From NCBI RefSeq assembly GCF_041435055.1, contig NZ_CP108002.1, positions 1,550,001-1,614,000 on the forward strand: DNA of 64,000 bases. Reading direction: 5' to 3'. Of the stretch, positions 1 to 64,000 are shown piece by piece. Origin of the DNA: Streptomyces sp. NBC_00341 (lineage in GTDB: Bacteria > Actinomycetota > Actinomycetes > Streptomycetales > Streptomycetaceae). The translations under genes and the position numbers were made by a program. The notes below the pieces were generated by a model. That model did not search any database, was not told where the DNA came from, and saw nothing but the letters and a program-made list of their open reading frames with translations. The first letter of the stretch is position 1, and every line of letters begins with the position of its first letter.

Positions 1-1034
1 CGGCCGTCGAGGCGGGCGCCGCCGTGCTGAACCACGCTGCCGTCACCGGGCTCCGCTTCACCAGGGGCCGGGTGACCGGTGCCGATCTGCGGGACGCCGT
101 GGACGGTACGGAGTTCGGGATCAACGCCCGTCTGGTGCTGAACGCCACCGGGCCGTGGGTCGACCACCTGCGCAAGATGGAGAACCCGGACGCGGCGCCT
201 TCCATACGCCTGTCCAAGGGCGCGCACCTGGTGCTCAGGCGGACCCGCCCCTGGAAGGCCGCGCTCGCCACCCCGATCGACAAGTACCGCATCACGTTCG
301 CCCTGCCGTGGGAGGACATGCTGCTGCTCGGCACGACGGACGAGGAGTACGAGGGCGATCCGGCGGATGTCGCGGTCACCGAGAAGGACACCGCGCAGAT
401 CCTGGACGAGGCGGCGTTCTCGGTCCGGGACCAGCAGCTGTCGCGGGATCTGATCACTTACTCCTTCGCTGGTCTGCGGGTGCTGCCGGGCGGTCCCGGC
501 GGTACGGCCAAGGCCAAGCGCGAGACCGTCGTGACGGAGGGCCGCGGCGGGATGCTGTCGGTCGCGGGCGGCAAGTGGACGACGTTCCGCCACATCGGCC
601 GGACGGTGATGAACAAGCTGGCCGCGCTCCCCGGGCACCCGCTGGCCGAGGACATGGAGCCGATGGCCCGGCTGCCGAAGAAGCTCCCGCTGCCGGGGAT
701 CGCCAACCCGAACGCGGTCGCGCACCGGCTGCTGGCCGACGGCGGCGTGCCGGGACCGCGGATGTCCGCCGACACGGCACGGCACCTGGCCACGCACTAC
801 GGTTCGCTGTCCTTCGACATCGCCCGGCTGGCCAACGAGGACCCGGTGCTCGCCGAGCGCATCCACCCGGACGCGCCGGAGATCTGGGCGCAGGTCGCCT
901 ACGCGCGCGACCACGAGTGGGCCGAGACGGCGGACGACGTGCTGCGGCGCCGCACGACGCTGACCATCCGGGGACTGGCCACGGACGAGATCCGGGCCGG
1001 CGTCGAGTCCGTGCTCGGCGACCGCAGGAGCTGA
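1..1034 (+). CDS. glpD: Glycerol-3-phosphate dehydrogenase, C-terminal part (5' end outside window)
   Basis: FAD-dependent glycerol-3-phosphate dehydrogenase, which oxidises sn-glycerol 3-phosphate to dihydroxyacetone phosphate and feeds electrons to the quinone pool at the membrane. The gene enters from the left edge: the frame is open from base 3, and 343 residues are visible, roughly the last 60 percent of a GlpD. Visible family features are NATGPWVDHL (FAD-domain region), the GGTAKAKRETVV stretch and AGGKWTTFRHIG before the C-terminal GlpD cap domain, which ends in a charged helical region. A strong terminator follows 6 nt after the stop, so glpD ends its transcript here. In S. coelicolor the order glpF-glpK-glpD-parJ is known (from memory), which fits parJ at 8.1 kb. 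The true start cannot be seen. Confidence 0.93.
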   Translation, partial: AVEAGAAVLNHAAVTGLRFTRGRVTGADLRDAVDGTEFGINARLVLNATGPWVDHLRKMENPDAAPSIRLSKGAHLVLRRTRPWKAALATPIDKYRITFALPWEDMLLLGTTDEEYEGDPADVAVTEKDTAQILDEAAFSVRDQQLSRDLITYSFAGLRVLPGGPGGTAKAKRETVVTEGRGGMLSVAGGKWTTFRHIGRTVMNKLAALPGHPLAEDMEPMARLPKKLPLPGIANPNAVAHRLLADGGVPGPRMSADTARHLATHYGSLSFDIARLANEDPVLAERIHPDAPEIWAQVAYARDHEWAETADDVLRRRTTLTIRGLATDEIRAGVESVLGDRRS

Positions 1035-1040
1035 CCGGCC

Positions 1041-1080
1041 GGGAGGGGGCGGCGTCCATCCGTGGACGCCGCCCCCTCCC
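1041..1080 (+). terminator. Intrinsic terminator after glpD
   Basis: A perfect 18-bp inverted repeat with a 4-nt loop (arms 1041-1058 and 1063-1080, loop TCCG) starts 6 nt after the glpD stop. No U-tract follows, as is usual for actinobacterial hairpin terminators. Confidence 0.85.
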
Positions 1081-1198
1081 GTATGCGTAAGGACGTATGT
1101 GTACGGACCCGGGTGAATCTCCGCGCCTCGGCGGTCATCGTCGCAGAGGTTGCCCCGAAGGGACTGTGGGCCGCCGTCGGGGACGCATAATGGAGCGA

Positions 1199-1210
1199 TA
1201 CATCGGATGT
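1199..1210 (+). promoter_or_regulatory. Candidate operator of the adjacent FadR-type regulator
   Basis: ACATCGGATGT (1200-1210) is an 11-bp palindrome with a single central base. It lies just upstream of the GGAGG ribosome-binding site of the regulator gene. The same 11-mer, in reverse complement and with one change, occurs in the promoter of the divergently placed fuconate-dehydratase operon at 7888-7898. The regulator probably controls both itself and that operon through this site. Confidence 0.65.
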
Positions 1211-1223
1211 CTGGAGGTCGCCC

Positions 1224-1895
1224 ATGGCTGTCACTGACGAGGCCATCGAGAAGATCAAGGGAATGATCGTCTCGGGTGCGCTACGGCCCGGCGATCGTCT
1301 CCCCAAGGAGAGCGAACTCGCCGCGGAGCTCGGCCTGTCCCGCAACTCACTGCGGGAGGCGGTGCGCGCTCTGTCGCTCATCCGCATTCTCGACGTGCGC
1401 CAGGGCGACGGCACGTACGTCACCAGTCTGGATCCGCAGCTGCTGCTGGAGGCGCTGAGCTTCGTGGTGGACTTCCACCGCGACGACACGGTGCTGGAGT
1501 TCCTGGCGGTCCGCCGGATCCTGGAGCCGGCCGCGACCGCGATGGCGGCGAGCCGGATCACCGAGGAGCAACTGGACCTGCTGAGCTCCCAGCTGGACGC
1601 CCTGGGCAGCCACCCCTCTGTCGAGGAGCTGGTGGCCTGCGATCTGGAGTTCCACCGCGGGATCGTCCAGTCGTCCGGCAACTCGGTGCTCTGCTCACTG
1701 CTCGACGGGCTCTCGGGGCCGACGACCCGGGCCCGGGTCTGGCGCGGTCTGACCCAGGAGGACGCGGTGAGCCGCACGCTGCATGAGCACCGGGCGATCG
1801 TCTCGGCGCTGCGGGACCGCGACGCGGAGGCCGCGCGGGCGTGGGCGACGGTGCATGTGGCCAGCGTGGAGCAGTGGCTGCGGTCGACGCTGTAG
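1224..1895 (+). CDS. FadR-subfamily GntR transcriptional regulator
   Basis: A 223-residue GntR-family repressor-type protein. The winged helix-turn-helix covers about residues 8-70 (ALRPGDRLPKESELAAELGLSRNSLREAVRAL is the diagnostic stretch), followed by a helical FCD effector domain with metal-binding-type histidines in DLEFHRGIV and LHEHRAIV. The ATG at 1224 is preceded by GGAGG at suitable spacing. The gene faces the operon at 1999-7847, with its tail towards that operon's end. The shared palindrome at both promoters makes it the likely local regulator of sugar-acid uptake and breakdown. FCD domains commonly bind sugar acids or other organic acids, so fuconate or a downstream intermediate is a reasonable but unproven ligand. 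Confidence 0.88.
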   Translation: MAVTDEAIEKIKGMIVSGALRPGDRLPKESELAAELGLSRNSLREAVRALSLIRILDVRQGDGTYVTSLDPQLLLEALSFVVDFHRDDTVLEFLAVRRILEPAATAMAASRITEEQLDLLSSQLDALGSHPSVEELVACDLEFHRGIVQSSGNSVLCSLLDGLSGPTTRARVWRGLTQEDAVSRTLHEHRAIVSALRDRDAEAARAWATVHVASVEQWLRSTL

Positions 1896-1942
1896 TCGGG
1901 GTGCGGGGTGAACCGGGGCTCCGCCCCGCACCCCGCACCTCA

Positions 1943-1981
1943 AACGCCGGCGGAGCTGAAAAGATCAGCCCCGCCGGCGTT
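1943..1981. terminator. Bidirectional terminator between convergent genes
   Basis: A 17-bp inverted repeat with one mismatch (arms 1943-1959 and 1965-1981, loop AAAGA) separates the FadR-type regulator on the + strand from the ABC permease on the - strand. It can terminate both. A smaller GC hairpin (GGGGCTCCGCCCC) lies just upstream. Confidence 0.8.
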
Positions 1982-1998
1982 CTTCGAACGTATAACGC

Positions 1999-3051
1999 TC
2001 AGTCCTGCTTCTCACCGCTCGCGAAGCGGGAGATGACCAGGGCGACGATGATGATCGCGCCGTTGAGGAACTGGTTCCACAGGGCCGGGACGCCGCCGAG
2101 GGTCATCACGTTGACCACCAGCTGGAGCGTCAGGACGCCGGTCAGCGCACCGAACAGGGTGCCTCGGCCGCCCTTGAGGCTGATACCGCCGATCACCGCG
2201 GCCGCGAACACCTGGAAGATCCAGCCGTTGCCCTGCGTCGCGGCGACCGCGCCGTAGTGGCCGGTGTAGAGGATGCCCGCGAAGGCGGCCAGCAGGCCGC
2301 CGATGGCGAGGACGATCCAGGTGACCCGGTCGACCCGGATACCGGCGGCGCGCGCCGCTTCCGGGTTGCCGCCGATCGCGTACAGCGAGCGTCCGTGGCG
2401 CAGCCAGGCCAGGGCCGCGCCGCCGACCGCGAAGAGGAACAGGCAGATCCAGACCGCGGCCGGCGCACCGAGCCACGAGGTCTTGCCGAGGTAGCGGAAG
2501 GACTCCGGGACATCGGTGATGGACTTGCCCTCGGTGATGCCGATGTGGAGTCCGCGCAGCATGGTCAGCATGCCGAGCGTGGCGATGAAGCCGTTGACCC
2601 GCAGTTTCAGCATCAGGAAGCCGTTGATCGCGCCGATGACGAGACCCACCAGCAGGCAGAGCGGGATCGCCATCCAGGTGGGGAGGATTCCCAGGCCGGC
2701 GAAGCGGCCGTCGTCACCGGGCAGCACCAGCCACATGGCGACGACGGGCGCGATGCCGATCGTCGACTCCAGCGACAGGTCCATCCGCCCGCAGATCAGG
2801 ATCAGGGCCTGGCCCAGGACCAGCAGACTGAGTTCGGAGGACTGCTGGACGACGCTGATCAGGTTGTCGGAGGTGAGGAAGACCGGCGACACGATGAAGC
2901 CGATCACCATCAGCACCAGGATCACCGGCACCAGCGAGAAGTCGCTCCACCGGATCAGCTTGAGCCGGCTCAGCGGGCTGTCGTCCCCGGGTCCGCCCTT
3001 CGGTCCCGCTTCGATGTCGTCGGCCGTGGACGGCCGTATCGTGCCGGTCAT
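1999..3051 (-). CDS. Sugar ABC transporter permease (RbsC-like)
   Basis: A 350-residue integral membrane subunit of a carbohydrate ABC importer of the ribose/rhamnose type (branched-chain-like permease family). After a polar N-terminus of about 45 residues come eight to ten hydrophobic segments, starting at [19 protein letters not shown]. The family's cytoplasmic coupling stretch is visible as [17 protein letters not shown], with [16 protein letters not shown] nearer the C-terminus. The start codon at 3051 overlaps the stop of the ATPase gene as ATGA, so the two are translationally coupled. It is the last gene of the operon and is followed by a terminator. The substrate is inferred from the operon to be L-fucose or a related sugar or sugar acid; the permease sequence itself does not show this. 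Confidence 0.9.
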
Positions 3052-4568
3052 TCCCTTTCCCCCACACCTTCCATGGCGGCGACGAGTTCCCCGTCGGTCC
3101 ACCCGCTTGCGAACGTGGCGACCACTCGCCCGTGGAACAGGGCCAGCACCCGGTCGCAGACCCGCAGATCGTCCAGCTCGTCGGAGACGACGACCGCGGC
3201 ATTGCCCTCGTCGGCCACCCGGCGGACGACCCCGAGGAGCGAGTCCTTGGACTTGACGTCCACGCCCGCGGTGGGCCGGACCGCCACCAGCACGCTGGGC
3301 CTGCGGGCCAGCGCGCGGGCGACCACCACCTTCTGCTGGTTGCCGCCGGAGAGCCCGGCGACGGGCTGCTCGGGGCCCTGGGTCTTGATGTCCAGTGAGT
3401 CGATCATGCCCCGGGCGAACTCCCGCGTACGGGAGGGCAGTACGGTCCCCCACGGTCCGAGCTGGTCGGCGACCGTGAGGGTGGCGTTCTCCGCGACGCT
3501 GCGCTGCAGGACCAGGCCCTGGTCGTGCCGGTCCTCCGGGATGTAGCCGATCCCGGCGGCCAGCGCGTGCGGCACGCTCCCCGGTCGCACGGTCTCGCCG
3601 TGCACCCGGACCGTGCCGCCGCCCTGCTTGCGCATCCCCGCGAGCACCTCGCCCAGCGCGGTGTTGCCGCTGGCCGCGGAACCGGCCAGGCCGAGCACCT
3701 CGCCGGGGCGCACCTGGAGGTCCAGCGGTTCGAACCGGTCCTCCAGGGTGAGCCCCTCGACGCTCAGGACGGGCGCCGCGGAGGCGTCGGGCGGTGTGGT
3801 GGTGCCGGCCGCGTGCCAGGCGACGGCGCCGCCGGACTTCTCGCCCGTCATCGCCGCCACCAGCTCCGTCTTCGCCACGTCCGCCACCGGGGCGGTCAGT
3901 ACGTGCCGGGCGTCGCGGTAGACGGTGACGGCCGTGCAGAGCTCGTACACCTCCTGCAGGTGGTGGGAGATGAAGAGGAACGCCACTCCCTGGCTCTGCA
4001 GTTCCCGGAGCTTGTCGAAGAGCCGCCCGATGCCGCGGGCGTCGAGCTGGGCGGTCGGCTCGTCGAGGATGATCAGCCGCGCGCCGAAGGACAGCGCGCG
4101 GGCGATCTCGACGAACTGCCGCTGCTCGACGGCGAGGTCGCGGGCCCGGGTGTTCGGGTCGACCTGGACGCCGTAGTCGGCCAGGAGCTGCTCCGCGCGC
4201 TTGCGCAGCCGCCCCCAGCTGATCCAGCGGGCGTTGTCGTCGAACCGGTTGAGGAAGAGGTTCTCCGCGACGGTCAGGTCGGGGACGACCATGGACTTCT
4301 GGTAGACGCAGGCGACCTTCGACTGCCAGGCCGTGGTGTCCCCGAAGGCGGGCGCGGGTTCCCCGCCGAAGGTGACCGTGCCCGCGTCCGCCTTGTGGAG
4401 CCCGGTCAACACGCTGACCAGGGTCGACTTGCCCGCGCCGTTGCGGCCGACCAGGGCGTGCGACTCCCCCGGCTGCACGGTGAGCTTCACCCCGTCGAGC
4501 GCGACGGTCGGTCCGAAGCGCTTGACGACGCCTTCCGCCTGTACGGCAGGTGGTGGTGCCTGGTCCAT
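3048..4568 (-). CDS. Sugar ABC transporter ATP-binding protein, two fused ATPase domains (RbsA-like)
   Basis: A 506-residue double ATPase that powers the sugar importer. The N-terminal half has a good Walker A (GRNGAGKST), a degenerate signature (DLAVEQRQFVEIARAL) and Walker B LIILDEPTA. The C-terminal half has a good signature (LSGGNQQKVVVARAL) but a lysine-less Walker A (GSAASGNT). Its Walker B region reads VLVAVRPTAGVD, so the usual DE before PT is missing. Decay of one site is common in RbsA-type proteins; here the loss of the second catalytic glutamate is explicit. The ATG at 4568 is chosen because it lies 2 nt beyond the binding-protein stop, with GGAG upstream. A longer in-frame start would run back into that gene. 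The 3' end overlaps the permease start by 4 nt. Confidence 0.9.
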   Translation of the reverse strand: MDQAPPPAVQAEGVVKRFGPTVALDGVKLTVQPGESHALVGRNGAGKSTLVSVLTGLHKADAGTVTFGGEPAPAFGDTTAWQSKVACVYQKSMVVPDLTVAENLFLNRFDDNARWISWGRLRKRAEQLLADYGVQVDPNTRARDLAVEQRQFVEIARALSFGARLIILDEPTAQLDARGIGRLFDKLRELQSQGVAFLFISHHLQEVYELCTAVTVYRDARHVLTAPVADVAKTELVAAMTGEKSGGAVAWHAAGTTTPPDASAAPVLSVEGLTLEDRFEPLDLQVRPGEVLGLAGSAASGNTALGEVLAGMRKQGGGTVRVHGETVRPGSVPHALAAGIGYIPEDRHDQGLVLQRSVAENATLTVADQLGPWGTVLPSRTREFARGMIDSLDIKTQGPEQPVAGLSGGNQQKVVVARALARRPSVLVAVRPTAGVDVKSKDSLLGVVRRVADEGNAAVVVSDELDDLRVCDRVLALFHGRVVATFASGWTDGELVAAMEGVGERE

Positions 4569-4570
4569 GG

Positions 4571-5611
4571 CTAGCTCTTCTTCTCCAGCTGGTTGGCCCA
4601 CAGCTTCGGGTCGTCGACGTTTTCCTTGGTCACCAGCGGGGCGGGCAGCTGGTCCTCGAAGCCGTTCGGGATCTTGATGATGGTGGAGTCGTGGTCGGTC
4701 GGGCCCTCCTTGAAGGTCTTCCCGTCCAGCGCCGCCTTCGCGTAGTACAGCGCGTACTTCGCGTAGAGGTCGGCGGGCTGGGAGATCGTCGCGTCGATCT
4801 TCCCGGCCTTGATCGCGTCGAACTCCTCCGGGATGCCGTCGTTGGAGATGATGGTGATGTGGCCGGGCGAACCGGCCGGCTTCAGCAGCTTCTTCTGCTC
4901 CAGGAGTGCGAGGGTCGGCTGCAGGAAGACACCGCCGGCCTGCATGTAGATGCCGTTGATGTCGGGGTGCGCGGCCAGTGTCGACTGGAGCTTCGCCGAG
5001 GCGACGTCACCCTTCCAGTCGGTGGCCAGCTCGAACACCTTGATGCCGGGGAAGTCCTTGTCCATGCAGGCCTTGAAGGCCTCCGAGCGGTCGCGGCCGT
5101 TGATCGAGGACAGGTCGCCCTGGAACTCGACGACCTTGCCCTTGCCCTTCAGCTGCTCACCGAGGTACTTGCAGGCGTTCGTCCCGTACGCCTTGTTGTC
5201 GGCGCGCACCACCATGTAGATGTCGCCCTTGTCCGGGCGGGTGTCCACGCTGATGACCGGGATCTTCTTCTCGTTCAGCGTGTTCAGCGACTCGGCTATC
5301 GCGCCGGTGTCCTGAGGGGCCATCACCACGGCCTTAGCACCCTGGTCGGCGAAGGTCTGGACGTTGGCGACCAGCTTGCCGATGTCGTTCTGCGAGTTGG
5401 TCAGCGGAAGCGCCTTGACCTCGCCGCCCTTGACCCCCTTCTGGATGTAGTTCTGGTAGGAGTTCCAGAAGTCGCTGTCGCTGCGCGGCAGGTCGATGCC
5501 GACCTTCCCGCCACCCGCACCGTCGTCCGATGATTCGCGGTTGCAGCCCGCGAGGGCAGTGACGGCCAGCAGTACGGCGCAGGCTGCCGCACTCGTCGTA
5601 CGCACTCTCAT
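4571..5611 (-). CDS. Sugar-binding lipoprotein of the ABC importer
   Basis: A 346-residue type I periplasmic-binding-fold lipoprotein that captures substrate outside the membrane. The signal peptide MRVRTTSAAACAVLLAVTALAGC ends in the lipobox TALAGC, giving a lipidated Cys near residue 23, followed by a short acidic/glycine linker. The mature part shows ribose-binding-protein-like features: KVGIDLPRSDSDFWNSYQ at the start, the hinge-adjacent KAVVMAPQD and VISVDTRPD, and HITIISNDGIPEEFDAIKAG near the C-terminus. It sits between the SDR gene (123-nt gap, upstream) and the ATPase gene (2-nt gap, downstream). The ligand cannot be read from sequence; operon context suggests fucose or a related sugar or sugar acid. 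Confidence 0.9.
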   Translation of the reverse strand: MRVRTTSAAACAVLLAVTALAGCNRESSDDGAGGGKVGIDLPRSDSDFWNSYQNYIQKGVKGGEVKALPLTNSQNDIGKLVANVQTFADQGAKAVVMAPQDTGAIAESLNTLNEKKIPVISVDTRPDKGDIYMVVRADNKAYGTNACKYLGEQLKGKGKVVEFQGDLSSINGRDRSEAFKACMDKDFPGIKVFELATDWKGDVASAKLQSTLAAHPDINGIYMQAGGVFLQPTLALLEQKKLLKPAGSPGHITIISNDGIPEEFDAIKAGKIDATISQPADLYAKYALYYAKAALDGKTFKEGPTDHDSTIIKIPNGFEDQLPAPLVTKENVDDPKLWANQLEKKS

Positions 5612-5733
5612 TGGTGTCCCGTTCCTTTGTGGAGTACCGGCTCTGAGATCTGTTGGCATGTACTGGGGTGCCTGGTGCGGGTGGTACGAGGCGGGCGGCC
5701 CAGGTGGTTCGGCTCGGGCCGCCCGCCCTGCTG

Positions 5734-6513
5734 TCAGCTGTCGGCGGGGCGCAGACGCAGGCCCTGCATTCCGCCGTCGACGGCCAGCGCGGTGCCCGTC
5801 ACGGAGGCGGCGGCCGGGCTGGCGAGGTACACGATCGCGGCGGCCACCTCGTCGGCGGAGACCAGCCGGCCCAGCGGCTGCCGGGCGTTGAGGGCCGCGC
5901 GCTCCGCGGCCGGGTCCCCGGCCTGGCCGAGCAGCCGCCCGATCCACGGGGTGTCCGCGGTGCCGGGGTTGACGCAGTTGACCCGGACGCCCTCGCGGAC
6001 GTGATCGGCGGCCATCGCCAGGGTCAGCGAGAGGACCGCGCCCTTGCTCGCGCTGTACAGGGCGCGTTGCGGCAGCCCGGCGGTCGCGGCGATCGAACAG
6101 GTCTGGGTGATCGAGACGGCGCCGGGGCGCTCGGCCGCGGCGCGCCGCAGGTGCGGCAGGGCGTGCCGGGCGGTGCGGACCATGCCGAGGACGTTGATGT
6201 CCAGGACCCGGGTCCACTCGTCGTCGTCGTTGTCCTCGACGGAGCCGATGGACCCGATGCCCGCGTTCGAGACGAGCGTGTGCAGGGAGCCCAGTTCGGC
6301 CGCCGCCCGGTCGACCGCGTCGCGCACGGCCGCGTCGTCGGTGACGTCCGCCTCGACGGCGAGGGTGCCCGCCGGGGCGCCCGCGGTCTCCCGGTCGAGG
6401 ACGGCCACCTGGGCGCCCCGCTCCAGGAGCATGGTCGCGACGGCGGCCCCGATACCGGAGGCGCCGCCCGTCACCAGAGCGTTCATCCCCTCGAAGTCGC
6501 GTGTGCCGGTCAT
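5734..6513 (-). CDS. SDR-family NAD(P)-dependent dehydrogenase (sugar or sugar-acid step)
   Basis: A 259-residue classical short-chain dehydrogenase. The Rossmann motif TGGASGIG is at residues 15-22, NAG at 83-85, the structural Asn at 107, and the catalytic Ser140, Tyr153 and Lys157 (YSASK). Its ATG overlaps the TGA of the fuconate-dehydratase gene as ATGA, so both are made together. Non-phosphorylative L-fucose pathways use SDR enzymes at two points: fucose to fuconolactone, and 2-keto-3-deoxy-fuconate to the diketo acid. Either role would fit, and the sequence does not separate them. No lactonase or diketo-acid hydrolase gene is seen nearby. Confidence 0.88.
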
Positions 6514-7847
6514 CGGCTGTCCTCCTCAGTGGTGCGGCGGGCCTGCCATACGGGGCCCTCCGGATAACGGTGTGCGGCGATCGACTCGGGAAGCATCCGG
6601 GCGGAGAAGCCCGGGGAGGCCGGGGCCCGGTAGCGGCCCGATTCGATCACGGTGGGGTCCGCGAAGTGTTCGTGCAGATGGTCGACGTATTCGATCACCC
6701 GGTCCTCCCAGGTCCCGGAGACCGCCACGTAGTCGAACATCGAGAGGTGCTGCACCAGCTCGCACAGGCCGACGCCGCCCGCGTGCGGGCAGACCGGTAC
6801 GCCGTACTTGGCGGCGAGCAGCAGGATCGCCAGGTTCTCGTTGACACCCGCGACCCGTGCGGCGTCGATCTGGACGAAGTCGACCGCGCCGGCCTGGAGC
6901 AGCTGCTTGAACACGACCCGGTTGGCGACGTGTTCGCCGGTGGCCACCTTGACCGGCTGCCCGGCACGGACGGCGGCGTGGCCGAGGATGTCGTCGGGGC
7001 TGGTCGGCTCCTCGATCCAGTGCGGGTCGTACGGTGCGAGCGCGTTCATCCACTCGACCGCGTCGGCGACGTCCCAGCGCTGGTTGGCGTCGACCGCGAT
7101 CCGCACGTCGGCGCCGACGGCCTGCCGGGCGAGCCCGAGCCTGCGGACGTCGTCGGCGAGGTCGCCGCCGACCTTGAGCTTGATCTGGGTGAAACCGTCC
7201 GCGACGGCCTCCTTCGCCAGTCCGACCAGTTTGTCGTCGGAGTAGCCGAGCCAGCCGGGCGAGGTGGTGTAGGCGGGGTATCCCTCGGCGCGCAGCCGCT
7301 CGGCCCGCTCGGCCCGGCCCGGTTCGGCGGCGCGCAGGATCGCGAGCGCCTCCTCTGGGGTGAGGGCGTCGCTGAGGTAGCGGAAGTCGACGAGGGAGAC
7401 GAGCTCCTCGGGCGTCATCTCGGCCAGGAACTGCCAGACGGGTCTGTCCGCCCGCTTCGCCGCCAGGTCCCAGGCCGCGTTGACGACCGCACCGGCCGCC
7501 ATGTGCATCACGCCCTTCTCGGGCCCCAGCCAGCGCAGTTGGGAATCGTGGGTGAGGTCCCGGTACAGCGCGCCCAGATCGGCCGCGGTGCGGGGCACGG
7601 GACGGCCCACGACGTAGGGCCGCAACGCCTGGATGGCGGCTGCCATCACCTCGTTGCCGCGCCCGATGGTGAAACAGAAGCCATGTCCCTCGATACCGCC
7701 ACCATCATGGTCCGCGGCGTCAGTACGTAGTACGACATAGGCAGCCGAGTAGTCGGGATCGGGGTTCATGGCGTCCGAGCCGTCCAGTTGCTCCGAGGTC
7801 GGAAAACGGATGTCGTGAACCTCGAAGTCCGTGACGGTCTGACTCAT
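6510..7847 (-). CDS. fucD: L-fuconate dehydratase-like enolase-superfamily enzyme
   Basis: A 445-residue mandelate-racemase-group enolase, probably dehydrating L-fuconate to 2-keto-3-deoxy-L-fuconate. The catalytic set is readable with fuconate-dehydratase spacing: KLK (Lys223, Lys225), DANQ with metal ligand Asp253, IEEP with Glu279, GEH with Glu305, and His355 in CPHAGG. The known Xanthomonas enzyme uses K220, D248, E274, E301 and H351 (from memory), a close match. The ATG at 7847 has GGGGG 6-10 nt upstream; an upstream ATG (MLFPLGAH) is less well placed. It is the first gene of a five-gene operon. Its promoter carries two or three copies of the palindrome also found before the FadR-type regulator. 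A related acid-sugar substrate such as L-galactonate or D-arabinonate cannot be excluded. Confidence 0.87.
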
Positions 7848-7867
7848 GTGCGCCCCCAGGGGAAATA

Positions 7868-7962
7868 ACATCGGACCTCTGCTCTGGTCATCCGATGTAT
7901 AGCGCCCCGAAGGGGCCAACGTCCAGGGTTGAGCCGAAATTGCCCCCACACAGCTCGGATGT
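7868..7962 (-). promoter_or_regulatory. Promoter/operator region of the fuconate operon with three operator-like repeats
   Basis: Three matches to the palindrome ACATCGGATGT (found before the FadR-type gene) lie here: ACATCGGAC at 7868-7876, TCATCCGATGT at 7888-7898 (10 of 11 on the reverse strand) and AGCTCGGATGT at 7952-7962 (9 of 11). The middle copy overlaps TATACA on the minus strand, a candidate -10 box, with TGGACG 18 nt upstream as a poor -35. Repressor binding there would block the operon. Confidence 0.6.
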
Positions 7963-8104
7963 ATGACGGGCTTGATGCCCTGATTCGACCGGTGATGCAC
8001 CCCCGTGGCCCGGCTTCGCCCGGCCGTGCGCGGGGGCTGCGGCGGGAGTGGCCGGACGCCGTAAGGTTGTTCCGTACGCAAGGGAACTTCGGAAGGAGGC
8101 CTGG

Positions 8105-9268
8105 GTGATCGAGCTCGACGGGGTTCCCGAGCTGATCGACCCGGTCATGGTGGCCGCGTTCGAGGGGTGGAACGACGCAGGTGATGCGGCTTCCACGGCG
8201 GTCGCGCACCTGGACCGGGAGTGGAAGGGAGAGGTGTTCGCGGCGCTGGACGCCGAGGACTACTACGACTTCCAGGTCAACCGGCCGACGGTGTTCCTGG
8301 AGGGCGGGGCGCGCAAGATCACTTGGCCGACGACCCGGCTCTCGGTGGTCCGCATCGGCGGGGAGAAGCCACGCGATCTCGTCCTGGTCCGGGGCATCGA
8401 GCCGTCGATGCGCTGGCGCTCGTTCTGCAACGAGATCCTGGGCTTCGCCCACGAACTGGGCGTCGAGATGGTGGTGGTGCTCGGTGCGCTGCTCGGCGAC
8501 ACCCCGCACACCCGTCCGGTACCGGTCAGCGGTGTGACGTCCGATCCGGACCTGGCGCGGACCATGGACCTGGAGGAGACCAGGTACGAGGGGCCGACCG
8601 GCATCGTCGGCATCCTCCAGGAGGCGTGCACCCACGCGGGCGTGCCCGCGGTGAGCCTGTGGGCGGCGGTGCCGCACTACGTGTCGCAGCCGCCCAACCC
8701 GAAGGCCACCCTGGCGCTGCTGAACCGGCTGGAGGACCTCATCGGGCTGCGCATCCCGCTGGGCGAACTGGCGGAGGACGCACGCGCCTGGCAGCTCGGG
8801 GTGGACCAACTGGCCGCGGAGGACAGCGAGGTCGCGGAGTACGTGCAGACGCTGGAGGAGGCCCGCGACACCGCGGAGCTTCCCGAGGCGAGCGGTGAGG
8901 CCATCGCCCGGGAGTTCGAGCGCTACCTGCGGCGCCGTGACCCCGGTCCGGGCGCCGGACCGGGTGGACACGCGACGGAGAGCGGCGACGGCTCGTACCT
9001 GCGCGACACGTCGAGCGGCCGGACCAGGCCGCCGAAGCCGACCCGGCCGGACACCGGTCCGGGTCCGGTGAGTGGGCCCGGAAGCGGTCCCGCGCGCGGC
9101 ACGGATTCCGGTTCGGGCTCCGGTTCGGGTCCCGGTTCGGGTCCGACGCCGGGCGAGGCGCCGAAGGACACCCCGAAGGATGCTCCGGGCGACGCCTCCG
9201 CGGACTCGCCGCAGGATCCACCGGACGACGCGGCGGGCGATTCATCGGAGGATTCGTCGGAGGACTGA
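8105..9268 (+). CDS. parJ: PAC2-family protein, probable ParJ (modulator of ParA polymerisation)
   Basis: A 387-residue PAC2-fold protein. The GTG at 8105 is chosen for the AAGGAGG upstream and because homologues begin [25 protein letters not shown]. An in-frame ATG at 8048 lacks a ribosome-binding site. The folded domain runs to about residue 280 and resembles proteasome-assembly-chaperone-type proteins. The last 95 residues or so are disordered: [15 protein letters not shown] repeats, then an acidic Pro/Asp/Ser tail ending in [10 protein letters not shown]. In S. coelicolor the gene between glpD and mshC is parJ (SCO1662), which affects ParA polymerisation and segregation during sporulation (from memory). 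Family and position both support the call here; the function is transferred, not seen. Confidence 0.8.
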
Positions 9269-9279
9269 TCCGGACAGCC

Positions 9280-9313
9280 GGGAGCCGGGCGGGTGGACAC
9301 CCGCCCGGCTCCC
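9280..9313. terminator. Bidirectional terminator between parJ and the GH31 gene
   Basis: A perfect 15-bp inverted repeat with loop GGAC (arms 9280-9294 and 9299-9313), followed by TTGTT on the + strand. It sits between two convergent genes. Confidence 0.85.
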
Positions 9314-9331
9314 TTGTTCCGCCGCTGACGA

Positions 9332-12300
9332 TCAGGAGCAGGTGAAGCGCGCGGCGCCCCAGTCGGCGTGGTCGCCGGTCTTGGACGCGTTGGTGTCCGT
9401 GACCTTCAGGCGCACATGGCGCGCACCGTCCAGCGGTACGTCGACGGGGACGGCAGCCGACGCCCCGGTCACCTTCGGCGAGGTCCAGAGCACCTTGCCG
9501 TCGGCCTCGACGGAGAACGCCACCTCGCCGTATCCGTCGATCTCGTCGTCGATCCCGGCGTCCGCGGTGAACTTCGAGCACTGTCCGCCGGTGTAGAACT
9601 CGATGTCGGAGTCGGCGTGGGTGCCGATCCCCTTCTCGTACGTCTTCCCGGCCAGCGTGAGGGGCTTGCCGTCCTCCGCGCCCGATTCTCCGTTGCTGCG
9701 GTCGCGTTCCGCCGGACCGTAGCCGTTGACCGAGCTCAGCCACTCCAGATCGCTCGCCCACGCCTCACCGGTGGGCGGCGGCGGCATCACGGAGGCGGCG
9801 ATCCGCTGGACCGCAGTACGGGATTCGCCCGCCGAACGGTAGCGGGCCAGCGCGGTGATCTGCGCCTCGCCCACGGTCGCGTCCTTCGCCGGGGTCACCG
9901 ACACCTCGACCCGCCGGGTGGTGCCCGCCGGGATCCGGCGCACGGCGGCTGCCGGGGTGGCCTTCCAGCCCTTGGGGACGTCCAGCGAGACGGCGGCGTC
10001 CGTGACGTCGCCGCGGCCCGCGGTGACATCGACGGCGACGGTGGCCGGGGCGCCCGCGCCGATCTCCTGGCCCCCGGGGGCGGAGACGGTGGCCGTGGCC
10101 GCCGCGTTCCGTCCGCCGACCGCGCTGGTGTGCTCCAGCTTCACGGAGAACTTCTTGCCCGTGGACAGCGGGGCGGTCTTGATCTTCACCACGCCGCCGC
10201 GGTCGTCCCGGTCGTACCACCAGCCCTGCTTCGCCTTCGCGTACGCGGCGGCCGAGCCGAGCCGGGGCAGCTTGCCGGTGAGCTTCACCGCGCTCGGCTC
10301 AGAGCCCGTGTGCACACTGAACTCGTACGGACGGCTGCTCTGCTTGCCGGTGAACTTCCCCTTGCTCTCACCGATGTTCACGGTGATGTCGCCCGCGCCC
10401 TTGGACGGTGCGCGGACATCGGCCCGCTGGGTCGCGTACGCGCCGTCGCGGTGCTCGCGGGTCACGCCGTCGTCCTCGTACAGGGTGAAGGAGGACGTGC
10501 CCTGCGGGTAGATGTCCCAGGCGAGCGGGGAGCCGGCGGTGCGGTCCTTGTAGGAGCGGATGCCCGGCCACATCGGCACACTGGCGCCGCCCCTGACGAA
10601 CAGCGGCAGGGTGTCGAGCGGGGCGCTGTAGTCGTCGACGGTCGTCGGCCCCTGGTAGGTCCGCCCGGTCCAGTAGTCGGTCCAGGTGCCCTTCGGCAGG
10701 TAGATGCCGTCGCGCTCGGTGCTGTCCTGGTAGACGGGGGCGACGAGGAAGTCCTCACCGGACATGAACTCGTACTTGGCCGCGTCCGTAGCGGCCTTCG
10801 GGTCGTCCGGGTACTCCAGCACCAGCGGGCGGACCATGCCGACGCCGGTCTTCGTCGCCTCGTGCGCGTAGGAGTACTGGTAGGGCAGCAGCGACTCCTT
10901 GAGCTTCAGGTAGTCGCGGTTGATGGAGGTGTACGGCTCCCCGTAGCGGAAGGGCTGCTTGTCGCTGGCCGCCCAGCCGTCCATGGTCATCGTGGTCCCC
11001 AGGAACATCTTCCACTGGAGGTCACGGGTGTACGTCTTGGCGCTGCCGCCGAAGATGCCGTCGACGTCGCCCGTGGTGTAGGCGAGGCCGGACATCGTGG
11101 CGCCCGCGTAGGTCGGGATCTGCCAGCGGATGTAGTCCCAGGTGCCGTACTGGTCGCCGGACCACTGGACTCCGCAGCGCTGGGCGCCCGACCAGCTCTC
11201 GGGGGCGTAGGTGAAGCCCCGGGCGTCGCTGTTGTCCTCGATGCCCTTGTAGGCGTCCTTGCAGCCGTCCAGGGCGAACTTGTAGCCGTCACCGATCCAG
11301 GCGACGTCGAGTTTGGCGACGCGCTGGCCTGCCTTGACCTGTTCGGCGATCTTGTCGATGCCGTCCTGGGTCCACAGGCCGAGCTGCATGTCGCGGTCCT
11401 GGAGGCCCTTGGCGGTCTCCGCGAGGTCCTCGTGACCGCAGCCGTAGCCGTCGTTGACGAGCATCCAGCCGTTCGGCATGTCGTTCTCGACGTAGCCGTC
11501 GGCGACCTTCAGCGAGTCCAGGGTGTGGCGCTCGCCACGGTTGGCGTTGTGCAGGTAGCAGTCGGCGTCGCCGATCTCCATGCCGTAGACCGGCGGCAGG
11601 AACGGCTTGCCGGTGAGCTCGGTGTACTGGCCTATGACGTCCTTGGCGTCGCCCGCGAAGTAGTAGGCGTCGAAGCGCTGTTCCTGCGCGCTGGTGCTCA
11701 CCGGGTCGTTGAAGGCGTAGGTGTTCGGCGCGAAGGTGTTGCGGAACACGCCGTAGCCGGCCGAGGAGAGGTAGAAGGGCACCGAGTTGGGGTGCCCGCC
11801 GTCGTCCCAGTTGTAGTCGACGCCGACCTCGACGGTCTGGCCCCGGTGCGAGGTGTTGCCCCGGCCGTTCTGCATTCCGGCGCCGTAGAACTGCTCGTCG
11901 CCGCCGCGCGCGAGGGTCTGGGTGGTCTTCTCGCCGTCCCAGCTGAGCCCCTTCGCCTCCGACCACACCTGGGTGCCGTCGGCCCGGTACAGGGCGAACC
12001 GCAGCGGCGACTTGTAGGCACGCAGGGTGACATCGCCGGTGGAGAGGTCGTAACGGTCGCTCCGCTCCTTCCAGTGGGTGCGGGGCGGGGTCCCCTGGGG
12101 CAGCACGATGGCGTCGCCCGCCGGGTCGGTGAACGTGCCGTCCGGGGCGAGTTCGATCCGGAAGGTCTCGTCGGACACGAAGCTGACCCGGGCCTGTGCG
12201 GTGCCCGCCCGCAGGTGGTAGACGGATCCGTCGGCCGAGAAGCCGGTAAGATCGCCGACCGTCGACTCGGTGGGGGCGGCCGAATCCGCCTGGGCACCGC

Positions 12301-12376
12301 CCGGTCCCGAGACGACGGCGAACAGTCCCAGCAGCGCTGCAACTACAGCCGTTCTGATGCGTGTTGATGATTGCAT
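9332..12376 (-). CDS. Secreted GH31 glycoside hydrolase with NEW3-like and NPCBM carbohydrate-binding domains
   Basis: A 1,014-residue exported glycosidase. A Sec-type signal peptide (residues 1-30, ending GGAQA) is followed by an N-terminal beta-sandwich. The GH31 barrel spans about 250-600 with KLDVAWIGDGY (Asp357 as likely nucleophile), WSGDQYGTWDYIRWQI, and GDVDGIFGG (Asp437 or Asp439 as likely acid/base). Then come C-terminal sandwiches, a NEW3-like domain (about 760-850) and an NPCBM domain (about 870-1014, EKGIGTHADSDIEFYTGG). The common alpha-glucosidase motif WxDMNE is absent. The KLDVAW form resembles GH31 enzymes acting on alpha-galactosides or alpha-GalNAc, so the substrate may be galactose-type rather than glucose-type (inference). 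No Shine-Dalgarno sequence precedes the ATG. An inverted repeat lies there instead. Confidence 0.85.
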   Translation of the reverse strand: MQSSTRIRTAVVAALLGLFAVVSGPGGAQADSAAPTESTVGDLTGFSADGSVYHLRAGTAQARVSFVSDETFRIELAPDGTFTDPAGDAIVLPQGTPPRTHWKERSDRYDLSTGDVTLRAYKSPLRFALYRADGTQVWSEAKGLSWDGEKTTQTLARGGDEQFYGAGMQNGRGNTSHRGQTVEVGVDYNWDDGGHPNSVPFYLSSAGYGVFRNTFAPNTYAFNDPVSTSAQEQRFDAYYFAGDAKDVIGQYTELTGKPFLPPVYGMEIGDADCYLHNANRGERHTLDSLKVADGYVENDMPNGWMLVNDGYGCGHEDLAETAKGLQDRDMQLGLWTQDGIDKIAEQVKAGQRVAKLDVAWIGDGYKFALDGCKDAYKGIEDNSDARGFTYAPESWSGAQRCGVQWSGDQYGTWDYIRWQIPTYAGATMSGLAYTTGDVDGIFGGSAKTYTRDLQWKMFLGTTMTMDGWAASDKQPFRYGEPYTSINRDYLKLKESLLPYQYSYAHEATKTGVGMVRPLVLEYPDDPKAATDAAKYEFMSGEDFLVAPVYQDSTERDGIYLPKGTWTDYWTGRTYQGPTTVDDYSAPLDTLPLFVRGGASVPMWPGIRSYKDRTAGSPLAWDIYPQGTSSFTLYEDDGVTREHRDGAYATQRADVRAPSKGAGDITVNIGESKGKFTGKQSSRPYEFSVHTGSEPSAVKLTGKLPRLGSAAAYAKAKQGWWYDRDDRGGVVKIKTAPLSTGKKFSVKLEHTSAVGGRNAAATATVSAPGGQEIGAGAPATVAVDVTAGRGDVTDAAVSLDVPKGWKATPAAAVRRIPAGTTRRVEVSVTPAKDATVGEAQITALARYRSAGESRTAVQRIAASVMPPPPTGEAWASDLEWLSSVNGYGPAERDRSNGESGAEDGKPLTLAGKTYEKGIGTHADSDIEFYTGGQCSKFTADAGIDDEIDGYGEVAFSVEADGKVLWTSPKVTGASAAVPVDVPLDGARHVRLKVTDTNASKTGDHADWGAARFTCS

Positions 12377-12379
12377 AGA

Positions 12380-12392
12380 GCGCTTTTAGCGC
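12380..12392 (-). promoter_or_regulatory. Inverted repeat directly upstream of the GH31 start
   Basis: GCGCT-TTT-AGCGC (12380-12392) is a perfect 5-bp inverted repeat ending 3 nt before the GH31 start codon, where a ribosome-binding site would be expected. It could be an operator for a LacI- or ROK-type regulator overlapping a leaderless or near-leaderless start. No regulator gene is adjacent. Confidence 0.4.
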
Positions 12393-12424
12393 AGCATCGA
12401 GCATTTGACCATGGACAAAACGGA

Positions 12425-12461
12425 ACCGGCCCCGAACTTCATCAAGAAGTTCGGGGCCGGT
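12425..12461 (-). terminator. Terminator after mshC
   Basis: A perfect 16-bp stem (arms 12425-12440 and 12446-12461, loop ATCAA) lies 25 nt past the mshC stop on the minus strand. It also separates mshC from the promoter of the GH31 gene. Confidence 0.88.
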
Positions 12462-12485
12462 GAACGGACGTAATACGGCGGGCGG

Positions 12486-13715
12486 TTACAGCGCGACACC
12501 GAACAGCGCGTCGACGGTGCGCGAGACGAGTCCCGGCGCCCCCTCGTCCGGGCCGCCCGCGGCGCTCTGCCGCTCCGCCCAGCGGTCCACCGCGGCCAGC
12601 GCCGTCGGGGTGTCCAGATCGTCGGCGAGGGCCTCGCGGACCTCCTCGACCAGCGCGTCGGCGGCGAGCCCGTCGGGCCGCGAGACGGCGGCGCGCCAGC
12701 GGGCGAGCCGGTCCACCGCGTCCGCGAGGACCTGGTCCGTCCACTCCCAGTCGGAGCGATAGTGGTGCGAGAGGAGGGCCAGGCGGATCGCCGCCGGGTC
12801 CACGCCGTCGCGGCGCAGCGCAGAGACGAAGACCAGGTTCCCCTTGGACTTGGACATCTTCTCGCCGTCCAGGCCGACCATGCCGGCGTGCACGTACGCC
12901 TGGGCGAACGGGTGCTCGCCGGTCAGCACCTGGGCGTGCGAGGCGCCCATCTCGTGGTGCGGGAAGGCGAGGTCGGAGCCGCCGCCCTGGACGTCGAAGC
13001 CCATGCCGAGGTGGTCCAGGGCGATGGCGACGCACTCGATGTGCCAGCCGGGCCGGCCGGCGCCGAGCGAGGCGCCGTCCCAGCTCGGCTCGCCTTCGCG
13101 GGCGGCCATCCAGAGCATCGGGTCGAGGGGGTTCTTCTTGCCCGGACGCTCCGGGTCCCCGCCGCGCTCCGCGGAGAGCAGCCGCATCGCCTCCGCGTCC
13201 AGGTTGGAGACCTGGCCGAAGTGCGGATCGGTGTCGACGGAGAAGTACACGTCGCCGTCGAGGTCGTAGGCGGCGCCCGCGTCCCTGAGACGTTCGACGA
13301 GCGGCACGATGCCGGGTATCGCCTCGACGGCTCCGATGTAGTGCTGCGGCGGGAGCATGCGCAGGGCGGTCATGTCCTCACGGAACAGGGCCGTCTCGCG
13401 CTCGGCGAGCTCGGTCCAGTCCTGACCGTCGCGCACGGCCCGCTCCAGCAGCGGGTCGTCCACGTCCGTCACGTTCTGGACATAGTGAACCTGCCGCTTG
13501 GTGTCGAGCCACACGCGCTGGACGAGGTCGAACGCGTTGTAGGTCGCCGCATGACCCATATGGGTCGCGTCGTACGGCGTGATGCCGCAGACATAGATGC
13601 GGGCGACGGGACCGGGGTCAAGGGTGATCCGTCCGCCGGTCGCGGTGTCGTGGATCCGAAGGTCGCGGCCCTTGCCAGGAAGGGCGGGGACCTCAGAAGC
13701 GGGCCAGGCATGCAT
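12486..13715 (-). CDS. mshC: L-cysteine:glucosaminyl-inositol ligase of mycothiol synthesis
   Basis: A 409-residue ATP-dependent ligase that joins L-cysteine to GlcN-Ins, the third committed step to mycothiol, the main thiol of actinobacteria. It is a cysteinyl-tRNA synthetase relative. The HIGH-type motif is HMGHA at residues 52-56 and KMSKS is at 286-290. The zinc ligands Cys43 (YVCGITPYD), Cys228 (GWHIECVA) and His254 are in place. The MshC-type N-terminus [14 protein letters not shown] and the length near 410 separate it from CysS, which is longer and carries a C-terminal tRNA-binding domain. Upstream on the same strand is a PI3/4-kinase-like gene. A mycothiol-dependent formaldehyde dehydrogenase lies at 39-40 kb in the same window. 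Confidence 0.95.
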
Positions 13716-13864
13716 GCGACGAGCGTAACCGGACGCGGCTTCCGGATACGAACCGGAGGGGGGATCCTGTCCGAAGAGGCACTCTTGCGCCCGGCCCCGG
13801 AGCGTGCTTCACACCCCCGGGACGCAGACGCCGGACGCGCGCCCGAGCGGGAGCGGGCCGGGCG

Positions 13865-13889
13865 GCCCGGCGGGGGCCGCCCGCCGGGC
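13865..13889 (-). terminator. Weak candidate hairpin after the kinase-like gene
   Basis: GCCCGGCG (13865-13872) pairs with CGCCGGGC (13882-13889) across 9 nt, just past the stop at 13895 on the minus strand. In DNA this GC-rich the hairpin may be incidental. Confidence 0.35.
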
Positions 13890-13894
13890 CCCGC

Positions 13895-14734
13895 CTACAC
13901 CGGCGGCCACGGAATGGCCGGCCAGCCCCCGCTCGGCTCCCGGTGGAGTCCGGTGGACCGCAGCCCCGCCACCCGGGCCCGCAGCGCCTCGATCTCGGCC
14001 GCGGTGATCAGTTCCTCCAGCCGGGTGACCAGGGCCGCCCCCGGCTCCAGCTCGCCGGCCAGCCGGTCCAGCACCTCGACCGCCTCCGCGGGCAGCGGCT
14101 CTCCCGCCCAGCCCCAGAGCAGGGTGCGCAGCTTGTCCTCCGCGTTGAAGGTCACACCGTGGTCGATGCCGTACAGCCGGCCGTCGGGCGCGGGCAGCAG
14201 GTGCCCGCCCTTGCGGTCGCCGTTGTTGATCACCGCGTCGAGCACGGCGAGCCGTCGCAGCCGGGGATCGTCCGCGTGCACGAGCAGCGCGGTCTTCCCC
14301 TCCGCCACCTCGGCGAGGGCGACGGCCTTCCAGCCATCGCCCGGCTCCTCGTCCTCGACGAGCGCGAGCAGTCCCGGATCGTCCTCGCCCTGCGGCGCCG
14401 CCTCGATCCACAGCTGGCACATGCCCTGGCCGTACGGACCGTCCCGCAGCACGGTCGGCGGCACCAGGCCCCAGCCGGTCGCCTCCGAGACCTCGTAGGC
14501 GGCCACCTCGCGCTGGGCGAGAGTGCCGTCGGGGAAGTCCCACAGGGGCTGCTCACCGGCGACCGGCTTGTACACGCAGTGCGCCTCTTCGCCCTCGTAC
14601 GCGACCGAGCAGTACAGCACCGCGTTGGACGCTCCGCGGACCTGTCCGAGGACGGTGAGCTCGCCCTTGCCGAGCAGGGTCATCCGCCCGGCGTCGGTCA
14701 GGCCCCGCGACGGTATCCGTTCTGGCGCGGGCAT
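13895..14734 (-). CDS. SCO1664-family protein, PI3/4-kinase-like fold
   Basis: A 279-residue conserved actinobacterial protein of the family named after S. coelicolor SCO1664. It resembles PI3/PI4-kinase-type folds: a phosphate-loop-like region (GASNAVLYCSVAYEGEEAHCVYKPVAGE, with the Lys of VYKP), a catalytic-loop-like segment AVLDAVINNGDRKGGHLL (NNGDR) and a metal-binding-like GIDHGVTFN. The kinase pattern N...D then IDHG suggests ATP binding, but the substrate is unknown. The ATG at 14734 has GGAAGGA 7 nt upstream. Its first 37 bases overlap the DUF3090 gene, so the two are probably co-translated. The gene sits with DUF3090 and a histidine phosphatase upstream of mshC, an order I recall from S. 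coelicolor. Confidence 0.8.
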   Translation of the reverse strand: MPAPERIPSRGLTDAGRMTLLGKGELTVLGQVRGASNAVLYCSVAYEGEEAHCVYKPVAGEQPLWDFPDGTLAQREVAAYEVSEATGWGLVPPTVLRDGPYGQGMCQLWIEAAPQGEDDPGLLALVEDEEPGDGWKAVALAEVAEGKTALLVHADDPRLRRLAVLDAVINNGDRKGGHLLPAPDGRLYGIDHGVTFNAEDKLRTLLWGWAGEPLPAEAVEVLDRLAGELEPGAALVTRLEELITAAEIEALRARVAGLRSTGLHREPSGGWPAIPWPPV

Positions 14735-15288
14735 ACGTGTCCTTCCGGATCGAGCGGGAGGCTGCACAGCGGGCACGGCGGGCGGCCGGCGTTCACGACG
14801 TCCAGGGCGCGTTTGGCGAAGGCTCGGGCCTGGGCTCCGCCGAGCCGGACCCGGAGCATCGGCGGGCCGTTCTCCTCGTCCTGGAGCAGCCGCTCCTCGG
14901 CCTCCGCGAGATCCTCGACGGATTCCGCGTCCAGCTCGACCAGGGCCTGCGCCTCGACGATCATGCGCTGTTCCTCGCCGTCCCAGGCGAGGGCCATCGT
15001 GCCGACCCGGAACTCCTCCTCGACGGGGACGTCGAGCGGAGCGGTGTCGGTGACGTCCATCGGGGCCACGGCCGGCACCGGGGAGTTGCCCCCGGTGCGG
15101 CGGACCACTTCGTCGAGCAGTTCGTCCACCCGCTCTGCGAGGGCGGCGACTTGGGTCTTCTCCAGGGCCACGCTGGTGACACGTCCGCCTGAGGATGCCT
15201 GCAGGAAGAACGTACGACGTCCAGGCAGCCCGACCGTACCGGCCACGAAACGGTCCGGGGGGTCGTAGAGGAACACCTGACGGGACAC
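14698..15288 (-). CDS. DUF3090 family protein with C-terminal zinc-ribbon-like motif
   Basis: A 196-residue actinobacterial protein of unknown function. It opens SRQVFLYDPPDRFVAGTVGLPG, typical of DUF3090. The core is alpha/beta and ends with a cysteine cluster PCPLCSLPLDPEGHVCP (CxxC ... HxC), which looks like a small zinc site. The start is GTG at 15288 with GGGAG and AGGA upstream. It lies between the histidine phosphatase (upstream) and the kinase-like gene (downstream, 37-nt overlap). The three probably form one operon, as in other Streptomyces; a shared function is not known to me. Confidence 0.85.
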   Translation of the reverse strand: MSRQVFLYDPPDRFVAGTVGLPGRRTFFLQASSGGRVTSVALEKTQVAALAERVDELLDEVVRRTGGNSPVPAVAPMDVTDTAPLDVPVEEEFRVGTMALAWDGEEQRMIVEAQALVELDAESVEDLAEAEERLLQDEENGPPMLRVRLGGAQARAFAKRALDVVNAGRPPCPLCSLPLDPEGHVCPRQNGYRRGA

Positions 15289-15395
15289 GTCCTGTCTCCC
15301 TTGTGATTTGACGCGGATGAGGGATCGGCCGGGGCCCGGGAGAGAGTCCTCCCGGAACGGCGCCTACGGCGCGTCCACCCTACTGCGCGGAGCGA

Positions 15396-16106
15396 TCACG
15401 GCGCCCCAGCGCCGCCCCCGACCGCGGCATCGGCCTCCGTACCGGCCGTCTTCGTCTCGTCGGGAGACGGTTCGCGCGGCGCCAGCGGGGCGAGATCGCC
15501 CGTGTCGCCCAGCCTCAGCAGGAAGGGCCGCAGCCTGGTGTAACGGATCGCGGTGACCGAGCACGGGTCGGCGTGGACCCGCTGGAAGAGGTCCAGGTGC
15601 ATGCCGAGCGCGTCGGCCACAAGGGACTTGATGATGTCCCCGTGCGAGCACATCACGTAGACGGCGTTCTCACCGTGCTCCGCCTCGATCCGCGCGTTCC
15701 ACTCCCGGACCGCGTCGACGGCGCGTGCCTGCATCGCCCTCATGGACTCGCCGCCGGGGAAGGCCGCCGCCGACGGGTGCTGCTGCACGACCGTCATCAG
15801 CGGCTCGTCGGTGAGTTCGGCGAGCTTGCGGCCCGACCAGTCACCGTAGTCGCACTCGCTGATGCGCTCCTCGGTGTGCAGCGGCAGTTCCGGCCGGGCG
15901 TCGAGCAGGGGGCGCAGCGTCTCGCGGCAGCGCTGCAGGGGGCTGCTGACGGCCGCGACGAGCGGCAGTGCGGCCAGCCGTGCGGGGAGCGCCGCGGCCT
16001 GCTCGGCGCCGCGCTCGTCGAGCGCGACGCCGGGGGTCCGGCCCGCGAGCACCCCGGCCGTGTTGGCGGTGGAGCGTCCGTGGCGTACGAGGATCAGGGT
16101 GGGCAT
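15396..16106 (-). CDS. Histidine phosphatase family protein (phosphoglycerate-mutase-like)
   Basis: A 236-residue phosphohydrolase of the branch-1 histidine phosphatase superfamily. The phospho-accepting His9 is in LILVRHGRSTAN, with SPLQRCRET in the middle, ISECDYGDWSGRKLAEL as the acidic loop and the second catalytic His in MCSHGDIIKSL. The tail is a low-complexity extension ending AVGGGAGAP. The ATG at 16106 starts the conserved sequence directly; a longer frame upstream would run into the corA promoter. It is transcribed away from corA with only 68 nt between the two starts. Substrate unknown; this actinobacterial subfamily is tied by position to DUF3090. Confidence 0.87.
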   Translation of the reverse strand: MPTLILVRHGRSTANTAGVLAGRTPGVALDERGAEQAAALPARLAALPLVAAVSSPLQRCRETLRPLLDARPELPLHTEERISECDYGDWSGRKLAELTDEPLMTVVQQHPSAAAFPGGESMRAMQARAVDAVREWNARIEAEHGENAVYVMCSHGDIIKSLVADALGMHLDLFQRVHADPCSVTAIRYTRLRPFLLRLGDTGDLAPLAPREPSPDETKTAGTEADAAVGGGAGAP

Positions 16107-16161
16107 ACCGGCCAGGGTAGGCCGACGCCCCGGCAAAGGTGCGCCCGGGACCTGGGCAGGG

Positions 16162-16167
16162 CACAAT
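16162..16167 (+). promoter_or_regulatory. -10-like box for a leaderless corA transcript
   Basis: CACAAT ends exactly 7 nt before the corA GTG, and there is no Shine-Dalgarno sequence. The same hexamer and spacing precede the DUF5703 gene (23513-23518). Transcription would start at or next to the initiation codon. Confidence 0.5.
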
Positions 16168-16174
16168 ACGCGCC

Positions 16175-17161
16175 GTGATTGTGGACTGCGCCATCTACCG
16201 CGACGGGCGCCGCACCGACGGCCCCGCCGACTTCTCCGACGCCCTCGACGAGGCCCGCGCCACCGGTGACGCGTTCTTGTGGATAGGTCTGCACGAGCCG
16301 ACGGAGAAGGAGTTCGAGCTGGTCAGCAGCGAGTTCGGACTGCACCCGCTGGCGGTGGAGGACGCGCTGGCCGCGCACCAGCGGCCGAAGCTGGAGGTCT
16401 ACGACGACTCGCTGTTCGCGGTCATAAAGCCGGTCGTGTACGACCACGAGAGCGACACGGTCTCCGCGGACGAACTGATGGTGTTCATAGGCGACTCGTT
16501 CGTCGTGACGGTCCGGCACGGCGAGGGTGCTCCGCTCGCCGCCGTACGCCGTCGGCTGGAGGCCGAGACCGATGTGCTCAAGCACGGTCCGACCGCGGTG
16601 CTGTACGCGATCAGCGACGCGATCGTGGACCACTACATCGACGTCGCGGGCGAGCTCCAGGTCGACCTGGAGGAGCTGGAGACCGAGGTCTTCGCCCCGG
16701 CCGCGACCGGCGACTCGAAGAACACCGCGGCCCGCATCTACACGTTCAAGCGCCAGGTGCTGGAGTTCCGCAGGGCGACCGTTCCGCTGGGCGCCCCGAT
16801 GGCCCGGCTGGCGAGCGCGGGGGTGCCCTTCGTCCATGAACAGTCGCAGCCGTTCTTCCGGGACGTCCAGGACCATCTGACGCGCGCCAACGAGCAGGTG
16901 GAGGGGCTCGACCGGCTGCTCTCCGACATCCTGTCCGCGCATCTCGCGCAGATGGGGGTGCGGCAGAACGACGACATGCGCAAGATCTCGGCCTGGGCGG
17001 CGATGGCGGCGGTCCCGACCATGGTGGCTGGGATCTACGGCATGAACTTCGACCACATGCCGGAGCTGAAGTGGGTCTGGGCCTATCCGGCGGTGATCCT
17101 GCTGATGGCGGGCGTGGTCCTCGGCCTGTACCGACAGTTCAAACGGCGCGGCTGGCTCTGA
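16175..17161 (+). CDS. corA: CorA-family magnesium/cobalt transporter
   Basis: A 328-residue CorA-type divalent-cation channel. There is a large N-terminal cytoplasmic domain (about 1-270), a long stalk helix rich in Glu/Asp/Gln, then two membrane helices near the C-terminus with the signature YGMNFDHMPEL between them. The C-terminal tail is basic (RQFKRRGWL). GTG at 16175 is chosen because homologues start at VIVDCAIYRDG and because a -10-like CACAAT sits 7 nt upstream, pointing to a leaderless mRNA. The earlier in-frame ATG at 16139 lies upstream of that box. It ends 18 nt before the convergent ferritin-like gene. Confidence 0.92.
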   Translation: MIVDCAIYRDGRRTDGPADFSDALDEARATGDAFLWIGLHEPTEKEFELVSSEFGLHPLAVEDALAAHQRPKLEVYDDSLFAVIKPVVYDHESDTVSADELMVFIGDSFVVTVRHGEGAPLAAVRRRLEAETDVLKHGPTAVLYAISDAIVDHYIDVAGELQVDLEELETEVFAPAATGDSKNTAARIYTFKRQVLEFRRATVPLGAPMARLASAGVPFVHEQSQPFFRDVQDHLTRANEQVEGLDRLLSDILSAHLAQMGVRQNDDMRKISAWAAMAAVPTMVAGIYGMNFDHMPELKWVWAYPAVILLMAGVVLGLYRQFKRRGWL

Positions 17162-17179
17162 CCGAGGGCCCTGTCCCGC

Positions 17180-17968
17180 TCAGCCGTACTCGGGCGCCGG
17201 GACGGCCGGGCCCCCGAGCGCGTCGCGCCGCTCCGGCGGTGCCAGGCTGACCATGCGCCGCCAGCCCACCAGGCGCTCGTAGGCGTAGACGGCGTGGATT
17301 CCCGCCGCCAGGAGCGCGACCTTGGCTCTCGGCCAGCCCAGGATGCGGCCCATGTGGTCCATCACGGCGAGGCTGACGTCGCGGTAGACCCGGATCTCAC
17401 CGAGTGCGCACTCGCGCAGGACGCTCTGGATCGTACGGCCGTGTCCGGACCGGGCGAAGCGCAGCAGTTCCTCGTGGCAGTACGCCAGGTGGTTGTCCTC
17501 GTCGTTCGAGATCATCCTGACCGCGCGGCCCAGCTCCGGGTGGTCCGCGAAGTACTTCCGCAGCAGCCGCATCTGCTCGGAGGCGCGCTGCTCGGTGACC
17601 CGGCTGTGGGCGAGGTAGGTGATGATGTCGCGCTCGGCCAGCGGCTCCTCGCGCCCCAGCTGCTCATGGGCGAGGCCGATGCCGTACTGCTCCAGCAGCA
17701 TCGTGTAGTCGGTCTCGTGGGGGACCTCGACGGGCGTCAGACCGCGCTTCCTGAGGAGTGCGTCGAAGATCCGGCCGTGCTTGTCCTCGTCGGCTCCGTG
17801 CCGGGCGATCTTGGGGGCCAGGGCGCGCTGGCTCACGGGGGCGAGGGCCGCGATGCGGCCGTTCTCCCAGCCTCCCTGGGACTCCCCGCCGGCGGCGATG
17901 GAGCAGAACAGCCGGAACGACTCGTCGTCGTCGAGAATCTCCTGGAACAGGTTCTTTGCCGAGAGCAT
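17180..17968 (-). CDS. Ferritin-like superfamily protein (putative di-iron)
   Basis: A 262-residue all-helical protein of the ferritin-like superfamily. Helix motifs carry the di-iron pattern: Glu61-x-x-His64 (GADEDKHG), a central HSRVTEQRASEQM, and SNDEDNHLAYCHEE with a second Glu/Asp-x-x-His. The ATG at 17968 has GGAGG 6 nt upstream. It is transcribed after the F420-type oxidoreductase gene, but a hairpin and a 260-nt gap separate them, so it likely has its own promoter. Catalytic or storage role unknown; proteins of this group can be oxidases, hydroxylases or iron stores. Confidence 0.75.
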   Translation of the reverse strand: MLSAKNLFQEILDDDESFRLFCSIAAGGESQGGWENGRIAALAPVSQRALAPKIARHGADEDKHGRIFDALLRKRGLTPVEVPHETDYTMLLEQYGIGLAHEQLGREEPLAERDIITYLAHSRVTEQRASEQMRLLRKYFADHPELGRAVRMISNDEDNHLAYCHEELLRFARSGHGRTIQSVLRECALGEIRVYRDVSLAVMDHMGRILGWPRAKVALLAAGIHAVYAYERLVGWRRMVSLAPPERRDALGGPAVPAPEYG

Positions 17969-18151
17969 CACTGCCACCTCCGTGCCGGCATCCGCCGAGC
18001 GACAGTCAAATGCTCCCGGCCCCGGCGGGCAACACGAAGGCCCCCGGACTGGGCCGAACGTGCGCCCCGTGCGGGCCCCGCTTCCGGCCCCGGCGAACCG
18101 TTTCCGCACAGGCCCCGTAACCCAGCCGCCCCGGCCGCGTTGTTCCGCGTG

Positions 18152-18192
18152 ACGGCCGTGGCGGGGAGGCCCCGAGCCCCCACCACGGCCGT
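18152..18192 (-). terminator. Terminator after the LLM-class oxidoreductase
   Basis: ACGGCCGTGG (18152-18161) pairs with CCACGGCCGT (18183-18192), and GGGG/CCCC inside lengthens the stem. It lies 37 nt past the stop of the gene at 18229-19278. Confidence 0.65.
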
Positions 18193-18228
18193 AGTGCTGC
18201 CCGGCAGACGGCAGTTTGACGACAGGCC

Positions 18229-19278
18229 CTACGCGAGCCCGGAGCGCTCCAGCGCGTCCGTGCCGGCGCGCAGCGCGGCGATCCGCTCGTCGAGCGTGAA
18301 GCCTGCCGGGGCCAGGGTCAGGGTGGTGACGCCCGCGGCCGCGTAGGCCTGCATCCGGTCGGAGATCCGCTCCACCGGGCCGAGCAGCGTGGTCTGGTCG
18401 ATCAGCTGGTGCGGAACGGCGGTGGCGGCACCGCTCTTGTCTCCGGACAGGTACTTCTCCTGGATCTCGGCGGCTTCCTTCTCGTACCCCATGCGCTGGG
18501 CGAGCTGGTTGTAGAAGTTCTGCTTGGGGCTGCCCATGCCGCCGACGTACAGCGCGGTGTACGGCCGGAACATGTCCGCGAGGCCGGTGACGTCGTCGCC
18601 GACCGCGAGCGGCAGGGTCGGACAGACGTCGAAGCCCTCCATGGTCTTGCCGGCCTTCTCCCGGCCGGCCCGCAGGTGCCTGATCGCGGTGTCCTCCAGG
18701 TGCTCGGCGGAGGGGAAGATCAGCAGTGCCCCGTCACCGATCTCGCCGGTCTGCTCCAGGTTCTTCGGGCCGATCGCGGCGATGTACACCGGGATGTGCT
18801 CGCGCTCCGGGTGGATGGTCAGCTTGATCGGCTTGCCCGGCCCGTCCGGCAGCGGGAGCGTCCAGTGCTGTCCCTCGTACGACAGCCGCTCGCGGGTCAT
18901 CGCCTTGCGGACGATCTCGACGTACTCGCGGGTGCGGGCCAGCGGCTTGTCGAACTTGACGCCGTACCAGCCCTCGGAGACCTGCGGCCCCGACACCCCG
19001 AGGCCGAGCCGGAACCGGCCGCCGGAGAGCGAGTCGAGGGTGGCGGCCGTCATCGCCGTCATGGCGGGCTGGCGGGCCGGGATCTGCATGATCGCGGAGC
19101 CGATGTCGATGGACTCGGTCTGCGCGGCCACCCAGCTCAGCACGGTCGGGGCGTCGGAGCCGTAGGCCTCGGCCGCCCAGCAGACGTCGTAGCCGAGCCG
19201 GTCGGCCTCCTGCGCGACGGCGAGGTTGTCCCCGTCCATACCCGCGCCCCAGTAGCCGAGATTGATGCCGAGCCGCAT
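18229..19278 (-). CDS. LLM-class flavin/F420-dependent oxidoreductase
   Basis: A 349-residue luciferase-like monooxygenase-fold enzyme. The start MRLGINLGYWGAG, the segment IDIGSAIMQIPARQPAMTAMTAATLDSLSGGRFRLGLGVSGPQVSEGW and YIAAIGPKNLEQTGEIGDGALLI are typical of the actinobacterial F420-dependent subgroup. Such enzymes move hydride between reduced F420 and an organic substrate in the cytoplasm; the substrate here is unknown. The ATG at 19278 has GGGGAG upstream. A perfect 14-bp palindrome 12-25 nt before the start suggests control by a TetR-type repressor. The gene diverges from the aldo/keto reductase gene with 140 nt between them. Confidence 0.85.
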   Translation of the reverse strand: MRLGINLGYWGAGMDGDNLAVAQEADRLGYDVCWAAEAYGSDAPTVLSWVAAQTESIDIGSAIMQIPARQPAMTAMTAATLDSLSGGRFRLGLGVSGPQVSEGWYGVKFDKPLARTREYVEIVRKAMTRERLSYEGQHWTLPLPDGPGKPIKLTIHPEREHIPVYIAAIGPKNLEQTGEIGDGALLIFPSAEHLEDTAIRHLRAGREKAGKTMEGFDVCPTLPLAVGDDVTGLADMFRPYTALYVGGMGSPKQNFYNQLAQRMGYEKEAAEIQEKYLSGDKSGAATAVPHQLIDQTTLLGPVERISDRMQAYAAAGVTTLTLAPAGFTLDERIAALRAGTDALERSGLA

Positions 19279-19289
19279 AGCCGCTCCCC

Positions 19290-19303
19290 TTACTGATCAG
19301 TAA
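19290..19303 (-). promoter_or_regulatory. Perfect 14-bp palindrome, candidate TetR-type operator
   Basis: TTACTGATCAGTAA is fully self-complementary. It sits immediately upstream of the ribosome-binding site of the LLM-class oxidoreductase gene and stands out as AT-rich in a GC-rich context. The form TTACT-N4-AGTAA is typical of TetR-family operators. The nearest TetR genes in the window are 30 kb or more away, so the regulator is not identified. Confidence 0.6.
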
Positions 19304-19418
19304 CGTCTCTGTGCTCCGGACTCTAGCGCGCGGGAACACGTTCCGGCAGGGGTGACCCGGACCCCGGTTGTCCACAGCCCCGCACCGAGTGGAGCCATGG
19401 CCAGTAATCTCAGCGCCC

Positions 19419-20402
19419 ATGGAGCAGAGGCATCTCGGCCGCACCGGCCTTCGAGTGTCCCGGATCGGGCTCGGCACCCTCACCTGGGGCAGGGACACCG
19501 ACGAGCACGACGCTGCCGAGCAGCTCAAGGCCTTCTGGGAGGTGGGCGGCACCCTGGTCGACACGGCGGACGTGTACGGCGGCGGCGAGTCCGAGTACCT
19601 GCTCGGGCGGCTCGTCGAGGGGCTGGTGCCGAGGCGTGATCTGGTCATCGCCACCAAGGCCGGCAGCGTGCCCGACCCGTACCGCAGGTTCGACGGTTCA
19701 CGCGGGCATCTGCTGGCCGCCCTCGACGCCTCGCTGGCCCGGCTCGGCACGGACTACGTGGACCTGTGGCAGGTGCACGCCTTCGATCCGGTGACGCCGC
19801 TGGACGAGACGCTCCAGGCGCTGGACCTGGCGGTGTCCAGCGGGCGCGCCCGCTACGCGGGAGTGTCGAACTTCTGCGGCTGGCAGCTGGCCAAGGCCGC
19901 GACCTGGCAGCTGGCCGCCCCGGGCCTGCGGACCCGGCTGGCCAGTACGCAGATGGAGTACTCGCTGCTGCAACGGGGCGTGGAGCGCGAGGTGTTGCCG
20001 GCGGCGCTCGACCTCGGGGTGGGGCTGCTGCCGTCCTCGCCGCTGGGCCGGGGCGTGCTGACCGCCAAGTACCGCACCGGCACCCCGACGGACTCGCGCG
20101 GCGCCTCAGAGCTGCTGGCCCCGTTCGTGGAGCCGTACCTCGACGAGCCGGCGAGCCGCATCGTGGACGCCGTGGCGACCGCCGCCGACGGACTGGCCAC
20201 GACGCCGCTGCAGGTGGCGCTCGCCTGGGTGCGGGACCGTCCGGGCGTGGTCGCCCCGATCGTCGGCGCGCGCAACGCGCACCAGCTCACGGAGGCTTTG
20301 TCAGTGGAGACGCTTAGTCTTCCTGACGAGATCTGCCGCGCGCTCGACGATGTGTCGGCGCCCGTGCACCGCTATCCCGACCAGGACTGGAGCACGCTGT
20401 GA
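19419..20402 (+). CDS. Aldo/keto reductase
   Basis: A 327-residue AKR-superfamily oxidoreductase with a TIM barrel that uses NADPH. The tetrad is clear: Asp48 (LVDTADVYG), Tyr53, Lys80 (VIATKAG) and His120 (LWQVHAFD). The C-terminal part carries VGARNAHQLTEAL, the coenzyme-binding loop of AKRs. The ATG at 19419 begins the conserved MEQRHLGRTGLRVSRIGLGT. Its stop overlaps the start of the RecD-like gene as GTGA, so the two are translationally coupled. This pairing seems conserved in Streptomyces by my recollection, though no functional link is known. Substrate unknown. Confidence 0.88.
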   Translation: MEQRHLGRTGLRVSRIGLGTLTWGRDTDEHDAAEQLKAFWEVGGTLVDTADVYGGGESEYLLGRLVEGLVPRRDLVIATKAGSVPDPYRRFDGSRGHLLAALDASLARLGTDYVDLWQVHAFDPVTPLDETLQALDLAVSSGRARYAGVSNFCGWQLAKAATWQLAAPGLRTRLASTQMEYSLLQRGVEREVLPAALDLGVGLLPSSPLGRGVLTAKYRTGTPTDSRGASELLAPFVEPYLDEPASRIVDAVATAADGLATTPLQVALAWVRDRPGVVAPIVGARNAHQLTEALSVETLSLPDEICRALDDVSAPVHRYPDQDWSTL

Positions 20403-22717
20403 CTGCGCTTCCCCGGGGGGAAACCCCCGGCTCCCCGGCCACCGACGACGAAAGCGTCGTCGCGGACGTCTCCACGCCCTCCCCCGCGGAGGAGGCCGCC
20501 GCCGGGACCGACGAAGCGACCGAAGGCGCGGCTGACGACGCGGCCGACGAAGCCACCGACGGGGCAGCTGACGGCTCGTCGGCCGACGCGCCGGCCGACG
20601 ACGGTACCGACAGCGAGCCGGCCGACGGCGGAGGGACGGCCGGTGGGGCTGACGCGAGCGGCGACGGCGACACCGCCGCCGCCCCGGTCCTCTCCGAGGC
20701 GGAGGCGGAGCTGGCGGCCCAGCGCGAGCTGCTGGAGCGGATCGAGAAGCGCAAGGCCGAGAAGGACGGCCCCATCCCCGCCGGTACGAAGCTGAGCGGA
20801 CCGGCCGCCGATCTGCTGGCGGCCGTACGCGCCGTGGAGAGCGGCGAGAAGCCGGGCGCCGCGTTCTTCGACGCCCCCGCGCCCGCCACCCCCCGCAGGC
20901 CCGCTCCCGCCCCGGTCCGGGAGCGGGCCCCGGAGCCCGTCGGCGCGGACCGGGGCGCCGCCCCGGAGGCGGTCGCCGCCGTGGCCGCCGTGCTGGCCTC
21001 CGGCGGCGCCCCGGAGAGCCTGGCCGCCCCGGCCGCCGGGACGCTCGGCGCACACGCGGCCGACGTCCTGCGCGAGGACCCCTGGCAGCTGCTCGCCCTG
21101 CCCGGCGTCGGGCCCGAGCAGGCCGACGGCTTCGCACGGGCGCTGCTGGGCGCGGAGTGCGGCCCTGACGACGAGCGGCGCACCGACGCCCTGATCGGCT
21201 GGCTGCTGGAGCGCGCGGCGCTGCAGGGCCACACCGCGCTGGACTCCGCGGAGGTGCGCACCGCGCTCACCGGACGGTCGGTGAGCGACCCGGACGCCGC
21301 CGTACAGCACGCCGTCGCCGAGGGCGTCGTCCTGGTCTTCCAGAACGGGGCGGAGGACGGCGCGGAGGACGGGGCGGAGGAGGAAGCGCAGGAGGAGGGG
21401 CCGGAAGCCGCCGAGACGCCCGCAGAGGACCGGGAAGCGGGCCCGCAGGAGCCGGTGCAGGTGTTCCTGGGCCTCGACCGCTATGCCCTGGCGGAGGAGA
21501 GCCTCGCGGACGGGCTGGCCCGGCTGGTGAACGCGGTGGAGAAGGACGCCGACTGGACCGGGGCCGCCGAGTCGGCGCCCTCCCCCTCTGCCGCCGAGCT
21601 GATCCGTACCGCCGCCGCCCACGGGCTCGTCGCGCACACCGGCGGCGAGGCGGCGAGGGCCGAGCCCGCCGCCCTGATCGCCGCGGCGAGCGGCCTCGGC
21701 CTGCGGGCCCTGGGCACCACCCACAGCGCGGACGGCGCACGGCGGCTGGCCGAGGCGGTGGGCGACGCCTCGGCGGCCGTCACGCTGGCCGGGCTGCTCT
21801 CCGGCGCCGAGGGCCCGGGACGGGACGAGGAGGGGGCCCTCGCCGTCGACCTGCTCGTCGTGCTGGACGCCCCTCAGCTCGACGTCGAGACCGGCGCGAT
21901 GCTGGTGGAGGCCCTCGCGGACGGGGCCCGGCTGGTCCTCAGCGGCGATCCGGGCGTGCTGGGCTCAGCGGGTGCGGGCCGGGTCTTCGCCGATGTGCTG
22001 GCCGCCCGCGCGTGCCCGCAGGTCGTCTCCCGTACGCCGGATCCCGGTCCGATCGGGGAGCTGGTCTCCGGCATCGGCATCGGGGAGCTGAACCAGGTGG
22101 CGGCGCCGGGCCGGGAAGTGGTGATCGTGCCCGTGCGTGACGCGGGCGAGGCGGTGCACCGCACGGTGCAGCTGGTGGCCGACTCGGTGCCGCGCGCCAT
22201 CGGCGTCCCGTCGTCCGACACCCAGGTGATCACCGTGGGCCACGGCGGGTCCGCGGGCACCCGGGCGCTGAACGAGGCGCTCAAGCAGCGGCTCAACCCC
22301 GGCCCCGGCCGCTTCGGCGGCTTCGACCCCGGCGACCGGATCGCCCATGTCCCCGCACCGGGCCGGACGGTGCCCGGCGTGGTCGTCTCGGCCGACGCGG
22401 AGGGCCTGCACCTGGACTGTGCGGGGACCCCGGTCGTCGTGCCGCAGGAGCGGGTGGAGGCGTCCGTACGCCACGCCTGGGCGCTCAGCGCCCATCAGGC
22501 GGCCGGTATGCGGTGGCCCGCGGTGGTCGTCGTACTGCCGGGTGACGCCGCGCAGGGGCTCAGCCGCCCCTGGGTCTACACCGCCTTCGGCCGGGGCGAA
22601 CGGCACCTGTCCGTGGTCCACGGGGTGGATCAGGCGCTGCCGCGCGCGGTCGCCCAGTCCCCCGCGCAGGACCGCACCACCCGGCTGCGCACCCTGCTGG
22701 AGGCGTCCGAGGGCTGA
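20399..22717 (+). CDS. RecD2-like protein with helix-hairpin-helix domain and degenerate ATPase
   Basis: A 772-residue protein resembling RecD2/SF1 helicases but probably not an active motor. Residues 1-95 are an acidic, Ala-rich disordered region. A helix-hairpin-helix segment at about 226-250 (DPWQLLALPGVGPEQADGFARAL) matches RecD2. The helicase-like part follows: VDLLVVLDAPQLD (about 482-494) occupies the Walker B place but lacks the Glu, ARLVLSGDPGVLGSAGAGRVFADVL matches motif III, and HAWALSAHQAAGMRWPAVVVVLPG with RPWVYTAFGRGERHLSVV matches motifs V-VI of RecD. No GxxGxGKT Walker A is present anywhere. A second acidic low-complexity insert lies near 320-350. GTG start overlaps the upstream reductase stop. 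Likely a DNA-binding scaffold or regulatory pseudo-helicase (inference). Confidence 0.75.
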   Translation: MTALPRGETPGSPATDDESVVADVSTPSPAEEAAAGTDEATEGAADDAADEATDGAADGSSADAPADDGTDSEPADGGGTAGGADASGDGDTAAAPVLSEAEAELAAQRELLERIEKRKAEKDGPIPAGTKLSGPAADLLAAVRAVESGEKPGAAFFDAPAPATPRRPAPAPVRERAPEPVGADRGAAPEAVAAVAAVLASGGAPESLAAPAAGTLGAHAADVLREDPWQLLALPGVGPEQADGFARALLGAECGPDDERRTDALIGWLLERAALQGHTALDSAEVRTALTGRSVSDPDAAVQHAVAEGVVLVFQNGAEDGAEDGAEEEAQEEGPEAAETPAEDREAGPQEPVQVFLGLDRYALAEESLADGLARLVNAVEKDADWTGAAESAPSPSAAELIRTAAAHGLVAHTGGEAARAEPAALIAAASGLGLRALGTTHSADGARRLAEAVGDASAAVTLAGLLSGAEGPGRDEEGALAVDLLVVLDAPQLDVETGAMLVEALADGARLVLSGDPGVLGSAGAGRVFADVLAARACPQVVSRTPDPGPIGELVSGIGIGELNQVAAPGREVVIVPVRDAGEAVHRTVQLVADSVPRAIGVPSSDTQVITVGHGGSAGTRALNEALKQRLNPGPGRFGGFDPGDRIAHVPAPGRTVPGVVVSADAEGLHLDCAGTPVVVPQERVEASVRHAWALSAHQAAGMRWPAVVVVLPGDAAQGLSRPWVYTAFGRGERHLSVVHGVDQALPRAVAQSPAQDRTTRLRTLLEASEG

Positions 22718-22725
22718 GACCCGGC

Positions 22726-22764
22726 GGGGGCCGGGCGGACGCGTGACGCGTCCGCCCGGCCCCC
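22726..22764. terminator. Strong bidirectional terminator
   Basis: A perfect 18-bp stem with loop TGA (arms 22726-22743 and 22747-22764) lies between the convergent RecD-like gene and the acidic hypothetical gene. A short tandem repeat (ACGAGCACGGGC twice, 22769-22792) follows. Confidence 0.85.
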
Positions 22765-22806
22765 TGACACGAGCACGGGCACGAGCACGGGCACAGGACG
22801 GACCGG

Positions 22807-23478
22807 TCAGGAGCCGTCCCGCGCCAGACCGTCGAGTTCCCCGCCCAGTTCGCCGTCCAGCTCGTCCTCGTCGAAGACGGCACTGACGTCGAACCGGCAG
22901 ACCACCAGTTCCGGATCCGCGTCGTCGAAGGGCGCGCCCAGCCACTCCCCCGGCTCCGGCAGCTCGTCCGCCGCCGCGACCCAGAGCGTCGAGTCGCCCT
23001 CCTCAAGGCCGAATTCGGTGTGCCGGGACGCGATCTCGTCCGCCTCGTACTCCCCGAAGAGCACCCCGAGCGCCGCGTGGACGCTACTGCCGGCCGAGGC
23101 CGCGCTCTCGCTGTCGCGGACGTCCGGGTCCAGGTCGGCGAGGCGCTGTGCCTGGGCGAGCAGCCGCTGCGGCTCCACCACCGCGTAGTCGCGGCGGATC
23201 AGCACGCTGAGCGCGTTCGGCTCCTCGGGACCGCTGTAGGGCGGCAGGGAGTCCCCCGCGCCCGGAATCTCGAAGGGGGTGACCTCGTCGTGGCGGTCGT
23301 AGAGGAGTTCGTCGTAGACCTCCGCCGCAGCGGCCAGTGCGTTGAACGCGTCGTAGACAGCGGGGTCGTCGTCCCCGGACCGGCGTTCGACCGCGTCGAG
23401 GTGACGGTCGAGCGCGACCTTGACCGCATCAGCGGCGGCGCGTACCTCGGCAGCGGATGGCTGCGCAGCATCAGACAT
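22807..23478 (-). CDS. Conserved acidic hypothetical protein
   Basis: A 223-residue soluble, strongly acidic protein with no motif I recognise. Its N-terminal half is helical (SAAEVRAAADAVKVALDRHLDAVERRS), the middle contains ALSVLIRRDYAVVEPQRLLAQAQRLAD, and the C-terminal half is mixed (ASRHTEFGLEEGDSTLWVAAADELPEPGEWLG). The ATG at 23478 has no Shine-Dalgarno sequence but has TAGCGT 7 nt upstream on the minus strand, consistent with a leaderless transcript. It diverges from the small DUF5703 gene with only 47 nt between the starts. The arrangement next to DUF5703 and chaplins is what I remember for Streptomyces, but the role is unknown. Confidence 0.75.
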   Translation of the reverse strand: MSDAAQPSAAEVRAAADAVKVALDRHLDAVERRSGDDDPAVYDAFNALAAAAEVYDELLYDRHDEVTPFEIPGAGDSLPPYSGPEEPNALSVLIRRDYAVVEPQRLLAQAQRLADLDPDVRDSESAASAGSSVHAALGVLFGEYEADEIASRHTEFGLEEGDSTLWVAAADELPEPGEWLGAPFDDADPELVVCRFDVSAVFDEDELDGELGGELDGLARDGS

Positions 23479-23512
23479 AGGGCAGACGCTATCCGTACCG
23501 GGGGTCTGCCCG

Positions 23513-23518
23513 CACAAT
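23513..23518 (+). promoter_or_regulatory. -10-like box for leaderless DUF5703 transcript
   Basis: CACAAT lies exactly 7 nt before the ATG at 23526, with no ribosome-binding site between. It is identical in sequence and spacing to the corA promoter box. Confidence 0.5.
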
Positions 23519-23525
23519 AGATGCG

Positions 23526-23714
23526 ATGCCGGAATACGAATTTGTCGACGTGTACGTGCCGCGCGGGCTGTCCCGGAAGGAGACGACCCGCCTGCTGACC
23601 GACCATGCCGAGTACGGGCACTGGGAGTTGGACCGACTGACGCTGCGCCTGGACGGCAGCCGCCGGGTGCGGCTGCGTCGGCGGATCATCCGCCAGCTGC
23701 GGGCCACCTGGTGA
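23526..23714 (+). CDS. DUF5703 family small protein
   Basis: A 62-residue conserved streptomycete protein beginning MPEYEFVDVYVPRGLSRKE. It is rich in Arg, with a very basic C-terminus (RRVRLRRRIIRQLRATW). The strong conservation I recall for this family and the basic tail suggest binding to nucleic acid or to an acidic partner; the acidic protein encoded divergently next door is one candidate (inference). It starts 7 nt after a -10-like hexamer, with no Shine-Dalgarno sequence, and is followed by a compact terminator. Confidence 0.8.
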   Translation: MPEYEFVDVYVPRGLSRKETTRLLTDHAEYGHWELDRLTLRLDGSRRVRLRRRIIRQLRATW

Positions 23715-23721
23715 AACGGAA

Positions 23722-23746
23722 CGGGCCCCGCTGTTCGCGGGGCCCG
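23722..23746 (+). terminator. Terminator after the DUF5703 gene
   Basis: A perfect 10-bp stem, CGGGCCCCGC/GCGGGGCCCG, with loop TGTTC (arms 23722-23731 and 23737-23746). It lies between the DUF5703 gene and the convergent chpC gene. Confidence 0.8.
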
Positions 23747-23752
23747 CTCTCC

Positions 23753-23780
23753 GATCCAGCCTGATCCAGCCTGATCCAGC
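23753..23780. repeat. Three tandem copies of a 10-bp unit
   Basis: GATCCAGCCT is repeated in tandem (three copies, the last one partial) just before the chpC stop codon at 23790. It lies downstream of both convergent genes. No function is evident; slippage is the simplest origin. Confidence 0.7.
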
Positions 23781-23789
23781 CGAAAGAAC

Positions 23790-24608
23790 CTAGGCGGCGG
23801 CCTTGCCGCGGCGGTACAGCACCGTGCCCGCGCCTGCCAGCAGCAGGCCCGCGCCGGCCGGGATCAGCAGGTCGAGCCCGCCCGATCCGGTGTGTGCGAG
23901 CTGCGGAGTGCCCTCGGGCATGCTCTGCGGCTCCGGCGCGTTCGGGATGGTGCGGGGCCCGGGTGCCGGCGGCGCCTTGGGGTGGGTGACCGGAGTCACC
24001 GGAGGAGCCACCGGAGGAGCGACCGGCGGCGTGACCTGCGGCGTGCTCTCGTTCTCGCAGTCGTTGCCGAAGCTGGGGTTCAGCAGTCCGACGATGTCGA
24101 TGCTGTTCCCGCAGGCGTTCACGGGGATGTCGATGGGGGCCTGGATCTGGTTGCCAGAGAGCAGACCGGGCGAGCCCTGCGCGTAGCCCTGTGCCGTTGC
24201 CCCGCCACCGTTGTCCGTGGGCACGGCACGGTGCTTGCCGGTGCCCGTCCGCGCCCCCTGGCCACGGTCCTGCGACGCGCGGCTGCCGGAGGCCCGGCTG
24301 TCCGCAGCGTGGCTGCCCGACCCAGTACCTGCGGACGATCCGGTCCGGCCTGCGGCCGCACCCCCAGAACCGTTTCCGCAGGCGTTCCCGAAGGTCGGAT
24401 TGATCAGTCCGACGACGCTCACGGAGTTACCGCAGACGTTCACCGGTACGTCGACCGGGATCTGTACCGAATTCCCTGAAAGCACCCCCGGGGAATTCGA
24501 CGCACCGCCGGACGCTCCCGCGTCGGCGTGCGCGTAACCGCCACTGAGCGCGAGTACGCCGCCCGCGGCCGCCATGGTGATCAGGCCTTTACGCGTGACC
24601 TGTCGCAT
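23790..24608 (-). CDS. chpC: Long chaplin with two chaplin domains and a sortase signal
   Basis: A 272-residue cell-wall-anchored chaplin that helps build the hydrophobic amyloid sheath of aerial hyphae. A signal peptide (about 1-28, ending AHA) is followed by two chaplin domains. The first is near 40-78 (SPGVLSGN, PVNVCGN, PTFGNACGN; Cys59 and Cys77) and the second near 146-184 (SPGLLSGN, PVNACGN, NPSFGNDC). A Ser/Gly/Arg linker separates them. Then come a Pro-rich wall-spanning stretch (TPPVAPPVAPP), the sorting signal LAHTG at 237-241, a membrane helix and a basic RRGK tail. LAxTG is the form used by class E sortases. The start at 24608 has AGGAAA upstream. Pairing with chpH matches S. coelicolor SCO1674-SCO1675 (from memory). 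Confidence 0.93.
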   Translation of the reverse strand: MRQVTRKGLITMAAAGGVLALSGGYAHADAGASGGASNSPGVLSGNSVQIPVDVPVNVCGNSVSVVGLINPTFGNACGNGSGGAAAGRTGSSAGTGSGSHAADSRASGSRASQDRGQGARTGTGKHRAVPTDNGGGATAQGYAQGSPGLLSGNQIQAPIDIPVNACGNSIDIVGLLNPSFGNDCENESTPQVTPPVAPPVAPPVTPVTHPKAPPAPGPRTIPNAPEPQSMPEGTPQLAHTGSGGLDLLIPAGAGLLLAGAGTVLYRRGKAAA

Positions 24609-24746
24609 AGGTTGTTTCCTGCCTTCTACCTTCCGGAATACCCCCGGACTTGAGCGTTCGGAGGCAAAGGACCCGGCGGCCCCGGAGCACATGGCGCGCG
24701 CTCCGAGGCCGACCGGGCTCAAACCCTTGCGGGTTGACGCGCAACG

Positions 24747-24980
24747 TCAGGCGTTGACGCAGGTGTTGCCGAAGGACGGGTTCAGCAGACCGATGACGTT
24801 AACGGTGTTGCCGCAGAGGTTGACCGGGATGTGAACCGGAACCTGGACGACGTTGCCCGAGAGCACGCCGGGGCTGCCGATAGCGGCACCCTGGGCGCCC
24901 GCGTCGGCGACGGCCATGCCGGCGCCCGCGAGCACCAGACCACCGGTGACAGCCGCAGCGGCGACGATCTTCTTGATCAT
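24747..24980 (-). CDS. chpH: Short chaplin
   Basis: A 77-residue secreted chaplin. A signal peptide (MIKKIVAAAAVTGGLVLAGAGMAVA, about 25 residues) precedes one chaplin domain with SPGVLSGN, PVNLCGN and NPSFGNTC; Cys56 and Cys74 form the usual disulfide pair. Short chaplins assemble into amyloid fibrils at the air-water interface and let hyphae leave the aqueous surface. ChpH is among the chaplins sufficient for sporulating aerial growth in S. coelicolor. AGGAGGA lies 7 nt before the ATG. The gene follows an M20 peptidase gene and precedes chpC by 138 nt. A 9-bp inverted repeat sits in its 5' leader or promoter. Confidence 0.95.
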   Translation of the reverse strand: MIKKIVAAAAVTGGLVLAGAGMAVADAGAQGAAIGSPGVLSGNVVQVPVHIPVNLCGNTVNVIGLLNPSFGNTCVNA

Positions 24981-24999
24981 TGTTCCTCCTAGTTGGCAA

Positions 25000-25024
25000 A
25001 TGCGGTCCCAGCCGCGGACCGCAT
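25000..25024 (-). promoter_or_regulatory. Perfect 9-bp inverted repeat upstream of chpH
   Basis: ATGCGGTCC (25000-25008) pairs with GGACCGCAT (25016-25024) over a 7-nt spacer, 20-44 nt before the chpH start. It may be an mRNA-leader hairpin or a protein-binding site. It is close enough to the ribosome-binding site (AGGAGGA) to affect translation, but does not include it. Confidence 0.5.
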
Positions 25025-25122
25025 CACCTGTAACGAGGAGAAAGCATTCGGGCTACGAGCAGAAACCCCCTTTCACTCGTTCCGGTCTGCCCGTACACGC
25101 TGTCGAATTACTCGGCCCGGGG

Positions 25123-26457
25123 TCAGCTGTTGTCGATGAAACGGTCGAGAACCCGGACGCCGAACTTCAGGCCGTCGACCGGTACCCGCTCGTCCACGCC
25201 GTGGAACATGCCCGCGAAGTCCAGCTCCGGGGGGAGCTTCAGCGGGGCGAACCCGAAGCAGCGGATGCCCAGGTCGTCGAAGGACTTGGCGTCCGTACCG
25301 CCCGAGAGCATGTACGGGACCGCGCGGGCGATCGGGTCCTCCGCCTTGAGCGCGATCTGCATCGCGTCCACCAGGGAGCCGTCGAAGTCGGTCTCCAGCG
25401 CCTTGTCGCCGTGCACGTCCTCGCGCTTGACGCGCGGGCCGAGGATCCGGTCGAGGTCGGTCAGGAACTCCTGCTCGTACCCCGGCAGGAAGCGGCCGTC
25501 GACATGGGCGGTGGCCTGCCCCGGGATCACGTTCACCTTGTAGCCCGCGCCCAGCATGGTGGGGGCGGCGGAGTTGCGCAGGGTGGCGCCGACCATCTTG
25601 GCGATGCCGCCCAGCTTGGCCAGCGTGGCGTCCATGTCCTCGGGGTCCAGCGGGGTGCCGAGCGCGTCGGACAGCTCGTCCAGGAAGGACCGCACGGTCT
25701 TGGTCACCCGAACCGGCCACTTGTGCCGCCCGAGCCGCCCGACCGCCTCGCACAGCTCGGTGATCGCGTTGTCGTCATTGGTCATGGACCCGTGCCCGGC
25801 CGTGCCGTCCACGGTCAGCCGCATCCAGTGCATGCCCTTCTGCGCGGTCTCCACGAGGTAGAGGCGCAGGTTCTCGTTGACCGTGAAGGAGAAGCCGCCG
25901 ACCTCGCCGATCGCCTCGGTGACGCCCTCGAACAGGTCGGGGTGCTTGTCGACGAGATACCGGGCCCCGTAGGTGCCGCCCGCCTCCTCGTCCGCGAGGA
26001 AGGCGAGCACGATGTCCCGCGGGGGCTTGCGGCCGCTGCGCATCCGCTCGCGCACGACCGCGAGGGTCATCGCGTCCATGTCCTTCATGTCGACCGCGCC
26101 CCGGCCCCACACGCAGCCGTCCGCGATCTCCCCCGAGAAGGGGTGGTGCGTCCAGTCGTGGGCGTTCGCCGGGACGACATCGGTGTGGCCGTGGATCAGC
26201 AGCGCCGGCTTGGAGGAGTCCTCGCCCTCGATCCGCGCCACGGTGGAGGCCCGGCCCTTGTGGGACTCGAAGATCTGCGGCTCCAGCCCGACCTCCGAGA
26301 GCTTCTCGGCCACGTACTCGGCGGCCAGCCGCTCACCCGGCCCCGAGTGGTCCCCGTAGTTGCTGGTGTCGATCCGGATCAGGTCACGACAGAGGTCCAC
26401 GACCTCACTCTCGGCGCTCTCACCCGAGCCGGTCCGGGCCGCATTGGTCTCGCTCAC
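25123..26457 (-). CDS. M20-family zinc metallopeptidase
   Basis: A 444-residue M20/M25/M40-type peptidase or amidohydrolase. Metal and catalytic residues are visible: LLIHGHTDVVP (His91, Asp93), WGRGAVDMKD (Asp123), FLADEEAGG (Glu157 and Glu158) and the C-terminal metal His in GMFHGVDE. The dimerisation lid domain lies between about 205 and 330. It probably cleaves dipeptides or N-acyl amino acids in the cytoplasm; no signal peptide is present. The GTG at 26457 has GGAAGGAACC upstream and is preferred to longer in-frame starts. It lies before chpH on the same strand with a 142-nt gap, so co-transcription is possible but not required. Confidence 0.9.
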   Translation of the reverse strand: MSETNAARTGSGESAESEVVDLCRDLIRIDTSNYGDHSGPGERLAAEYVAEKLSEVGLEPQIFESHKGRASTVARIEGEDSSKPALLIHGHTDVVPANAHDWTHHPFSGEIADGCVWGRGAVDMKDMDAMTLAVVRERMRSGRKPPRDIVLAFLADEEAGGTYGARYLVDKHPDLFEGVTEAIGEVGGFSFTVNENLRLYLVETAQKGMHWMRLTVDGTAGHGSMTNDDNAITELCEAVGRLGRHKWPVRVTKTVRSFLDELSDALGTPLDPEDMDATLAKLGGIAKMVGATLRNSAAPTMLGAGYKVNVIPGQATAHVDGRFLPGYEQEFLTDLDRILGPRVKREDVHGDKALETDFDGSLVDAMQIALKAEDPIARAVPYMLSGGTDAKSFDDLGIRCFGFAPLKLPPELDFAGMFHGVDERVPVDGLKFGVRVLDRFIDNS

Positions 26458-26640
26458 GCTGGTTCCTTCCACTGTCGCTGTGGTGCTCCCCCTCATCCTC
26501 CCGCGCCCGGCCCGCACACCCAAGGCCCCCCACCCCCCGTCATCCGCCCTTCACACAGACCGGGGCGTGATCGAGCACCTCCCAATGTTTGCTATGGTTT
26601 TCCACGTCGGAACGGGCCGGGCCCGCGAGACAGACACCTT

Positions 26641-26728
26641 GTCCGGGTGGCGGAATGGCAGACGCGCTAGCTTGAGGTGCTAGTGCCCTTTATCGGGCGT
26701 GGGGGTTCAAGTCCCCCCTCGGACACCA
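26641..26728 (+). tRNA. tRNA-Leu (anticodon GAG)
   Basis: An 88-nt gene with encoded CCA. The acceptor stem is GTCCGGG/CTCGGAC (one G-U pair), the D-arm follows TGGCGGAATGGCAGACGC, the anticodon stem-loop is CTAGC-TTGAGGT-GCTAG with GAG, a long variable arm (TGCCC/GGGCG) marks it as a class II tRNA, and the T-arm is GGGGG-TTCAAGT-CCCCC. CCA is at 26726-26728. A -10-like TATGGT lies upstream near 26595. A 22-bp terminator stem follows 15 nt downstream. Confidence 0.96.
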
Positions 26729-26742
26729 TGGCCGATCGACCA

Positions 26743-26789
26743 AACAGAGCCGGTCAAAGCGACACTTTGTCGCTTTGACCGGCTCTGTT
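26743..26789 (+). terminator. Very strong terminator after tRNA-Leu
   Basis: A perfect 22-bp inverted repeat with loop CTT (arms 26743-26764 and 26768-26789) begins 15 nt after the tRNA. TGTTGTGTG follows. The stem is unusually AT-rich for this genome (it contains GGTCAAAGCGACA). Confidence 0.9.
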
Positions 26790-26805
26790 GTGTGCACCGG
26801 ACCGT

Positions 26806-26838
26806 GATCCGCCTCCCCCGGTTCGCGGGAGGCGGATC
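26806..26838 (-). terminator. Terminator of the large helicase gene
   Basis: GATCCGCCTCCC (26806-26817) pairs perfectly with GGGAGGCGGATC (26827-26838) over a 9-nt loop, 34 nt past the helicase stop on the minus strand. It stands back to back with the tRNA terminator. Confidence 0.8.
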
Positions 26839-26871
26839 TGTCTGTGCCGGTCGGCGGGGACCAGCGCAGGG

Positions 26872-29800
26872 TCACTCTCCGTCCGGCGGCCAGGTCTCGC
26901 GGTCACTGACGTGGTCGAACTCCGTCAGTTCGCGAGCGAGGACGTCGAAATGGGCGAGCGGGGCCCACAGGTCGCGCTCACCGATGACGTAGAGGCGGCG
27001 CTTGGCGCGGCTCGCGGCCACGTTGAGCAGATGCGGGCTGCCGGCCGCCCACTCGCGTGCTCCGCGACGGCCGCCGCCGAGCACGAGGACGACGACATCG
27101 GCTTCCTTGCCCTGTGCGCGGTGGACCGTGGCGCAGCGTTCTTCCAGGAGTTCAGCGGTCCAGCCTGCGCGGTCGCGGCAGACCTTCTTGCACTCGGCGA
27201 CGAGGGCACGGAACGGGGCGATGACCCGTATGCGCTCGACGCCGACGCCGTTGCGCTCCAGGAGATCGAGGACGAACTCGAACGCACGCCGGTCGCGTAC
27301 GCCCCACGGGGCGTCGGCCGGGCGGGCGGAGTCATCGGTGTTGAGCCAGCGGCTGGGCAGCAGCCCGTCCCGTTCGCTGTCGGGGAACGCCTGTCGCGCG
27401 GTGCCGTGGACCATGAGGCCGCCGTACGCGACCTCATTGCTGACGGTGAACATCGGCTCCTCGCAACGGCGGTGGACGCGCAGCGGTGACCCCACCCAGA
27501 CGTGGCCGTCGTCGCTGTCCGGTGCCGGCAGGTAGGTGCCGTAGCGGTTGGTCCGGTCGGCCACGGCCTGGGCCGAGGTGGCCGAGGGCAGCCACCGCTC
27601 GTCGACGCCGTAGGCGCGCAGCAGCCTGCGCTGCAGAGCGGTGGGCATGGTGACGACGGGCTCGAGCTGGAGCGGATCGCCGACCAGCACGGCACGGCGG
27701 GCACGCCACAGCGCGCCCACGGCGGCCTGTGGTGTGGCCTGCCCGGCCTCGTCGACGAGCAGCCAGCCGATCGACTCCCGGCCGAGGCGCGCGAACATGC
27801 TGCCGACGGAGGAGAACGTGGTGGACACTACGGGCACCACGAGGAACAGGGTCTGCCAGGCATGCTCGACCTCTTCGTCGGGCAGCGGCCCATTGGTTCC
27901 CGCCATCAGCTCCATGAGTACCTGGAGATTGCCCCGGACCTTTTGCGCGGCCCCGGCCACAAAGGCGCGGTGCAGGTCGAGAGCGCGCAGGAACAGGTCG
28001 CTGCGCGCGGTGGACCATTCCTCGTCCGACCAGGGAGAGCCGAGTTCCTGCACGGCCTCGTCGTCATGCTGCCAGCCGAGCGGCAGTGAGGGCAGAGCCG
28101 CAGCCGCCCATTGCAGCGCGTTGTGGCGCCGGTTGAGCTCGGTCGTGGCGGCCCGCAGGTCGCCCAAGGCCGTGTCGACGGCCTGCCGGGCCTGCCGCAG
28201 GGCAGTGTCCGCCGCGGCCTGCCGGGTGCGCGCGGTCCGTTCGTGCGCGCGGGCTGCGGTGAGACCGGCGGCCGCCTCTTCGGCTGCGGTGGCGGACCGC
28301 GAGATCCGGCCTACGGCCAGGGACTCGGCGTGCACGGCTGCGGCGACCCGCGCCACGGAGTCGTCGAGGGCGGCGCGGTGCTGGAGGAGCAGTTCCGTGA
28401 TCTCGGCCTGGGTTCGCTCCTGCCGGTGTTGGGCGGCCTGCCGGTCGGCAGAGCTCTGGAGCAGGCGCCGCAGCCCGCCGCGCAGGCCCGGCTCGACGGT
28501 TTGTGGTGCGTCCTGGCGGGAAGTGAGCGCGGTGACGTAGTCGCGGTGGTGCGCGGCCAGTTCGCGGGCGGCCGACACATCCGCGCGGGCGGCGGCCAGT
28601 TCCTGCCGGGCTCGTGGCACGTGCTCGGTCGCCGCCCGGTGCCGGGCCTCGGCGGCCGCTGTGGCGCTCTGCGCTTCTTCGGTGACGCCGGCGGCCCGCT
28701 CCACGGCGGCCGCCGCGGCGACGACCTTCCGGTCCGCGCGGGGTACGGCGGCTTCCAGGTCCGCGATCCGCTGCCCGGCCGACGGGGAGTCGACGGCCGC
28801 CAGTTCGGAGGCCAGCCGGGCACGCTCGACGCGCAGGCGCTCGACCTCGTCCTGGGCGGTGCGGAACGCGAGGACCGCGTCGGACCACGACGGCACGGGC
28901 TCGACGGGCCCGGCCGGTGCGCCGCCGGCCGCCGAGGCGGCGGGGCGCCGGCCGCCGGGCGGAATCCTCGGCGGGATCCAGTCACTCAGAACGGCCCGCA
29001 TACCGCGCAGTGGCGGCCGTCCCGCCTCGGACCGGGCGTCGGCCTCCCTCTCGGGCAGCCTGCCCCACCAGAACCGGTCGCCGAACTCCTTGCGGTTGGT
29101 CTTGTTTCCGAGCACCGCCGCGACCAGCCCCCACGCGGGGCCGCCGAGGAGGGCCGAGGCGAGGTCGGAGAAGTGGTCGGGTCCGCCGTGCCAGTGCTCA
29201 TCGAGCGCGCTGAGGCCGGGCAGTTCAGCGGTGATGTTCTCGACCGCACCGTTGTTGGAGGAGGCGACCACGATCTCGAAACCGGTCAGCCGGGGGTCGA
29301 GCCTCGACACGAACCGCGTGTGCGTGCCCTGGCGGTCCTTGCCCCGCCATGCCGGGCCGGTGAATGCCTGTCCGGGCCGGTCGAACGTGGCCAGTACCGC
29401 CGCCCGCTCGACCACCAGTGCGGCGACCAGGTCGCGCAGCATCGTCGTCTTGCCCGTGCCTGGCGGGCCGTTCACCGAGAACATCCCGCCCCCGGTACCC
29501 GCGCGGTCCGCGAGCATCCGGTCGACCGCGAACTGCTGGCTCAGCGCGAGCGGGAACCGCGCCGGTGCGGGCCAGCGCCCCGCCGGAACCAGCTCCGGAC
29601 CCACCCCGGCCAGGACGACTCCGCGCTCCTGGCGCACATCCGTCCGCGCCCCCACGGCTAGGGCATCGTGCTCGGTCAGATACGCGTCCAGAGCCGGGCC
29701 GATCCCCTTGCCGACCGCCCCTGCCACCCGGTCGAGATCAGGAGGAAGCAGACTGTTCAGGAAGGGGGCCGCGGCGGCCACCTTCGCCTGCGGGTCCCTG

Positions 29801-30840
29801 GGCCGGTGGACGAGCCTGCTGCGCACCCGGACCACTCGGGGCCGCAGGCGGTCCCGCACCCCGCACAGGTCGGCGATCTGCGCGGTGAGGGCGACGAGAT
29901 CGGCGAACCCGAGCGCGCGGGGGCCGGACCCGCCCTCGCGCGCCTCCGGCGTGTCCGCGGAGCCGGCCCGCACCGGCCCGGGAACGGTTCCGGCGCTCTC
30001 CGGATCCCCGGGCTCCCCCTCGTTCGCTACGAGCCGACGGGCCGCCGCCCAGTCGGCGGCGCGGCTCACCAGGGGTTCGGCCGCGCCCTGCAAGGCGGCG
30101 CCGGCGACCTCGCCGAACAGGGCCTCGACCGCGCCGACGGCGGCGCCGCCCAGGATTTCGCCGAGCAGCCGCTGCCAACTCGCGCGGTCGGAGCCGGCCG
30201 CGGTTCCCGGCTCACGGCCGGAGCCCGGCCGCTGCTCGGACGTCGTGCCAGGGGGTGGGGCGGCGGAGCCGTAGGGAATCGTGGTGGCTGTCAGTTCGTC
30301 GATCGCCGTGCCGAACGCGTCGTCGAGGTCCTCGAATCCGTCCAGCCAACCCCGCGCGGAGGGTCCCGGATCGAAGAGGCGGCCGGTCGCCCAGGCACAG
30401 GCGGAGATCACGGACGTGTCCTCGACCGGTCGCCCCTCTTCATCCAGGATCAGGGCGAACATCGCGCTCTCGCCCGCCAGCGTCAGCTCGGACTGCGGCA
30501 CACCGGGATCCGGATCGGTCCCCGCGGGGAGTACCGCGATCATGGCCTGCCGGAGCAGTTCCAGTTCGAAAATCCCGCAGTAGATCTCGTGACGCCACAT
30601 CCGGCCGCGGGGCGCCCGGCGCGCGCCTGTGTCCGGGTGGCCGCCGTCCCACGGCAGGAGCGGCGGCGCCTGTCCCGGCAGCGGCGTCAGATCGACGATG
30701 TACTCGTCGCCCGGCCCGGACCGTGCGGCGGAGCGCCGTCGGGGCAGTGCCGGAATGCTCGGCGGACCGAACAGCTCGATGGCGCGCCAGCACTCCAGCA
30801 GTGCTTCCCGGTGGTGGTACCGCCCCTGTCCGCTCCGCAC
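26872..30840 (-). CDS. Large UPF1/DNA2-like superfamily 1 helicase with coiled-coil insertion
   Basis: A protein of about 1,322 residues. The N-terminal 450 residues hold no domain I can name; they include a Gly/Ala-rich segment (LLGEILGGAAVGAVEALFGEVAGAALQGAAEPL) that may touch membrane. The helicase core begins with Walker A NGPPGTGKTT near residue 455 and IVVASSNNGAVENI (motif Ia). A Glu/Arg/Ala-rich coiled coil of about 250 residues (roughly 650-905) interrupts the core. Then come motif II LLVDEAGQATPQ (near 1020), motif III GDPLQLEPVV, motif V CATVHRAQGKEADVVVLVLGG and motif VI LLNVAASRAKRRLYVIGE (near 1270). GTG at 30840 has GGGGGCAGG upstream; a GTG at 30939 has no ribosome-binding site. 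The gene is single, flanked by hairpins, next to a tRNA. RNA/DNA helicase activity is expected; a defence role is speculation. Confidence 0.82.
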   Translation of the reverse strand: MRSGQGRYHHREALLECWRAIELFGPPSIPALPRRRSAARSGPGDEYIVDLTPLPGQAPPLLPWDGGHPDTGARRAPRGRMWRHEIYCGIFELELLRQAMIAVLPAGTDPDPGVPQSELTLAGESAMFALILDEEGRPVEDTSVISACAWATGRLFDPGPSARGWLDGFEDLDDAFGTAIDELTATTIPYGSAAPPPGTTSEQRPGSGREPGTAAGSDRASWQRLLGEILGGAAVGAVEALFGEVAGAALQGAAEPLVSRAADWAAARRLVANEGEPGDPESAGTVPGPVRAGSADTPEAREGGSGPRALGFADLVALTAQIADLCGVRDRLRPRVVRVRSRLVHRPRDPQAKVAAAAPFLNSLLPPDLDRVAGAVGKGIGPALDAYLTEHDALAVGARTDVRQERGVVLAGVGPELVPAGRWPAPARFPLALSQQFAVDRMLADRAGTGGGMFSVNGPPGTGKTTMLRDLVAALVVERAAVLATFDRPGQAFTGPAWRGKDRQGTHTRFVSRLDPRLTGFEIVVASSNNGAVENITAELPGLSALDEHWHGGPDHFSDLASALLGGPAWGLVAAVLGNKTNRKEFGDRFWWGRLPEREADARSEAGRPPLRGMRAVLSDWIPPRIPPGGRRPAASAAGGAPAGPVEPVPSWSDAVLAFRTAQDEVERLRVERARLASELAAVDSPSAGQRIADLEAAVPRADRKVVAAAAAVERAAGVTEEAQSATAAAEARHRAATEHVPRARQELAAARADVSAARELAAHHRDYVTALTSRQDAPQTVEPGLRGGLRRLLQSSADRQAAQHRQERTQAEITELLLQHRAALDDSVARVAAAVHAESLAVGRISRSATAAEEAAAGLTAARAHERTARTRQAAADTALRQARQAVDTALGDLRAATTELNRRHNALQWAAAALPSLPLGWQHDDEAVQELGSPWSDEEWSTARSDLFLRALDLHRAFVAGAAQKVRGNLQVLMELMAGTNGPLPDEEVEHAWQTLFLVVPVVSTTFSSVGSMFARLGRESIGWLLVDEAGQATPQAAVGALWRARRAVLVGDPLQLEPVVTMPTALQRRLLRAYGVDERWLPSATSAQAVADRTNRYGTYLPAPDSDDGHVWVGSPLRVHRRCEEPMFTVSNEVAYGGLMVHGTARQAFPDSERDGLLPSRWLNTDDSARPADAPWGVRDRRAFEFVLDLLERNGVGVERIRVIAPFRALVAECKKVCRDRAGWTAELLEERCATVHRAQGKEADVVVLVLGGGRRGAREWAAGSPHLLNVAASRAKRRLYVIGERDLWAPLAHFDVLARELTEFDHVSDRETWPPDGE

Positions 30841-30941
30841 TGCCCTGCCCCCTGTCCCGCGCGCGGCCTCCGGCCGCTCCCATTCGCTGACCGGCTGTCG
30901 GTCGAATCTACCGGACCCCAACGGGGCGGGTCCCGGCACGT

Positions 30942-30978
30942 TGTGGCGCGGTCAATCACGCGACGCGGCCGCGCCACA
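30942..30978 (-). terminator. Inverted repeat between the dienelactone hydrolase and helicase genes
   Basis: TGTGGCGCGG (30942-30951) pairs with CCGCGCCACA (30969-30978) over 17 nt. It begins 14 nt past the hydrolase stop on the minus strand, so it probably terminates that transcript. It could also be an operator for the helicase gene, whose start is 100 nt downstream. Confidence 0.6.
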
Positions 30979-30992
30979 GCCGTACCGGAGAC

Positions 30993-31730
30993 TCAGCCGG
31001 CGGGCAGGGAACGCTCCAGGAGGGGCAGCAGGCGGTCCCAGTGGAGCTGCAGCCCGGAGGCGCTGAACGCGTCGGTGTCGGACATGGTGAAGCCGTGGAC
31101 GGTGTCCGGGTAGATCTCGGAAGTGAAGCCGGCTCCCGCGGCGTCCAGGGACCGGTTCAGCTCGTCCAGGCCCTCGGGCGTGATGTCGCCCTCGGCGTGG
31201 CCGAGGTGGACCTGAGCGGTGACCGTGGAGAAGAGTTCCGGACCGTCGGCGCCCACGGGGGCGTGGAATCCGGCGACGGCGGCCACCTTGTCCGGGTAGG
31301 CCGCGGCGGTGCGCATCGCGAGCAGTCCGCCTATGCAGTATCCGGTCACCGCGACCGGGCCGTCACTCACCTCGGGGCGGCCGGCGAGGAACCCCAGGTA
31401 GGCGTCGGCGTCGCTGCGCACGCGTTCGGCGGTGTGCGCCCCGATCAGGGGCATCACCTGGGCCATGACCCCGGAGCGGGCCTCTTCCCCGATGTACTCG
31501 GGAAGTTCGATGACCGGGTTGGGGCCGTGCCGGTAGAAGACGTTCGGGACGAGCACGTAGTACCCGTGTCCGGCCAGTTCGGCTGCCATGTCCCGCAGCA
31601 CGGGCCTGATGCCGAAGCCGTCCGGGTACATCAGCACCCCGGGGTGCCGCCGGCCGCTGTCGGGAAAGACGGCGAAGGCGTCGGCCAGGCCGTCCGCGGT
31701 GGGGATCTGAAGCGTGGTGGTGGTGGGCAT
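30993..31730 (-). CDS. Dienelactone hydrolase family protein
   Basis: A 245-residue alpha/beta-hydrolase of the dienelactone hydrolase family. The nucleophile is Cys132 in GYCIGG, with Asp182 (HAEGDITPEG) and His212 (DTVHGF) completing the triad. Such enzymes open lactones such as dienelactone in chloroaromatic breakdown, but most genomic copies have unknown substrates. The ATG at 31730 has AGGAG 8 nt upstream. That ribosome-binding site lies inside a perfect 11-bp hairpin (31738-31783), and an 18-codon reading frame lies further upstream (31850-31906). This suggests translational control. It is transcribed away from the beta-galactosidase gene. Confidence 0.87.
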   Translation of the reverse strand: MPTTTTLQIPTADGLADAFAVFPDSGRRHPGVLMYPDGFGIRPVLRDMAAELAGHGYYVLVPNVFYRHGPNPVIELPEYIGEEARSGVMAQVMPLIGAHTAERVRSDADAYLGFLAGRPEVSDGPVAVTGYCIGGLLAMRTAAAYPDKVAAVAGFHAPVGADGPELFSTVTAQVHLGHAEGDITPEGLDELNRSLDAAGAGFTSEIYPDTVHGFTMSDTDAFSASGLQLHWDRLLPLLERSLPAG

Positions 31731-31737
31731 GGGTTCT

Positions 31738-31783
31738 CTCCTGTCGTGATGAACGTGTCGAGCGGTGAGCAGCACGACAGGAG
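31738..31783 (-). promoter_or_regulatory. Hairpin that would sequester the hydrolase ribosome-binding site
   Basis: On the minus-strand transcript CTCCTGTCGTG (31783 to 31773) pairs perfectly with CACGACAGGAG (31748 to 31738) over a 24-nt loop. The second arm contains the AGGAG ribosome-binding site of the dienelactone hydrolase, 7 nt before its ATG. A smaller hairpin GGGCCG-GCGA-CGGCCC (31825-31840) lies just after the stop of the upstream mini-gene. The geometry is that of a translational attenuator or riboswitch expression platform; it has not been shown to switch. Confidence 0.6.
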
Positions 31784-31849
31784 GCGGGGCCCGCGCGGCA
31801 GCGCCGGGTCCCCGGTCGGACGGCGGGCCGGCGACGGCCCGTACGGCGC

Positions 31850-31906
31850 TCAGAGGAGCGCCGGGTAACCGATCCGTGTGTGGCGCGAGGCCGTCCCGGT
31901 AGTCAT
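31850..31906 (-). CDS. Possible 18-residue leader peptide
   Basis: The reading frame MTTGTASRHTRIGYPALL lies 120 nt before the dienelactone hydrolase start. It has no Shine-Dalgarno sequence but TAGGCT, a -10-like hexamer, sits 8 nt before its ATG, so it could be read from a leaderless end. It is followed by two hairpins, the second of which hides the hydrolase ribosome-binding site. A frame this short can occur by chance; the architecture around it is the main support. Confidence 0.35.
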   Translation of the reverse strand: MTTGTASRHTRIGYPALL

Positions 31907-31971
31907 GGTCACGCAGCCTAGCGGACGCCCCTTGTTGAGACGGTTCGCCCCTCGTTAACGTCCAACCGTGA

Positions 31972-34887
<2,916 letters not shown>

Positions 34888-34947
34888 TCCCCCGACCGGA
34901 ACAGACCTGCGCGCCCGGCCCCGCTCGGCGTCATCGCGCCGCCGCCC

Positions 34948-34964
34948 CGCCGAACCCTTCGGCG
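34948..34964 (+). terminator. Weak hairpin after the beta-galactosidase gene
   Basis: CGCCGAA-CCC-TTCGGCG (34948-34964) is a 7-bp stem with a 3-nt loop, 60 nt after the stop. It is the only hairpin seen in the 170-nt gap before the next gene. Confidence 0.4.
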
Positions 34965-35057
34965 CCGCCTGCCCCAACCTCCCTGCCCATCAAGGCCGGT
35001 GACGACGTAGCATCGTCCGTTCGCGGTCATCTACGTGGTGCGCAAGGGGGAATTGTC

Positions 35058-36125
35058 ATGGTCAGCGGGGGCAGACGGCGGGCCGCGGTCCTTGCCGGAG
35101 GTGTCGTCGGCGCGGTGCTGGTGTCCGGCATCGGGCTGTGGGCGACCGACAGTTGGCCGTTCCGCGCTTCCTACTGCTGGGGCGCGTGGGAGCAGAACAG
35201 CGGCGCGTCGTTCCTCGGCGAAGAGGCGCTCGGCAAGTCCGGCTCCGAGCGGCGGGCCACCGAGTCCGCGCCGCCCTCGGCCGGCCGGCCGCACGGCACC
35301 TGCACACTGGCGGTGACCTCGGAGGCCGAGGACAGCGACTCGGACAAGCCGCTCACCTTCAAGGAACAGATCACCCTGGAGTACGGGCCGGTGCCCGCGG
35401 GCGCCAAGGAGCGCCGGGCCTGGATAGCCCAGTACTTCCACGGTTCGGCCTCGCCGCTCCCGGACGGGCTCGACGGGCTGGTCGCCGCCGACCGGGCCAT
35501 GCTGGTGCTACCCGGGGAGTGCGACGCGGACGGACGGCCGTCGGCGGTGACGATCCGGAGCGAGAGCACGGGCGACGGCCATCTCGGCAAGGTGGCCATG
35601 CCGTTCGCGATCGGCAATACCGCCGAGGTCGGACGCATGCTGCTCGATGCCGCCAACACCACGATGAAGAAGGCCGGTTGCGCACCGGGCAAGCCGCTGC
35701 GCACGGTGTCGCCCCTGGTGACGGTGGCGGAGGACGACGAGCGGGCGGAGAATCCGCTGTGCCGGATACCCGGGATGTCCTTCGACTTCGGTCAGGGTTC
35801 GCGCTATCAGCAGCAGGTGGGCGCGGTCACCGACCGGCTCCAGACGTGTTCGGTGGTGTGGCAGACCCCGCGAGCTGCCGACGAGCCGTCGGCGCAGTAT
35901 GTGATGGCCCGCCGACCGCGCCTGGTCGCACTCTTCGACGGCCTGCCCACCGGTTCGGCCCACGGGCTGCTGCGCACCAACTGCGGTGGACGCCCGACGG
36001 TGTTCTACGGACACGTCGAAACCGGTCTCCAGGACCGGGGCAGGCCCAGCGACCGGCGGGTGTTCGACCGATTCACGGAGTCCGTCGGCAAGCGCATCGG
36101 CTGCGGGGACGGTGAGGACGCGTGA
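35058..36125 (+). CDS. Membrane-anchored extracytoplasmic protein, unknown function (paralogue A)
   Basis: A 355-residue protein with a short basic N-terminus (MVSGGRRRA), one membrane helix (about 9-28) and an exposed remainder. The exposed part begins WATDSWPFRASYCWGAW and has about eight cysteines, which would suit disulfides outside the cell. It is related to the next protein: both have W(A/R)TD followed by P and a CW pair just after the helix, and both alternate cysteines with stretches like LVTVAEDDERAENPLCRIPGMSF. The ATG at 35058 has AAGGGGGAA upstream. Its stop overlaps the next start as GTGA. I do not recognise a domain; such proteins are common in Streptomyces as orphan pairs. Confidence 0.78.
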   Translation: MVSGGRRRAAVLAGGVVGAVLVSGIGLWATDSWPFRASYCWGAWEQNSGASFLGEEALGKSGSERRATESAPPSAGRPHGTCTLAVTSEAEDSDSDKPLTFKEQITLEYGPVPAGAKERRAWIAQYFHGSASPLPDGLDGLVAADRAMLVLPGECDADGRPSAVTIRSESTGDGHLGKVAMPFAIGNTAEVGRMLLDAANTTMKKAGCAPGKPLRTVSPLVTVAEDDERAENPLCRIPGMSFDFGQGSRYQQQVGAVTDRLQTCSVVWQTPRAADEPSAQYVMARRPRLVALFDGLPTGSAHGLLRTNCGGRPTVFYGHVETGLQDRGRPSDRRVFDRFTESVGKRIGCGDGEDA

Positions 36126-37345
36126 GCGAGGACCAGCCCGTCCCGGTCGAGGACGCCGAGAGCCCTGCGAGCCCCGAGGGTCCCGAGAGCCCCACGACCC
36201 TTGAGAATCCTGCGAGTGCCGGGGACGCCTTGGACGGCGGCAGTGGCCGTCCGTCCTTCGTGCGCCGCCTGCTCAGGAGCCGTACCGCCCGTGCCGTCAC
36301 CGCCGCCGGACTGGCCGGCGTGCTGCTCGGCGCCGGTGCGGTCGCCTGGCGGACCGATACCCTGCCGCTGCTCGGGGACGCTCCCTGCTGGGACTCGCTC
36401 GGGGACGCCAGTGTGTCCGGGCTCTTCGGTGACCGCAGGATCGAGGTCGACGAACAGTCACTGGGCAACGCCCGGCAGGGCGACGGACTGTCGTACGGGC
36501 AGTGCCGCATCACCAGCTTCAAGGACGACCGGGCCATGCGTCAGGTGACCGTCAACGTGCACCAGCTGGACGGGCTGCGGGGAACCGACTCGGCGCGCTG
36601 GCCCCAGGAGTTCCTGGCGGCCGGCATGGTGTCGCTGGGCGAGGGGCTCCCCGGGATGGTGTCCGCGTCACGCGGCTGGCTGGCGCTGCCGCAGGGCTGC
36701 ACGGGGCGCGGCGACTTCTCCGGGCCCACTGTGGTGGAGATCGCGATGGGACGGGCGGGCCTGGACTTCTCGTCGGACTTCGCGAAGGAGGACCGCGGCG
36801 CCCTCACCGATGCCCTGGTGGACGCGGCCAACGGGGTCATCCGGTCCTTCGGCTGCTCGGGCCGCTACCCGTCGCCGCGGTCACTGCCGTCCGTCGGCAC
36901 CTGGCAGGACACCGACGCGGCCGCGCTCTGCGGCACCAAGGGGTTCGCCCTGCCCTCGGCGTACCGCAAGGAGCTGTCCAGCACCCTGACCGGTGCCGGC
37001 GACGACGGGCCGGCCCGGATCTGCGAGGTCGGCAGCGACTACAGCGAACCGGTGCTGCGGCTGACGACGGTGGTGGACCCGGCGCTGGCCGAGGTCTTCT
37101 CCTGGGACGCGCTGCGGTCCGGTGCCTCTCTGAAGGGCACCACGGGCTACGGAAAGACGACCGGGGGCCGGGCGGTGTACCGGGCGCGCTGCCAGACCGG
37201 GCCCGTGGTGTTCGTGGTGGAGCAGCTGCGGCAGACAGCGAAGGGCGGCTTCACGCTCACCGATGAGCTGCTGCCGGGCTACGTCGCCGCGGAGGCGGAG
37301 CGCATCGGCTGCGGCCCCCAGAAGCTGACGCTCCCCTCCGCCTGA
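36122..37345 (+). CDS. Membrane-anchored extracytoplasmic protein, unknown function (paralogue B)
   Basis: A 407-residue protein with an acidic, Pro/Glu/Ser-rich cytoplasmic N-terminus (about 1-42), a basic patch (FVRRLLRSRTARAV), one membrane helix (about 57-76) and an extracellular domain starting WRTDTLPLLGDAPCWDSLGD. Cysteine-containing segments such as LSYGQCRITSFKDD, LPQGCTGRG and ARICEVGSDYSEPVLRL resemble the layout of the preceding protein. GYGKTTGG is not a nucleotide-binding loop, because the context is extracellular. GTGA overlap with paralogue A implies coupled synthesis, and the two may form a heteromeric surface complex (inference). A 13-bp hairpin follows the stop. Confidence 0.78.
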   Translation: MSEDQPVPVEDAESPASPEGPESPTTLENPASAGDALDGGSGRPSFVRRLLRSRTARAVTAAGLAGVLLGAGAVAWRTDTLPLLGDAPCWDSLGDASVSGLFGDRRIEVDEQSLGNARQGDGLSYGQCRITSFKDDRAMRQVTVNVHQLDGLRGTDSARWPQEFLAAGMVSLGEGLPGMVSASRGWLALPQGCTGRGDFSGPTVVEIAMGRAGLDFSSDFAKEDRGALTDALVDAANGVIRSFGCSGRYPSPRSLPSVGTWQDTDAAALCGTKGFALPSAYRKELSSTLTGAGDDGPARICEVGSDYSEPVLRLTTVVDPALAEVFSWDALRSGASLKGTTGYGKTTGGRAVYRARCQTGPVVFVVEQLRQTAKGGFTLTDELLPGYVAAEAERIGCGPQKLTLPSA

Positions 37346-37356
37346 GGCGGCGTGCC

Positions 37357-37388
37357 GGGCGAGCCCCGCTGACGCGCGGGGCTCGCCC
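37357..37388 (+). terminator. Terminator after the paralogue pair
   Basis: GGGCGAGCCCCGC (37357-37369) pairs perfectly with GCGGGGCTCGCCC (37376-37388) over a 6-nt loop, 12 nt after the stop of paralogue B. Confidence 0.85.
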
Positions 37389-37411
37389 GCTGTGGAAGGA
37401 TCCTCCGCACC

Positions 37412-37450
37412 ATGAGAACCAGCACCCGGGCGCCGGGCGGCCCCCGGTGA
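37412..37450 (+). CDS. Possible 12-residue upstream reading frame coupled to the pseudouridine synthase
   Basis: ATG at 37412 opens MRTSTRAPGGPR and stops with TGA at 37448-37450, overlapping the GTG start of the next gene (37447) as GTGA. GGAAGGA lies about 10 nt before the ATG, whereas the synthase start itself has no ribosome-binding site outside this frame. Translation of the mini-frame may deliver ribosomes to the synthase start. Confidence 0.4.
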   Translation: MRTSTRAPGGPR

Positions 37451-38382
37451 GGGGCCGCGCCAAGCCTCCCCCGTCCCCGTTGCCGCAGCGCGACGGGATC
37501 GATCCGGTGCGGGTGCGGCTCCCCGAGGACCCCGGTGGGCAGTGGCCCACGGTGCGTGATCATCTGCTGGAGCGGTTCGGCGGCGCGATCGGGGCGGACC
37601 GGCTCGACGCCATGATCGCGGCCGGCCGGTTCGTCTCGGCCAAGGGCCCGGTGACGGGCCGGGAGCCGTACGCGGCGGGCCGGTACCTCTGGTTCCACCG
37701 GGACTTCGCGCCGGAGGAGCCGGTGCCGTTCCCGGTCGGTGTCGTGCACCGTGACGAGCACCTGGTCGTCGCGGACAAGCCGCACTTCCTGGCGACGACG
37801 CCGCGCGGCCGGCACATCACCGAGACGGCGGTGGCCCGGCTCCGCCGCGAGCTGGGCCTTCCGCTGCTCCAGCCGGCGCACCGGCTCGACCGGCTGACGG
37901 CGGGGCTCGTGCTGTTCGTCGTGCGGCCCGAGGAGCGGGGCGCCTACCAGACGCTGTTCCGGGACCGCCTGGTGCGCAAGGAGTACGAGGCGGTGGCGCC
38001 GTACGACGCGCGCCTCGCCTTCCCGCGCACCGTGCGCAGCCTGATCGTCAAGGAGCGCGGGGTGATCGCCGCCCGTGAGGAGCCGGGCGAGCCGAACAGC
38101 GAGAGCCGGATCGAGCTGCTGGAGCACCGGGAGGGCCTCGGCCGCTACCGGCTGCTGCCCGCCACCGGGCGGACGCATCAGCTGCGGGTCCACATGAACG
38201 GCCTGGGGCTGCCGCTCGTCCATGACCCGGTCTATCCCGTGGTCGAGGCGGAGGGGGCGCCGGACGACTGGTCGCGCCCGCTCCAACTGCTGGCGCGGGT
38301 GCTGGAGTTCACCGACCCGGTCACGGGAGAGCCGCGCCGCTTCGAGAGCGGGCTGCGGCTCTCCGCGTGGCCGCAGGGGTGA
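37447..38382 (+). CDS. RluA-family pseudouridine synthase
   Basis: A 311-residue RNA pseudouridine synthase. An N-terminal region (about 1-90) resembles an S4-like or specificity domain, followed by the catalytic domain: VVHRDEHLVVADKP, the catalytic Asp148 in HRLDRLTAGL, and GRTHQLRVHMNGLGLPLVHDPVYP near the C-terminus. It isomerises specific uridines in rRNA or tRNA; which ones cannot be read from sequence. The GTG at 37447 overlaps the stop of a 12-codon upstream frame. It ends 9 nt before the convergent MBL hydrolase gene. Confidence 0.88.
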   Translation: MRGRAKPPPSPLPQRDGIDPVRVRLPEDPGGQWPTVRDHLLERFGGAIGADRLDAMIAAGRFVSAKGPVTGREPYAAGRYLWFHRDFAPEEPVPFPVGVVHRDEHLVVADKPHFLATTPRGRHITETAVARLRRELGLPLLQPAHRLDRLTAGLVLFVVRPEERGAYQTLFRDRLVRKEYEAVAPYDARLAFPRTVRSLIVKERGVIAAREEPGEPNSESRIELLEHREGLGRYRLLPATGRTHQLRVHMNGLGLPLVHDPVYPVVEAEGAPDDWSRPLQLLARVLEFTDPVTGEPRRFESGLRLSAWPQG

Positions 38383-38391
38383 GTCCCGCCC

Positions 38392-39021
38392 TCAGTGGCC
38401 GCGGGCGATCCATTCGTCCAGGTGCGGGGCCTCCGCGCCGATGGTCGTGGAGTCACCGTGCCCGGTGCGGACGGCGGTGTCCGGGTCGAGGGCGAGCAGC
38501 CGGTCCCTGATCGAGGCGACGATCGTCGGGAAGTGGGAGAACGACCGGCCGGTGGCGCCGGGCCCGCCCCGGAAGAGCGTGTCGCCGGTGAAGACGGTGG
38601 ACAGCCCGGGGGCGTACAGGCAGACAGCGCCCGGGGCGTGTCCCGGCGTGTGCAGCACCTTGAGGGCCGTACCGGCGATCGTCAACTCCTGGCCGTCGGC
38701 GAGTTCGCCGTCGGGGGCCCGGTCCGGGTGGGTCTGCTTCCACAGCGGCAGGTCGTCGGGGTGCAGCAGGATCGGCGCGCCGGTGGCGTCGGCGAGCGCC
38801 GGGGCCGCGTCGATGTGGTCGTTGTGCGCGTGGGTGCAGATGATGGCGCGCAGCGTACGGCCGTTCAGCGCGGCCTCGATCGCGGCGGCGTCGTGGGCGG
38901 CGTCGATGACGACCGCCTCCGTGTCGTCACCGACGATCCAGACGTTGTTGTCGACGTCCCATTCGCCGCCGTCCAGGGCGAAGGTGCCGGAGGTGACGAG
39001 GTGGTCGATGCGGGCGGTCAT
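38392..39021 (-). CDS. MBL-fold metallohydrolase, partner of mycothiol-dependent formaldehyde dehydrogenase
   Basis: A 209-residue glyoxalase-II-like metallo-beta-lactamase-fold enzyme. The zinc motif THAHNDHID gives His64, His66, Asp68 and His69, with further ligands in HTPGHAPGAV, FTGDTLF and the final H. Its start overlaps the stop of the formaldehyde dehydrogenase gene as TGATG. In actinobacteria this two-gene unit is widespread, and the hydrolase is a good candidate to cleave S-formylmycothiol to formate and mycothiol, completing formaldehyde detoxification. The pairing is seen here; the reaction is inferred. Confidence 0.86.
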   Translation of the reverse strand: MTARIDHLVTSGTFALDGGEWDVDNNVWIVGDDTEAVVIDAAHDAAAIEAALNGRTLRAIICTHAHNDHIDAAPALADATGAPILLHPDDLPLWKQTHPDRAPDGELADGQELTIAGTALKVLHTPGHAPGAVCLYAPGLSTVFTGDTLFRGGPGATGRSFSHFPTIVASIRDRLLALDPDTAVRTGHGDSTTIGAEAPHLDEWIARGH

Positions 39022-40106
39022 CAGAGGACCACCACCGAGCGCAGGACGTCGCCGTCGTGCATCCGGGCGAAGGCCTGCTCGATGTCTCCGAGCGCGATGG
39101 TCTCGGTGACGAACGCGCCGAGGTCGATCCGGCCCTGCTGGTGGAGGTCGATGAGCATCGGGAAGTCGCGCGAGGGCAGGCAGTCGCCGTACCAGGAGGA
39201 CTTGAGCGAGCCGCCCCGGCCGAAGACGTCCAGGAGTGGGAGTTCGAGCTGCATCTCCGGGGTGGGGACGCCGACCAGGACGACGGTGCCGGCGAGGTCG
39301 CGGGCGTAGAACGCCTGCTTGTACGTCTCCGGGCGGCCGACCGCCTCGATGACGACGTCGGCGCCGTTGCCGTCGGTGAGTGCGCGGATGGCCTCGACCG
39401 GGTCCTGGGCGCGGGAGTTGACGGAGTGCGTGGCACCCATCTTCTTCGCCGTCTCCAGCTTGCGGTCGTCGATGTCCACCGCGATGATCTTCGCCGCACC
39501 GGCGAGCCGGGCACCGGCGATCGCCGCGTCACCGACGCCGCCGCAGCCGATGACGGCGACCGAGTCGCCCCGGCCGACCTGACCGGTGTTGATGGCGGCG
39601 CCGATGCCCGCCATAACGCCGCAGCCGAGGAGTCCGGCGACGGCCGGGGCGACCTCGGGGTCGACCTTGGTGCACTGGCCGGAGGCGACCAGGGTCTTCT
39701 CCGCGAAGGCGCCGATGCCGAGCGCGGGCGACAGCTCGGTGCCGTCCAGCAGGGTCATCTTCTGCTTGGCGTTGTGGGTGTCGAAGCAGTACCAGGGGCG
39801 GCCTCGCAGACAGGCGCGGCACTGCCCGCACACCGCGCGCCAGTTGAGGACGACGAAGTCGCCCGGTTCGACGTCCGTGACGCCCTCGCCGACGGACTCC
39901 ACGACACCCGCGGCCTCGTGGCCGAGGAGGAAGGGGAACTCGTCGTTGATGCCGCCCTGCTTGTAGTGCAGATCGGTGTGGCACACGCCGCACGCCTGGA
40001 TCTTCACCACGGCCTCGCCGGGGCCGGGGTCCGGGATGACGATCGTCTCGACCCGTACCGGCTCGTTCTTTCCCGGTGCGATGACCCCTTGTACGTGCTG
40101 CGCCAT
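39021..40106 (-). CDS. mscR: S-(hydroxymethyl)mycothiol dehydrogenase
   Basis: A 361-residue zinc alcohol dehydrogenase (MDR family) that oxidises the mycothiol adduct of formaldehyde to S-formylmycothiol with NAD; MscR also reduces S-nitrosomycothiol. The catalytic zinc site is CGVCHTD (Cys near 39) with GHEAAGVV. The structural zinc loop has [15 protein letters not shown], and the cofactor site is [17 protein letters not shown]. The sequence [28 protein letters not shown] is characteristic of the mycothiol-dependent subgroup. The ATG at 40106 opens the operon with the MBL hydrolase. The same window carries mshC, which makes the cofactor. Confidence 0.92.
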
Positions 40107-40234
40107 TCCCGTGGACTCCCTTTCCCGACGTTCCCGAAGACCGATTCACGCCCTTGGGAGCGATGTGTTCCCGAGGATCGATCACGGACAACGGTACGCC
40201 GTGCGGGGTGCGGCAGGGCCGGGCGCGGCCGCCT

Positions 40235-40936
40235 TCAGGGCGCGAGTACGTCCAGCTCGTGCAGGGCGCCCACCGCGATCTCCTTCGTGAGCCGCTCCGC
40301 CTGCGCCGCGTCGCCCTCGCGCACCGCTTCGGCGAGCCGGACGTGGAGGGTGACGGCGGCCGGGTCGGGGTCCTCGAACATCACCTGGTGGTGGGTGCGT
40401 CCCGCCAGGACCTCCGCGACCACGTCCCCGAGGCGGGCGAACATCTCGTTGCCGGAGGCGTTGAGGACGATGCGGTGGAAGGCGATGTCGTGTTCCAGAT
40501 ACCCCTCCAGCTGCTGGCCGCGCGAGGTGGCGACCATGCCGAGGGCCCGCTCGGTGAGCTGCGCGCACTGGTCAGGGGTGGCGTGCCGGGCGGCGAGCGA
40601 GGCGGCGACGGGCTCGATCGCCGAGCGCAGCACCGTCAGTGAGCGCAGCTGGCGCGGCCGGTCGGTGCCGGCCAGCCGCCACCGGATGACCTGCGGGTCG
40701 TAGACGTTCCACTCCTCGGTCGGCCGCACGGTCACGCCGACCCGGCGCCGGGACTCGACCAGGTGCATGGACTCCAGGACGCGGACGACCTCGCGTACGA
40801 CCGTACGGGAGACGTCGAAGCGTCGGGCCAGCTCGTCGGTGCGCAGCACCTGGCCGGGCAGGTGCTCTCCCGCGGCGATCTCCAGACCCAGGGTGTCCAG
40901 CACATGCGTATGCAGCCCCTGGGCAGGTGTGGTCAT
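40235..40936 (-). CDS. gntR: FadR-subfamily GntR regulator of gluconate genes
   Basis: A 233-residue regulator. The winged HTH covers about residues 5-70 (LRTDELARRFDVSRTVVREVVRVLESMHLVESRRRVGVTVRP), then the linker WNVYDPQVIRWRLAG, then an FCD domain with EHDIAFHRIVLNASGN. It diverges from gntK-gntP. In S. coelicolor the equivalent gene SCO1678 represses gluconate utilisation (from memory), so the same role is likely. ATG at 40936 has no ribosome-binding site but TACCCT 6 nt upstream on the minus strand, again a leaderless arrangement. An earlier in-frame start would lie inside the intergenic operators. Confidence 0.9.
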   Translation of the reverse strand: MTTPAQGLHTHVLDTLGLEIAAGEHLPGQVLRTDELARRFDVSRTVVREVVRVLESMHLVESRRRVGVTVRPTEEWNVYDPQVIRWRLAGTDRPRQLRSLTVLRSAIEPVAASLAARHATPDQCAQLTERALGMVATSRGQQLEGYLEHDIAFHRIVLNASGNEMFARLGDVVAEVLAGRTHHQVMFEDPDPAAVTLHVRLAEAVREGDAAQAERLTKEIAVGALHELDVLAP

Positions 40937-40967
40937 GGACCAAGGGTACGGGGCACCTCTCGGGAAC

Positions 40968-41016
40968 ATTAAGTACGACGTTTATGTCACAGCATCTTGA
41001 ATAAGTCGTACGTATG
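40968..41016. promoter_or_regulatory. Candidate GntR operators between gntR and gntK
   Basis: The heptamer GTACGAC occurs at 40973-40979 and in reverse complement at 41005-41011. Both copies are embedded in AT-rich sequence (ATTAAGTACGACGTTTATG and AATAAGTCGTACGTATG). The inverted pair sits in the 143-nt gap between the divergent gntR and gntK starts, where GntR should bind to control both. This is the most AT-rich patch nearby. Confidence 0.5.
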
Positions 41017-41079
41017 AGTTTCAGTAGCGCGACGGACCGATGTCGAGGAAGACATCGACGAGGACAGCGAGGCACCGTA

Positions 41080-41589
41080 ATGAGCACCCCCCACGTCGTC
41101 GTGGTGATGGGCGTGGCAGGGACCGGCAAGACCACGATCGGCCCCCTGCTCGCCGCCGCACTGGGCGTTCCGTACGCCGAGGGCGACGATTTCCACCCCC
41201 CGGCGAACATCGCCAAGATGTCGGCCGGCACTCCGCTGGAGGATGCCGACCGGTGGCCCTGGCTCGACGCGATCGGCCAGTGGGCACACGGCCGGGCCGG
41301 GCTCGGCGGCGTGGTCAGCAGCTCGGCGCTGAAGCGGGCCTACCGCGACCGGCTGCGCGCGGAGGCTCCCGGTGCCGTGTTCCTGCATCTGACCGGCGAC
41401 CGGTCCCTGATCGAGGAGCGGATGGCGGACCGCAAGGGCCACTTCATGCCGGCCGCGCTCCTCGACTCGCAGTTCGCCACCCTCCAGCCCCTGGCTGACG
41501 ACGAGGCCGGGGTCGCCGTGGATGTGGCCGGCACCCCGGAGGAAATCACCCAGCGAGCCGTCGCCGCGTTGCGCCGGCTCGAGAACTAA
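41080..41589 (+). CDS. gntK: Gluconokinase
   Basis: A 169-residue shikimate-kinase-like gluconokinase that phosphorylates gluconate to 6-phosphogluconate for the pentose phosphate pathway. Walker A GVAGTGKTT begins at residue 11. Family motifs YAEGDDFHPPANIAKMSAGTPLEDADRWPWL and VVSSSALKRAYRD are diagnostic for GntK. The ATG at 41080 is preferred over an upstream frame because the P-loop then falls at the usual distance. GAGG lies upstream. gntP follows after 11 nt. Confidence 0.95.
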   Translation: MSTPHVVVVMGVAGTGKTTIGPLLAAALGVPYAEGDDFHPPANIAKMSAGTPLEDADRWPWLDAIGQWAHGRAGLGGVVSSSALKRAYRDRLRAEAPGAVFLHLTGDRSLIEERMADRKGHFMPAALLDSQFATLQPLADDEAGVAVDVAGTPEEITQRAVAALRRLEN

Positions 41590-41600
41590 GGATCATCACC

Positions 41601-42998
41601 GTGACCAGTCTCAGCGTCGAGACGCTGGCAGCGGACGCCGTCGAACCGATCACCTCGGCCGGCAACGCCCAGTTGGGCATTGCCGTCCTGGCGGGCATCG
41701 CCGTCATCGTCCTGCTCATCACCAAGTTCAAGATGCACGCGTTCCTCGCGCTCACCATCGGCTCGCTGGCGCTCGGTTCGTTCGCCGGCGCCGCGCCGGA
41801 GAAGACGATCGCGAGCTTCACCGCGGGCCTCGGCTCGACCGTCGCGGGCGTCGGTGTCCTCATCGCGCTCGGCGCGATCCTGGGCAAGCTGCTCGCCGAC
41901 TCCGGCGGTGCGGACCAGATCGTCGACACCATCCTCGCGCGGACGAGCAACCGGGCCATGCCCTGGGCGATGGTCCTGATCGCCTCGATCGTCGGTCTGC
42001 CGCTGTTCTTCGAGGTCGGGATCGTGCTGATGATCCCGGTGGTGCTGCTCGTCGCCAAGCGCGGCAACTACTCCCTGATGCGGATCGGCATCCCGGCCCT
42101 GGCCGGCCTCTCCGTGATGCACGGGCTCATCCCCCCGCACCCCGGCCCGCTGGTGGCGATCGACGCCCTCGGCGCCAACCTCGGCATCACGCTGGCCCTC
42201 GGTGTGGTCGTCGCGATCCCGACGGTGATCCTCGCGGGTCCGGTCTTCTCGCGCTACGCCGCCCGCTGGGTGGACATCAAGGCGCCGGAGAAGATGATCC
42301 CGCAGCGCCCGTCGGAGGACCTGGACCGCCGGCCCAGCTTCGGCGCCACGCTGGCGACGATCCTGCTGCCCGTCGTCCTGATGCTGGTCAAGGCGCTCGT
42401 GGACATCGTCGTGGACGACCCCGAGCAGGGTCTCCAGCGGGTGACCGACGTGATCGGCTCGCCGCTGATCGCACTGCTGGCGGCCGTCATCGTCGCCATG
42501 TTCACGCTGGGCCGGGCGGCCGGTTTCACCAAGGGCCGGCTCTCCTCCACCGTCGAGAAGTCCCTCGCCCCGATCGCCGGGGTGCTGCTGATCGTCGGCG
42601 CGGGCGGCGGGTTCAAGCAGACCCTGGTCGACGCCGGCGTGGGCCAGATGATCCTGGACATATCCGAGAGCTGGTCGATCCCCGCGCTGCTGCTCGGCTG
42701 GCTGATCGCCGTGGCGATCCGGCTCGCGACCGGCTCCGCGACCGTCGCCACCATCTCGGCGGCCGGTCTGGTCGCCCCGCTGGCGGCCGACATGTCGACC
42801 TCCCACGTCGCACTGCTGGTGCTGGCCGTGGGCGCGGGCTCGCTCTTCTTCAGCCATGTCAACGACGCCGGGTTCTGGCTGGTGAAGGAGTACTTCGGGA
42901 TGGACGTCGGCCAGACGGTGAAGACCTGGTCGGTCATGGAGACCATCATCTCCGTGGTCTCACTGGTCTTCATCCTGCTGCTGTCGCTGATCCTCTAG
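41601..42998 (+). CDS. gntP: Gluconate:H+ symporter, GntP family
   Basis: A 465-residue membrane transporter importing gluconate with protons. It has 12 to 14 hydrophobic helices. Family signatures include TAGLGSTVAGVGVLIALGAILGKLLADSGGADQI, HGLIPPHPGPLVAIDALGA and ATGSATVATISAAGLVAPL. GTG at 41601 has AAGGA upstream and is 11 nt after gntK. The last 39 bases overlap, on the opposite strand, the 3' end of the cytochrome b gene. With gntK it forms a complete uptake-and-phosphorylation unit under GntR. Confidence 0.95.
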   Translation: MTSLSVETLAADAVEPITSAGNAQLGIAVLAGIAVIVLLITKFKMHAFLALTIGSLALGSFAGAAPEKTIASFTAGLGSTVAGVGVLIALGAILGKLLADSGGADQIVDTILARTSNRAMPWAMVLIASIVGLPLFFEVGIVLMIPVVLLVAKRGNYSLMRIGIPALAGLSVMHGLIPPHPGPLVAIDALGANLGITLALGVVVAIPTVILAGPVFSRYAARWVDIKAPEKMIPQRPSEDLDRRPSFGATLATILLPVVLMLVKALVDIVVDDPEQGLQRVTDVIGSPLIALLAAVIVAMFTLGRAAGFTKGRLSSTVEKSLAPIAGVLLIVGAGGGFKQTLVDAGVGQMILDISESWSIPALLLGWLIAVAIRLATGSATVATISAAGLVAPLAADMSTSHVALLVLAVGAGSLFFSHVNDAGFWLVKEYFGMDVGQTVKTWSVMETIISVVSLVFILLLSLIL

Positions 42999-43664
42999 CG
43001 GCTCGTCCGGCGCCCGCCACAGCGGGTGCTCACGGCGGGCCCACTCCCGCCCCACCGACCCGGAGCGCATGCCGCGGCGTGCCTCCGGGTCGGCGTACGC
43101 CATCGCGATGTGACCGGCCAGCACCAGGCCGACGGCCAGGGCCAGCCAGTCGTGGACGAAGGTCGCGCCGGTCCGCCACATCAGCGGGGCCAGCCCGGTG
43201 AACCACATCAGCAGCCCGGTCCCCGCCATCACCAGCACCGCACCCGCGATCCAGGCCGCGTACAGCTTCTGCCCGGCGTTGAACTTCCCGGCGGGCCGCG
43301 ACCCCGGCCGCCGGTCCCGGCGGCGGACCGCCCGCAGCCACTGCCGGTCGTGCGGCCCGAAGCGGTTGAGCCGGCCCAGATCGGCGCGCAGGGACCGCGC
43401 CAGCAGCCCCGCCAGCAGCGGTACGGGAATGAGCAGCCCGGACCACTCGTGGACGGTGACCACCAGATGGCGGCGGCCGACGAGTTCGGCGAACTGCGGC
43501 ACGTACAGACAGGCGGCCGACGCCACGCAGAGGAGCATCAGGGCCGCGGTGGTGCGGTGCACCCAGCGCACCGGCCGGCCGAACCGCCGTACCCGGCCGG
43601 ATGCCTCAGGTCGTGGGGGCGTCGTCACGGCCGTTGGACCGGCCGACCCAGGCGTCGACGTCAT
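42960..43664 (-). CDS. Cytochrome b/b6-domain membrane protein
   Basis: A 234-residue four-helix cytochrome b561-type subunit. The haem-ligand histidines are well placed in the helices: His36 (WVHRTTA), His72 (TVHEWSG), His171 (FVHDWLA) and His185 (LAGHIAMAY). The C-terminus is charged and cytoplasmic. Such proteins carry electrons between quinols and a partner oxidoreductase. Here the partner is the molybdopterin protein encoded immediately upstream, whose 3' end overlaps this start by 59 bases. ATG at 43664 has GGGAGGAG upstream. Its 3' end overlaps the convergent gntP gene by 39 bases. Confidence 0.83.
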   Translation of the reverse strand: MTSTPGSAGPTAVTTPPRPEASGRVRRFGRPVRWVHRTTAALMLLCVASAACLYVPQFAELVGRRHLVVTVHEWSGLLIPVPLLAGLLARSLRADLGRLNRFGPHDRQWLRAVRRRDRRPGSRPAGKFNAGQKLYAAWIAGAVLVMAGTGLLMWFTGLAPLMWRTGATFVHDWLALAVGLVLAGHIAMAYADPEARRGMRSGSVGREWARREHPLWRAPDEPLEDQRQQQDEDQ

Positions 43665-44370
43665 AGCCGAGCTCCTCCCAGTATCCGGGGCGTACGGAGT
43701 CCGTGACGGTGATCCCGGAGAGCCATTTCGCCGACTTGTAGAAGTACATCGGGGCCACGTAGAGCCGGACCGGGCCGCCGTGGGAGTGGGGCACCGGCCG
43801 GTCCTGCATGCGCAGCGCGACCAGCACGTCGGCTCGGCGGGCCTGGGCGAGGGTGAGGCTCTCGCTGTAGGTGCCGTCGAAGCAGGTGAAACGGATCGCC
43901 TTCGCGTCCGGCCGGACCCCCGCCGCGTCCAGCAGCGCGGAGAGCCGTACGCCCTCGAACGGGGTCTGCGGCACCCGCCAGCCGGTGACGCACTGGACGT
44001 CCCGCACCATCCGCGTCTGCGGCAGCGCCTTCAGGGCGTCCAGGGTGTACGTGGCCGGGTGGTCGACCAGTCCGTCGACGGTCAGCCGGTAGTCGGCCGC
44101 GCCCTTCGACGGTACGGAGGACGCCACCGAGTAGTACCGGAAGCCGCCGCCGTTGGGCAGCAGGCCGGTCAGCCCGGTGGGGTCCTTGTCGGCGACCGCG
44201 CCCAGACCGGATTCCAGGGTCCGCTGCAGGACCGGCGCGGCGACCAGCCCGGCGGCGCCGAGGCCGAGCATCGTCAGGACCAGGCGGCGGCCGACGGGGG
44301 CGCCGACGGCGTCCGGATCGGGTCCGGGCGCCGCCGGATCGGGGCCGGCGCCGGGAGGAGGACTGTTCAC
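43606..44370 (-). CDS. Molybdopterin-dependent oxidoreductase (sulfite-oxidase/MsrP-like), exported
   Basis: A 254-residue single-domain molybdopterin protein. The N-terminus has a Pro-rich lead and GRRLVLTMLGLGAAGLVAAP, a twin-arginine-type signal or anchor (Arg28-Arg29). The fold of the sulfite-oxidase family follows: YRLTVDGLVDHPATYTLDALKALPQ, then the molybdenum-binding Cys127 in VRDVQCVTGW, and GGPVRLYVAPMYFYKSAKWLSGI near the end. With the cytochrome b subunit encoded next it makes a membrane redox pair similar in plan to MsrP-MsrQ, which repairs oxidised methionine in the cell envelope; other substrates are possible. GTG at 44370 is the likely start, though its AAGGA is very close. Confidence 0.83.
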   Translation of the reverse strand: MNSPPPGAGPDPAAPGPDPDAVGAPVGRRLVLTMLGLGAAGLVAAPVLQRTLESGLGAVADKDPTGLTGLLPNGGGFRYYSVASSVPSKGAADYRLTVDGLVDHPATYTLDALKALPQTRMVRDVQCVTGWRVPQTPFEGVRLSALLDAAGVRPDAKAIRFTCFDGTYSESLTLAQARRADVLVALRMQDRPVPHSHGGPVRLYVAPMYFYKSAKWLSGITVTDSVRPGYWEELGYDVDAWVGRSNGRDDAPTT

Positions 44371-44480
44371 TCCTTGATTCGAGCACTCCGGGCCGCCGGA
44401 CGCCAGGGGCTGCGCCCGGACGTCACCGACCCGTCAGAATCTCCGCGCGGCGGGCGCGGGGCGGATGCCAGACTTGCGCC

Positions 44481-44924
44481 ATGCCGAACCGCGAAGCCCT
44501 CAAGCCCTTCCTGCTCGCCTTCCCCGGCCCGCTGCGCGACCAGTTGGTCGCCGCGGTCCTGGACGGGCGGAAGGTGTCGACCTCCGGCCTGCTCGTGGAG
44601 TACGAGATCGAGAGGGAGGAGCTGCCTCCGGTCGGTGAGCGGTCCGCCCTCATCGACTCCGGCGGCCGGGAGATCGCGGTGCTCGAAGTGACCGAGGTGC
44701 GTGTGCTGCGGCTCGCCGACGTCGGCCTCCAGCACGCGCTGGACGAGGGCGAGGGCTATGCGTCGGTCGCCGAGTGGCGGGCGGGCCACGAGCGGTTCTG
44801 GCACAGCGAGGAGATGCGGGACGCGCTCGGCGACCCGGAGTTCACCGTGGACGACGACACGATGATCGTCGCCGAGCGGTTCCGGGTCGTCGAGCGCGTC
44901 GGCCCCGACGCCCCGCAGGGCTGA
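44481..44924 (+). CDS. ASCH domain protein
   Basis: A 147-residue ASCH-family protein with a PUA-like beta barrel. It shows the usual features: an early helix (LKPFLLAFPGPLRDQLVAAVLDGRKVSTSGLLVEYE), GERSALIDSGGREIAVLEVTEVRVL and a C-terminal FWHSEEMRDALGDPEFTVDDDTMIVAERFRVV. ASCH proteins bind RNA or modified nucleosides, and some hydrolyse N4-acetylcytidine. The GR-K position is retained, but activity is unproven. The ATG at 44481 is preceded by CAGACT at 6 nt, another leaderless-like start. It ends 6 nt before the convergent FUSC-like gene. Confidence 0.83.
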   Translation: MPNREALKPFLLAFPGPLRDQLVAAVLDGRKVSTSGLLVEYEIEREELPPVGERSALIDSGGREIAVLEVTEVRVLRLADVGLQHALDEGEGYASVAEWRAGHERFWHSEEMRDALGDPEFTVDDDTMIVAERFRVVERVGPDAPQG

Positions 44925-44930
44925 GCGGGC

Positions 44931-46184
44931 TCACCGCGCCTGGGCCTCCTCGGCCCCCTTCTCCCGGCCCGCGCCCTTCACGAGGCCCAGCCGGCGCCGG
45001 AACGTGAGCAGCCGGGGATGGCGCTCGTGCAGATCGGCCGAACGCCGGTCGAGCTCCTGGCCCAGGCGCTCGGCGCGCTTCTCGATGTCCAGCTCGTCCA
45101 GGATGCGGTCCACCTCGGCGAGCAGGGCCCCGTGCAGCTGCCACTTCCTGGGGTGTTCCTGGACGGCGGCCAGCAGCATGTCCGCCACCAGGTCGCGGGT
45201 CGCCCGGCTGGTGGTGAGCGCGTCGGCGAGCCGGTCCTCCGCCTCCTCCGCGCTGGCGGCCATCGGGGTGGTGATGAGCACCGAGAAGCTTTCGATGGCC
45301 CCCGCCATCTGTCCGAACAGTTCCGTGATGTGGGCGGCGACCTCGGCGGGGAACAGGGGTTCGTCGCCCCGGTCCTTGGCGAGGTCGGTCAGCGTCCTGG
45401 ACAGCACCCGCACGACGACCGCGCAGATCTCCAGCGTGTCCAGACCGGTGCGCAGCACCACCCGGTGGAGCAGCCCCTGCCGCACCCTCGGATTGAGCAT
45501 GAGGCTTTCCTCCGCCTGCCGCAGGGAGGCGTCCACCTCGACGATGTCGTGGTCGAGACGGCGGGCCCGGTGCAGCCGGTCCGCCGCCTCCGGGACGGTG
45601 ACCGGACGGGCGAGGTCGCTGCCCAGGTCGCGGAACATCTGCCCCATCTCGCGGGCCAGTCCGTCGATGGACGTGCCCGCGGTCTGCACCCAGACGGGCG
45701 GGGCGAACAGCAGGTTGAACAGCAGGCCCACGCCCGCGCCGATCAACGTCTCGAACACGCGCTCCCACGCCATGCTCGTCCTCGCGGACACCGAGGTGAC
45801 GCCGAGGACCAGCATGGCGCTGATCGCCACCTCGGGGACGAACTCGTCGACCCGGACCAGTCTGCCGATGATCAGCGCGGTGAAGATGGTCAGCCCCAGG
45901 CTCCACCAGGACAGGCCGACCAGGGCGCTGAATCCGCTCGCGATGAGGACGCCGACGACCACGGCGGTCACACGCTTGACCGACATGTTGACGGTGGCGT
46001 AGAGGGTGACCTGGACGACGAGCAGCGCGGTCAGCGGTGCGGTCAGCGGTGCGGGTTCGGTCAGCGTCGCGGTCGCCACGGCAAAGGCGATCACCGCCGC
46101 GCCCGTGGAGCGCAGGGTCTGCGCGGCCACGGGCTCGGTGGTGCGCCGGACGAGGTTGATGACGGGTTCGGCTACTCCTGGCAT
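44931..46184 (-). CDS. FUSC/aromatic-acid-exporter-like membrane protein
   Basis: A 417-residue membrane protein. Six hydrophobic helices occupy about residues 20-165 (starting LRSTGAAVIAFAVATATL), followed by a long helical cytoplasmic domain with coiled-coil character (LDHDIVEVDASLRQAEESLML, then ELDIEKRAERLGQELDRRSADLHERHPRLL) and a basic/acidic tail. This is the half-size FUSC or ArAE layout, in which two subunits would form an exporter of aromatic carboxylic acids or other compounds. It lies downstream of the FAD dehydrogenase gene on the same strand with 102 nt between, so the two may be co-transcribed. Substrate unknown. Confidence 0.8.
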   Translation of the reverse strand: MPGVAEPVINLVRRTTEPVAAQTLRSTGAAVIAFAVATATLTEPAPLTAPLTALLVVQVTLYATVNMSVKRVTAVVVGVLIASGFSALVGLSWWSLGLTIFTALIIGRLVRVDEFVPEVAISAMLVLGVTSVSARTSMAWERVFETLIGAGVGLLFNLLFAPPVWVQTAGTSIDGLAREMGQMFRDLGSDLARPVTVPEAADRLHRARRLDHDIVEVDASLRQAEESLMLNPRVRQGLLHRVVLRTGLDTLEICAVVVRVLSRTLTDLAKDRGDEPLFPAEVAAHITELFGQMAGAIESFSVLITTPMAASAEEAEDRLADALTTSRATRDLVADMLLAAVQEHPRKWQLHGALLAEVDRILDELDIEKRAERLGQELDRRSADLHERHPRLLTFRRRLGLVKGAGREKGAEEAQAR

Positions 46185-46286
46185 CTTCTTCCCATGCCCG
46201 GATCCGGCGCCCGCGCACGGTCCCGGGCACCGAACCCCACCGGACGGACGCGCGAACGCGGCGCGCGGAGCCCGGCGGGGCAGCCG

Positions 46287-47942
46287 TCAGCCGACCGCCT
46301 GGGCCGCGGCCCGGCCGGCGGCCCGGCCGGAGAAGATGCAGCCGCCGAGGAAGGTGCCCTCCAGCGACCGGTAGCCGTGCACCCCGCCGCCGCCGAACCC
46401 GGCCGCCTCGCCGGCCGCGTAGACCCCGGCCAGCGGGGTGCCGTCCGCGGTGAGGACCCGGGAGGACAGGTCCGTCTCCAGGCCGCCGAGCGATTTGCGG
46501 GTGAGGATGTTCAGCCGTACGGCGATCAGCGGCCCGGCCTTGGGGTCGAGGATGCGGTGCGGCGCGGCGGTCCGGATCAGCTTGTCGCCCAGGTAGGCGC
46601 GGGCGCCCCGGATCGCGGTGATCTGGAGGTCCTTGGTGAAGGGGTTGGCGATCTCGCGGTCGCGGGCGGTGATCTCGCGGCGCAGGTCGTCCTCGTCGAT
46701 GAGCCCGTCGCCGGTCAGGGCGTTCATGCCGCGCACCAGGGCGCCGAGGTCGTCCTCGACGACGAAGTCCGCCCCGTTGTCCATGAACGCCTTCACCGGA
46801 GCGGGCACGTCCGCGCGCGCCCGGCCGATCACGCCCCGGACGGACTTGCCGGTCAGGTCGGGGTTCTGCTCGGAGCCGGAGAGCGCGAACTCCTTGCCGA
46901 TGATCTTCTGGTCCAGCACGAACCAGGTGTAGTCGTGGCCGGTGCGCATGATGTGTTCGAGGGTGCCGAGCGTGTCGAAGCCGGGGAAGAGCGGGACGGG
47001 CAGCCGCTTGCCCCGGGCGTCCAGCCAGAGCGAGGAAGGGCCGGGCAGGATGCGGATGGCGTGCTTGGCCCAGATCGGGTTCCAGTTCTCGATGCCCTCG
47101 GTGTAGTGCCACATCCGGTCGCGGTTGATGTGGTGGGCGCCCGCCTCCTCCGTGATGCCGAGCATCAGCCCGTCCACGTGGGCGGGCACGCCGCAGAGCA
47201 TCCTGTCGGGCGGGGTGCCGAGCCGCTGCGGCCACTGCTTGCGCACGAGCTCGTGGTTGCCGCCGATGCCGCCGGAGGTGACGATCACCGCCTGGGCCCG
47301 CAGCTCGAAGGCGCCGGCCGCCTCGCGGCTGCTCGCGGTCCCGCGCGCCGCGCCGCTCGGCTCCAGGATCTCGCCGCTGACGGTGTCGATGGCGCCCCCG
47401 GTGCGGCCGAGACCGGTGACCCGGTGGCGGAAGCGGAAGGTGACCAGGCCCTTGGCGACGCCCTCGCGGACCCGGCGCTCGAACGGGGCGACGACACCGG
47501 GCCCGGTGCCCCAGGTGATGTGGAAGCGGGGGACGGAGTTGCCGTGGCCGTTCGCGTCGTACCCGCCGCGCTCGGCCCAGCCGACGACGGGGAAGAACCG
47601 CATGCCCTGCTGGTGCAGCCAGGAGCGCTTCTCACCGGCGGCGAAGTCGACGTACGCCTCGGCCCACTTCCTCGGCCAGTGGTCCTCCTCGCGGTCGAAG
47701 CCCGCCGTGCCCAGCCAGTCCTGGAGGGCCAGTTCATGCGTGTCCTTGATCCGCATCCGGCGCTGTTCGGGTGAGTCGACGAGGAAGAGCCCGCCGAAGG
47801 ACCAGTGCGCCTGACCGCCGAGCGACTGCTCGGGCTCCTGGTCGAGCACGATCACCGAGCGGCCCGCGTCGACCAGCTCGGCGGTGGCGACCAGCCCGGC
47901 GAGTCCCGCCCCGATCACGATCACATCAGCGTCGTACGCCAT
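46287..47942 (-). CDS. FAD-binding dehydrogenase, fumarate reductase/ketosteroid-dehydrogenase type
   Basis: A 551-residue flavoprotein of the fumarate reductase/3-ketosteroid-1-dehydrogenase superfamily. The FAD Rossmann motif VIVIGAGLAGL is at residues 7-17, with GGQAHWSFGGLFLV after it, VIVTSGGIGGNHELV in the middle, and the C-terminal FAD motif TPLAGVYAAGEAAGFGGGGVHGYRSLEGTFLGGCIFSGRAAG. The substrate is unknown; steroid-ring or short-chain acid oxidation are family options. ATG at 47942 is preferred because AAGGATGG then lies 5-12 nt upstream; an ATG three codons earlier is too close to it. It diverges from the DMT transporter gene. Confidence 0.88.
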   Translation of the reverse strand: MAYDADVIVIGAGLAGLVATAELVDAGRSVIVLDQEPEQSLGGQAHWSFGGLFLVDSPEQRRMRIKDTHELALQDWLGTAGFDREEDHWPRKWAEAYVDFAAGEKRSWLHQQGMRFFPVVGWAERGGYDANGHGNSVPRFHITWGTGPGVVAPFERRVREGVAKGLVTFRFRHRVTGLGRTGGAIDTVSGEILEPSGAARGTASSREAAGAFELRAQAVIVTSGGIGGNHELVRKQWPQRLGTPPDRMLCGVPAHVDGLMLGITEEAGAHHINRDRMWHYTEGIENWNPIWAKHAIRILPGPSSLWLDARGKRLPVPLFPGFDTLGTLEHIMRTGHDYTWFVLDQKIIGKEFALSGSEQNPDLTGKSVRGVIGRARADVPAPVKAFMDNGADFVVEDDLGALVRGMNALTGDGLIDEDDLRREITARDREIANPFTKDLQITAIRGARAYLGDKLIRTAAPHRILDPKAGPLIAVRLNILTRKSLGGLETDLSSRVLTADGTPLAGVYAAGEAAGFGGGGVHGYRSLEGTFLGGCIFSGRAAGRAAAQAVG

Positions 47943-48159
47943 GGGTTCCATCCTTGTCGGGGCGATCCGGACACGGTCCGGCGGAGGGTCCGCACCTGCC
48001 CGTGAGGTTCCTCGCGAAGTTACTGGTGCGTCAGATCTTCGGTACCGGCCGCCCCGGCGTCAACCGCCCGGTCGGCGGCACTCCGGCCGCACCGGTGGCG
48101 TCCAGGCGCTATCGTCGAAACAATTCACTCTCTTCCGGCCTGACTTGGGGTAGAGAAGC

Positions 48160-49053
48160 GTGTCGGTGCTGGTTCTGGTACTCGCCGTGAGCGCGGCCTG
48201 CTGTCTGGGCTTCGGCTTCGTGCTGCAGCAGGCCGCCGCCAGCCACGCCCCGAAGAGCGACTATCTGTCGTTCCGGCTGCTGCTGGACCTGATGCGGGTA
48301 CGCAGCTGGCTGGCCGGTATCGGCCTGATGGTCTGCGGCATGGTGCTGGGCGCGCTGGCCCTGGGCAAGGGCGAGGTCTCCGTCGTCGAACCGCTGCTGG
48401 CCACCAATCTGCTCTTCGCGATGACCCTGTCCCGCCACCGCACCGGCCAGCGCCTCGGACGGCAGGGCTGGGCCGGGCTCTGGCTGCTGGCCTGCGGGGT
48501 CGCCGCGTTCCTGCTGGCGGGCGAGCCGAAGGGCGGCTCCGCGGTGTCGAGCCCGCTGCGGCACTGGCTGGTGATCGGCGTGGTGGCGGGCATCGCCCTG
48601 GCGCTCACCATGTACGCGGCACGCTCGCGGTCCGTGGCGGCCCCGGCGCTCCTCGCGGTGGCGGCCGGACTGCTGTACGGACTCCAGGACGCGCTGACCC
48701 GGGTGAGCGGCCAGCTGATCGGGGACGACGGCTGGGCGGCGCTGGTGATGAGCTGGCAGCCGTACGCGGTACTGGTCCTGGGGGTGACGGGGCTGCTCCT
48801 GGTGCAGAGCGCGTTCGAGACGGGACCGCTGCGGATGTCGCTGCCCGCGCTGACCGCGGCCCAGCCGCTGGCCGGGATCGCCTGCGGCATCGGGTTCCTC
48901 GGCGACCAGGTGCGCACCGACACCGGCGCGCTGGCCTGGCAGGCGGCCGGGCTCGCGGCGATCGTGACCGGGATCGTGCTGCTGGGGCTGCATCCGGCGA
49001 TGCCGGAGGGGCCGGTGGGCGGGCGGCGCACCAAGACCCTTGAGCCGCGCTGA
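48160..49053 (+). CDS. DMT-superfamily (EamA-like) transporter
   Basis: A 297-residue membrane protein with about nine to ten helices. It begins SVLVLVLAVSAACCLGFGFVLQQ and contains the motif LGKGEVSVVEPLLATNLLFA and a second-half SALPALTAAQPLAGI-like repeat (MSLPALTAAQPLAGIACGIGF), matching the inverted-repeat plan of drug/metabolite exporters of the magnesium-transporter NIPA/DMT type. GTG at 48160 has GAGAAG upstream. It faces away from the FAD dehydrogenase with 217 nt between the starts; in that gap I see one small hairpin (47967-47981) and a TATCGT -10-like box. Substrate unknown. Confidence 0.84.
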   Translation: MSVLVLVLAVSAACCLGFGFVLQQAAASHAPKSDYLSFRLLLDLMRVRSWLAGIGLMVCGMVLGALALGKGEVSVVEPLLATNLLFAMTLSRHRTGQRLGRQGWAGLWLLACGVAAFLLAGEPKGGSAVSSPLRHWLVIGVVAGIALALTMYAARSRSVAAPALLAVAAGLLYGLQDALTRVSGQLIGDDGWAALVMSWQPYAVLVLGVTGLLLVQSAFETGPLRMSLPALTAAQPLAGIACGIGFLGDQVRTDTGALAWQAAGLAAIVTGIVLLGLHPAMPEGPVGGRRTKTLEPR

Positions 49054-49120
49054 AGCCGGTACGCGCACAGCGTCCGGTGTCCCTTTTCTCACAGGAGTGC
49101 GGCCGCCCCGTCCTGGCAAT

Positions 49121-49138
49121 TAATAATGGCCATCATTA
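49121..49138 (+). promoter_or_regulatory. 18-bp near-perfect palindrome, TetR autoregulatory operator
   Basis: TAATAATGGCCATCATTA matches its own reverse complement at 16 of 18 positions. It overlaps the likely -10 region (TACAGT at 49137-49142) of the TetR gene that starts at 49150. It is strikingly AT-rich, and its place fits a repressor that shuts off its own promoter and perhaps the downstream SDR gene. Confidence 0.65.
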
Positions 49139-49149
49139 CAGTTGCCGGT

Positions 49150-49779
49150 ATGGCGCGAACGTCGGGACAAGAGACCAGGGAAAAGCTGATCCGCGCGGCC
49201 GAGGAGATCTTCGCCGCGCAGGGTACGGACGGCGCCCAGCTGCGGGACATCGTCCGGCTGGCGGGCCAGAGCAATCCGTCGGCGGTCCAGTACCACTTCG
49301 GTTCCCGCGCCGGGCTGCTCGACGCCGTGATGGCCGGCCGCCAGGCCCGTACGGAGCAGGTGGTGGCGCCGCTGCTCGACGGGCTGGGCGCCGGCTGCGG
49401 TGTACGGGAGCTGCTCACCGCGCTGGTGACGGCGGAGGCGAGCCTGCTCACCGATGACCGGGGCCGGCGCTGTCTGCGGATCTCGGCCCAGCTGAGCCAC
49501 GAGACCGGTCTGCGGACCGGCCCCCTACACCCGGCCCTGGACGGCACCGCCTACGGCCGGCTGATCGGCCGGATCCGGGACCGGCTGGACACACTGCCGG
49601 AGCCGGTCCGGCTGGAGCGGCTCGATCTGGCGCTCACCCTGATCGGCGCGGCGCTGGCCGACCGCGCCCGCCAGGGGCTCGACGGCACGGAGCCGCTGAC
49701 CGGCCAGGGGCTCTTCCTGGCCGATCTCGTCGGGACCACCACCGCGTTCCTGGACGCCCCCGCGCCGCAGGGCGCGTGA
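49150..49779 (+). CDS. TetR/AcrR family regulator
   Basis: A 209-residue TetR-type repressor. The HTH covers about residues 8-55 (ETREKLIRAAEEIFAAQGTDGAQLRDIVRLAGQSNPSAVQYHFGSRAGLLDAVM). The C-terminal ligand domain is helical and contains TDDRGRRCLRISAQLSHE. An ATG at 49126 is in frame but lies inside the palindrome; the ATG at 49150 is 7 nt after TACAGT, fitting a leaderless transcript. The SDR gene follows after a 63-nt spacer of tandem repeats, and the two probably form a unit in which this protein senses the SDR substrate or product (inference). Confidence 0.87.
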   Translation: MARTSGQETREKLIRAAEEIFAAQGTDGAQLRDIVRLAGQSNPSAVQYHFGSRAGLLDAVMAGRQARTEQVVAPLLDGLGAGCGVRELLTALVTAEASLLTDDRGRRCLRISAQLSHETGLRTGPLHPALDGTAYGRLIGRIRDRLDTLPEPVRLERLDLALTLIGAALADRARQGLDGTEPLTGQGLFLADLVGTTTAFLDAPAPQGA

Positions 49780-50616
<837 letters not shown>

Positions 50617-50650
50617 TCACCCCCGGGCGGTCTGCTGTTGGATGAGGTGC

Positions 50651-51163
50651 ATGACACCTTCTGACGAGATCCTGGACATCGTCGACGAGAACGACGAGGT
50701 CGTCGGGCAGGCCACGCGCGGCGAGGCGACCGCGCGCGGCCTGCGCCACCGCTGCGCGTTCATCGAGGCCCGGGACGCCGACGGCCGGATCTTCGTGCAC
50801 CGCAGGACCGCCACCAAGCTGGTCTTCCCGTCCCACTACGACATGTTCGTCGGCGGGGTGGTCGGTGCGGGCGAGACGTACGGCGAGGCGGCGCTGCGGG
50901 AGGCCGAGGAGGAGCTGGGTGTCACGGGGCTCCCCCGGCCGGAGCCGCTCTTCAAGTTCCTTTACGACGGCGACGGGCACAGCTGGTGGTCGTACGTGTA
51001 CCAGGTGCGGTGCGAGCTGCCGGTGAAGCCGCAGGCGGAAGAGGTCGCCTGGCACACCTTCCTCACCGACGAGGAGCTGGAGCGGCGGCTCGCCGACTGG
51101 CCGTGGGTGCCGGACGGCCTCGATGCCTACCGGCGGCTGCGGGCGTTCCGTGGAGTGTCCTGA
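50651..51163 (+). CDS. Nudix hydrolase (isopentenyl-diphosphate isomerase-like subgroup)
   Basis: A 170-residue Nudix protein. The Nudix box GX5EX7REUXEEXGU is read at about residues 69-90 (GGVVGAGETYGEAALREAEEELG). The N-terminal part DEILDIVDENDEVVGQATRGEA and RHRCAFIEARDADGRIFVHRR place it with the IDI-like or YfcD-like Nudix hydrolases. It would cleave a nucleoside-diphosphate-linked or prenyl-like substrate with Mg; which one is unknown. GAGG precedes the ATG at 50651. Confidence 0.88.
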   Translation: MTPSDEILDIVDENDEVVGQATRGEATARGLRHRCAFIEARDADGRIFVHRRTATKLVFPSHYDMFVGGVVGAGETYGEAALREAEEELGVTGLPRPEPLFKFLYDGDGHSWWSYVYQVRCELPVKPQAEEVAWHTFLTDEELERRLADWPWVPDGLDAYRRLRAFRGVS

Positions 51164-51206
51164 ACCGCCCCGCAGCGCGTACCGAAGCGGCAGATAAGGT
51201 CCGGAC

Positions 51207-51602
51207 GTGAACGAATTCGTACAGAGCCTGCGGCTGTGGTTCGCGCCGCAGCGGATCCGCGAAGAGGGCGACACCCCCGATTACCGCTTCTCACTCGCCA
51301 ACGAGCGGACCTTCCTCGCCTGGATCCGGACGGCTCTCGCGCTGATCGGCGGCGGTTTCGCGGTCGACCAGTTCCTGCCCGAACTGTCCTGGGGCGTGCG
51401 CGCCGGCCTGGCGCTGGCGCTGCTCGCGGCCGGGGTGCTGTGCGCGCTGCGGGCCGTCAACCACTGGGTGCGGTGCGAGCGGGCGATGCGGCGCGGCGAG
51501 GACCTGCCGGTGTCCCGGTTCCCGACGCTGCTGAGTCTCGCGGTCGCGGTGGTGGCCGTGGCGATGGTGGTGGTGGTCCTGTTCGGCTGGGAGGGCCGGT
51601 GA
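51207..51602 (+). CDS. DUF202 (YidH-like) membrane protein
   Basis: A 131-residue small membrane protein. The N-terminal hallmark DTPDYRFSLANERTFLAWIRTALALIGGG is the DUF202 signature, followed by three membrane helices (about 38-55, 60-80, 103-124). Function is unknown across the family. GTG at 51207 has AAGGT about 10 nt upstream, which may be a weak ribosome-binding site or part of a -10 (TAAGGT). The stop overlaps the next DUF202 gene as GTGA, so the two proteins are made together and may pair in the membrane. Confidence 0.85.
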   Translation: MNEFVQSLRLWFAPQRIREEGDTPDYRFSLANERTFLAWIRTALALIGGGFAVDQFLPELSWGVRAGLALALLAAGVLCALRAVNHWVRCERAMRRGEDLPVSRFPTLLSLAVAVVAVAMVVVVLFGWEGR

Positions 51603-51910
51603 CCGCGGCCGGACGCGATCCGGGGCTCCAGCCGGAGCGGACCAGGCTGGCCTGGCGGCGCACCACGCTGTCCTGCACGGTGGTGGCGCTGCTGGCGGGC
51701 AAGCAGGCGCTGCACGGCGGGGCGGGCCCGGCGGGGATCATCGCGCTGTCGCTGAGCGTGCTCGCCTGGCTGGGGTTCCTGCGGGTGGCCAACCGCCGGG
51801 TGCAGGGCATGGGCACCGCGCGCCCGAGGCCGCTGGGCGCGCGCGCCGCGCTGACGGCGGCGGCGTGCACGGTCGCGCTGGCCGTGTTCGCGGCCGCCAT
51901 GCTGTTCTGA
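51599..51910 (+). CDS. DUF202-family membrane protein (second of pair)
   Basis: A 103-residue membrane protein with DPGLQPERTRLAWRRTTLSCTVVALL, the DUF202 motif in the variant form (Q-ERT-LAW-RT), and three hydrophobic helices. It starts with GTG overlapping the previous stop (GTGA). The pair order, a longer YidH-like followed by a shorter DUF202 protein, is common in actinobacteria and enterobacteria; the role is unknown. A terminator follows at once. Confidence 0.83.
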   Translation: MTAAGRDPGLQPERTRLAWRRTTLSCTVVALLAGKQALHGGAGPAGIIALSLSVLAWLGFLRVANRRVQGMGTARPRPLGARAALTAAACTVALAVFAAAMLF

Positions 51911-51911
51911 T

Positions 51912-51937
51912 CCCGGACCGGCGGACACCGGTCCGGG
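51912..51937. terminator. Terminator between the DUF202 pair and the oxidoreductase gene
   Basis: CCCGGACCGG (51912-51921) pairs perfectly with CCGGTCCGGG (51928-51937) over a 6-nt loop, between convergent genes. Confidence 0.75.
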
Positions 51938-51953
51938 CGGCGCGCCGGTCCCG

Positions 51954-52889
51954 TCAGCTCTCCCAGTCCACCGTCACGACGATCTTCCCCCGGGTGCGCC
52001 CCTGCGCGTTGAGCCGGTGCGCCTCCGCGGTCCGCTCCAGGGGGAAGACCCGGTCGACGTGGACCGTGATGATGCCGCGCTCCGCCAGTTCGGCCAGATG
52101 GGCGAGGTCCTTGGCGTCGGGCCGCACGAAGGCGTACTTGCCGCCGTACGAGAACACCTCGCTGTCCACGATGGAGGTCAGCCGCCCGTCCGGCGCGAGC
52201 GTCTCGGCGGAGGCCCGCAGTGCCTCCCCGCCCACCGTGTCGAAGGCGGCGTCGATCCCGTCCGGGGCCAGCGTCCGCAGCCGGTCCACGAGCCCGTCCC
52301 CGTACTCCACGGGTTCCGCGCCGAGCTGTCGCAGGTGCTCGTGGTTGTGCGCGCTCGCGGTCCCGATGACCCGGCACCCCGCGTGGCGGGCGAGCTGGAC
52401 GGCCAGTGAGCCGACGCCGCCCGCCGCCGCGTGGACCAGGACGGTGTCGCCGTTGCGGATCCGCAGCGACCGGTGGAGCACCTGGTAGGCGGTGAGGCCG
52501 GCCAGCGGCAGCCCGGCGGCCTCCTCGAAGCTCAGGCTCAGCGGTTTGCGGGCGAGGGTGCGCACCGGGGCGGCGACGTACTCCGCGAAGGTGCCGCGGC
52601 TGAGGAAGTCCTCCCGCACGTATCCGATGACCTCGTCGCCGACTGCGAACTCGTCCACGGCCACGCCGGGCTGCACGACGACCCCGGACACGTCCCAGCC
52701 GGGGATCACCGGGAAGACCGCGTCGAGCGCGGAGTCCAGATTTCCCTGCCGCGCCTGCCGGTCCACCGGGTTGACCGCGGCGGCCCGCACCTTCACCAGG
52801 ACGGTGTCGGGGCCGACCTTGGGGTCGGGCCGCTCGCCGTACTCCAGGACGTCGGCATCGCCGTATCCGCTGTAGCTGATCGCCTTCAT
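51954..52889 (-). CDS. Quinone-oxidoreductase-like NADP-dependent dehydrogenase (zinc-free MDR)
   Basis: A 311-residue medium-chain dehydrogenase without zinc-binding cysteines. It starts MKAISYSGYGDADVLEYGE, has VRAAAVNPVDRQARQG, the substrate/cofactor stretch AGLPLAGLTAYQVL and the nucleotide-binding VLVHAAAGGVGSLAVQLARHAG. It closes with HVDRVFPLERTAEAHRLNAQGRTRGKIVVTV. The family reduces quinones or activated enones with NADPH. It lies alone, 60 nt past the glucarate dehydratase start region on the same strand side; no partner is evident. Confidence 0.87.
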   Translation of the reverse strand: MKAISYSGYGDADVLEYGERPDPKVGPDTVLVKVRAAAVNPVDRQARQGNLDSALDAVFPVIPGWDVSGVVVQPGVAVDEFAVGDEVIGYVREDFLSRGTFAEYVAAPVRTLARKPLSLSFEEAAGLPLAGLTAYQVLHRSLRIRNGDTVLVHAAAGGVGSLAVQLARHAGCRVIGTASAHNHEHLRQLGAEPVEYGDGLVDRLRTLAPDGIDAAFDTVGGEALRASAETLAPDGRLTSIVDSEVFSYGGKYAFVRPDAKDLAHLAELAERGIITVHVDRVFPLERTAEAHRLNAQGRTRGKIVVTVDWES

Positions 52890-52948
52890 CCTTCGACCAT
52901 CGGCGCAGGTCAGGCGCAGCGCAAATCAGGCCGTCCCGGGGCCGGGGC

Positions 52949-54238
52949 TCACCAGCGCGGGATCGACGGCGTCCGCCAGCCGGGCTCGGCCTTGCGCATC
53001 GCGGCGGCGTCGTCGCGCTCGCGCATCGTGCCGTCGTCGTCGAGCCAGCGGCGGTGCAGTGCGGCCAGCCGCTCCCGGTCCAGCTCCACGCCGAGGCCGG
53101 GGGCGTCGGAGACGGTGAGCCGGCCGTCCTCGAAGACGTGGCGGGTGGTGATGACGTCCTCGGTCTGCCAGGGGTAGTGGCTGTCGCAGGCGTAGTCGAG
53201 GTTGGGGACGGTGGCCGCGACGTGCGTCATGGCGGCGAGGCTGATCCCGAGGTGGGTGTTGGAGTGCATGGAGAGCCCGACGCCGAAGGTGCGGCAGATC
53301 CCGGCCAGTTCACGGGTGCGGTGCAGTCCGCCCCAGTAGTGGTGGTCGGAGAGGATGACCTGCACGGCGTCCCGGGCGAAGGCCTCGGGGACCTCCGCGA
53401 GGGTGGTGACGCACATGTTGGTGGCCAGCGGTACGTCGGTGCCGGCCGCGACGTCGGCCATCAGCCCGGTACCGGCCGCCGGGTCCTCCAGGTATTCGAG
53501 CACGCCCTTGAGCTGCTCGGCGACGTACAGCGAGGTCTCGACGGACCAGGCGCCGTTGGGGTCGAGGCGCAGCGGCTGACCGGGGAACGCCTCGGCCAGC
53601 GCGCGGACCGCGGCGATCTCCTGCTCCGGCGGGAAGACACCGCCCTTCAGCTTGAACGAGGAGAAACCGTAGTCGCGGGCGAAGCGTCGCGCCTGGGCGA
53701 CGACTCCGGCCGGGTCTACGGCCGCTCCCCAGTCGTCCCGCTCGCCGCCCTCGGGGTGCTCGGCCCAGCGGTAGAAGAGGTAGGCGCTGTACTCGACGGT
53801 GTCGCGGACCTTGCCGCCGAGCAGCGCGTGCACCGGCAGGCCGAGGGACTTGCCGAGCGCGTCCAGGCAGGCCACCTCGAAGCCGGAGACCACCGAGAGC
53901 CGCAGCTTGTCCGCGGTCTGGACGCCGCGCAGCCCGCCCGCGTCGACCCGCTCGTCGGCGGCGCGTGAATCCGCGCACACCTCGTCGGCGAGGGCGAAGA
54001 GCCCGTTCACATCGCTGACCGGGCGGCCCGGCAGGGCGGCGGCGAGCGGCTCGGCCAGTTCGAGGTACTTGCCGTCGCCGTAGGTCTCCCCGACGCCGGT
54101 CACTCCGCCGCGGGTGACGACCTCCACGACGAGGCGCGGGGTGTAGGGCTGGTGGACGCCCTGGGTGTTGAGGAGCGGCGGGTCGGCAATGAGGATCGGG
54201 GTCAGCCGGACTTCTTCGATCAACAACGCTGTATCCAT
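52949..54238 (-). CDS. gudD: Glucarate dehydratase
   Basis: A 429-residue enolase-superfamily enzyme converting D-glucarate (and often L-idarate) to 5-keto-4-deoxyglucarate. The active-site set matches glucarate dehydratase: KLK (Lys196, Lys198), DPN (Asp226, Asn228), EDP (Glu251), TNM (Asn274), SDHH (Asp298) and the general base His325 with Asn327 in MHSNTHLG. The length and the HSN motif separate it from the fuconate dehydratase at 6.5 kb. No KDG aldolase, transporter or regulator gene lies next to it. A perfect 7-8-7 inverted repeat sits just upstream of its start. The start has no clear ribosome-binding site. Confidence 0.93.
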   Translation of the reverse strand: MDTALLIEEVRLTPILIADPPLLNTQGVHQPYTPRLVVEVVTRGGVTGVGETYGDGKYLELAEPLAAALPGRPVSDVNGLFALADEVCADSRAADERVDAGGLRGVQTADKLRLSVVSGFEVACLDALGKSLGLPVHALLGGKVRDTVEYSAYLFYRWAEHPEGGERDDWGAAVDPAGVVAQARRFARDYGFSSFKLKGGVFPPEQEIAAVRALAEAFPGQPLRLDPNGAWSVETSLYVAEQLKGVLEYLEDPAAGTGLMADVAAGTDVPLATNMCVTTLAEVPEAFARDAVQVILSDHHYWGGLHRTRELAGICRTFGVGLSMHSNTHLGISLAAMTHVAATVPNLDYACDSHYPWQTEDVITTRHVFEDGRLTVSDAPGLGVELDRERLAALHRRWLDDDGTMRERDDAAAMRKAEPGWRTPSIPRW

Positions 54239-54248
54239 ACGTGAACTC

Positions 54249-54270
54249 TATTCAGAGATGAGACTGAATA
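54249..54270 (-). promoter_or_regulatory. Inverted repeat upstream of gudD, candidate operator
   Basis: TATTCAG (54249-54255) and CTGAATA (54264-54270) form a perfect inverted repeat with an 8-nt spacer, 11 nt before the gudD start codon. It is AT-rich against the background. The form would suit a GntR- or IclR-type regulator; none is adjacent. Confidence 0.55.
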
Positions 54271-54335
54271 CCAGAGGCTGGGCAGCCGATCACACCGGAG
54301 CGGTCACATCCGGTTCCGGGAGTTCACTGGACGAC

Positions 54336-54353
54336 ATACCGACTGGTCGGCAT
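54336..54353 (+). promoter_or_regulatory. Palindrome upstream of the phosphotransferase/acyl-CoA dehydrogenase operon
   Basis: ATaCCGACTGGTCGGcAT (54336-54353) is an 18-bp palindrome with one mismatched pair and the core CCGAC-TG-GTCGG. This is typical of TetR-family operators. It lies about 40 nt before the start of the phosphotransferase gene. The TetR gene at 62446-63039, which is linked to an acyl-CoA ligase, is a candidate binder. Confidence 0.55.
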
Positions 54354-54393
54354 CATGAACACCGACCGTTCATCCATCCCGGAGGTGCGCACG

Positions 54394-55422
54394 ATGAGCC
54401 CAGTCCACCCGCCAGGCCTCGACCTCGACCGGTTGCGCGGCCACCTCGACCGCGAACGGCCGGGCCTGGTGAACGGACCGCTGGACGCCCGGCTCATCGA
54501 GGGCGGCCGTTCGAACCTGACCTACGCCGTCACGGACACGGACGGCACCGGCCGCTGGGTCGTCCGGCGCCCGCCGCTGGGTCATGTGCTGGCCACCGCG
54601 CACGACATGAAGCGCGAGCACCGGGTGATCAGCGCACTGCACCCGACGGCCGTCCCGGTCCCCGAGCCGATCCTGCTCTGCGAGGACGACTCCGTCATCG
54701 GCTCGCCGTTCTACGTGATGGAGTACGTCGAGGGCACCCCGTACCGCACCGCGGAACAGCTCGCCCCGCTCGGCGCGGAGCGCACCCGGGCGGCCGTGCT
54801 CGGACTGGTCGACACCCTGGTCGAACTGCACGCCGTGGACCCGCAGGCGGTCGGACTCGGCGACTTCGGGCGCCCCGAGGGCTTCCTGGACCGGCAGCTG
54901 CGCCGCTGGGGCAAGCAGCTGGACGCCTCCCGCAACCGCGAACTGGCGGGCATCGACGAGCTGCACGCGGCGCTCGGCCGCACCCTGCCGTCCTCCCCCG
55001 CACCGACGGTGGTGCACGGCGACTACCGCCTGGACAACGTCCTGATCGGCTCCGACGACCGGATCAGGGCCGTGCTCGACTGGGAGATGTCCACGCTCGG
55101 TGACCCGCTCACCGACCTCGGCCTGCTGGTCATGTACAGCTCCGACCTCGGGCTGCCCGAGTCACCGGTCTCCACCACGAGCGGCGCGGCCGGCCACCCC
55201 TCCCCCGCCGAACTGATCGAGCGCTACGCCGCCCGCTCCGGCCGGGACACCTCCGCCATCTCCTGGTACACGGCGTTCGCCTGGTTCAAGCTCGCCGTGA
55301 TCCTGGAGGGCATCCACTACCGCTACACGCAGGGCCAGACCGTCGGCGGCGGCTTCGACCGCATCGGTGATCTCGTCCCCGTCTTCATCGCGCACGGCCT
55401 CACCACCCTCCAGGAAGGCTGA
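54394..55422 (+). CDS. Phosphotransferase family protein (ACAD10/11-like kinase domain)
   Basis: A 342-residue aminoglycoside-phosphotransferase-fold protein. The catalytic motif VVHGDYRLDNVLIG (HGDYRxDN) and VLDWEMSTLGDPLTDLG (the metal-binding DWE) are intact; the N-lobe has NLTYAV and WVVRRPP. In human ACAD10/11 a similar kinase domain is fused to an acyl-CoA dehydrogenase and phosphorylates 4-hydroxyacyl-CoA. Here the acyl-CoA dehydrogenase gene follows 8 nt downstream, so a two-protein version of that pathway is likely. ATG at 54394 has GGAGGTG 7 nt upstream and is preferred to an ATG 39 nt earlier that lies against the palindrome. Confidence 0.88.
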   Translation: MSPVHPPGLDLDRLRGHLDRERPGLVNGPLDARLIEGGRSNLTYAVTDTDGTGRWVVRRPPLGHVLATAHDMKREHRVISALHPTAVPVPEPILLCEDDSVIGSPFYVMEYVEGTPYRTAEQLAPLGAERTRAAVLGLVDTLVELHAVDPQAVGLGDFGRPEGFLDRQLRRWGKQLDASRNRELAGIDELHAALGRTLPSSPAPTVVHGDYRLDNVLIGSDDRIRAVLDWEMSTLGDPLTDLGLLVMYSSDLGLPESPVSTTSGAAGHPSPAELIERYAARSGRDTSAISWYTAFAWFKLAVILEGIHYRYTQGQTVGGGFDRIGDLVPVFIAHGLTTLQEG

Positions 55423-55430
55423 TCAACCCC

Positions 55431-56645
<1,215 letters not shown>

Positions 56646-56649
56646 CCGG

Positions 56650-56742
56650 GGAGCGGTTACGGGACCGGCGACGGACCGCGTCAGCGCCCGTCGGCCCCAG
56701 GAGCGGTTGGCGGCGGACCGCGTCAGTGCTCGTCGGCCCCGA
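56650..56742. repeat. Tandem imperfect duplication covering the 3' end of the HEAT gene
   Basis: Copy A (56650-56699) and copy B (56700-56742) both read GGAGCGGTT, a short variable part, then CGGACCGCGTCAG, GTCGGCCCC. Copy B contains the last codons and stop of the HEAT-repeat gene (stop at 56723 on the minus strand). Copy A carries a second stop-like remnant downstream of it. Confidence 0.65.
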
Positions 56743-59700
56743 TCCGGTCCAGCAGGTCCGTGTACAGGGGCCGCCGGTCGGGCCGGGCGCGGGCGGCGGC
56801 GTGCCGGAGCGCGGGGACCGCCGCCCCGCCCAGCCCGGCCAGCGCCTCGGCCGCCGCGTCGCGCACGGTCGCGTGCGGGTGCCGGAGCAGTCCGGTGACG
56901 GCGGGGAACGCCGGCTCCCAGCCCGCCCGGCAGAGCGTGCGCAGGGCCATGCGCACCACGTCCGGCCGGGGGTCGTCCAGCAACTGCCCGGTGCGGCGCA
57001 GGTACTCCGTCCGGTCGAGCATCGCGCGCGCGGTGCGGTGGGCCCGCAGCCGGACCCGGGGCCTGGGGTGCGTCAGCAGCTCACCGAGCAGGTCGACCAG
57101 GCGCGGGTCCCGGTCCGGTCCGGGGCCGGTGTGCGCCTCGGACAGCTCGGTGAGCGCCCGGCAGATCTGCTCGGGGGCGCCGGTCGCGGCCAGGTCCATC
57201 AGCTCACGCCGGGTTCGGGGGCGCCGCGTCGCGGCGGGACGGGCCGCGTCCCGGTCGCGGAGTGCGGCCAGGGCAGCCGCGTCCTGCCGTCCGGCGTCCG
57301 GCCCCCGCAACGGCCCGTCCACCAGGACGATCCGGTCCGCGAGTTCGTCGCGCCCTTCGGTACGCAGCCGGTGGCGGGCCCGCGTGAGCGCCGGGGTGCG
57401 CAGGAGCCGGCGACCGGTGAGCAGGTCCAGGAATCCCCAGGCCCCGGCGTCGAGCCGGTCGCCCAACGCTTCGGCCAGCGCGTCGGCGGGATGGGCGCGG
57501 AGCACGTCGGTGACGGCCCCGGCCGAGGCGGGCGGCGTGTGCTCCCACCACTCCAGCAGCAGCGGGACGAGCCGTTGCCGCTCCTGCGGTTCGAGCCCCG
57601 CGGCCGCTTCCGCCACCCGGTCGCGCCGGATCGCGTCGCCCCGGAGTTCGCTCACACTGATGGCGCCGAGCGCGCCGCCCACGTCGGCTGCGGCGGGCCG
57701 GGCGATCCGTCCGGTCAGGTACGCGCGCAGCACCGCCAGTCGGGCCTCCGGCTCCGGCCACCGCGCCAGCGCCTCGGCCGCGGTCTGCCGGCGCCCCGCC
57801 TCCGCCGAGCCGAGCATGGTGAGCAGCCGCTCCCGCAGGGCGGCGGAGCGCGGCTGGTCCAGGTCGTCGGCGTGGACCCGGCGCGGGGCCGGCTCCGGTG
57901 CGCGGGCGCTCTCCGCGAGGGTCCAGGGCGGCGCGTCCAGGGGCTGGAGCCGGGTCATCCAGTCGACGAGGGCGGACCGGACCCCGGGGGCGGCGCCGTT
58001 GTGCGCCTCGATCAGGGCGGCCAGCCGGATCCGGGAGGGGACGGTGCCGTCGTCCGTGCGGCGGAACTCCGCCAGTGCGCCCGGCTCCCGGACCGCGTCG
58101 GCCAGCGCGGACCGCCAGGCCCGTGCCGCGTCCGGCCCGGGTGCGGTGGCGGGCGCGGGCTCCGTTACCGCGAAGGCCTCCCGGAGCACGTCGGTCGCGG
58201 CCCGCGCGGGCTCTGCGCAGAGCCGGGCCTCCGCGAGGGCGCGGTCGAGGTCGGCGCGGACCGGTATCGCGCCGAGGCGGCGCAGCAGTGTCAGCGTGGA
58301 GCGGCCCGGCACCGCCGGTGCGGGGGCCAGGGCGCGGACCGCGGTGACGGCGGCCGGTCTCCCGGTGGCCGCCAGCAGCGGCGCCGCCGCTTCGAGTACG
58401 CCGATCAGCGCGTGCCGGTCCGCGTCGCGGGCGTCGGCCAGCGCGTCCAGCAGGAGCGGGAACGACCGGGCGAGCACGGTGAGTTCCGGGCGGCTCAGGG
58501 ACCAGGAACAGAGCCTCAGCGTGAACCGCATGACCGGGGCCCCGGTCCCTGGACGCGAGCCCGCGAGCGCGAGCCAGTCGGCCAGCATCGGGCGCAGCCG
58601 TTGGGCGCGCAGGGAACCCAGCGGCTCGTCCCGCGCCACGAGGCGCAGTGCGGTCCCCTGGTCCCAGCCCCCGGTCACCAGGGCCTCGATGTCGCGGTCC
58701 GTCCCGGCCTCCGCGGCGGGGTCTGAGGCCGGGACGGTGATCCCGTGCGCGGTCATGGCCGGCGCCAGATCCGTCACGGAGCCGTCGGCCAGTGCGACCG
58801 CGCGGGCGGCCACCAGGGTGAGTAGCGGGTACGCCACCGGGGACCGCTGCTCGTCCAGTGCGCGCACCGAGCGCGCGGTGACCACACCGTGCAGGCCCAC
58901 CAGCAGCCGTCGCCGGGTGGCGTCGTCCTGGCTGTGCTCGGCGGCGGCGACCAGGGTGGCCGGGTAGGCGTCGCGGAGGACGGCGCGCAGGGCCGCGACG
59001 AGGGACTCGCGCAGACCGGGGTTGCCGTCCTGCCCGAGCATGGCCAGGAGCTTCGGGACGGCCTGCGGTGAGCCCGCCCTGACCAGCGCATCGGCCGCGG
59101 TCTTCCTGATGTTCATGTTCGGGTGGTCGAGGCAGGCGGAGATCGCGCCGCTCGCCCAGTGGGCCCGGACCTGGCCCAGGGCGAGCAGGGCCTGCCGGAC
59201 GGTCTGGATGTCCTGGGCCCTGGTCAGGGCGGTCAGGGACGCCGAGAGTGCCTGGGTGTCCTCCCCGGTGGCGTCGTGGGCGAGCAGGGCGATGACGTGC
59301 TTGCGTACGTGCCGGTCGCGGTGGCGCAGCAGTCGGTACACCCGTGCGCGGGTGCCCGTCCAGTCCGCCCTGAGCAGCAGTTCGAGCAGGACCACCCGCT
59401 CGTCGTCGGAGCGTGCGGGGCCGTCGAGGAGGTCCAGTGCCGTGCTCGCGACCAGGGCGTGCCCGGCCTCCTGGGCGTCCGTGGCGTCGAGCAGGCAGAC
59501 GGGCCGGATCGCGCCCCGCTCGTGGAGCCGGCGGCCGAGGGCGGTCATGGCGTCCAGGACGTCCTGCGGCACCACGGGCTCACCGGCCGGCTGCCCGTGC
59601 TCCCCGGTCCGGGGCGCCGCGTCCGGGCTCCGCGAAGCGGCCAGGTCCGCCACGATGCGCGACAGCAGGTCCGCGATGACCGGGAGGGTCGCGGCGTCGC

Positions 59701-61255
59701 CGTGGGCGGCGAGCCGGCACAGCGCCGCCACCGGCGCGTCCGGGTCCAGGTGGGAGCTGAGCAGCGCCAGTTCGGCGGCGTCCGGTCCGCCGAGTCCGGC
59801 CGCGACGCGCGGCGGCAGATCGACGGGGTCGAGCCGGGCGAGCAGGGCGCGGCGCAGGGCCGGATCCCGATTCAGCTGCCAGAGGAGTTCGAGGGCCCGG
59901 CCGCGCACGGGGCGCAGGTGGGGCGCCGTCCCGCCGGTGCTGAGGCCCAGCCCTTCGCGCAGGGCCCGTACCGTCGGTTCGCCGCCGATCGCCTCCAGGG
60001 TGTCCAGGGCAGCGGCCGGTGCCGAGGGAAGCAGGGCGATGACGGCTTCTTCCGCGTCTGTGTGGCGCAGGGCGCGGATCGCTTCGAGGAAGGGCACGGG
60101 TGAGGGCGCGGAGGGCAGTAGGCGGGTGACGGCGTCCCCGGCCGGGAGGTCGCCCGCCCCCTGTCCGGCCAGCGCGACGAGCAGGGCGAGCCGTCGCGGC
60201 CAGGCCGGATCCGCGGCCGGGGCGTTTGTCAGTACCTTGAGCGCCTCGTTCCGGGAGGTGTAGAGGACGGTCGCCACGTCGCGGGCCGGGATGGAGTGAT
60301 CGGCGAGGGCGAGGCCGACGAGGGCGGGGACCTGGTCGTCGTCCGGGAAGTGCCCCCGGCGGTGGAGCCCGCGCAGGCAGGCCACGGCCGGGCCGCCGAG
60401 CAGCAGCGGATCGCGGGTGGCGGCGGCCGTCAGGGCGCCGATGTCGTCGCGGTCCGCCAGTTCACCGAGCAGTTCCATCCCGCTCCGGCGCAGGCCGGGC
60501 GTCAGCCGGGGGTCCTCGACGACCCGGCGCAGCAGTTCGCGGTGGCCGTGGCGGGCGGCGGCCACGAGGGCGGCTTCGGCCACCGGGGGCCGTTCCCGTA
60601 CCGGCTCCGGGCCCAGGAACGGGGCGAGGAGGCCGGGCGGCAGCGGGGCCGCCGCCGCCCATGGTTCGGCGAGTGCGCCGAGCGCGCCCGCGACGACCGG
60701 GGCGCTGTCCGCCGCCAGCAGTCCGATCAGCTTCTCCCGGACCGTCGCCGGGGCCAGCAGTCCGGTGTGCAGTGCCTCGCGGGCCAGTCGCAGCGCCTCG
60801 GCCCTGAGCACCGGATCGCCGCTGTCCGCCAGCTCGTCCACCAGCGGGCCCGGCCGGTGCGTGACGCTGATGTCCAGCTCGCGCACGGCCTGGTACAGGA
60901 GCTCGCCCGGGGTCTCGTCGCGGAGGACGGCCGGGTCGTGGAGCACATCGGCGCGCAGCCAGGCGATGCGTACCGTCGCCGGAAGGTGGCCGGCCGCGCG
61001 CCACCGGGGCCGGGGGCGGTCCGTCAGCCGGTGGCCGAGCCGCTCGTAGAGCCGGGCCAGCAGGAGGTCGGCCTCCGGCGGTCCGGTGAGGGACTGGGGC
61101 AGCAGTCCGGCGAGTGTGTCCATCTCCCCGTCGGACGGGGGGCGGGTGGCGACGAGTTCGGTCAGCCGGACCAGTGCCGTGTGACGCTGCCCGGGGTCCT
61201 CCTGCCCGATCTCTCGTCCCAGGGTGTGCAGCTCTTGTCCGGCCGGCGTCCGCAT
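56723..61255 (-). CDS. Giant HEAT-repeat protein
   Basis: A 1,510-residue protein made almost wholly of Leu/Ala-rich helical hairpins of the HEAT type. Clear repeats include VYRLLRHRDRHVRKHVIALLAHD, AISACLDHPNMNIRKTAADALVRAGSPQAVPKLLAML (near 680-750) and PAVTGLLRHPHATVRDAAAEALAGLGGAAVPAL at the C-terminus (near 1,460-1,490). No signal peptide, membrane helix, nucleotide-binding loop or catalytic motif is seen. Such solenoids are scaffolds for proteins or nucleic acids. The ATG at 61255 lacks a ribosome-binding site; TAGCAT lies 6 nt upstream and TTGGTG 19 nt before that, a leaderless promoter. It stands alone between the acyl-CoA dehydrogenase gene and a small gene, and its partner is unknown. 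Confidence 0.8.
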   Translation of the reverse strand: MRTPAGQELHTLGREIGQEDPGQRHTALVRLTELVATRPPSDGEMDTLAGLLPQSLTGPPEADLLLARLYERLGHRLTDRPRPRWRAAGHLPATVRIAWLRADVLHDPAVLRDETPGELLYQAVRELDISVTHRPGPLVDELADSGDPVLRAEALRLAREALHTGLLAPATVREKLIGLLAADSAPVVAGALGALAEPWAAAAPLPPGLLAPFLGPEPVRERPPVAEAALVAAARHGHRELLRRVVEDPRLTPGLRRSGMELLGELADRDDIGALTAAATRDPLLLGGPAVACLRGLHRRGHFPDDDQVPALVGLALADHSIPARDVATVLYTSRNEALKVLTNAPAADPAWPRRLALLVALAGQGAGDLPAGDAVTRLLPSAPSPVPFLEAIRALRHTDAEEAVIALLPSAPAAALDTLEAIGGEPTVRALREGLGLSTGGTAPHLRPVRGRALELLWQLNRDPALRRALLARLDPVDLPPRVAAGLGGPDAAELALLSSHLDPDAPVAALCRLAAHGDAATLPVIADLLSRIVADLAASRSPDAAPRTGEHGQPAGEPVVPQDVLDAMTALGRRLHERGAIRPVCLLDATDAQEAGHALVASTALDLLDGPARSDDERVVLLELLLRADWTGTRARVYRLLRHRDRHVRKHVIALLAHDATGEDTQALSASLTALTRAQDIQTVRQALLALGQVRAHWASGAISACLDHPNMNIRKTAADALVRAGSPQAVPKLLAMLGQDGNPGLRESLVAALRAVLRDAYPATLVAAAEHSQDDATRRRLLVGLHGVVTARSVRALDEQRSPVAYPLLTLVAARAVALADGSVTDLAPAMTAHGITVPASDPAAEAGTDRDIEALVTGGWDQGTALRLVARDEPLGSLRAQRLRPMLADWLALAGSRPGTGAPVMRFTLRLCSWSLSRPELTVLARSFPLLLDALADARDADRHALIGVLEAAAPLLAATGRPAAVTAVRALAPAPAVPGRSTLTLLRRLGAIPVRADLDRALAEARLCAEPARAATDVLREAFAVTEPAPATAPGPDAARAWRSALADAVREPGALAEFRRTDDGTVPSRIRLAALIEAHNGAAPGVRSALVDWMTRLQPLDAPPWTLAESARAPEPAPRRVHADDLDQPRSAALRERLLTMLGSAEAGRRQTAAEALARWPEPEARLAVLRAYLTGRIARPAAADVGGALGAISVSELRGDAIRRDRVAEAAAGLEPQERQRLVPLLLEWWEHTPPASAGAVTDVLRAHPADALAEALGDRLDAGAWGFLDLLTGRRLLRTPALTRARHRLRTEGRDELADRIVLVDGPLRGPDAGRQDAAALAALRDRDAARPAATRRPRTRRELMDLAATGAPEQICRALTELSEAHTGPGPDRDPRLVDLLGELLTHPRPRVRLRAHRTARAMLDRTEYLRRTGQLLDDPRPDVVRMALRTLCRAGWEPAFPAVTGLLRHPHATVRDAAAEALAGLGGAAVPALRHAAARARPDRRPLYTDLLDRIGADEH

Positions 61256-61317
61256 CGTCGGATGCTAGCCGGACGCTCCCGGGGCCCACCAACGCGTTTC
61301 GGGCCCGCGCCTCCGGC

Positions 61318-61482
61318 TCAGTAGCCGCCGTACGGTACGTGGTCGGCGAGTGCCAGCTCGCGGGCGAAGGCCCGCACCCGCAGCAGGCACCGTGCCAGGG
61401 CCCGGACGGTGCGCGGCCGGTGCGGCCCGTAAGCGACGGTCCACAGGGCGGGGACCCGCGTCGTTGTCTGGATGTGCGCCAT
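61318..61482 (-). CDS. Small basic hypothetical protein divergent from a LysR gene
   Basis: A 54-residue reading frame, MAHIQTTTRVPALWTVAYGPHR..., rich in Arg and Ala with a helical middle (TVRALARCLLRVRAFARELALADH) and ending PYGGY. It lies head to head with the LysR regulator gene, 74 nt apart, the classical position of a LysR target. The ribosome-binding site is weak (CTGGATAC). I do not recognise the protein. A longer frame starts 36 nt earlier but is less likely. If real it may be a small regulator or stress protein. Confidence 0.5.
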   Translation of the reverse strand: MAHIQTTTRVPALWTVAYGPHRPRTVRALARCLLRVRAFARELALADHVPYGGY

Positions 61483-61537
61483 GTATCCAGCGTGAACCCG
61501 TCGGCCGGTTCGGTCCAACAGATGGATTCGCTGGCTG

Positions 61538-61556
61538 CCATCGCTACCGTAGATGG
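61538..61556. promoter_or_regulatory. LysR-type binding site candidate
   Basis: CCATC-N9-GATGG (61538-61556) is an inverted repeat ending immediately before the LysR start codon, in the intergenic region shared with the small divergent gene. It contains TACCGT (61545-61550), a -10-like box 6 nt before the LysR ATG. Confidence 0.45.
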
Positions 61557-62441
61557 ATGGAGATTCGCCAGCTCCGCCACTTCATGGCGGTCATCACGCA
61601 CGGCAGCTTCACCGCCGCCGCCCGCGCCGAACTGATCGTGCAGTCCGCGCTGAGCACGTCCGTGCGCAATCTCGAACGGGAGCTGGGCGCCGACCTGTTC
61701 GACCGCACCGGCCGCCGGGTGGTGCTGACCGAGGCGGGCCGGGCGCTGCTGCCGTCGGCGCGGACGGTCCTCGCGGGGACGGACGCGGCGCGCGACGCGG
61801 TGGCCGCCGTCTCCGAGCTGGCCACCGGCCGGGTGCGGATCGGCACCATCCAGACGCTGACCTGCGTGGATCTGGCCGCCGAGCTCGCCGCCTTCCACCG
61901 GCTGTGGCCCGGGGTGCAGATCTCCCTGCGCGAGGCGACGACCCCGGAGCTGCTGGCGGGGCTGCTCGCCGGTGAGCTGGACCTCGGCTTTCTGGCGCCG
62001 GACGCCGCCGGACTCCCGGACGGCCTCGCGGCGTTCGCGTCCTGGCAGGAGGACCTGGTCCTGATCACCGCCCCAGGTCACCGGCTGGCGACGGCCGGGC
62101 GCACCCTGGTCAAGGACCTCGCCGGGGAGCCGTTCGTGGACTTCCGGGCCGGTACCGGTCTGGAGACGGCGGTGCGGCGGCTGGCCGCGCACTGTGGTCT
62201 GGAGCGCCGGATCACCTGCGATGTCACCCAGATCCGGCTGCTGGTGGATCTCGTACGGGCCGGCATCGGTGTGGCGATCGTGCCGCGCCGGATCGGTGAG
62301 GATGCCGGGCTGCCGTGTGTGAGCATCCGGCAGCCGGAGCCGGGCCGGACGGTGATGCTGGCGGGCCGGACGCCCCGGCCGCGCAACCCTGCGGCGGTGG
62401 CGCTGCTGGACCGGCTGGCCGGTGGCGGTGGTCCGGAGTGA
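61557..62441 (+). CDS. LysR-family transcriptional regulator
   Basis: A 294-residue LysR-type regulator. The winged HTH is at about residues 1-60 (MEIRQLRHFMAVITHGSFTAAARAELIVQSALSTSVRNLERELGADLFDRTGR). The coiled dimer helix follows, then a two-lobed effector domain (VRIGTIQTLTCVDLAAELAAFHRLWPGVQISLREATT onwards). The start at 61557 is the first codon of the conserved sequence, 6 nt after a -10-like TACCGT, so the mRNA may be leaderless. It faces the small gene at 61318-61482, a likely target, and converges with the TetR gene 4 nt away. Confidence 0.9.
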   Translation: MEIRQLRHFMAVITHGSFTAAARAELIVQSALSTSVRNLERELGADLFDRTGRRVVLTEAGRALLPSARTVLAGTDAARDAVAAVSELATGRVRIGTIQTLTCVDLAAELAAFHRLWPGVQISLREATTPELLAGLLAGELDLGFLAPDAAGLPDGLAAFASWQEDLVLITAPGHRLATAGRTLVKDLAGEPFVDFRAGTGLETAVRRLAAHCGLERRITCDVTQIRLLVDLVRAGIGVAIVPRRIGEDAGLPCVSIRQPEPGRTVMLAGRTPRPRNPAAVALLDRLAGGGGPE

Positions 62442-62445
62442 CGGA

Positions 62446-63039
62446 TCAGGGCCGCAGCGCGCGCAGCAGCAGATCGGCCAGGTGGTCGGCGACCTCCTGC
62501 TGGGTGAGCGGGCCGTCGGGGCGGTACCAGGTGGACAGGTGGTGGACCGAGCCGAAGTGGTAGTCGACGATCAGGTCCGCCGGGGTGGCGGTGGAGAACA
62601 CCCCGCTGCGCTGCCCCTCCTCCACCAGGGCCCGGAAGCGCTCGTGGTAGCGGCGCCGCTCCAGCCGGACCTGCTTGTTCTTCTCGGGGCTGAGGTGGTG
62701 CATCGAGCGGAAGAAGATCGAGGCGTCGTCGAGGTTCTCGATGGTGGTGACGACCACGTCGGCCGCCGCTTCGCGCAGCCGCTGCTCCACGGGGGCGTCG
62801 GCGTCCGCGAAGGCGTCGAGGCGCTCCTGCTGGAGCCGCAGCACCCGGGCGTAGACCTCCTGGAGGAGGTCCTCCTTGGAGCCGAAGTAGTGGTAGAGCG
62901 CGCCCTTGGTGACGCCGGCCGCCTCGACGATCTCCTGGACCGAGGTGCGGTCGTACCCCTGTTCCGCGAAGAGCCGGGTGGCGGCGGCGAGCAGCCGCTG
63001 GGGAACGGGGGTGCCGCTCCCGTCCGTCGCCTTGGCCAT
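62446..63039 (-). CDS. TetR/AcrR regulator, fatty-acid type
   Basis: A 197-residue TetR-family protein. HTH at about 12-58 (PQRLLAAATRLFAEQGYDRTSVQEIVEAAGVTKGALYHYFGSKEDLLQEVYARV), then a helical ligand domain with ASIFFRSMHHLSPEKNKQVRLERRRYHERFRALVEEG and HHLSTWYRPDGPL. This C-terminal pattern is common in regulators that bind acyl-CoAs. ATG at 63039 has GGAAGG upstream. It lies 47 nt downstream of the acyl-CoA ligase gene on the same strand. The CCGAC-TG-GTCGG palindrome at 54.3 kb is a possible target (inference). Confidence 0.88.
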   Translation of the reverse strand: MAKATDGSGTPVPQRLLAAATRLFAEQGYDRTSVQEIVEAAGVTKGALYHYFGSKEDLLQEVYARVLRLQQERLDAFADADAPVEQRLREAAADVVVTTIENLDDASIFFRSMHHLSPEKNKQVRLERRRYHERFRALVEEGQRSGVFSTATPADLIVDYHFGSVHHLSTWYRPDGPLTQQEVADHLADLLLRALRP

Positions 63040-63057
63040 AGCCGCCGCCTTCCTTCC

Positions 63058-63078
63058 GTGCGTAGTGCGTAGTGCGTA
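63058..63078. repeat. Three tandem copies of GTGCGTA
   Basis: The 7-bp unit GTGCGTA occurs three times in a row in the 47-nt gap between the acyl-CoA ligase stop and the TetR start. No function is evident. Confidence 0.7.
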
Positions 63079-63086
63079 TGTGGGTT

Positions 63087-64000
63087 CTACCGGGGTGAAC
63101 GCAGTTCCCGCCTGAGGATCTTCCCACTCGCCGTCTTGGGGAGTTCGGCCAGGATCTCGACTTCGCGCGGGTACTTGTACGCGGCGAGCCGTTCCTTGCA
63201 GTACGCGCCCAGTTCGTCCGGTTCCACCGAGGCGCCGGGCCGCAGGCTGACGTAGGCGCGGACCGTTTCGCCCCGGTAGGCGTCGGGGACGCCCACGACG
63301 GCCGCCTCGCGGACGGCGGGATGGGTGTAGAGGACGTCCTCCACCTCGCGCGGCCAGACCTTGAAGCCGGAGGCGTTGATCATGTCCTTCTTGCGGTCGA
63401 CGACGTAGAGCCAGCCCTGGCGGTCCATGAAGCCGATGTCGCCGGTGCGCAGTTCGCCGTCCGGGAAGGCGGCGGCGGTGGCCTCGGGAAGCCGCCAGTA
63501 GCCGGAGACGACCTGCGGTCCGCGCACCGCGATCTCGCCCTGCTCGCCGAAGGGCACGTCCGCGCCGTTCTCGTCGATGATCCGCACCACCGTGTCCGGG
63601 CCCGGCACGCCGACCGAGAGGGTGCCGGAGACCGGGTCCACGGGGGCCTCCCGCTCGGGCGGTACGGAGGCGCAGGGCGCGGTGCACTCGGTGAGGCCGT
63701 AGCCGTTGCGGATGTACGGGCCGAAGCCCGCCCGGAACTTCTCCACGAGCGCGGGCGGCAGCGGTGCGCCGCCGGAGGAGATCACCCGGAACGAGGAGAA
63801 GTGCTCGGGCGTGACTCCGGGGGTCGCGGCGAGCGCCATGAAGGCGGTGGAGGGGCCGACGGTGTAGGCGGGGCGGTGCTCGGCGAAGGCGTCGAGGACG
63901 ACGCCGGGGTGGAAGCGGTACGCGAGGACGAGGGTGCTCGCATGGGCGAGGCAGACGGCCAGCTGGCACACCATGCCGGTGATGTGGAAGAGCGGGGCGA
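63087..64000 (-). CDS. AMP-dependent acyl-CoA ligase, C-terminal part (start outside window)
   Basis: The last 303 residues or so of an ANL-superfamily adenylating enzyme that activates a carboxylic acid with ATP and joins it to CoA. The visible part runs from PLFHITGMV to the end. Core motifs are YGLTECTAP (A5), VVDRKKDMINASGFKVWPREVE (A8, hinge) and the C-terminal catalytic Lys in LPKTASGKILRREL. The GxGLTE form with the FKVWPREVE hinge suits medium- or long-chain fatty acids. It is first in a unit with the TetR gene. The gene continues past the right edge. Confidence 0.92.
   Translation of the reverse strand, partial: APLFHITGMVCQLAVCLAHASTLVLAYRFHPGVVLDAFAEHRPAYTVGPSTAFMALAATPGVTPEHFSSFRVISSGGAPLPPALVEKFRAGFGPYIRNGYGLTECTAPCASVPPEREAPVDPVSGTLSVGVPGPDTVVRIIDENGADVPFGEQGEIAVRGPQVVSGYWRLPEATAAAFPDGELRTGDIGFMDRQGWLYVVDRKKDMINASGFKVWPREVEDVLYTHPAVREAAVVGVPDAYRGETVRAYVSLRPGASVEPDELGAYCKERLAAYKYPREVEILAELPKTASGKILRRELRSPR

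Follow-up and report, generated by a model that had tools for sequence, protein, structure and literature searches.

Introduction

MkoC of Mokosh type II is a single-gene system. The Mokosh type II protein carries a PLD-like nuclease domain, according to PMC10952713. The CoCoNuT systems, which the authors of PMC11090510 predict to act on RNA, contain CnuH, described there as a UPF1-like superfamily 1 (SF1) helicase that has extra N-terminal domains and, past Walker A, a large helical insertion with coiled coil.

Here we describe a helicase encoded in Streptomyces sp. NBC_00341, in a 64-kb stretch of DNA that we call the window. We lean towards viewing it as an immune helicase akin to those of Mokosh and CoCoNuT (CnuH), mobile and in most cases a single-gene system, a defence role that we infer from the evidence below. 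Searches of the open-licence PMC literature listed no paper whose title or abstract opening describes this helicase family.

Results

The helicase gene (window positions 26872–30840, reverse strand) runs from a GTG start at 30840 to a stop that ends at 26872 and encodes 1322 residues. P0002, a near-identical database protein, has the same start and length. The open reading frame picked out in an earlier, sequence-only reading of the window is real and correctly placed. An alternative in-frame GTG at 30939 would give a protein of 1355 residues. As that reading had it, the gene lies beside a tRNA-Leu, a tRNA-Leu(gag) gene at 26641–26728 on the forward strand, with the helicase on its 3' side; beyond the tRNA comes an M20 peptidase gene. 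A strong terminator-like hairpin follows the tRNA (26735–26800; −42.7 kcal/mol, z −9.0) and another follows the helicase stop on the reverse strand (26800–26850; −31.1 kcal/mol, z −4.9). The description of a lone gene between two hairpins needs amending: hairpins do stand on both sides, the upstream one (30935–30992) being weaker (z −2.8), but past it lies a same-strand dienelactone hydrolase gene (30993–31730; Pfam DLH), 152 bp upstream of the helicase.

Within the genus, the helicase gene is accessory and scattered. Close orthologues (at least 71% identity over the N-terminal 280 residues) occur in 7 of 392 genomes, the window's own included. Any match to the N-terminal domain is found in at least 27 of the 392, a lower bound because the survey scored six candidates per genome. 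A phylum search with the N-domain alignment returned only the window's genome among 296, although with 13 candidates per genome it was insensitive. By comparison, the adjoining M20-peptidase DNA has a match in 121 of 121 genomes. The query spanned both peptidase and tRNA, and the alignment ended short of the tRNA in 10 of the best matches listed, with a weak match in G087, so it is the peptidase gene, not its linkage to the tRNA, that is universal in this set.

What occupies the slot 3' of tRNA-Leu(gag) differs from genome to genome. We compared 19 regions from other genomes, located past the M20 gene, and dropped two, L101 (contig end) and L103 (no tRNA, rearranged). In 6 of the remaining 17, called genes separate the M20/tRNA side from conserved pseudouridine-synthase, MBL and ADH genes. 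This presence/absence comparison, which the earlier reading had proposed, found the helicase at the M20/tRNA slot in none of the 17, one of them (G083) with a gap; there the interval from the tRNA to the beta-galactosidase gene is a run of N and thus gives no clean empty site. The window's genome has two identical tRNA-Leu(gag) genes, with the helicase 3' of copy 1. In S. parvus, the helicase lies 3' of copy 2, and the two are separated by a gene for a GmrSD_N protein (Pfam 3.8e-28). Across 12 orthologue loci, the window included, no neighbour gene is shared (within 8 kb, at least 45% identity and 60% coverage). Integration by tRNA recombination was considered and rejected: the tRNA 3' end is repeated nowhere else in the 64-kb window, and therefore we claim no att site. 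With moderate confidence, we take the gene to be cargo that moves horizontally and has settled beside tRNA-Leu(gag), and its product to be a mostly single-gene, nucleic-acid-surveillance immune helicase.

The protein has the intact SF1 core claimed for it. All five motifs quoted in the sequence-only reading were located, at residues 457, 1027, 1054, 1239 and 1273, and motifs I, Ia, II (DEAG), III, V and VI are intact; AAA_11 and AAA_12 score above the Pfam cut-off. Walker A, NGPPGTGKTT, spans residues 457–466 (29443–29472, reverse strand, as for all parts of the gene). The remaining core, residues 916–1322 (26875–28095), carries motifs II (LLVDEAGQATPQ), III (GDPLQLEPVV), V (VHRAQGKEAD) and VI (NVAASRAKRRLYV). 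A coiled-coil arm, residues 652–915 (28096–28887), interrupts RecA domain 1 at a point after Walker A and motif Ia but before motif II. The arm is modelled by AlphaFold2 as two long helices, residues 686–777 (92 residues) and 797–915 (119 residues), and the 250-residue coiled coil of the earlier reading is thus right, with 264 residues as its length. Its tip, residues 777–797 (28450–28512), has a P-G turn and is conserved.

In Foldseek, the closest solved folds are IGHMBP2, UPF1, Sen1, Dna2 and Aquarius (UPF1 group, E 1e-9 to 1e-5), with UPF1/IGHMBP2 closer than UvrD/Rep. As a UPF1-like helicase, the protein would be a putative ATP-dependent 5'-3' translocase on RNA or single-stranded DNA. Unlike eukaryotic UPF1/IGHMBP2, the helicase adds the 264-residue arm, has a different N-terminal region and shows a patchy, accessory distribution. 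These folds would suit an accessory factor for RNA surveillance or ribosome rescue, the bacterial counterpart in function of UPF1/SMUBP2, with stalled or aberrant transcripts as its targets, as would the presence of UPF1-like CnuH, with its helical insert, in systems predicted to act on RNA (PMC11090510). We find such a factor improbable: the gene is rare, patchy, and split or frameshifted at several loci, unlike a housekeeping function, and Pfam scans of the protein and of 37 family members recognised no RNA-decay domain. Still less probable is an accessory motor of the HelD or RecD type, for DNA repair or coupled to transcription, working on stalled polymerases or forks. HelD is an SF1 helicase with a coiled-coil arm and does match in Foldseek (6zca), but weakly (E 3.2e-3), below the UPF1 group and among the coiled-coil matches; the mobility pattern, too, is unlike that of a repair gene.

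The N-terminal part sets the protein apart. In Pfam, NCBIfam and PADLOC scans, given in the 1355-residue numbering, the best stretches of all matches begin at about residue 434 or later. About 430 N-terminal residues thus fall outside every family match, and for these three libraries the earlier description of an uncharacterised 450-residue N-terminal part is correct. Three parts can be distinguished. A conserved N-domain, residues 9–183 (30292–30816), carries the motifs WRAxExFxP, PW, WxHxVYxGVF, SxCAWAxGR and WLDGF, and has neither a Pfam match nor a fold match that we could find. A variable linker, residues 184–305 (29926–30291), is mostly of low conservation, with pLDDT about 30–40. A second conserved block, residues 306–450 (29491–29925), continues into the Q-motif-like LALSQQFAV, which precedes Walker A. 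Profile and structure methods, the check that the earlier reading had advised, thus gave no family or fold; the N-terminal model has a mean pLDDT of 58 and no significant PDB match. The same model served for comparison with the SmpB-like OB fold and RelE-like domain of the CnuH N-terminus.

Among the closest described systems is MkoC of Mokosh type II (PADLOC PDLC03924; 3.6e-55, 186 bits). The match joins profile positions 379–950 of 1136 to protein residues 727–1295, a range over which the UPF1-like core and coiled-coil region are alike, and 37 of 37 family members match this profile at 1e-20 or better. However, the best match ends at 950 of 1136 and leaves the conserved N-domain outside, and the PLD-like nuclease domain of MkoC is missing from the helicase, no such domain appearing in the Pfam matches (1e-4) of any of the 37 members, P0002 included. 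The similarity may also be general to UPF1-like helicases, because an Hhe-like protein next to one relative (L050) matches MkoC as well (2.1e-19). Mokosh type I is a PLD-like and NERD gene pair, and Pfam finds neither domain in the helicase or in the seven flanking proteins. The likeness to CnuH, drawn from its published description, lies in the UPF1-like SF1 core, the coiled-coil helical insertion after Walker A and additional domains at the N-terminus; unlike CoCoNuT types II and III, the locus has no McrB-like GTPase, McrC or wHTH-nuclease CnuE among those seven proteins (Pfam). In PADLOC, Hhe and PDC-S37 likewise stand for large SF1 helicase proteins from loci that are candidates for defence, but their similarity to the helicase is weak and confined to short stretches (4.8e-4 and 4.7e-6). 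Judged by sequence, the conserved N-domain and the conserved coil tip appear to be what this helicase adds to MkoC and CnuH.

Defence-type genes accompany some relatives. Of 28 chromosomal relatives, 6 have restriction, CRISPR, GmrSD or Hhe-type genes no more than 6 kb away: HEC-05/GmrSD at L007; HsdS, HsdM and MTase_II at L013; Hhe/PDC-S37 proteins of 1619–1628 residues at L047 and L050, which share the site; Cas7e, Cas5e and MTase_I at L049; and REase_II at L061. At 20 control loci, no RM, CRISPR, Hhe or HEC-05 family appears among the 28 of 36 families listed. The one-sided p is 0.031, or 0.053 with the site shared by L047 and L050 counted once, for a category set post hoc, after the family-side matches were known, and with ten neighbour proteins chosen by eye on the family side only. 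Across these scans, 25 of 156 families were listed in one and 25 of 33 in another. Control loci also match PADLOC models outside the category, namely PDC-M07A (5.9e-50), PD-T4-6 (1.6e-37), mad6, MzaA and MkoA, and further mad1, mad2, oxidoreductase or kinase models. The neighbourhood tally that the earlier reading had called for thus gives defence-type genes at 6 loci, with none identified at the other 22 of 28 or, by Pfam, among the seven window proteins flanking the helicase.

The family also travels on plasmids. At E ≤ 1e-5, tblastn matches occur in 689 of 72,556 plasmid records, none reaching 80% query coverage; 598 of the 689 are conjugative and 548 are Klebsiella plasmids. Of 5426 E. coli genomes, 15 carry a Klebsiella allele, always on plasmids. 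Phage records gave 4 matches below 60% identity in 50,697, and viral_contigs 3 pattern stretches with no encoded relative. Could the helicase instead serve the plasmids and integrated elements that carry it, in conjugative transfer, establishment, replication-fork or R-loop clearing, or plasmid competition, and reach chromosomes as leftover cargo? In the two Klebsiella conjugative plasmids examined it lies inside the conjugation region, between traG-type and lytic transglycosylase genes, which fits a conjugation-linked role; an Ancylobacter copy lies among rep genes, and integrases are found near the L009, L013 and L152 copies. We nevertheless judge such a helper role unlikely. Plasmid cargo is also typical of defence genes, visual inspection of the Streptomyces and Kitasatospora chromosomal orthologue loci showed no obvious genes for conjugation or replication, and at other loci the family has RM, CRISPR or Mrr-type genes nearby.

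The Mrr-type genes come from three plasmid records (A. pusense, A. leguminum and X. hortorum), in which an annotated restriction endonuclease gene, labelled Mrr-like by eye, directly follows the helicase relative. Of these helicases, those of A. pusense (2.8e-13) and X. hortorum (1.4e-9) match the N-domain profile. In 13 of 15 annotated plasmid regions, no such partner comes after the helicase, and a search for homologues in the window's genome gave 0 matches. We also considered a nuclease acting in trans: Mrr-like homologues (E < 1e-50) occur in 10 of 15 family-bearing and 4 of 15 other genomes, a kinship-confounded difference (two-sided p 0.066).

Discussion

The sequence-only reading noted that large SF1 helicases of this type occur among phage-defence and RNA-surveillance proteins. 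Its interpretation is partly supported, by the gene's accessory nature, the plasmid carriage and some defence neighbours, but defence itself is inferred. As an immune helicase, the protein could work as follows. The SF1 core, judging from its motifs and modelled fold, would be an ATP-driven motor that travels on single-stranded RNA or DNA. The N-domain and the arm with its tip may sense a feature of nucleic acid brought in by a phage or plasmid, or else a phage protein attached to it; alternatively, they may serve to dimerise the enzyme. Recognition would set the motor to stripping or unwinding intermediates formed as the invader replicates or is transcribed. In some relatives from Agrobacterium and Xanthomonas, the downstream Mrr-like nuclease may then cut what the helicase exposes. 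No homologue of this nuclease was found in the window's genome, where the damage would therefore fall to the motor or to some other nuclease of the host.

We can envision a bolder version, possible but doubtful: a widespread, so far undescribed nuclease-free immune helicase, a single polypeptide in which a new N-terminal sensor or effector and a 14–18 nm coiled-coil arm with a conserved tip would enable a UPF1-type motor to recognise and dismantle invader RNA or DNA alone, the Mrr tandem being an elaborated form. The family looks large: it occurs on many Klebsiella plasmids, and of 7994 candidates scored against a Burkholderia member, 4409 proteins reach E ≤ 1e-3, some of which may be other UPF1-like helicases. 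If it is immune, the helicase would have a bearing on the mechanism of the Mokosh and CoCoNuT helicases and on the repeated use of UPF1-like helicases in immunity.

A helicase gene beside a tRNA

The gene at window 26872-30840 (minus strand) encodes a UPF1-like SF1 helicase of 1322 aa, exactly where the sequence-only reading had placed it, and the near-identical database protein P0002 begins at the same start. All the SF1 motifs quoted in that reading are present (residues 457, 1027, 1054, 1239 and 1273), and Pfam matches above cut-off are confined to helicase domains (AAA_11, 7.5e-18; AAA_12, 3.8e-9; Viral_helicase1, 1.3e-10). The gene had also been described as lying alone between hairpins. 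This holds on the side of the adjoining tRNA-Leu(gag) (window 26641-26728; copy 1), where hairpins of z -9.0 and -4.9 intervene, and is less clear upstream, where a weaker hairpin (z -2.8) separates the helicase gene from a dienelactone hydrolase gene. Elsewhere in the window we noted a protein carrying two ChpA-C (chaplin) stretches (23793-24572, minus strand), a 772-aa protein that is RecD-like by eye, without a clear P-loop (20399-22717, plus strand), and a 1510-aa ORF to which no function was assigned (56723-61255, minus strand), also present in genome G078 (74%).

A sporadic and mobile family

The gene is far from universal in the genus: scoring six candidates per genome, the N-terminal 280 aa are matched in 27 of 392 genus genomes, whereas the adjoining M20 peptidase DNA is matched in 121 of 121 (one only weakly; 10 among the best matches listed for this M20/tRNA query end before the tRNA). 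Seven of the 27, the window's genome included, are 71-100% identical over this stretch; the remaining 20 show 30-45% identity, some over short lengths. Four homologues (L012, L055, L056 and L064) are split or frameshifted, as expected if the gene is dispensable.

No neighbour gene within 8 kb is shared among the 12 orthologue loci (the window and 11 others). Among eight genome-contig orthologue loci, the fetched DNA holds a tRNA in S. parvus only, and this is again tRNA-Leu(gag). It is the second copy, the M20/tRNA block being elsewhere in that genome, so the helicase lies on the 3' side of different copies, copy 1 in the window's genome and copy 2 in S. parvus. The window's genome also has two identical tRNA-Leu(gag) genes, the second (G000:C1:7653376-7653472; L142 13383-13470) adjoining a 434-aa gene that looks, by eye, like the one in S. 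parvus. Because the 3' flanks of copy 2 are not alike in the two genomes, both copies resemble cargo sites. What lies 3' of copy 1 varies, with called genes in 6 of 17 followed genomes and the helicase in none of the 17 (one with an N gap); a search for an att repeat found none.

Relatives are also carried by plasmids. By tblastn (E <= 1e-5) they occur in 689 of 72,556 plasmid records, 548 from Klebsiella and 598 conjugative, with no match reaching 80% query coverage; of 5426 E. coli genomes, 15 carry a Klebsiella allele, always on a plasmid. Five of seven proteins tested have the N-terminal part, and an N-domain profile constructed without Klebsiella and Azospirillum rows detected each of these five, both Klebsiella types among them (2.4e-24 and 3.2e-22); the other two were an endonuclease and a C-terminal half. 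The profile also matches 10 of 10 further plasmid proteins at E <= 1e-7, two of which belonged to the profile itself; among these ten, the Bosea protein does not match the simple pattern for the coiled-coil tip, and the Xanthomonas protein does not match the Walker A string exactly.

Defence genes in the neighbourhood

The tally of defence genes around homologues that had been proposed found defence-type proteins, identified one at a time, at 6 of 28 chromosomal loci. The family set comprised 236 proteins (100 aa or longer) encoded no more than 6 kb from the 28 chromosomal members; controls were 237 of 238 proteins from 20 loci on contigs with N-domain matches, at distances of about 60-410 kb from these, all called by a codon-usage caller that misses atypical genes. 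A GmrSD-like HEC-05 protein (4.6e-47; Pfam GmrSD_N) adjoins the S. parvus helicase gene; Cas7e, Cas5e and a type I methylase occur at L049, and a type II REase match at L061. At L050 (3043-11483), a large SF1 helicase protein (PADLOC PDC-S37/Hhe) is encoded about 120 bp upstream of the family helicase on the same strand, and a 69% identical relative lies near the family helicase at L047 (3628-15316). These two loci share one site, malate-synthase-like by eye, which is also seen at L052 and L057. The S. lavendulae locus has HsdS, HsdM and a type II methylase; there, a phage integrase and the type I RM genes surround the helicase orthologue (L013 4681-19084). A neighbour at L054, AbiEii-like by eye, matched nothing.

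RM, CRISPR, Hhe and HEC-05 families are absent among the control families listed (25/33 and all 3), but control loci do match PDC-M07A, PD-T4-6, mad1, mad2, mad6, MzaA, MkoA and oxidoreductase or kinase models. With the defence-type category set only after the family-side matches were known, the observed excess is suggestive only (one-sided Fisher p 0.031, rising to 0.053 if L047 and L050, which occupy the same site, are counted once).

A nuclease partner in some relatives

On an Agrobacterium pusense plasmid (L149 5946-11215), the family helicase (N-domain profile 2.8e-13; tip ARPGFFARLFG) shares its last base with the first of a 567-aa annotated restriction endonuclease, whose C-terminal part resembles, by eye, an Mrr-type PD-(D/E)xK nuclease. 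Coordinates reveal the same tandem in A. leguminum, and an X. hortorum plasmid (L156 3995-9904) has consecutive helicase, endonuclease and NYN-domain genes. The helicase and Mrr-like endonuclease, with the NYN-domain gene in Xanthomonas, could form a two- or three-gene restriction system, and their tandem arrangement points towards nucleic-acid restriction. Of the 15 annotated plasmid regions fetched, 13 have no such nuclease gene after the helicase, and no homologue of the A. pusense endonuclease was found in the window's genome, so the helicase gene does not need this partner. In P. aeruginosa, an annotated restriction endonuclease lies about 5 kb from one copy of the helicase. On an A. vitis plasmid (L153 1-2859), the family helicase is preceded by an S8 peptidase adjoining an ATP-binding protein, an arrangement reminiscent of the ietAS defence pair.

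A proposed new variant of conflict helicase

All 37 family members match MkoC, the Mokosh type II model, at 1e-20 or better, the window helicase aligning to positions 379-950 of 1136. However, a PLD-like domain is among the Pfam matches of 0 of 37, so we do not file the helicase as Mokosh. In CnuH of CoCoNuTs (PMC11090510), a helical coiled-coil insertion follows Walker A in a UPF1-like core, an arrangement shared by the window helicase; unlike in CoCoNuTs, no CoCoNuT partner is found among the scanned genes flanking it. Beyond an ATP-driven SF1 motor, its mechanism is something we infer. The observation behind the sequence-only reading stands and, given the mobility, context and kinship of the gene, an immune function is the best of the readings considered, one that we hold to be slightly favoured. 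We place the helicase as a new variant among the coiled-coil UPF1-like conflict helicases.
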